From positions 1-22,181 of the IMG/VR virus record IMGVR_UViG_3300035670_005291: a stretch of DNA of 22,181 bases; one strand, 5' to 3'. The DNA is from a virus. Within the stretch, counting starts at the first letter, position 1. Each line of letters begins with the position of its first letter. The translations under genes were made by a program, and so were the position numbers. Below, one piece after another: positions 1 through 22,181 of this stretch. The notes beneath the pieces are model-generated. The model saw only the letters and a list, made by a program, of their open reading frames with translations. It was not told the origin of the DNA and searched no databases.

Positions 1-286
1 CTTCTTTATGCATTGCCTTTTCATGTTTAGCAACTTCACCTTTTTTACCATGCATTTTCTTTTCATGTTTGTCTACGGCTTCTTCTGCCTCGTCTTCACA
101 TGATTCTTCTTTTTCTTCTTTTCTCAATACACCACGACCAATCAACACATCTTTGTGTGTGATCTTATCTTTTGGGTGACCCATTGCAGCAAGTTCTTTT
201 TCCTTTTCTGTTTTTGGAGTAGAACCTTCTAAAATTCTTGCTGCTTCTTCAGCAACTTTTCTAGTGATATCATTATTGAATTGCAT
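1..286 (-). CDS. Lys/Glu-rich phage protein, 3'-truncated by window edge
   Basis: An open frame begins with ATG at 286 (MQFNNDITRKVAEEAARILEG) and stays open for 95 codons to the edge of the window, so the C-terminus is missing. AGGAG lies 6 nt upstream of the ATG, which fixes the start. The visible part is a short amphipathic N-terminal helix, a segment with KDKITHKDVLIGRGVL, then a very charged tail with two KHEKxMH repeats 14 residues apart. Similar N-termini occur in small conserved proteins of T4-like marine phages (from memory, not searched). It is the last gene seen of the late module, 17 nt after the 422-residue structural gene, so it may be a virion or head-assembly protein. The function is unknown. 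Confidence 0.75.
   Translation of the reverse strand, partial: MQFNNDITRKVAEEAARILEGSTPKTEKEKELAAMGHPKDKITHKDVLIGRGVLRKEEKEESCEDEAEEAVDKHEKKMHGKKGEVAKHEKAMHKE
8..70 (-). repeat. 42-nt-period repeat coding KHEKxMH
   Basis: Positions 8-28 and 50-70 hold two near-identical 21-nt blocks that differ by a few bases, 42 nt apart. In the minus-strand gene they encode KHEKAMH and KHEKKMH, 14 residues apart. The repeat may continue beyond the window. Confidence 0.6.
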
Positions 287-303
287 TTTAGTTCTCCTGA
301 GTT

Positions 304-1572
304 TTAGTTATATTCTTCCCATGTCAATGACGCCACGGCATCATCGTTGTTTGTTGTTGCAATAGCTGATACAACAAAAGTTTCCATAGTTCCATCTATT
401 GTTGTTCTTAACTGATAACTTGAATTGTATTTTTTGAAGTCTACATTGGTTTGATTGACACCTGCACCACCCATAAACATACCTTGTAACAAATTATCCC
501 CACCAGACAAAGCAGTTCCAGTGATATTATATTCTACATGACTTTCTGGACCAGCACTTACCCATGTGCCGCCAGTAACAGTTGCATTTTGCAACATTCT
601 GTAATTGAATGGTGTTGATTGTAACCCATATAAGTCTGCTGCGACTGGAACAACAACGCCGCCTGGTCTGTCTACTTTCAAACGAATTGCAATCATTGGT
701 CTTGAAGTTACATTTGATAACTCAATACCTGTAAGTGGTGTTGATACTGCATGTGTAACTACTCTTGGACTATGACCACCTTCTGATATGACCGTATTAC
801 AAATGTGTTCTAATGTGGTATTACTTGCAGTTGTTCCTGTATTTGTAATTTCATATCGTAAAGGTAAAGTTGCAGTTGTCATGTAAACAGAAGTAATCTT
901 GTTTGCATGATGAAATTTGTGTGCAGTTAAAATGCGACCATCAACAACAAAACCAATGCGAATTGTACCAGCACCTAACCATTCAAAATCAGACCAAAAG
1001 ATTTGTGTCTTTGAAAAATCAAGAGTTACTTTACTGTAACCTGTTCCATCAAATTTATCTTCAGACCATTGCGATTGTGGAATTCTTTCTTCTTCAACAG
1101 AACCAGTTCTGAAACTTCTTTTTACAATGTATGCAGTTGTGCCATCATGTTCCAAATAAACACCATTTCTTGTATCAAAATAACCAATTCTTTGACGAAC
1201 ATTGGCCTTTGGTTGCATTGTACCAGTACTGAGTGTAAGTAAACTTTTTCCTGGTTGATAATGAAAGTATCTTTTTGTTTGACGAATAACTGAATCATTG
1301 TTCGCAGTACCAACTGTCATCAATACAGATGAAGTATTTGGTGAATGAACAACTGTTGTGTTTGCAGTATTTGATATAGACCAATTTCTTGTATCATCAG
1401 TATATCTCAATGTACTATCAAAAATTGTATGTGGTTCGGAAACACGAATACGACCAAAAGCATCACGAATTGTACCACCAGGTGATAGCTGATCGTCAAG
1501 CATGAACACCTCAAAACGAGTTGTTACTTGACCTGAATCAATAATCTTAAGATCGTTACGATATTGTGCCAC
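304..1572 (-). CDS. Putative virion structural protein (422 aa)
   Basis: This 422-residue protein is rich in beta-prone, Thr/Ser/Asn/Gly segments and has no signal peptide or membrane helix. It contains phrases I recognise from a widespread marine-phage structural family: DAFGRIRVSEPHTIFDS near residue 38, YQPGKSLLTLSTG and NVRQRIGYFDTRNGVYLEHDGTT in the first third, then IFWSDFEWLGAGTIRIGFVVDG and NTVISEGG near the middle. The family is usually annotated as a hypothetical or tail-associated structural protein, and I know no enzymatic role. The start is GTG at 1572, directly after the TAA of the DUF6321-type gene, with only a weak ribosome site, so translational coupling is likely. Its place in the late module supports a virion role. 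Baseplate, fibre or head decoration cannot be told apart from sequence alone. Confidence 0.75.
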   Translation of the reverse strand: MAQYRNDLKIIDSGQVTTRFEVFMLDDQLSPGGTIRDAFGRIRVSEPHTIFDSTLRYTDDTRNWSISNTANTTVVHSPNTSSVLMTVGTANNDSVIRQTKRYFHYQPGKSLLTLSTGTMQPKANVRQRIGYFDTRNGVYLEHDGTTAYIVKRSFRTGSVEEERIPQSQWSEDKFDGTGYSKVTLDFSKTQIFWSDFEWLGAGTIRIGFVVDGRILTAHKFHHANKITSVYMTTATLPLRYEITNTGTTASNTTLEHICNTVISEGGHSPRVVTHAVSTPLTGIELSNVTSRPMIAIRLKVDRPGGVVVPVAADLYGLQSTPFNYRMLQNATVTGGTWVSAGPESHVEYNITGTALSGGDNLLQGMFMGGAGVNQTNVDFKKYNSSYQLRTTIDGTMETFVVSAIATTNNDDAVASLTWEEYN

Positions 1573-2490
1573 TTAGCAATTCCACTTTCTTAATGCTTTG
1601 TTAATACGAGAATCTGGATCATTTGCTGTCTTAGCAGATGTCAATCGTTTTTTCATGCCACCCATTCTGGCACAAAATGATTTGCGTCTCTTTGCAGACT
1701 TAGAATCTGGGTCTAGTTTAGATGGTTTTGTAGTCACAGCAGTCTGTAACTTTGAACCTGGATTCTCACGGCGATATGATTCAACACCTTTTTGATTCAG
1801 ACCACCTTCAGGATTTTTACCTTCTTTTCTCTGCCATGCTGCAACCTCATCAAGTTCAACTTCTTCTTTTACTTTTTTATATTGTTTCTGCAATACTTTT
1901 AATGCATCTTTTGTTACTTTATCAGTTTTTTCTGGTTTTGCTTTTTTACCTACTGGCAATCCTTCTGCACCACGACTGGAAGATGGTTGAGATTTATCCA
2001 TTTCATCAAGTTCAACTTCTTCACTATATGAACGATTACTTTTTGGATCATAACCACCTAAAGGATATGCTGAAGGTGATGGGGGACGAGGAGCAATTGG
2101 TTTCTTTGCAGCTGCTTCATGTCTCTTTTTTACTTCTTCTGCATCTTTTGCTCTTGACTCTGGTGTTGAAACTTTTGCATTAGGAAATCTCTCTTTTGCA
2201 AATTTAGCAACATAAGAATCTTCTTCTTTGATATGGCCATATTTTTTCTTATACCAATTAGGCATACCATTTTTTTGTCTGAAATATCTAACTGTTGCAG
2301 AATCATTTGCTTGATCACGATACTTGTTTTCTGCTTGAGTATTGTGTCCTTTCATTGCTTCTGCTGCTTTATGAGCATCTTTAGCAATATAAACAAGTTC
2401 TGCATCTGTTTTGCGATGGTATTCGTGTCCTTCAAGTGGGTGTCTTTGAGAAGGGCGACCTTCTGTTATGTAAGATTTAAATGACTTCAT
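1573..2490 (-). CDS. DUF6321-type putative internal head protein
   Basis: The protein has 305 residues and is strongly basic and low in hydrophobics. The N-terminus MKSFKSYITE-G resembles the T4 capsid-targeting peptide (MKTYQEFIAE in T4 internal proteins), which the gp21 prohead protease cuts after the Glu. Residues about 18-80 form a conserved helical module (HPLEGHEYHRKTDAELVYIAKD). A disordered middle follows, with PPSPS and two copies of EEVELDE at 157-163 and 209-215. The C-terminal 90 residues carry KNPEGGLNQKGVESYRREN, RRKSFCARMGGM and a final INKALRKWNC, which match my memory of the DUF6321 family of T4-like marine phages. The start overlaps the preceding stop as ATGA. A packaged basic protein bound to DNA is the likeliest role, inferred from the N-terminus and charge. 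No catalytic motif is visible. Confidence 0.8.
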   Translation of the reverse strand: MKSFKSYITEGRPSQRHPLEGHEYHRKTDAELVYIAKDAHKAAEAMKGHNTQAENKYRDQANDSATVRYFRQKNGMPNWYKKKYGHIKEEDSYVAKFAKERFPNAKVSTPESRAKDAEEVKKRHEAAAKKPIAPRPPSPSAYPLGGYDPKSNRSYSEEVELDEMDKSQPSSSRGAEGLPVGKKAKPEKTDKVTKDALKVLQKQYKKVKEEVELDEVAAWQRKEGKNPEGGLNQKGVESYRRENPGSKLQTAVTTKPSKLDPDSKSAKRRKSFCARMGGMKKRLTSAKTANDPDSRINKALRKWNC

Positions 2491-4820
2491 CCTATTGGCC
2501 TCTTTGATCTAAATGTTTTTAGGTTCATACCTTTTTTCTTTAAACCATCTTCAACTTGTGCAGATATAGATGCAGTTGTTTCATCACCAGTAAGTTCTTC
2601 TAATGGTTTTTTAATTTGTTTTACTTTTAATGTACCACGACTCATGTTCTCACCTGATGCAGCCATTGAAAGACCAGGTTCTATCCCCTTGTCGATCTCG
2701 CTGAGGGTTTCTTCTTGAAGTTTCTCTTTTTTTGCCCTGATTTCTGCGAGGGTAATTTTTGTGGTTCTGGTTTCTTGGCTGGTTTCTTTTGTGTTACTGA
2801 GTCTGTAATCTGATCGTTCACTGAGGAGGGCAGAGACTTCTTGTTGATCTTTGGTTCTACCCGAATATTCGGTGGAATCTCTGAGTACTTGTTGACTTTC
2901 TCTGTTGCTGCCCTCACTGGACCATCCAATGGATGACTCTGTGGTTTCTCTTCCGTCATTCCAAAAAATTTCTGTAATAGTTTCATTAACATCGTTATTC
3001 TCCTTTAATTGCACGACATAACCGTTTTTGTATCTCAAGACCAATCCATTGTGTGTATGTGCTTCTTTTGCTGCAGCAGCTCTTAACATAAACACACGAA
3101 CACGACCAGTCTTATCTTTCATTAACTTAGGTTCTTTTTCTTCACCTATCTTAAAATCATGTTCATCAATTGCATTACCAAGCAATAATAGATTCAATGC
3201 AGATGAGTCTGATAGTTCATATGATTCTTTGAACATCTTATCAAAAGCACTAAGTCTTGGTTTTGATTTTTTATTCTCAACCTTTGGTTTAGGTTTAGAT
3301 TTTGGTGTACCAGATGAACTAGAAATAGGTATCTTTTGTTGTTTTTGTTCTTGTGGTTTTACTTCGACAAGTTTATCATGTACAGAACGATGTGTCACTC
3401 TTCCATTTTTGCCGTATCTACCAAACCCGTAATACTTAAGTCCCAATTCTTTTGCCTGTTCTGCTGCTCTAGAACCTTCATGTGGAACAATCTCTTTACT
3501 TGTGTCTACTTTATATGTGTCTTTTTTATCTAGTTCTGCTGCAACCCATTCTTTTGCAGCTTTATTCTTAGGTGGTGCCGTAACAAATTTTTGTACAGTT
3601 TTAAATAACTCTGTAATTTCTTTTTCTTTTTGTTGCACTACTTCTGGTGGTGCATTTCTTAAATCTTCTGAGTTATCAAACTCTGTATAGTTTTGTCCAA
3701 ACAATTTTGCATATTCAGGTCTTGCAGCCTGTACAGCATCCCATTTCTGTTTACGAATGTCTTCTGGTACTGTGCGACCACCTCTTTGTCCTCTTTCTAC
3801 ATTCCTTGCAGCAGAGACTTCATCATCAGTATTGACCATGATTCCACTTGTTTCATAACCATGTTTCTCAAGACTACTTTTAATTCTTTTAATCTTTTCT
3901 ACATCATCACCTGTACCATTAATAATGAGTCCATTCTTTCCAACAAGTGCCAAGTATTGTTTTAATTCAGTAACATTTTTTGCACGACTACGAACAGCAT
4001 TTCTAACTTCTGTTTCGGATTTAGGCATTGTCTTATCAAGACCTTCTTTGTCCATAAGAAACTCAAATGCTTTATCAGAATTAATTTCAATCAGACCTTG
4101 ATTATCGAGTGTTCTAGATAACACATAATCTTTTCCAGAACCTGGGCCACCAAAAAGAAATACTGCTTTGAATATAGATTTATCGTGAACACCTTCTACC
4201 AAGAATTCTTCAAACTCTTCGTTAATGTCTTCTCTAATCATCATTCCTTTGCGAACATCATTGTACATTGCCTTGACTGTATCAAGTGGCATCGTAGATG
4301 GAGCACCTTTTTTAAATTTTGCAAATTTTCCTTGTGCAGCAAACTCACGCATTTTAGATGCAGAAATACCAGCAACTCCATCTGCATCAGGGTCTCTTTC
4401 TCCAGCAGAATGAACTTCTATCTTTTTGAATTTGAAAAGATCACCATTGTAAGTATTAAGTAATCTTTTGAATTCTGGCACACGATCAGAACCACCTACC
4501 ATGTGTAGATGTGTATAACCTGCCTTATACAGGTCTGCGGCTTGTGATAGGAAATTAGGGGAAGTTGCGTTTGAAGATTTGAATGTGACGCCAGGAAAAG
4601 ACATCTTGGCGTATTTGACTTTTTGTGCTGCGGAGAGTGGATTTTTCTTTTTATCTTGTGTGTGGGAAAGAATTATGATTGCTTTTCCACCAACTTCTTG
4701 TGCTACAGCCTTGACTTTTTTAACCAATTCTTGGTGGCCGTTGGTAATAGGATTCATGCGGCCAAATGCCATAACCACATGTTTTTCTTCTTTTTCAGTA
4801 AGGTATTCTTTAAATCTCAT
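2487..4820 (-). CDS. Nucleotidyltransferase/P-loop kinase fusion, capsid-targeted
   Basis: This 777-residue multidomain protein is related to the cyanophage proteins labelled cytidylyltransferase. Residues 1-9 (MRFKEYLTE) look like a capsid-targeting peptide. Residues 15-165 are a nucleotidyltransferase of the NMNAT/cytidylyltransferase fold, with GRMNPITNGH (TxGH motif) at 20-29 and ISASKMR at 152-158 in place of ISxTxxR. Residues 215-390 are a P-loop kinase-like domain with Walker A GGPGSGKD at 224-231. The linker FEEFLVE-G at 203-210 fits a second L-x-E/G prohead protease site. Residues about 445-490, 520-606 and 690-777 are further conserved segments, with a disordered stretch at about 610-690 that overlaps the 103-aa frame. 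GAGG lies 8 nt before ATG 4820 and a TATAAATA box is 31 nt upstream. The substrate is unknown; NMN or CTP type chemistry are both possible. Confidence 0.85.
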   Translation of the reverse strand: MRFKEYLTEKEEKHVVMAFGRMNPITNGHQELVKKVKAVAQEVGGKAIIILSHTQDKKKNPLSAAQKVKYAKMSFPGVTFKSSNATSPNFLSQAADLYKAGYTHLHMVGGSDRVPEFKRLLNTYNGDLFKFKKIEVHSAGERDPDADGVAGISASKMREFAAQGKFAKFKKGAPSTMPLDTVKAMYNDVRKGMMIREDINEEFEEFLVEGVHDKSIFKAVFLFGGPGSGKDYVLSRTLDNQGLIEINSDKAFEFLMDKEGLDKTMPKSETEVRNAVRSRAKNVTELKQYLALVGKNGLIINGTGDDVEKIKRIKSSLEKHGYETSGIMVNTDDEVSAARNVERGQRGGRTVPEDIRKQKWDAVQAARPEYAKLFGQNYTEFDNSEDLRNAPPEVVQQKEKEITELFKTVQKFVTAPPKNKAAKEWVAAELDKKDTYKVDTSKEIVPHEGSRAAEQAKELGLKYYGFGRYGKNGRVTHRSVHDKLVEVKPQEQKQQKIPISSSSGTPKSKPKPKVENKKSKPRLSAFDKMFKESYELSDSSALNLLLLGNAIDEHDFKIGEEKEPKLMKDKTGRVRVFMLRAAAAKEAHTHNGLVLRYKNGYVVQLKENNDVNETITEIFWNDGRETTESSIGWSSEGSNRESQQVLRDSTEYSGRTKDQQEVSALLSERSDYRLSNTKETSQETRTTKITLAEIRAKKEKLQEETLSEIDKGIEPGLSMAASGENMSRGTLKVKQIKKPLEELTGDETTASISAQVEDGLKKKGMNLKTFRSKRPIG
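2681..2992 (-). CDS. Overprinted basic 103-aa protein inside fusion gene
   Basis: A 103-codon frame lies wholly within the large nucleotidyltransferase-kinase gene, shifted by one base. AAAGGAG ends 7 nt before its ATG at 2992, a stronger ribosome site than that of most genes here. The product begins MLMKLLQKFFGMTEE, a short amphipathic helix, then becomes a Pro/Lys-rich disordered tail with 19 lysines (QKKPAKKPEPQKLPSQK). Small proteins with a hydrophobic MLxKLxxFxFG start and a basic tail are common in T4-like marine phages (recalled, not searched). Base composition rises here: 28 of 60 bases at 2821-2880 are G or C, well above the surroundings, as expected if two frames are constrained. 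The host frame in this stretch is Ser/Glu/Arg/Thr-rich and looks like a flexible linker. The function is unknown. It could still be chance. Confidence 0.6.
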   Translation of the reverse strand: MLMKLLQKFFGMTEEKPQSHPLDGPVRAATEKVNKYSEIPPNIRVEPKINKKSLPSSVNDQITDSVTQKKPAKKPEPQKLPSQKSGQKKRNFKKKPSARSTRG

Positions 4821-4850
4821 CTCCGCCTCTACAGCAGTTGTTTAATGTAC

Positions 4851-4858
4851 TATTTATA
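4851..4858 (-). promoter_or_regulatory. Candidate T4-type late promoter TATAAATA
   Basis: An exact TATAAATA on the minus strand sits in the 59-nt gap between the epimerase stop and the fusion gene start, 31 nt before that ATG. T4 late promoters use this octamer at about -10 with the gp55 sigma factor. The 8-mer is expected a few times per strand by chance, but the intergenic position ahead of virion-type genes favours a real site. Confidence 0.6.
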
Positions 4859-4879
4859 TAATTTACTCTTTACGAACTT

Positions 4880-5782
4880 TCAAATTGTATTTCCATGCAG
4901 TTTCAAATATTGTTTGATATCTTTAACAGGATTCCATCCTAACATGTTCTTAGCTTTATCATTATTTGCAAGTGTTTCTCTTGATTCAGCAGGCCTTGGT
5001 GGAATAAATTTTATTAGTGAAGAAATCATTTTTGCTAATTCTAAAATAGAATAATTTTTACCAGTTCCAATGTTAAAAGTTTCACCAGAAATATTTTTAT
5101 ATTCACCCATAGCTAAAATATTTGCATCAACAACATCACTCACATGAGTAAAATCACGGCGTTGTAATCCATCACCAACAATCGTAAGTGGTTCTCCTGC
5201 TTTAGCCTGTCGTATAAAGAGACCAACTACTGGTGCATAAGGACCCTTTAATGGTTCTCTTGGACCATAGACATTGAAGTAACGAAAAATAACAGTCTCA
5301 AGACCAAACAGTTTTGAATACATTTTACACATTTCTTCACCAGCAGTTTTAGCAACAGAATACGGATTTAGACAATCGTTAGGCATTGTTTCTGTTAAAG
5401 GTAGAGTATTTTTAAGACCATATGCTGAAGATGTGGAAGAATAAATTACTCTTTTTACTTTTGCTTCTCTCGCACATTGAAGAACTACGCCAGTTCCATA
5501 TGCGTTTGTATTAAAACAAAGTAAAGGATTTTGAATTGCAGGCTGAATTCGTGATTCTGCTGCTAGATGAAAAACATAATCTACACCTTCAAATAAATGT
5601 CGTATTCCACAATAATCTGATATATCATTCTTGTAGTATTTGGCACTTGAGTTATACCAAAAATTTTCATGTGAAGTTGCAGATTCATTATCAATCACAA
5701 TTACTTCATGGCCAAGTTCACACAATTTATCTACAATGTGACTTCCAATAAATCCTGCTCCACCAGTTACTATACTTTTCAT
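4880..5782 (-). CDS. NAD-dependent sugar-nucleotide epimerase (SDR family)
   Basis: A 300-residue extended short-chain dehydrogenase that most likely epimerises or dehydrates a UDP- or similar sugar nucleotide in the host cytoplasm. TGGAGFIG at 6-13 is the NAD-binding glycine motif, DN at 31-32 follows beta-2, SSTSSAYG at 115-122 supplies the catalytic Ser/Thr, and Y141-xxx-K145 (YSVAK) is the catalytic pair. ESRIQPAIQNP and RYFNVYGPRE are typical of the GalE/WbpP-like group. It is slightly short (usual length 310-340). The ATG at 5782 follows the glycosyltransferase stop with no gap, so the two are co-translated and probably act in one glycan pathway. The exact sugar cannot be read from the sequence. 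The gene looks host-derived. Confidence 0.88.
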   Translation of the reverse strand: MKSIVTGGAGFIGSHIVDKLCELGHEVIVIDNESATSHENFWYNSSAKYYKNDISDYCGIRHLFEGVDYVFHLAAESRIQPAIQNPLLCFNTNAYGTGVVLQCAREAKVKRVIYSSTSSAYGLKNTLPLTETMPNDCLNPYSVAKTAGEEMCKMYSKLFGLETVIFRYFNVYGPREPLKGPYAPVVGLFIRQAKAGEPLTIVGDGLQRRDFTHVSDVVDANILAMGEYKNISGETFNIGTGKNYSILELAKMISSLIKFIPPRPAESRETLANNDKAKNMLGWNPVKDIKQYLKLHGNTI

Positions 5783-6622
5783 TTAACCACCATATTTAAC
5801 ATTAATTATATTTTCCCAATCCAATATTCTATCATACTGATGAACAATAGGATAAGGCACACCTTTGCTCGTACAAACTAAACCATCAATCATTTTGGGT
5901 GAAGGTTCAGTCAAATATGTTTTATCATATTTTGGAGCATGAATGTGTAATTGACATGCAAACCCATCTTCACTTTTATTAAAGTTTGTAATATTTTTAT
6001 ATGGATTCATCGACATTAAAATATTCAAACTACTTTGATCTTGTATGTACTTTATTCTCTTATCATACATTAAAGATAAAGTAGTGAATAGATCAAGAAC
6101 ATAATCAAATTCTCCAGATACAATACCAACATTCATCACCAAATCATTTGCAGTTTTATCAAGGAATCTTTGACCAAAAACACCTAACATCGTTTCTCTA
6201 TTCCAAGGCTCATCTTTAACTAATATTGATTCACAACAGATATTTAATTTTTTGTCTCCAATATTATTTTCTAACCAAACAGAAGGATTTGATTGGAAAA
6301 TCACATCTCTCACATCAGTAGAAATGATATATCTAAATTTTTCTTCTTTTGCTAAACTTTTCAGAAAGAATGGTATGTGTTCAAATCGATCATTATTAAT
6401 ATTTAATGGATTTTTATAAACTAGTTTTCTGTTTTCATCATCTCTATCAAATGCAAGAACAATATAATTTCTTTCATTTAATTTCTCAACAACATCATAA
6501 TCAATGTTATAGCATACCATTATTTTTTTACCAGTAAACCCACAATTGTCTAGTGAATTTACCCAATTTTTTATTTTGTCCCAACCATAATTAGTTATAG
6601 CACCAATCACAATATCATTCAT
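5783..6622 (-). CDS. Putative GT-A type glycosyltransferase
   Basis: I place the start at ATG 6622 (MNDIVIGAITNYGWDKI), which has TTGGAG 6-7 nt upstream. An in-frame TTG at 6634 would begin inside this ribosome site. The product is then 279 residues. The motif YIISTDVRDVIFQSNP at about 98-113 has the D-x-x-D pattern of metal-binding GT-A glycosyltransferases of the kind annotated as putative hydroxyproline or hypothetical glycosyltransferases. A second conserved-looking block, MNVGIVSGEFDYVLDLF, and QDQSSLNIL further on resemble the acceptor-side GxxxG and D-Q regions of such enzymes. There is no membrane segment. It lies directly before the sugar epimerase, so it may use that enzyme's product to decorate virion proteins, DNA or host envelope glycan. 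The substrate is unknown. Confidence 0.7.
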   Translation of the reverse strand: MNDIVIGAITNYGWDKIKNWVNSLDNCGFTGKKIMVCYNIDYDVVEKLNERNYIVLAFDRDDENRKLVYKNPLNINNDRFEHIPFFLKSLAKEEKFRYIISTDVRDVIFQSNPSVWLENNIGDKKLNICCESILVKDEPWNRETMLGVFGQRFLDKTANDLVMNVGIVSGEFDYVLDLFTTLSLMYDKRIKYIQDQSSLNILMSMNPYKNITNFNKSEDGFACQLHIHAPKYDKTYLTEPSPKMIDGLVCTSKGVPYPIVHQYDRILDWENIINVKYGG

Positions 6623-6637
6623 ACTATTCTCCAATAA

Positions 6638-6910
6638 TTAACCTCTTGTCAATTTCAAAATCTTTTGCATTTGTTGTTCTAATACAGGACCACGATTGGG
6701 CCAATGTATATATGGTTGAGATGCAGACTTGTAAAGATTAGTTAGGAATGGCATGACAATCTTTTCAACTTGTGCTAATCTTTGTTTATATTCTTCCACA
6801 GTTTCATCTTTTTGAGCAATTACAGCTTCATACTCTGCCTCATCTACAGCTGTAAAACCAAAATCTTGATCACCATATTCAGACAGTATTTTATTTAGAT
6901 CATATGCCAT
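6638..6910 (-). CDS. Conserved T4-like phage protein, 90 aa
   Basis: A 90-residue acidic-to-neutral protein: an N-terminal segment (MAYDLNKILSEYGDQDFGF), a long helix from about 22 to 62, and a conserved tail QPYIHWPNRGPVLEQQMQKILKLTRG. The YIxWPNR motif recurs in small proteins of T4-like marine phages as I remember them; their function is not established. The start codon overlaps the stop of the ligase-like gene by one base (TAATG), so it is translationally coupled to it. The following glycosyltransferase is 15 nt away. The helical region may mediate oligomerisation, which is inference only. Confidence 0.78.
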   Translation of the reverse strand: MAYDLNKILSEYGDQDFGFTAVDEAEYEAVIAQKDETVEEYKQRLAQVEKIVMPFLTNLYKSASQPYIHWPNRGPVLEQQMQKILKLTRG

Positions 6911-8142
6911 TACTTACTCCAATTCTTTGCAGCATTAAAATTATTTTTACTGAATTCTAATCTATCTATAAGTTTTAAAGCACCACCACTCAATCTATCA
7001 ACAGCAACAAATCCTTCTGGGCCTGTAACTTTGAAACCATCATCAGTTTTCACAAATGTATCTACAGAAGATTTTATAGTTTCCAATTTCTTAACTATAA
7101 TATTTTTTGCTTCAACGATAGAGTTCATTAGATCAAATATAAGTTTTAGTTGTGCTGCATTTGTTCTATAGAACCTCATCAGATCATTTTTTTCTGTTAA
7201 TCGTTTTTGTTTCGTATCTTCTTTTTTAGATGCTAGAATTTCTTTGTTCAATCTTTCTTCAACCCATTTTTGCAATTCAGTCACATGTCTGGCTGTATTT
7301 GTGATTGCTTTACCTTCACGAACTTTAGTATTATTGAAAGTTTTAATTTGCATAAGAATTGTTGGAGATGCAGCGATACGATTTAGAACTAATGGTGTTA
7401 TTGATCTAAATGTTCTACCTGCATCAGAAAGAATAGAAGTTATTTCTTTAGTTTCATCTTTAGTAAAAGTTGCTGTACCAGAAGCATCAACAAAAGACGC
7501 ATCACGAAACCAAACATCTTTTGTTGTTTTAAAATGACCAATATCTATGTTAAAAGTTGCCTTCAAAGTATCCATAGATTTACCAAAGTATGCCGTATGA
7601 AACACAATACCAATTTGTGCATCCAACATTTTACGAGCCATTATCGTATCAGAAGGAATAGCATATACGATAGTGTTTGGTTGAAATGTTATATATGAAG
7701 TTCCATCTATTTGTCTTCTATCTATATCACCTTTAGTGAACAATAGATCACCCTGATAGATTCCATTGAAACCAAGTTTAGGTAAAAATGCAAGTGCAGT
7801 TTTAAGTTTAGAATTTAAACCTGGATTAGGATGATTGTTATCAATGTCTTCATCTGTATAGTTTAGTTTGCCTTCTTTATTGAATACTGATTTAGTACCA
7901 ACGAAGAACTTTCCGTTATCTGGATTAATACCACAGATAACAGCAGGTGCACCATCCCATTTTGTTGTGACATTTATTTTACTTTGAGAATGACCAGCCA
8001 ACATGTCACGAAGAGATTGAAGAAAGTTTATCGATTCTCTAGCACCCATGATGCCACGATTAAGAACATTATCTTCCAAATGTTCAAGATGAAGGTTGGC
8101 GCCTTCTTTAGAAGACTCTTTTAAATAATCTTTGAATTTCAT
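6910..8142 (-). CDS. DUF6267-like protein with ligase-type KxDG motif
   Basis: A 410-residue protein. Residues 1-9, MKFKDYLKE, match the capsid-targeting pattern. HLEHLEDNVLNRG at 18-30 is followed by VTTKWDGAPAVICG at 58-71, where K61-W-D-G64 has the form of the lysine motif I of the covalent nucleotidyltransferase superfamily (DNA/RNA ligases, capping enzymes). FVGTKSVF (80-87), GIYQGDLLF (127-135), ITFQPNTIVYAI (151-162) and IGIVFHTAYFG (177-187) sit where motifs Ia, III, IIIa and IV would be expected, but with weak matches. The C-terminal third is helical and Lys/Glu-rich. AAGGA lies 6 nt before ATG 8142. A packaged nucleic-acid ligase or adenylylating enzyme is possible; a degenerate, non-catalytic fold is the alternative. 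The DUF name is from memory. Confidence 0.72.
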   Translation of the reverse strand: MKFKDYLKESSKEGANLHLEHLEDNVLNRGIMGARESINFLQSLRDMLAGHSQSKINVTTKWDGAPAVICGINPDNGKFFVGTKSVFNKEGKLNYTDEDIDNNHPNPGLNSKLKTALAFLPKLGFNGIYQGDLLFTKGDIDRRQIDGTSYITFQPNTIVYAIPSDTIMARKMLDAQIGIVFHTAYFGKSMDTLKATFNIDIGHFKTTKDVWFRDASFVDASGTATFTKDETKEITSILSDAGRTFRSITPLVLNRIAASPTILMQIKTFNNTKVREGKAITNTARHVTELQKWVEERLNKEILASKKEDTKQKRLTEKNDLMRFYRTNAAQLKLIFDLMNSIVEAKNIIVKKLETIKSSVDTFVKTDDGFKVTGPEGFVAVDRLSGGALKLIDRLEFSKNNFNAAKNWSK

Positions 8143-8168
8143 ATTATCCTTCTTTAATTCGAATAGTA

Positions 8169-8176
8169 TATTTATG
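8169..8176 (-). promoter_or_regulatory. Possible late promoter, CATAAATA
   Basis: On the minus strand CATAAATA matches 7 of 8 bases of the T4 late consensus. It overlaps the methyltransferase stop and ends 27 nt before the start of the ligase-like gene, almost the same spacing as the exact box before the fusion gene. This would separate late virion genes from the replication operon upstream. Confidence 0.4.
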
Positions 8177-9461
8177 CGAAGAAAGAATCTAAGGCTCCTT
8201 TGTTTAGATACTTATCAATCAAATCAAACTTACCTTGTTTCTTACTAAAAGTCCAAACTGGTTCAATATAGATTTTATCCATAAACTCATCCAACTGTTC
8301 TTTTGGAATGTTCTTTGGCCTTTGCATGATACGCATACCTAATTGACCACAGAAATTGGCTCCATTCTTTACCATGTCATCAATCAAGTCATCAGATGCA
8401 AAATATCTTTTTGTTTTGATCTTAGGGTCCATGATGTTGACAAACTGATAACCATTCTCACTTAAACATTCAAATGTTTTACGATTAACGGGCAGATAAA
8501 AACCATCTCTCCATTGTTCATATGTAGTGTATCTTGACCATGATTGTTCATCTGCATGTTTGCCATCTGTATTGTACTTCTCTGTCGCAAAGTATGGCGG
8601 TGAAGTAAACGCACAATCAATTGGTGGAAGAATAGAGTAGTCGAAGTCTTCAGCAGGCTTACGATGTATCTCTACTCGTTTGGCACCTTCGACAATAAAG
8701 AAATCGTCAGTCTTATGTACAGATGGATTACCTTCTAAAAACTTTTCATATTCAATACATTGCTCGAAATACTTTTCATATGTTTGATCATTTGGATCAG
8801 TACCATAATATTGTTGTGCAGATGAGCAATAAAAACCTGCAAGACGATCACCCCAACCACATGAAGAATCAAATACTGTCTTTGCATTTGAAATTTCATA
8901 AAGTATTTTGGCAACTTGTGGTTTAAATTGTGTTGCAATATAGGCACTCAAACGAAATGCCATGACATATGAATCAACACTCAATTGGTTATTACCAAGA
9001 CGCCACAACGCAAGAAATACATTACGAAGATTGTCTGAGTTGTTCCAACGATAGATAGGAGATTTGTAACCCCATGCATCACAATTATATCTAAGTTCTT
9101 GATGGAAAAAATTACTTACATCATTAAATGTTGATCCCATCTGAATGACACCAAGACCATAATCTTTATATGGCCTACCGTAGTCTTCAAACTTCTCTAG
9201 AACTTTTACTTTGGCAACATCATGAGGTATCAATATGTGCTTTAAATTAGCCCATGTCAAAGACCAGAATGTATGCTTCATTGCTTCATAATTAATGGTA
9301 CGAAGTGGGCATTTTGGTTTGGTAGTTTCAATAAGACGAATGAGCTCAGATATGATATCTTCTTTATCATAACTATCATTTAGTGCTTTCCATTCATCTT
9401 TATTCAGAATTGGAACACCATCTACTCTCTTCGACAAAAGATAATTGTACAGATCAGACAT
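8172..9461 (-). CDS. Amino-type DNA methyltransferase with clamp-binding tail
   Basis: A 429-residue beta-class N4-cytosine or N6-adenine DNA methyltransferase, counted from ATG 9461. FDSSCGWGD at about 197-205 is the SAM-binding motif I and TSPPYF at 286-291 is catalytic motif IV (SPPY, more usual in N4-cytosine enzymes). The N-terminal 130 residues (DYGLGVIQMGSTFNDVSNFFHQ) and QFVNIMDP plus GQLGMRIMQRP later are typical of a T4-like phage MTase family. The last residues, LDSFFA, nearly equal the polymerase tail LDSFFS and look like a sliding-clamp peptide. The ATG overlaps the oxygenase stop by 8 nt. A GTG at 9476 would add five residues but lies in a purine-rich AGGTGG that may be the ribosome site. 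No partner endonuclease is seen, so self-protection or regulation is likely. Confidence 0.85.
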   Translation of the reverse strand: MSDLYNYLLSKRVDGVPILNKDEWKALNDSYDKEDIISELIRLIETTKPKCPLRTINYEAMKHTFWSLTWANLKHILIPHDVAKVKVLEKFEDYGRPYKDYGLGVIQMGSTFNDVSNFFHQELRYNCDAWGYKSPIYRWNNSDNLRNVFLALWRLGNNQLSVDSYVMAFRLSAYIATQFKPQVAKILYEISNAKTVFDSSCGWGDRLAGFYCSSAQQYYGTDPNDQTYEKYFEQCIEYEKFLEGNPSVHKTDDFFIVEGAKRVEIHRKPAEDFDYSILPPIDCAFTSPPYFATEKYNTDGKHADEQSWSRYTTYEQWRDGFYLPVNRKTFECLSENGYQFVNIMDPKIKTKRYFASDDLIDDMVKNGANFCGQLGMRIMQRPKNIPKEQLDEFMDKIYIEPVWTFSKKQGKFDLIDKYLNKGALDSFFA

Positions 9462-10017
9462 AATGTAAATAACCACCTATAATATATTTAGGACCACTAA
9501 TTGGTTTCATTCCTATGTGTGGGTGTGTCCACAAAGGAGGAAACATTAACAACCTGCCACAAACAGGTTTCACTTTTTGAAGTATAATCGAATCTCTATT
9601 GTATTGAAATGCAGTCTCGCCACCTTTATCAACATCGTTCAGATAAAAGAAGTATACAAGAAAACGCCTTGCAGTGGCGTAATCTTGTACATCGACATGA
9701 AACTGAAATTCATCTTCATCATTTGGTAAATATCTTTTGATGCGAAACATTTCGTAACCGACTTGTTCTGGCCATGCCATAGAATCAATATTGAACTGAG
9801 TCATGTACTTGCCTAAATTATACTGCATTACATCTAATAATTTATTTTGTACATCTTCCCACTCTTTATGTTTTGTAATATTGATTTCTTTGAAAGAACG
9901 ATGATCTTTTAAAACTGTAGACTCTTGTTGATCTACATTCTTTTCAAATCTTTCAATAATACTTTGACAAAATTCTTTTTCCAAAGCATTGTCATAATAA
10001 GTTACATAGTGCATCAT
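9454..10017 (-). CDS. 2-oxoglutarate/Fe(II) dioxygenase
   Basis: A 187-residue oxygenase of the prolyl-4-hydroxylase-like superfamily, which couples decarboxylation of 2-oxoglutarate to hydroxylation. The iron ligands are H107 and D109 (FHVDV) and H165 (PPLWTHPHIG). K177 in SGPKYIIGGY would bind the 2-oxoglutarate carboxylate. The fold spans almost the full length, so no substrate domain is attached. ATG 10017 overlaps the gp41 stop as ATGA, with no good ribosome site, so it depends on gp41 translation. A second ATG follows directly. Such oxygenases are common in T4-like marine phages, but the substrate (protein, nucleotide or DNA) is not established. The overlap with the methyltransferase gene makes a DNA- or replisome-linked role worth considering. 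Confidence 0.86.
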   Translation of the reverse strand: MMHYVTYYDNALEKEFCQSIIERFEKNVDQQESTVLKDHRSFKEINITKHKEWEDVQNKLLDVMQYNLGKYMTQFNIDSMAWPEQVGYEMFRIKRYLPNDEDEFQFHVDVQDYATARRFLVYFFYLNDVDKGGETAFQYNRDSIILQKVKPVCGRLLMFPPLWTHPHIGMKPISGPKYIIGGYLHYV

Positions 10018-11420
10018 ACTTTTAAGTTATTAAAGTTTCTAGTGAATTTACCTTCACGCATACCAAATGTATTGATTGGGCCAGTATCTTCATCTTGACC
10101 AGAATCTACAATATCAGCTTGTGCAGATACTTCAGCATCATACAGTTTCATCTTCTCTCTGTCAACACCAATCACAAATCGTTTAAAATGATTTGGATCA
10201 CCAAAACGATTCTTCAATTGTTTGACCATCATCTGATTCAGTTGTTGCAATTCTTCATTTGTAATAAGTGCGAACATGAAGTCAGCCGTTGCAGGTAGAC
10301 CAAATGACTCTGAAGTATCTTCAAGACCTGGATCAGAATTTGTATAACCACTTCTTGTAGTTTGTGTTGCACTAAAGATTGGCAAATCAAACTCTACAGC
10401 AAGACCACGAAGTTCTTCAGCAATTGCTTTGATATAACTATACGAGTTTACATTTGCACCAGGTTTCAATCTTGATGATGTACAAATATTTAGATAGTCG
10501 ATAAAAATGATTTGTGGTTTGAAATTCTTCTTCAGATTCAATTCATTAAGTAATGATCTAAAATGCAATGAATTAGCAGATGCAGTTGGATATTCTTTAA
10601 TGATTAATTTGCCATGTGTTTTAACTCTGAGTGCTTCAAACTTTCTATCATATTCATTCTTGGTCATGGAATGTAAATCTTGCATACTTACATTTAGAAG
10701 ATTGGCATCAATTCGTTCTGCAATTCTTTCTTCTGCCATTTCCAAAGTAATATACAACACATTCAATCCCTGCGAAAGACAGGCTGCAGCCATATGACAC
10801 ATGAACATAGATTTACCAACACCAGTACCAGCAAGACAAATACTCAATGTCTTGTTTGGTATTCCACCTTTAGTTATCTTATTAAAATAATCTAGGTCAA
10901 AAGGTATTCTTGATTCTTGTTTGTGGTAAAAATCAAATCGTTCAATATAATCATTTATATAATCGTGACCAATATGTGAGTCAAATGATACTGCCAAAGC
11001 ATTACTTAATAGTTTTGGAATCTCACCTTTAGTTTTAGTTGATGTCGTTCGATTGTCTAATATCTGAACAGATTCCATGATCGCATTGTATATTGCCTTA
11101 TCTTGGCAAAATTTTTCTGTGTTATCGATCAGCCATCGTTCATCAGTATTTACATCACGATCATTTTCTATGTCATTCAGAATTTCAACAGCATCTTTCA
11201 ATTGACTTTCTGTTAAATTTCTAGATTCAGTCAGATTGATGATAATAGATTCTTTGCTTGGCAAAGAATTATACTTGTTGATGAATTCTTGAATTTCTAA
11301 AAATAAAGTTTTTTCTGAGTTGTTTGTAAAGTAAGTTGGTTGTAAAAATGGAAGGACTTTTCGTGTGTATTCTTCACTGAAAAGTAGGTTTTTCAAAATT
11401 ATCGATTCTATTCTGTTCAT
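10014..11420 (-). CDS. 41: Replicative DNA helicase gp41 (DnaB family)
   Basis: A 468-residue hexameric 5'-3' helicase of the T4 gp41/DnaB type that unwinds the replication fork and works with primase and UvsX-dependent initiation. Walker A is AGTGVGKS at 197-204, the catalytic glutamate lies in TLEMAEERIAERIDANLL near 226-240, Walker B is IIFIDYLN at 304-311, and FSATQTTRSG follows. The C-terminal KNRFGDPNHFKRFVIGVD holds the Lys/Arg finger region. The N-terminal 150 residues (IILKNLLFSEEYTRKVLPFL) are the usual gp41 helical domain. Length agrees with T4 gp41 (475). The start at 11420 overlaps the preceding small gene by 47 nt. No gp61 primase gene is in the window. Confidence 0.95.
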   Translation of the reverse strand: MNRIESIILKNLLFSEEYTRKVLPFLQPTYFTNNSEKTLFLEIQEFINKYNSLPSKESIIINLTESRNLTESQLKDAVEILNDIENDRDVNTDERWLIDNTEKFCQDKAIYNAIMESVQILDNRTTSTKTKGEIPKLLSNALAVSFDSHIGHDYINDYIERFDFYHKQESRIPFDLDYFNKITKGGIPNKTLSICLAGTGVGKSMFMCHMAAACLSQGLNVLYITLEMAEERIAERIDANLLNVSMQDLHSMTKNEYDRKFEALRVKTHGKLIIKEYPTASANSLHFRSLLNELNLKKNFKPQIIFIDYLNICTSSRLKPGANVNSYSYIKAIAEELRGLAVEFDLPIFSATQTTRSGYTNSDPGLEDTSESFGLPATADFMFALITNEELQQLNQMMVKQLKNRFGDPNHFKRFVIGVDREKMKLYDAEVSAQADIVDSGQDEDTGPINTFGMREGKFTRNFNNLKV

Positions 11421-11694
11421 CTTCTATTTGTTTCATTAATAATGTAGTTAAGATATCACCCATCACTTTATGGAAATCTTGATTGGTGTTGAGTTCATCT
11501 ATATCCCAATTGCCAGGTTCAACTATTGTGTATTCAAAGTTCATTTTACCTTGGCCATCTTCTTCGGTAACACGAACTTTGTGATAATGATACAATACAT
11601 CTCTGTAATCGTCAAGTAATAATTTTATACCATCGATAGTTTCATCAACCTTAACGAATTCGTAATGCACATTTTCATAATATGTATTATGCAT
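11374..11694 (-). CDS. Conserved 106-aa protein between uvsX and 41
   Basis: I start this gene at ATG 11694 (MHNTYYENVHYEFVKVDETIDG), which overlaps the UvsX stop by 8 nt. An upstream ATG at 11778 would add 28 residues but lies deep within uvsX. The product is 106 residues and acidic, with IKLLLDDYRDVLYHYHKVRV and a C-terminal helix HKVMGDILTTLLMKQIEDEQ. The same kind of protein sits between uvsX and the helicase gene in other T4-like marine phages as I recall, which suggests a replication or recombination accessory role. Its position might fit a helicase-associated factor, but no homology to the T4 loader gp59 is visible. There is no membrane segment. The end overlaps the gp41 start by 47 nt. 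Confidence 0.78.
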   Translation of the reverse strand: MHNTYYENVHYEFVKVDETIDGIKLLLDDYRDVLYHYHKVRVTEEDGQGKMNFEYTIVEPGNWDIDELNTNQDFHKVMGDILTTLLMKQIEDEQNRIDNFEKPTFQ

Positions 11695-12739
11695 TTTCGG
11701 TTTCTGGTTCTTCGACTTGAAGAATACTTCCAAAAGAAATTGAATACCTTTGTTTAATAAATTCTTTAAACTTTTCACTCTTTAAAATGTCCTTCCAAAA
11801 CTCTTTTGTGTTTGTATCAGCTTCACGATACTTTTCACTTGCGACTTCGCCAGTGTCTTGATCTACCTTTGCATACCAACCAGGAGATGGTTTAGCAACA
11901 AACTTTCCTTCCATCGCAATTTCAAGAAGACCAGAATACTTGTTGATACCACCATCAAAAGATACGGTGATAGGAATCTTAGACTTCTCACGAACATATC
12001 TAGACTTCTCAATATTGATGATGAAGTTATAGCCGGATAGTTCTGTTCCAGTTTTTTCTTGTTGGCGACCAAGAATCCAAATCGTATCAGCAGAATAATA
12101 AGAACCTGTACCACCACCAACAATATCTTTTGGAAACATACCAATTTCTTTGTATGTGTGATTGACAACAACCATTGGTATATCTTTGATTGTCAAATGT
12201 GGTGTAATCATACGAAACAGAGATTTGATTTGTTTAGCACGGGTCATGTCTGCAACTGATTTGCCTTCTAAACTATCTTCGACTTCTTTTCGTGATGCAA
12301 GATTACCAATTGAATCAAGAATGAGAATAACTTTATCATCTTTGGCAAGGCCTTGCAATTGATTCATCACATCGTGTTTCAATTCTTCAACATCAGTAAT
12401 TGGGGTATGAAGAACACGACCCATATCAATATCAAATGTTTCAAAATATTTTTGTGGTGTTCCAAATTCAGAATCATAGAACAACACAACAGCATCTTTA
12501 TATTTTTTAAGATATGCTGATGCCATCAGAAGTGCAAATGCAGTCTTAAAATGTTTTGATGGACCAGCCAACATTGTAAGACCAGGTGTTAAACCACCTT
12601 CAAGATTACCAGAGAGTGCAACATTAATCATTGGCACATCTGTGGGAATCATATCTTTCTCGGTAAAGAATTTAGATTTATCAAGTATAGAAGAATCTTT
12701 GATTGTAGTATTCTTCTTCAATTTATCAAGTAATGACAT
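11687..12739 (-). CDS. uvsX: UvsX RecA-like recombinase
   Basis: A 350-residue strand-exchange protein that forms presynaptic filaments on single-stranded DNA for recombination-dependent replication and repair. The Walker A motif GPSKHFKT at 59-66 has the Ser-Lys-x-Phe-Lys form typical of UvsX and unlike bacterial RecA. The catalytic region FYDSEFGTP is near 91-99, Walker B VILILDSIGNL near 136-146, and the DNA-binding L2 loop is KDIVGGGTGSYYSAD. The acidic C-terminus (EEPETENA) is usual for RecA-type proteins. Length is somewhat below T4 UvsX (391). ATG 12739 shares a base with the stop of the membrane-protein gene (TAATG). Confidence 0.96.
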   Translation of the reverse strand: MSLLDKLKKNTTIKDSSILDKSKFFTEKDMIPTDVPMINVALSGNLEGGLTPGLTMLAGPSKHFKTAFALLMASAYLKKYKDAVVLFYDSEFGTPQKYFETFDIDMGRVLHTPITDVEELKHDVMNQLQGLAKDDKVILILDSIGNLASRKEVEDSLEGKSVADMTRAKQIKSLFRMITPHLTIKDIPMVVVNHTYKEIGMFPKDIVGGGTGSYYSADTIWILGRQQEKTGTELSGYNFIINIEKSRYVREKSKIPITVSFDGGINKYSGLLEIAMEGKFVAKPSPGWYAKVDQDTGEVASEKYREADTNTKEFWKDILKSEKFKEFIKQRYSISFGSILQVEEPETENA

Positions 12740-13530
12740 TAAAAAGTACCTCCATTCATATTGGCAATTTTAGATTTAGGGACGATCTCGTTATCTTCTA
12801 ATGATACACTATTTGTAGTGCGTTTGTCAAGCCTTTTAGTCTTTCTTTTATTGGTTACATTCAATCTTTTATATGTTTGATTTGCGGCAATCAATAACAA
12901 TACTGCCAAAGGATCAAAAACAAATATGATTACCAATATTACAACTCGTACTGCTTTGTCTATAAAGTCTGGGTCTTCTTTAGTATATAGCATTTCTGCA
13001 ATGTACTTGATTGGCCCAACTTCTGCCATTAGTTTATTTTCTTCTGTAAGTAATGGCAATTTTTCTTGGCTAATTCGTTTTAGTTCTGCCTGTGTTTCTT
13101 GTATGGCACGATCTGTTGCTCTAGTTATTCTTTCTGGATCATCACCTGCTTTTTTCAGAAGATAATCTAATCTTTCTTTGGCAATCTTTTCTTGTGAATT
13201 TAATATATCTAATTGTACAGTGTTTGCGCCAACAACAATATTAGATTCAATGTGAGCTCTAGATAGAAAACCAAATATTCCCATCGAAGTAATGAGCATC
13301 AGAAGAACAATTGCTGTTATAAAATAATAACGCATTGCTCGCACAGTAACATTCCAATTGTTATATAACCAGGATACTGTTACTAACTTTGCAACCTCTA
13401 GTACAGTGCCCATGATTACAACTGGCAGAAAAGAACCAGGAAAAATCTGTGCAAGACCAATTACAGAATAAAATGCCGCAATAGCCGACAAAGCTATTGC
13501 GGTCAGAAAAGGTAATAGTGCTTGCATCAT
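12739..13530 (-). CDS. Four-helix membrane protein with coiled coil
   Basis: A 263-residue integral membrane protein. Hydrophobic segments lie at about 5-30, 33-55, 68-90 and 192-215. Between the third and fourth is a long charged helix (about 100-185) with coiled-coil character (EKIAKERLDYLLKKAG, ETQAELKRISQEKL). After the last helix (FDPLAVLLLIAANQ) comes a very basic tail with KRKTKRLDKRT. The motif VIMGTVLEVAKLVTVSWLYNNW recurs in uncharacterised phage proteins of aquatic viromes, as I remember. The gene overlaps the polymerase stop as ATGA and uvsX as TAATG, so it is tightly coupled to replication genes. A holin would usually be smaller. A membrane anchor for replication or a membrane-remodelling factor is possible. 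The function is unknown. Confidence 0.82.
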   Translation of the reverse strand: MMQALLPFLTAIALSAIAAFYSVIGLAQIFPGSFLPVVIMGTVLEVAKLVTVSWLYNNWNVTVRAMRYYFITAIVLLMLITSMGIFGFLSRAHIESNIVVGANTVQLDILNSQEKIAKERLDYLLKKAGDDPERITRATDRAIQETQAELKRISQEKLPLLTEENKLMAEVGPIKYIAEMLYTKEDPDFIDKAVRVVILVIIFVFDPLAVLLLIAANQTYKRLNVTNKRKTKRLDKRTTNSVSLEDNEIVPKSKIANMNGGTF

Positions 13531-16061
13531 GAGAAGAAACTATCTAATGTATTTCGTTTCTCTACATCCCAGCCAATACAATTCAAAATGATCTTGATTG
13601 GTTCGATGAAAGATTTCTGAAACTGCATTTCATAATCAACATAAGTTTGCAATTCTAATTCCTTTGGCATCCTAAGTGGATAAGATATGACATTCTCTTT
13701 GACTGGATTAGGAGTCTTGAGATATGTGAATCTCAATTTTTCTCCCTCTTTAATCATAGGATATTTTTTATCTAGTCCAAACTTTTCTAAGTAGTGATTA
13801 TATAGAATTGCACCTTTGACATGTATTGGAGTTCCTTTCTTGTACATGGTAACTGAATCTGAATACTCAGAGATACCATTTACACTTCTAGGAAAAGAAA
13901 TCTCTTCTACAGGTAATTTTCTAAACTCTTCGTGGAATTCTTCAATATAATCTTGTACTGTACTTTCATCAGAATTAATAATCAAGCGAATCACTTCTCG
14001 CATCTTCTCTTTCACAGCAGCAGGCGTAGAAGATTTGACAACTTCTAGACCCATGATCTTCATATCTGGTTCGTTGTACTGTACACCTTCGTTATTGTAA
14101 ACATTCAACACATATCGTTTCTTGGCAGTCCATATTCCTTTGTCTGCAAGAGCCTCTCGTTTCATTTGCATTTTTTGTTGAAACGCATTGACATACTCAG
14201 CAAGTTCCTCGTAGCTCTTATCAATATACGGTTGAATTTTATCCTCACATACCTTATCCATGAAGGCGATGATTTTCTTAGTATCGCTTGTTTCTGTGAA
14301 CACAGAACCCACCAAAGATGAAAGATTGAGATAGATCGAGTCAGTATCCGATGCAATAACATAATCGTTATCCGTTTTGAGAATTTTGTTTAGATATTGA
14401 TTTAGTTTCCCTTCGATCCAACGAATAGACAATTGACCAGCAAGTGTGATCGCAAGAGCCTGTCGCAGATCGTAGAATCTGAAATATTTAGACCCCATTG
14501 CACCATAAGCAGAGTTCAAAGAAACTTTTTTTGCAAGTTGAAGATTATTATATCTTGCAACTAGTTTTTCAATTTCAATCTTCTTTTTAGGATCTTTCTC
14601 GTTCTCGTAATCTTGTTTTGCCTTCAGCATCAACTTCTTAAACTTCTTACGATCTTCATACATCTCTTCCATCATCTTAGGTAAGAAACCTTGAATGTCA
14701 GTTCTGAAGAATTGGCCATTTGGTGTTAGACATGCATTTTTTAATCCACACTCTTTGATTCGTACTTCTTTGTTCAACAGTCTTTCTACACTTACACCTT
14801 GACCAAGAATATGCATCATAGGTGGTGTATAATCAGAAGTTTCGATCAAAGTCTCTGGTGAGATATTGTACTGAATCATCAGGTGAGGATACAGACTGTT
14901 CAAGTCAAACGATGCGACCCAGTTGTGTAAACCTACCTGTGGGTCTTTTACATATGCACCTTCATATGCTGCATCTTTTTCCTTTCTTTCTTTTGGCGGA
15001 ATAAGAATATTCTTTTCAAGAAGATAAGAATAGATCAGAGAGTCCCACATTCTTGTCTGAGCAAAAACATCTTCATAATTTGTTTTTGTATCATAGGCAA
15101 GAGTGAGAGCCAACTCAATCAATTTCAGTTTGTCTTCAAGTTCAAAAATAAGTTCAACGTCAACGATATTATACTCAATAAATTTTTGAAAGTTTCTTTT
15201 GTAGAGGGTATGCAGATTATCATATTCTGAATAGTCTACTTTCTCTTTGTTGAGTTCTGAATATGCAATGTGATTCAGAGTATAGTTTTCTTGTGACTTG
15301 CCATTTGGAGCATACCATCTGTAAAGATGAATATAGTCTAATAGAGCAACACCAAGAATACCATAACTCTTTTTGAGTTTGCCTTTGACCATAACTTCTC
15401 TCTCAGAAACATAATTCCAAGGCGAGAGTTTTCTACATTCTTGTTCACCAAGAATACGATTGAAACGATTGATGATGTATGGAATATCAAAGAATTCCGT
15501 ATTCCAGCCAGACAAAACATCTGGGCAATATTCTTGCCACCACATCAGAAACTTTTTACATAGAGTGTATTCATCAGGACACTCTACATATTTTTCATTT
15601 CCTTTTGTGGTGTATTTGCCACAACCAAAAACAATCGTCTCACCACTTAAGTATTTTAAGCAGATTGAAACGATTGGTTCTGTTGCCTTGTATGGGTCAG
15701 GAAATCCATTCTCTGATCCAACTTCGATATCGATTACAGCAATAGAGATATTATTAATATCCCATTCGATAGATCCTTTGTGATGATCAGCAATAAAAGC
15801 ATACTCATACCTATCATTGCCATAAATTTTAAAGTTCTCAACTTCTTCATACCTTTTTACAAAATCTTTAGCCTCACGAATAGTTTCAAACTTTTTAGCC
15901 TCTAGTGGCTCATTGAAAAGAGTTTTAAACTCTGTTTGTTTTTTAGTTGGCAAATATAAAACTGGAGAGTACTCTATTCTATCTTGAATTCGTTTACCAT
16001 TTTTTATGCCACGATATAGAACATTGTTACCCTGAACTGCTATATTTGTATAATATTTCAT
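13527..16061 (-). CDS. 43: DNA polymerase gp43, family B
   Basis: An 844-residue replicative polymerase with proofreading exonuclease, close in length to T4 gp43 (898). Exonuclease motifs are DIEV (D111, E113), NTEFFDIPYI at 187-196 and YNIVDV with D301. Polymerase motif A is SFDLNSLYPHL with D386, motif B KKVSLNSAYG at 511-520, and motif C SDTDS at 571-575. All catalytic residues are present, so it should be active. The C-terminus TLDSFFS is in the position of the sliding-clamp-binding peptide of T4/RB69 polymerase. The start at 16061 shares a base with the stop of the preceding 99-residue gene (TAATG). There is no intein or intron. It is encoded in one piece. Confidence 0.97.
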   Translation of the reverse strand: MKYYTNIAVQGNNVLYRGIKNGKRIQDRIEYSPVLYLPTKKQTEFKTLFNEPLEAKKFETIREAKDFVKRYEEVENFKIYGNDRYEYAFIADHHKGSIEWDINNISIAVIDIEVGSENGFPDPYKATEPIVSICLKYLSGETIVFGCGKYTTKGNEKYVECPDEYTLCKKFLMWWQEYCPDVLSGWNTEFFDIPYIINRFNRILGEQECRKLSPWNYVSEREVMVKGKLKKSYGILGVALLDYIHLYRWYAPNGKSQENYTLNHIAYSELNKEKVDYSEYDNLHTLYKRNFQKFIEYNIVDVELIFELEDKLKLIELALTLAYDTKTNYEDVFAQTRMWDSLIYSYLLEKNILIPPKERKEKDAAYEGAYVKDPQVGLHNWVASFDLNSLYPHLMIQYNISPETLIETSDYTPPMMHILGQGVSVERLLNKEVRIKECGLKNACLTPNGQFFRTDIQGFLPKMMEEMYEDRKKFKKLMLKAKQDYENEKDPKKKIEIEKLVARYNNLQLAKKVSLNSAYGAMGSKYFRFYDLRQALAITLAGQLSIRWIEGKLNQYLNKILKTDNDYVIASDTDSIYLNLSSLVGSVFTETSDTKKIIAFMDKVCEDKIQPYIDKSYEELAEYVNAFQQKMQMKREALADKGIWTAKKRYVLNVYNNEGVQYNEPDMKIMGLEVVKSSTPAAVKEKMREVIRLIINSDESTVQDYIEEFHEEFRKLPVEEISFPRSVNGISEYSDSVTMYKKGTPIHVKGAILYNHYLEKFGLDKKYPMIKEGEKLRFTYLKTPNPVKENVISYPLRMPKELELQTYVDYEMQFQKSFIEPIKIILNCIGWDVEKRNTLDSFFS

Positions 16062-16360
16062 TAGATTTTGGGAATTGCTGATGCTATTGTAATACCTGAA
16101 CCAAAAATTTTACTGTACTCATTTTCAAGTTCAGTAACCGGATTGTTAATAGTAAGAATGTCAATTATATTGAAAGTAATTCCTGTTTTAAACTCTTGAC
16201 TAAACTCTAGAAATGGAACAAATCCCATCATTGGACCATCTTTACTAGGTTGTACAATTACTTGTACAGGCTCTTTAATAGTAATAGTTTCTTTACTCTG
16301 ATCAACAACATTACCAATCAATGTTTGATTGGTTTTAAATGTAATTAATTTATTGCTCAT
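16061..16360 (-). CDS. Conserved 99-aa protein, Sm-like barrel candidate
   Basis: A 99-residue protein with alternating short beta strands: NKLITFKTNQTLIGNVVDQSKETITIKEPVQVIVQ, then GPMMGFVPFLEFS and a C-terminal ENEYSKIFGSGITIA. The first half reads like an Sm-like or SH3-like small barrel (strand pattern as in Hfq/LSm), and the NEYxxxFGSGI ending recurs in T4-like marine phages just before gene 43. The function is not known to me. An RNA- or DNA-binding role near the polymerase is possible from the fold guess only. It overlaps the following polymerase gene by one base and the preceding 74-residue gene by four. Confidence 0.78.
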   Translation of the reverse strand: MSNKLITFKTNQTLIGNVVDQSKETITIKEPVQVIVQPSKDGPMMGFVPFLEFSQEFKTGITFNIIDILTINNPVTELENEYSKIFGSGITIASAIPKI

Positions 16361-16581
16361 GTTGGAATCTCCGTTTCATAATCAAATACTTTAAGTGTTA
16401 CCCAGCGTTTAGGGAACAACATTTCTTTTCCAACAAAATCTTTGATGTTGTAATTTGGATCAGGAACTAATCCAATCAACTCAATTTTGTTATCATAATC
16501 TCTGAGATAGAGATCATACTTGTCAGCAGCAATAGTTCTATTCCTAATGGCCAACTTCTTTGCAATTTCTTGTATACTCAT
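16357..16581 (-). CDS. Hypothetical 74-aa protein
   Basis: A 74-residue protein starting at ATG 16581, overlapping the MazG stop as ATGA and ending in an ATGA overlap with the 99-residue gene. The N-terminal helix MSIQEIAKKLAIRNRTIAADKYDLYLRD is followed by probable strands (KIELIGLV, EMLFPKRWVTLKVFDYE). I do not recognise a family. Its tight coupling on both sides supports a real gene of the polymerase operon. Confidence 0.7.
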   Translation of the reverse strand: MSIQEIAKKLAIRNRTIAADKYDLYLRDYDNKIELIGLVPDPNYNIKDFVGKEMLFPKRWVTLKVFDYETEIPT

Positions 16582-16955
16582 ACTTTTTCTCCATTAACAA
16601 ACTTACTAAAATCAGGTGGTTGCCAACCTTCAGGTTTCAAAATTTTACCATCATCTCTACGCAAAACTTGTTTGGTATCTTTATCAATTTTCCTTAGATT
16701 GCTCAATGCACCTTCATCCCAAATTTTATCACAATCCCAGCCTTTTGACAACATATATCCTACAATTACCCAAATCATATCGAAACAAGCATCGATCTCT
16801 TCTACTTCATCATTATTTAAACGAGCATCAGTAAACTCATTGAATTCTTCAACAATAAGTTTATGATAAAGTTTTGCTTGTGTGGGATTGTTTACAATTG
16901 TAGATTGACCTGCAGCTTGCATGAAGACTTGTACATCAGAAAACACTTTAGTCAT
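16578..16955 (-). CDS. mazG: MazG-like nucleotide pyrophosphohydrolase
   Basis: I start at ATG 16955 (MTKVFSDVQVFMQAAGQ), with GAGG 5-6 nt upstream; the longer frame to 17027 would run through the structured element. The product is 125 residues. EEFNEF near 42-47 gives the EExxE half and EEIDACFD gives ExxDxxxD, the metal-binding pattern of all-alpha NTP pyrophosphohydrolases (MazG/HisE group). After the domain comes a conserved-looking tail with KGWDCDKIWDEGALSNLRKI and PEGWQPPDF. The enzyme probably hydrolyses (d)NTPs or related nucleotides in the host cytoplasm; in T4-like phages MazG has been linked to alarmone or dNTP control, though this is unsettled. It heads the polymerase operon. Confidence 0.83.
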   Translation of the reverse strand: MTKVFSDVQVFMQAAGQSTIVNNPTQAKLYHKLIVEEFNEFTDARLNNDEVEEIDACFDMIWVIVGYMLSKGWDCDKIWDEGALSNLRKIDKDTKQVLRRDDGKILKPEGWQPPDFSKFVNGEKV

Positions 16956-16966
16956 TATAACCTCAT

Positions 16967-17041
16967 AAAAAAAGTAACCCCGAATGGTGCGCTTTGCCAT
17001 TCCGCTAGTGGAATGTATCACAGTCAAGAGGCGTTCGGGGT
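16967..17041 (-). ncRNA. 65-nt closed stem element followed by U-tract
   Basis: On the minus strand the stretch 17041-16977 is closed by a perfect 8-bp stem, ACCCCGAA with TTCGGGGT. It contains an inner 6-bp hairpin CATTCC/GGAATG (17015-16998, 6-nt loop). TTAC and then seven T residues (16973-16967) follow. A TATAAATA box ends about 12 nt before its 5' side. It could be a terminator for the pstS-rubrerythrin unit, a small RNA with its own promoter, or a structured leader of mazG. It is not a tRNA: there is no T arm and it is too short. Confidence 0.45.
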
Positions 17042-17052
17042 GTTGTTAAATC

Positions 17053-17060
17053 TATTTATA
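17053..17060 (-). promoter_or_regulatory. Candidate TATAAATA late promoter before structured element
   Basis: An exact minus-strand TATAAATA whose TAA is also the rubrerythrin stop. A transcript starting at the usual distance would begin near 17047, just before the 65-nt stem element, and continue into mazG. The match could be chance at this AT content; the placement is the main support. Confidence 0.4.
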
Positions 17061-17490
17061 CTTCGGCTTTATATTTCTCTAAAGTCTTAGTGAATTTACC
17101 TGCGTGACTGCGTTCTGCTTTTGCAAGAGTTTCAAACCAATCTGCAATCTCATCAAAACCTTCATCACGGGCAGTCTTTGCCATTCCTGGATACATGTCA
17201 GTGTATTCATGTGTCTCACCTTCAATTGCTGAATGTAATGCCTCTGCGACTGAATTTACTTGTTCACCAGTACCTGGATCACCTGCGCCACCTTTGAGTA
17301 GATACTCCATGTGACCGTGTGCGTGACCAGTTTCACCTTCTGCCGTGTTACGAAATACTGAGGCAACTTCTGGCGCACCCTCAATATCTGCCATGTTTGC
17401 AAAATATAGATATCTGCGGTTGGCCATTGATTCACCTGCAAAAGCCTCTTTTAAGCACTCAGCAGTTTTAGTTCCTTTTAATGTTGGCAT
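17056..17490 (-). CDS. Rubrerythrin-like diiron protein without rubredoxin domain
   Basis: A 144-residue ferritin-like four-helix protein, probably a peroxide-scavenging or iron-handling diiron enzyme. Likely iron ligands are E20 (AFAGES), E53 and H56 (EGETGH), E92 (EGETHEY), and E126 with H129 (AERSH). Full-length rubrerythrins are about 190 residues with a C-terminal rubredoxin-like FeS4 site; that domain and its CxxC pairs are absent here, as in the short rubrerythrin group of aerobic bacteria. The only Cys is C12. The sequence is highly conserved ([32 protein letters not shown] without gaps), which suggests recent acquisition from a host. AGGAG is 11 nt before ATG 17490. It follows pstS and the 38-residue microgene in one unit. 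Confidence 0.9.
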
Positions 17491-17506
17491 AATATTTTTT
17501 CTCCTA

Positions 17507-17623
17507 TCATTTGCCTTTTAATTGACGAATTACTTCTTCGATCTCGCCTCGGATACTTTCGTTTGAGGAGGGTATCCAAGGCAAAATATGTTGCAATAAT
17601 CTAATTACATCTTGTGGGTTCAT
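17507..17623 (-). CDS. 38-aa microgene coupled to pstS
   Basis: A short open frame begins with ATG 17623, overlapping the pstS stop as ATGA, and ends with TGA at 17507. The 38-residue product, MNPQDVIRLLQHILPWIPS followed by an acidic and basic amphipathic helix, has no signal peptide. The rubrerythrin ribosome site AGGAG follows right after its stop. The stop-start overlap and exact fit between two genes argue for translation. An inverted repeat GGATAC/GTATCC lies within it. I do not recognise a family. It could instead be a coupling leader for rubrerythrin. Confidence 0.55.
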   Translation of the reverse strand: MNPQDVIRLLQHILPWIPSSNESIRGEIEEVIRQLKGK

Positions 17624-18636
17624 TTGTTATTAATCTGACTCCAAACTTTTTCACGAATCTGTTTTGTTAGTATATCAGGAAGTGGAACATAGTCAAGCTC
17701 TAATGCTAACTGTTTGCCATTCTTAAATGCCCAATCAAAGAACTTTAGAACTTCTTGTGACTGTGCTTTGTCTGCTGGATCTTTGTACATAATAATAAAT
17801 GATGCAGTAGAAACTGGCCATGCATCTTTACCTTTCTGATCTACAATACTCAAACCCATACCTGGTACTGAGAACCAATCAGCACCTGCAGCTGCAGCAG
17901 CAAAAGTCTTGTCATCTGGATCTACAAACACACCATCTTTGTTTTGTAGTTTCAAATGAGGAATCTTATTCTTCTTAGCATATGCATACTCAACATATCC
18001 AATAGAACCTTTGATTCGTGACACATTTGCAGCGACACCTTCGTTACCTTTACCACCTACACTACTTGCTGCTGGCCATTTTACTGCTGCACCTCTTCCA
18101 ACCTTCTCTGCCCACTCTTTACTCACAACAGTAAGATAGTCAGTCCAGTTAAAAGTTGTGCCAGAACCATCAGCACGGTGAACTACTGTAATTGCAAGGT
18201 CTGGTAGTTTCTTACCAGGATTTAATGCAGCAAGTTTTGGATCATTCCAATTTGTAATAGTTCCCATAAACAATTCTGCAAGGATTGGTCCAGTAACTCT
18301 CAACTCACCAGGAGCAAATCCATCTAAGTTAATAACTGGAACAGTACCACCAATAACTGCTGGGAATTGCACCTGGCCATTCTTATCTAAATCTTCTCCT
18401 TTTACTGGAGCGTCAGAAGCACCAAAAGTAACTGTCTTTGCATTGATCTGTCTAATACCACCAGAGCTACCAATACTCTGATAGTTTAATCCAACACCAG
18501 TTTCTTTCTTATATGCCTCTGCCCACTTAGCATAGATTGGATATGGGAAAGTAGCACCAGCACCTGTAATATCTGCGGCAAAAGCAGAAACAGATACTAC
18601 AGATGCAACGAAAACACTTAACAATTTATTAATCAA
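17620..18636 (-). CDS. pstS: PstS periplasmic phosphate-binding protein
   Basis: A 338-residue substrate-binding protein of the ABC phosphate importer, acting in the host periplasm. Residues 1-20 form a signal peptide (MINKLLSVFVASVVSVSAFA, cut before ADIT). Phosphate-binding motifs are GAGATFPYPIY, GSSGGI, FGASDAP and HRADGSGTTFNWTDYL. The start is TTG 18636, chosen because AAAGGAG lies 6 nt before it and no better ATG is near. Phage-borne pstS is known in marine T4-like phages, where it is thought to keep phosphate uptake high during infection. No pstC, pstA, pstB or phoB is present, so it must use the host transporter. The sequence resembles proteobacterial, possibly betaproteobacterial, PstS. 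Confidence 0.95.
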   Translation of the reverse strand: MINKLLSVFVASVVSVSAFAADITGAGATFPYPIYAKWAEAYKKETGVGLNYQSIGSSGGIRQINAKTVTFGASDAPVKGEDLDKNGQVQFPAVIGGTVPVINLDGFAPGELRVTGPILAELFMGTITNWNDPKLAALNPGKKLPDLAITVVHRADGSGTTFNWTDYLTVVSKEWAEKVGRGAAVKWPAASSVGGKGNEGVAANVSRIKGSIGYVEYAYAKKNKIPHLKLQNKDGVFVDPDDKTFAAAAAGADWFSVPGMGLSIVDQKGKDAWPVSTASFIIMYKDPADKAQSQEVLKFFDWAFKNGKQLALELDYVPLPDILTKQIREKVWSQINNK

Positions 18637-18661
18637 TTTTTTCTCCTTTATTCAAATTCAG

Positions 18662-18682
18662 TGACAATTGTAATAATTGTCA
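18662..18682. promoter_or_regulatory. 21-bp palindrome upstream of pstS
   Basis: A perfect inverted repeat TGACAATT / AATTGTCA with a 5-nt spacer sits 26 nt before the pstS start, in the 110-nt gap after the peptidase gene. It could be an operator or a small hairpin. Each arm contains TGTCA as in a Pho half-site, but the direct-repeat spacing of a PhoB box is not met. The rest of the gap is AT-rich with a weak AAAAC/GTTTT hairpin and TTGAAA, a possible -35. Confidence 0.45.
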
Positions 18683-18746
18683 TAATTATTTAACATGACG
18701 AACATCAAAAAACAGCGTTTTCAAATATTAAATTTTTGTTACAATA

Positions 18747-19223
18747 CTATGCGATGATGCCAGGCTTGTAAACAGTTTTTCCATTCTCTTTCATCGCTGT
18801 CATTACCTGCTTTTTCAAATTAGACTTATCATAGCTAACATGAACCCAACCAGAATCAGGAACACCAGGAGTGTAAAATTCAAGAATGAGTTGAGTAAAT
18901 TCCAAATTGTCTTTAATCCATTCTGCAAGATCCGCATTTGCTACTCCTGGTATTTCAATGTCTGCTGCCTGTCCTTTGCAATGGTCAGAAGTCTTTGAAC
19001 CTCCAACTGCCGCATTTACTTCTGGATGTCTAAAACCAGAATTTACTTTGACGCCTTTTTTGTAATGTTCACGAACTGGTTGTAAAACTTTTTCAGCAAG
19101 AAGTTTAAGATTGTCTACCTCTGTTTGACCTGGAATATTATCTAATCCATGTCTAAGAGCTGTCTCACTCTTTACCATCTCCGACAATGTGAAGTTTTCG
19201 CTGAGTTTTTGTTTTAGGTCCAT
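18747..19223 (-). CDS. M15-family peptidase, likely endolysin
   Basis: A 158-residue zinc peptidase of the M15 (D-Ala-D-Ala carboxypeptidase/VanY-like) family. Zinc ligands are H81 and D88 (SDHCKGQAADIE) and H128 (GWVHVS); SGFRHPEVNAAVGG at 62-75 is the usual substrate-side motif. There is no signal peptide, so in lysis it would need a holin. It would cleave peptidoglycan stem peptides. The single-domain size matches many phage lysins, but a role in entry or in host envelope change cannot be excluded. AAGGA lies 9 nt before ATG 19223. Its 5' end overlaps the AbrB-like gene by 59 nt. Confidence 0.88.
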   Translation of the reverse strand: MDLKQKLSENFTLSEMVKSETALRHGLDNIPGQTEVDNLKLLAEKVLQPVREHYKKGVKVNSGFRHPEVNAAVGGSKTSDHCKGQAADIEIPGVANADLAEWIKDNLEFTQLILEFYTPGVPDSGWVHVSYDKSNLKKQVMTAMKENGKTVYKPGIIA

Positions 19224-19401
19224 TTTTATTATCCTTTGTTATATTAGTTATTTGAACACCATTATCTAACATATCAAAGTTTAATTCGTCACCTATATTC
19301 CAATCAAGCACATCAATCAATTCTTCTGGTATTTCAATGACTGCATCACCATTATCTAGTATTTCTAGAACTTTGGATTCATACTTTTTCAATTGCAACA
19401 C
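19165..19401 (-). CDS. AbrB/SpoVT-like small DNA-binding protein
   Basis: A 78-residue protein with VLEILDNGDAVIEIPEELIDVLDWNIGDELNFDML, the strand-loop-strand pattern of the AbrB/MazE swapped-hairpin fold. The remaining 30 residues are basic (KNGPKTKTQRKLHI). There is no ATG in frame at the start; GTG at 19401 has GGAG 7 nt upstream and GTG 19404 is the alternative. Both lie within the dCMP deaminase gene. Such proteins occur in T4-like marine phages as likely regulators or antitoxin relatives; no toxin gene is beside it here. Its end overlaps the peptidase gene by 59 nt. Confidence 0.68.
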   Translation of the reverse strand: MLQLKKYESKVLEILDNGDAVIEIPEELIDVLDWNIGDELNFDMLDNGVQITNITKDNKNGPKTKTQRKLHIVGDGKE

Positions 19402-19822
19402 CACATTTCTCCAAAAATTTTAAGCCATCTTCTGTTCTATAAGTATTTCTGTAGAAGATTTTTCTGATACCAGATTGAAAAAGAGACTTTGCACATTCTA
19501 TACATGGTGCATGTGTGATAAACATGTCTGCACCATCAGAAGAATTTGTCGATCTGGCAACTTTACTGATTGCATTTATCTCAGCATGAATGACTTCTTT
19601 TTTAGTTTTTAGTATTGGGCCATCACCTTGTAAGTATGGTAATGTTGGTGTATCAACTTCTTCACAAACATTATCCCAACCAGAAGGCATGCCATTGTAA
19701 CCAATACCAATAATAGTATCATTCTTTACAATCACACACCCAACCTTAAGTCTTGTTGCTGAAGACAAATTGGCATAAGTCTCAGCGACCTTCATGTGTG
19801 CATCAATAAATTTACTCTTCAT
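19379..19822 (-). CDS. cd: dCMP deaminase
   Basis: A 147-residue zinc enzyme converting dCMP to dUMP for thymidylate synthesis, as T4 Cd does. Zinc-site residues are H79-A-E81 (VIHAEINA) and C107/C110 (APCIEC). The N-terminal FIDAHMKVAETYA and KVGCVIVKNDTIIGIGYNGMPSGWDN segments are typical of the ComEB/dCMP deaminase group. Length is a little below T4 Cd (193) because the family's insert is short. ATG 19822 overlaps the preceding 61-residue gene by 11 nt and the ribosome site is weak, so coupling is likely. Confidence 0.93.
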   Translation of the reverse strand: MKSKFIDAHMKVAETYANLSSATRLKVGCVIVKNDTIIGIGYNGMPSGWDNVCEEVDTPTLPYLQGDGPILKTKKEVIHAEINAISKVARSTNSSDGADMFITHAPCIECAKSLFQSGIRKIFYRNTYRTEDGLKFLEKCGVAIEKV

Positions 19823-19997
19823 CTTCTACTTTAACTTTTCGTTTACCTTTTTTCTTCTCTTTTGGTGGTTCAATAGACCCCAAAATTATACCACGAATGA
19901 TTTCTTTTTTAAACATCGTAGCATAACTTGGCTCCATAAATGCCATCATACGCTTGGTTGCTTTAGGTAAACGAAAGTTTTTGTCTTGTTTTAGCAT
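19812..19997 (-). CDS. Basic 61-aa conserved phage protein
   Basis: I start at ATG 19997 (MLKQDKNFRLPKATKRMMAFM), with GGAG 9 nt upstream; an in-frame TTG at 20012 would use the ribosome site itself as codons. The 61-residue product has a helical core (YATMFKKEIIRGIILG) and a charged Lys/Glu tail (KEKKKGKRKVKVEDEE). Short proteins beginning MLKQDKNFxLPK occur in T4-like marine phages as I recall, with no known role. It starts directly after the Hsp20 terminator and leads the dCMP deaminase unit. Confidence 0.7.
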   Translation of the reverse strand: MLKQDKNFRLPKATKRMMAFMEPSYATMFKKEIIRGIILGSIEPPKEKKKGKRKVKVEDEE

Positions 19998-20010
19998 AAT
20001 ATAAATCTCC

Positions 20011-20031
20011 AAAAAGGGGACCGAAGTCCCC
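20011..20031 (-). terminator. Intrinsic terminator after hsp20
   Basis: On the minus strand GGGGAC-TTCG-GTCCCC is a perfect 6-bp stem with a UUCG tetraloop, followed at once by five T. It begins 5 nt after the hsp20 stop. The T-run directly abuts the GGAG of the next gene, so read-through messages would carry the hairpin just before that ribosome site. Confidence 0.9.
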
Positions 20032-20036
20032 GTTGA

Positions 20037-20513
20037 TTAAGCAGCCTTCTGTGCCTCTTGTAGAAGCTGAGGTTTGAACTCTTTCAGTTCAGTACCAATT
20101 TCAATCTTGCGTGGCTTCTTATGTTCTGGAATGATGTTCTCAAGTCCAATACGCAGAATACCATCTTTGAATTCAGCACCTTTGACCTCAATAGTGTCTG
20201 CAATGGTAAGTGTTTTTGTAAATGATCTAGTACCAATACCACGGTGTAGATACTGTGCATCAGGTGTTTTTTCTTCTTTTTCACCTTTGATTGTAAGCAC
20301 ACTATCTTTTACTGTGATATCGATTTCATCTTTACTAAACCCAGCAATAGCAAGTTCAACGACATAATGACTGTCATCTAACTTGAGAATATTGTGTGGT
20401 GGAAAAGATGTTGTGGGCTTTACATCAGACTCTAGAAGTCTCTCAACTTCATTAAAGAAACGATCAAAACCAAGAGTGTTGTTGTAAAGTGGACCAAATG
20501 AAATACGAGTCAT
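20037..20513 (-). CDS. hsp20: Hsp20 small heat-shock protein
   Basis: A 158-residue alpha-crystallin-type chaperone that holds unfolding proteins. The start is ATG 20513 (MTRISFGPLYNNTLGFDRFF), with AAGGAG 6 nt upstream; a longer frame to 20555 lacks a ribosome site. The alpha-crystallin domain runs from about 38 to 135 (HYVVELAIAGFSKDEIDITV ... FKDGILRIGLEN, with the GxL motif) and PRKIEI supplies the C-terminal IxI motif. Length and the GFDRFF start match IbpA-like proteins. Hsp20 is a near-universal gene of T4-like cyanophages and related marine phages. It forms its own short unit, from a late-like box at 20571 to the terminator at 20011. Confidence 0.94.
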   Translation of the reverse strand: MTRISFGPLYNNTLGFDRFFNEVERLLESDVKPTTSFPPHNILKLDDSHYVVELAIAGFSKDEIDITVKDSVLTIKGEKEEKTPDAQYLHRGIGTRSFTKTLTIADTIEVKGAEFKDGILRIGLENIIPEHKKPRKIEIGTELKEFKPQLLQEAQKAA

Positions 20514-20544
20514 GTTTTTCTCCTTTTTAAGCAAGTTATATGAA

Positions 20545-20567
20545 GTGTGATCCATTAGGCATCACAC
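20545..20567 (-). promoter_or_regulatory. Leader hairpin before hsp20
   Basis: A perfect 7-bp inverted repeat GTGTGAT / ATCACAC with a 9-nt loop lies 32 nt before the hsp20 start and just after the GATAAATA box. As RNA it would form a hairpin near the 5' end of the hsp20 message. It does not visibly pair with the ribosome site. Confidence 0.5.
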
Positions 20568-20569
20568 CT

Positions 20570-20752
20570 TTATTTATCCAAAATATCAAATGCAGCCTTA
20601 TTGGCTAAATAAGTTCTTTCTGGATTCTTTTCATTGTATACACGAATGAAGTCCATACCCCCTTGAGTATAAACATCTTCTAAATCTTTCGTGAATACAA
20701 TATCGTTCGTATATTTATTTTTCAAACGGACAAATTTTTCTTGTAGTTCCAT
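20570..20752 (-). CDS. Hypothetical 60-aa protein after regA
   Basis: A 60-residue protein, MELQEKFVRLKNKYTNDIVF followed by EDVYTQGGMDFIRVYNEKNPERTY and a helical end. ATG 20752 lies 2 nt after the regA stop, so it is probably co-translated. I do not recognise a defined family. The length, spacing and codon use are those of a real phage gene. Its stop overlaps the late-like box of hsp20. Confidence 0.68.
   Translation of the reverse strand: MELQEKFVRLKNKYTNDIVFTKDLEDVYTQGGMDFIRVYNEKNPERTYLANKAAFDILDK
20571..20578 (-). promoter_or_regulatory. Possible late promoter GATAAATA for hsp20
   Basis: Minus-strand GATAAATA matches 7 of 8 bases of the T4 late box. It overlaps the end of the 60-residue gene and lies upstream of the hsp20 leader hairpin. 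Chance matches at this level are common, so this is tentative. Confidence 0.3.
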
Positions 20753-20754
20753 AA

Positions 20755-21171
20755 TTAGTACTCAATTTTTTTCTTTCCAATTGTGTATTTACTCTGCAAA
20801 TCCCATTCGTCTTTTTCTTTATAAGAGATAATTTTTATCTGATGTAGTGGAGCTAAATTTCCTTCAATTTTCTCTTTTTCATCTTTAAAAATTTTAAGTA
20901 ATCCCCATTCTTCCAAAAGGGTTACTATGGCATTTCTTCGTTGTATGTCATTGTCAGTAATCGTAGACATCTTACCATCTAATTTAAATAGTTCTTTAAA
21001 ATGTAGTATAACATAACGACCCTGCTTATGCAATATGTGACAAGACTGATATAGAACTTTCTCCTTTCTCGATGAAACTCCAATTCTAGTTAAAGTTTCC
21101 CTGACTTTTAAAAAGGCATCTTCATTCTCTAGTTCAATCTCAACACCCACTCCTTTAAAAATATCTTCCAT
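20755..21171 (-). CDS. regA: RegA translational repressor
   Basis: A 138-residue RNA-binding protein that blocks ribosome binding on several early phage messages, including its own and that of gene 44 in T4. The segment FLKVRETLTRIGV, then KEKVLYQSCHILHKQGRYVILHFKELFKLDGK, is nearly the same as in T4 RegA (122 residues), followed by RRNAIVTLLEEWGLL and DEWDLQSKYTIGKKK. A small N-terminal extension (MEDIFKGVG) accounts for the greater length. ATG 21171 is 1 nt after the gp62 stop with AAGGA upstream. An exact TATAAATA at 21358-21365 lies inside gene 62, but is probably chance. Confidence 0.95.
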   Translation of the reverse strand: MEDIFKGVGVEIELENEDAFLKVRETLTRIGVSSRKEKVLYQSCHILHKQGRYVILHFKELFKLDGKMSTITDNDIQRRNAIVTLLEEWGLLKIFKDEKEKIEGNLAPLHQIKIISYKEKDEWDLQSKYTIGKKKIEY

Positions 21172-21172
21172 A

Positions 21173-21559
21173 TCATTTCCTTAATCCACCCGTAAGGGTT
21201 TGTTCTTTTAGTTTTTGGATCTCTTCTTTGCTTAGTAGACTTAAAGCCTCTAGTGCTTTAGTATCTGAATAGCCATAGGCTGTTTTGATAAATGATATGT
21301 CATCGTTTTCTTCAGATTTTGCCCACTTCACATATGGTCTTTTTTTAGACCTGACTGTATTTATAAAAAAATCATTTTGAAGTTTTTTATCTATGAAATG
21401 ACGCCTGTTCATCTCATTTGCATACAATACAGTATCGAAATGATAAGATAAAGACCTGTTTACAATAAAAGGAGAATAGTTTTTCTCAGATTCTTCATCA
21501 ACAATAAGATTCTTTTTGCCATAAAGTATCTCATTTACATAGTCAAATACTTTAGGCAT
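21173..21559 (-). CDS. 62: Clamp loader small subunit gp62
   Basis: A 128-residue protein in the exact place of T4 gene 62, between 44 and regA. It fits the shorter gp62 of marine T4-like phages (T4 gp62 is 187): SPFIVNRSLSYHFDTVLYANEMN, RPYKWAK-like PYVKWAKSEE, YGYSDTKALEALSLLSKEEI and a final GGLRK. With gp44 it loads the gp45 sliding clamp on DNA. Only one base separates it from the gp44 stop. It carries no ATPase motif, as expected. Confidence 0.9.
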   Translation of the reverse strand: MPKVFDYVNEILYGKKNLIVDEESEKNYSPFIVNRSLSYHFDTVLYANEMNRRHFIDKKLQNDFFINTVRSKKRPYVKWAKSEENDDISFIKTAYGYSDTKALEALSLLSKEEIQKLKEQTLTGGLRK

Positions 21560-21560
21560 A

Positions 21561-22181
21561 TTAATCTTTCAACTCACAATTAACCATGATCTCAGTCAGA
21601 CATGCAACAAGATTGATTTCACTATCAGCCACAAATGCTTGCTTATATTGATAGTCAGCAAGTATCAGAACTGCCTGTGGAATCGAAGCAGGTTTCATAA
21701 CATCATACAGAGAATCATAAATCTGGCGAAAGACTGTATTTGAATCATAATCACCAGTGGCAACCCACTTGCGAATAGAACCAAAATCTTTCTCTTTAAT
21801 GTACTTTACGATTTCAGTAATGTTTACATTGGCAATTTGTGCAAGTATACCTGTATCGATTTTACCAAACTGGGAGTAACGCTGCAACTCGTTTAGCACA
21901 CGACGAAAATCGGGAAAGTACTTTTTGACTAATTCTGCAATTACAGGTTCATCATAGTCAATTTTTTCACTTTGCAAAATTGATTGAATTCTCTTAAAGA
22001 ACGATGCAGCCATCTTAGCCTTCTCACCATTCTTTAAATTGAATTCTACAACTGCACAACGAGAATGTAATGGTTCTATGATACGATTCTTGTAATTACA
22101 GGTAAAGATAAAAGAACAGTTACCTGAGAACTCTTCGATTGCATTACGCAAAGCAGGTTGAGTAGAATTTGGATTAAGATA
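21561..22181 (-). CDS. 44: Clamp loader large subunit gp44, 5'-truncated
   Basis: The C-terminal 206 residues of the AAA+ ATPase gp44; the frame is open to the window end, so the Walker motifs are outside. NSTQPALRNAIEEFSGNCSFIFTCN is the sensor 1 region, and PLHSRCAVVEF holds the SRC arginine finger typical of clamp loaders. FPDFRRVLNELQRYS is the sensor 2-like helix seen in T4 gp44 (FPDFRKTIGELDSYS). The last 90 residues are the oligomerisation collar domain. An internal TTG at 22151 is not the start. Confidence 0.95.
   Translation of the reverse strand, partial: YLNPNSTQPALRNAIEEFSGNCSFIFTCNYKNRIIEPLHSRCAVVEFNLKNGEKAKMAASFFKRIQSILQSEKIDYDEPVIAELVKKYFPDFRRVLNELQRYSQFGKIDTGILAQIANVNITEIVKYIKEKDFGSIRKWVATGDYDSNTVFRQIYDSLYDVMKPASIPQAVLILADYQYKQAFVADSEINLVACLTEIMVNCELKD

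Follow-up and report, generated by a model that had tools for sequence, protein, structure and literature searches.

Three proteins encoded in the window, a stretch of 22,181 nucleotides (a 22-kb fragment) from a T4 relative known solely from environmental DNA, probably start with sequences like those of the T4 internal proteins, which would target them to the capsid; from the sequence comparisons we put the probability of this reading at roughly 0.84. The three open reading frames singled out in an earlier note on this DNA, for a DUF6321 protein, a nucleotidyltransferase-kinase fusion and a DUF6267 protein, are all real and all lie on the minus strand, with the start of the DUF6321 gene overlapping the end of the fusion gene (Table 1). 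Other open reading frames of the window, which we named by eye as gp43, UvsX and gp41, plus MazG, Hsp20 and PstS, are those of a T4-like phage. The genes for gp21 (the S77 prohead protease) and the capsid are absent from this 22-kb fragment. A sibling contig, L081, is near-identical to the window (100% identity for DUF6267, 98% for the fusion). Beyond the point where the window ends, the same operon encodes further tagged proteins in L081, an acidic one of 143 aa (L081:15925-16356) and one of 518 aa (L081:16745-18301), for both of which a Pfam search gave no match.

Table 1. Features of the window discussed in the text; a slash marks the presumed cut after Glu
Feature	Position	Strand	Details
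Virion structural protein (head and packaging), adjoins downstream	304..1572	-	phrog_1645 E=8e-121
DUF6321 protein	1573..2490	-	305 aa; PF19846 E=2e-19
Basic DUF6321 domain	1576..1845	-	23 K/R and 8 D/E in 89 residues
Internal cleavage-like linker EEVELDE/V, residues 209-215, abuts DUF6321 domain	1846..1866	-	same domain behind N-terminal tag in L051, L090, L091
Internal cleavage-like linker EEVELDE/M, residues 157-163	2002..2022	-	L-x-E site
N-terminal capsid-targeting-like peptide MKSFKSYITE(/G), DUF6321 protein	2461..2490	-	register of T4 IPII/IPIII MKTYQEFIAE
Nucleotidyltransferase-kinase fusion	2487..4820	-	777 aa
Second internal site-like motif FDKMFKE/S, residues 526-532	3225..3245	-	relaxed motif; strict at equivalent junction in 7 homologues
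Module of ~35 residues, LGLKYYGFGRYGKNGRVTHRSVHDKLV	3351..3464	-	common to cyanophage virion-detected proteins
P-loop kinase domain, residues 216-426 (GGPGSGKDYV), zeta-toxin/AAA_33-like	3543..4175	-	PF06414 E=1.7e-9; PF13671 E=4.8e-9; P-loop kinase fold matches
Internal targeting/cleavage-like site FEEFLVE/G, residues 203-209, between enzyme domains	4194..4214	-	E209 and G210 invariant in 17
Nucleotidyltransferase domain, residues 11-192 (GRMNPITNGH, ISASKMR)	4245..4790	-	PF01467 E=9e-5; phrog_3041 E=9e-65; pLDDT mostly 82-90
N-terminal capsid-targeting-like peptide MRFKEYLTE(/K), fusion	4794..4820	-	15/16 homologues having this N-terminus
T4-type late promoter box TATAAATA before fusion gene	4858-4851	-	38 nt upstream
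DUF6267 protein, KWDG (K61-W62-D63-G64), ligase-like	6910..8142	-	410 aa; PF19782 E=1.4e-115
N-terminal capsid-targeting-like peptide MKFKDYLKE(/S), DUF6267 protein	8116..8142	-	F3 and E9 invariant in 22 homologues

The three proteins share the motif F/Y-x-x-F/Y-L/I-x-E, which in the window peptides takes the form F-x-x-Y-L/I-x-E. The spacing of its residues is that of the targeting and processing residues of T4 IPIII (MKTYQEFIAE): MKSFKSYITE stands in the same register, and MKFKDYLKE and MRFKEYLTE are one residue shorter with the spacing unchanged. In IPIII, residues 4 and 7 serve targeting and residues 8 and 10 processing, ten residues suffice to package a foreign protein, and T4 gp21 cuts after L/I-x-E (PMC9026906). 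When every start codon in the window's open frames (50 codons or longer) was scanned with a relaxed motif, the matches were the starts of these three genes and two TTG codons that lie in frame within other genes.

Among relatives, the motif frame is present in 56 of 59 DUF6267 proteins (the IMG/VR sample leans to tagged members, as the peptide MKFKDYLK was one search seed), in 28 of 33 fusion-related proteins, searched without the N-terminus of the fusion, and in 16 of 19 DUF6321 proteins, collected as neighbours. The key F, F/Y, L/I and E show little or no variation, unlike the x positions. The motif was counted in 109 of 138 proteins of the three families from IMG/VR and isolate relatives, with 0.22 expected after shuffling of the N-termini, and in 19 of 1830 other ORFs of the relatives, with 0.7 expected; both observed counts are upper estimates, somewhat inflated by a preference for tagged starts within 40 codons, and the expected counts are far below them despite this bias. 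These shuffles and the internal background in S-CREM2 led us to reject chance similarity. The starting peptide with an I/L-x-E at residues 7-10, noticed earlier in the window alone, is thereby confirmed by both the reading frames and the relatives. The 19 others include a SAM hydrolase and a kinase of S-CREM2, HAD phosphatase-like proteins, a very basic small protein and proteins of the same operon; besides the three families, the tag also precedes small acidic and other unrelated bodies. The HAD phosphatase-like proteins start with MKTFTEFLTE (L042:7324-8088), MKNYKKYITE (L056:11501-12394) and MLSFRQYLFE (L062:3019-3633); in their relatives in L005, L008 and L018 the N-terminus is a different and longer one.

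Virion mass spectrometry of S-CREM2 detected the 52 proteins given in Table 3 of PMC10665884. A strict motif derived from T4 occurs in 3 of 219 S-CREM2 proteins, a small number of matches (n = 3), and all three are virion-detected in that table (Fisher p = 0.013; 0.0027 structural proteins aside): a SAM hydrolase (MKDFDSFLEE), an APH-like kinase (MKRFDAFLTE) and a cytidylyltransferase (MKNFSSFLTE). With the relaxed motif there are six matches, five of them in the table (p = 0.003). The cytidylyltransferase T4-GC190 has also been reported in S-SM1 virions (PMC3037559) and a kinase in those of S-CRM01 (PMC10665884); their N-termini read MKKFSAFLNE/A and MISFDQFLSE/K. The S-CREM2 authors caution that virion-detected enzymes may be co-purified (PMC10665884), which is less likely for the tagged ones since they share a targeting peptide. 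The motif is thus tied to enzymes detected in the virions of other phages of the group. A search of the available literature found neither a published N-terminus cleaved after the tag Glu residues nor work that connects capsid targeting to cyanophages.

The Cas9-like virion protein of S-CREM2 (ORF12, L124:7704-10313) has an extended tag with the motif LRFASFMAE/A; no usual alternative start precedes RFASFMAE, where the codon is CTG, and the motif was therefore counted only as an extended form. Relatives with an extended tag are found in S-CRM01 (L139:8422-8973, LSLDSFIKE/A) and S-H34 (L140:6216-9149, GFSSFLKE/A); across this protein and its relatives the motif lies ~17-26 residues in. In the virion-detected ORF160 of S-CREM2 (L126:44342-45235), GFTGAAAPEGPVAGYDP closely resembles the stretch directly behind the putative cut in the major capsid protein of S-CREM2 itself.

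An S77 gp21 is encoded in four longer related contigs, and near its N-terminus it reads YLTE/K or YLTE/S, resembling the tags. The capsid proteins of these contigs have ILSE or MLQE at the position of T4 FLTE/A, their cleavage sites being inferred by position relative to T4; one of the four (G002) departs from this with IMEA. The capsid-targeting reading of the earlier note is therefore strengthened by the IPIII spacing, by the virion-detected enzymes of other phages and by these gp21- and capsid-like sites; for the phage of the window itself we infer packaging with cleavage, injection and enzyme use in a new host.

T4-type late promoter boxes had been reported before two of the three genes, and one of these stood. 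Exact TATAAATA is found only before the fusion among the three genes (its three copies in the window, with 2.0 expected, are not significant in number), and a box NATAAATA at -50..-20 precedes 15 of 33 fusion homologues vs 57 of 855 other ORFs (p = 3e-9). In front of the DUF6267 gene stands CATAAATA, which is kept in 1 of 58 relatives, and a late promoter at this position was rejected since the box is not conserved; upstream of the DUF6321 gene there is no box.

Late in infection, F/Y-x-x-F/Y-L/I-x-E would attach to the prohead core and in this way bring the protein into the prohead. There gp21 (S77) of the phage itself would cleave behind the Glu; the mature protein would stay in the head and could reach the next host together with the DNA. 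The same protease could also split the fusion into nucleotidyltransferase, kinase and C-terminal part.

Copies of the motif at the domain boundaries inside the fusion, and module exchange there, are new relative to the earlier note. When 17 fusion homologues are aligned, the motif is confined to three columns, one at the N-terminus (15; residues 3-9 in the window protein), one where nucleotidyltransferase and kinase meet (8) and one where the kinase meets the C-terminal part (7). Cleavage by gp21 between the two enzymes is plausible from this pattern, at odds just short of even. In HTVC008M the nucleotidyltransferase and the kinase are separate genes and the kinase starts MIPFILKE/G, so that the fusion appears to keep an old kinase propeptide as an internal site. 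This arrangement also suits the alternative that the N-terminal peptides target the head and the internal motifs, the first of which may be the old kinase N-terminus, are uncut linkers left from gene fusion; the fold match to NadR, which works as a fused two-domain enzyme, points the same way. We consider this somewhat doubtful, as 33 of 33 kinase junctions read [LIVMF]-x-E/G while the linker around this site varies, the internal sites lie in low-confidence linkers of the AlphaFold model (197-215 and 490-562, the latter disordered), and independent modules use the same boundary. The ~35-residue module of the fusion, with the pattern A..LGL.Y.GFGRY....THRS...KL, also occurs in the cytidylyltransferases of S-SM1 (L138:4857-6020) and Syn9 and in the kinase (ORF14) and Cas9-like protein (ORF12) of S-CREM2; several carriers are virion-detected.

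Exchange of modules involves the DUF6321 protein, whose minimal form consists of tag and domain (L051, L090, L091). Four small modules (DLRKWF.., GRPSQRH.., CWPGYK.. and the AWQRKEG DUF6321 domain) stand behind an N-terminal tag or an internal [LIVMF]-x-E, depending on the protein. A Glu at most three residues away, itself preceded two positions earlier by a hydrophobic residue, was found for 15 of 18 DLRKWF.., 7 of 7 GRPSQRH.., 12 of 13 CWPGYK.. and 14 of 16 AWQRKEG occurrences, counts for which E-rich linkers raise the Glu background. The DUF6321 protein of L081 (372 aa) has an extra CWPGYK-type insert right after a K-E position of the window protein. As far as sequences go, this fits an exchange of cargo at putative protease sites. 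Another protein (L107:12970-14589, related contig G001) has several EEVExL/IxE linkers and, after a HicA toxin domain (residues 71-122), a GRPSQRH module. A search of the available literature returned no paper naming DUF6267 or DUF6321.

Taken further, the internal sites would make such proteins head-internal polyproteins, in which enzymes and small basic modules, each with its own targeting/gp21 site, are packaged as one chain, cut in the prohead and injected separately, the sites serving as recombination boundaries for cargo swaps. We hold this view tentatively, as almost an even bet.

As for the enzymes themselves, among known enzymes the fold of the fusion best matches NadR (6gyf, E 9e-7), the NMN adenylyltransferase-ribosylnicotinamide kinase, and the domain order is shared with it, a nucleotidyltransferase (PF01467) followed by a P-loop kinase; of the purposes considered, NAD restoration and nucleic acid repair, the models thus make NAD salvage plausible. 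In contrast to NadR, the best Pfam matches of the kinase are zeta toxin/AAA_33, the linker holds a protease-like site, and HTVC008M has the two as separate genes; the kinase fold also matches polynucleotide kinases, among other P-loop kinases. Taken whole, the fusion aligns poorly with NadR (TM-scores 0.14-0.31), since how its domains are placed relative to each other is not predicted, and on account of these scores we do not claim a NadR function. Two structural ciliary/axonemal proteins also rank high, so the whole-chain fold hits are loose. In DUF6267 homologues K61-D63-G64 (within K61-W62-D63-G64), E376-G377 and K390 are invariant, and the top Foldseek matches include DNA ligases and a capping complex at poor E-values (~0.5-3). 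The predicted structure of DUF6267 thus weakly resembles ligases, and its role may be ligase-like repair or something else. Profiles of DUF6267 and of the fusion, run against PDB sequences, gave no useful match.

The tagged proteins might also be prohead core or DNA-condensing components that act in head assembly instead of delivered effectors, with enzyme folds that are relics or serve assembly. In T4, gp21 likewise cleaves the core proteins gp67, gp68 and gp22, which are lost for the most part (PMC9026906); the DUF6321 domain shares a basic character with the T4 internal proteins, and C48C1 has very basic tagged proteins. This is unlikely, given that the catalytic-type motifs (K61-W62-D63-G64 of DUF6267, the P-loop of the kinase) are conserved and that homologous tagged enzymes are present in mature virions of S-CREM2, S-SM1 and S-CRM01. 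That the shared N-terminus is a translation-start feature of late genes, or functionless homology spread by recombination as the clearly recombining DUF6321 modules might suggest for gene 5' ends, is very improbable, since conservation is concentrated on the residues with a role in T4 and spares the variable x positions, other ORFs mostly lack the motif, internal copies are distant from start codons, and the motif is associated with virion detection.

Capsid targeting by the N-terminal peptides, the reading we prefer, has its closest model in T4 IPI, IPII and IPIII, where in T4-like phages with an S77 gp21 the same ~10-residue N-terminal aromatic-x-x-aromatic-hydrophobic-x-Glu stands before unrelated bodies; here, in contrast, the bodies include enzyme-type proteins of up to 777 aa and copies of the motif also lie at internal junctions. 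T4 Alt has an N-terminal propeptide removed by gp21 and undergoes C-terminal processing too (PMC9026906). Like this ADP-ribosyltransferase, the proteins described here would be enzymes carried in the head and injected, although the enzymes are different ones. We are not aware of internal copies that recur between a pair of catalytic domains in Alt. The virion cytidylyltransferases and kinases of S-CREM2, S-SM1 and S-CRM01 have the same N-terminal peptide; the cytidylyltransferases belong to the same nucleotidyltransferase family and, in S-SM1 and S-CRM01, are encoded near DUF6267. These cyanophages differ in that DUF6267 is untagged, the virion kinases are protein-kinase-like instead of zeta/AAA_33, and separate genes encode the nucleotidyltransferase and the kinase. 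The accessible parts of the papers on these virions do not mention a targeting signal. In SPN3US, ejected head proteins have N-terminal propeptides that are cut after Glu by the prohead protease gp245 (PMC10052503), with the motif A-x-E and propeptides mostly of 111-254 residues; separation of catalytic domains is not mentioned in the accessible part of that paper.

If the peptides act as proposed, a short sequence rule would predict the head cargo of abundant aquatic T4-like phages, mostly unannotated proteins. It would also offer an explanation for the cytidylyltransferases, kinases and SAM hydrolase in cyanophage virions, which the authors could not distinguish from contamination, and the copies at internal junctions would extend T4 targeting from single internal proteins to polyproteins that are cut apart.

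The tag itself is detachable, because the DUF6267 proteins of S-CRM01, S-PM2 and S-SM1 keep the body and lack the tag, starting near the conserved HLEHLED block; those of DLP_6, C48C1, Melnitz and the relatives of the window are tagged. The nucleotidyltransferase of HTVC008M likewise starts without the full tag (MKTLKELLRKK). Because both proteins occur in some relatives without a complete tag, their packaging may be dispensable. In L015 and L094 the place between the same tag and the same kinase is taken by a different nucleotidyltransferase (GGGFQPFHAGH).
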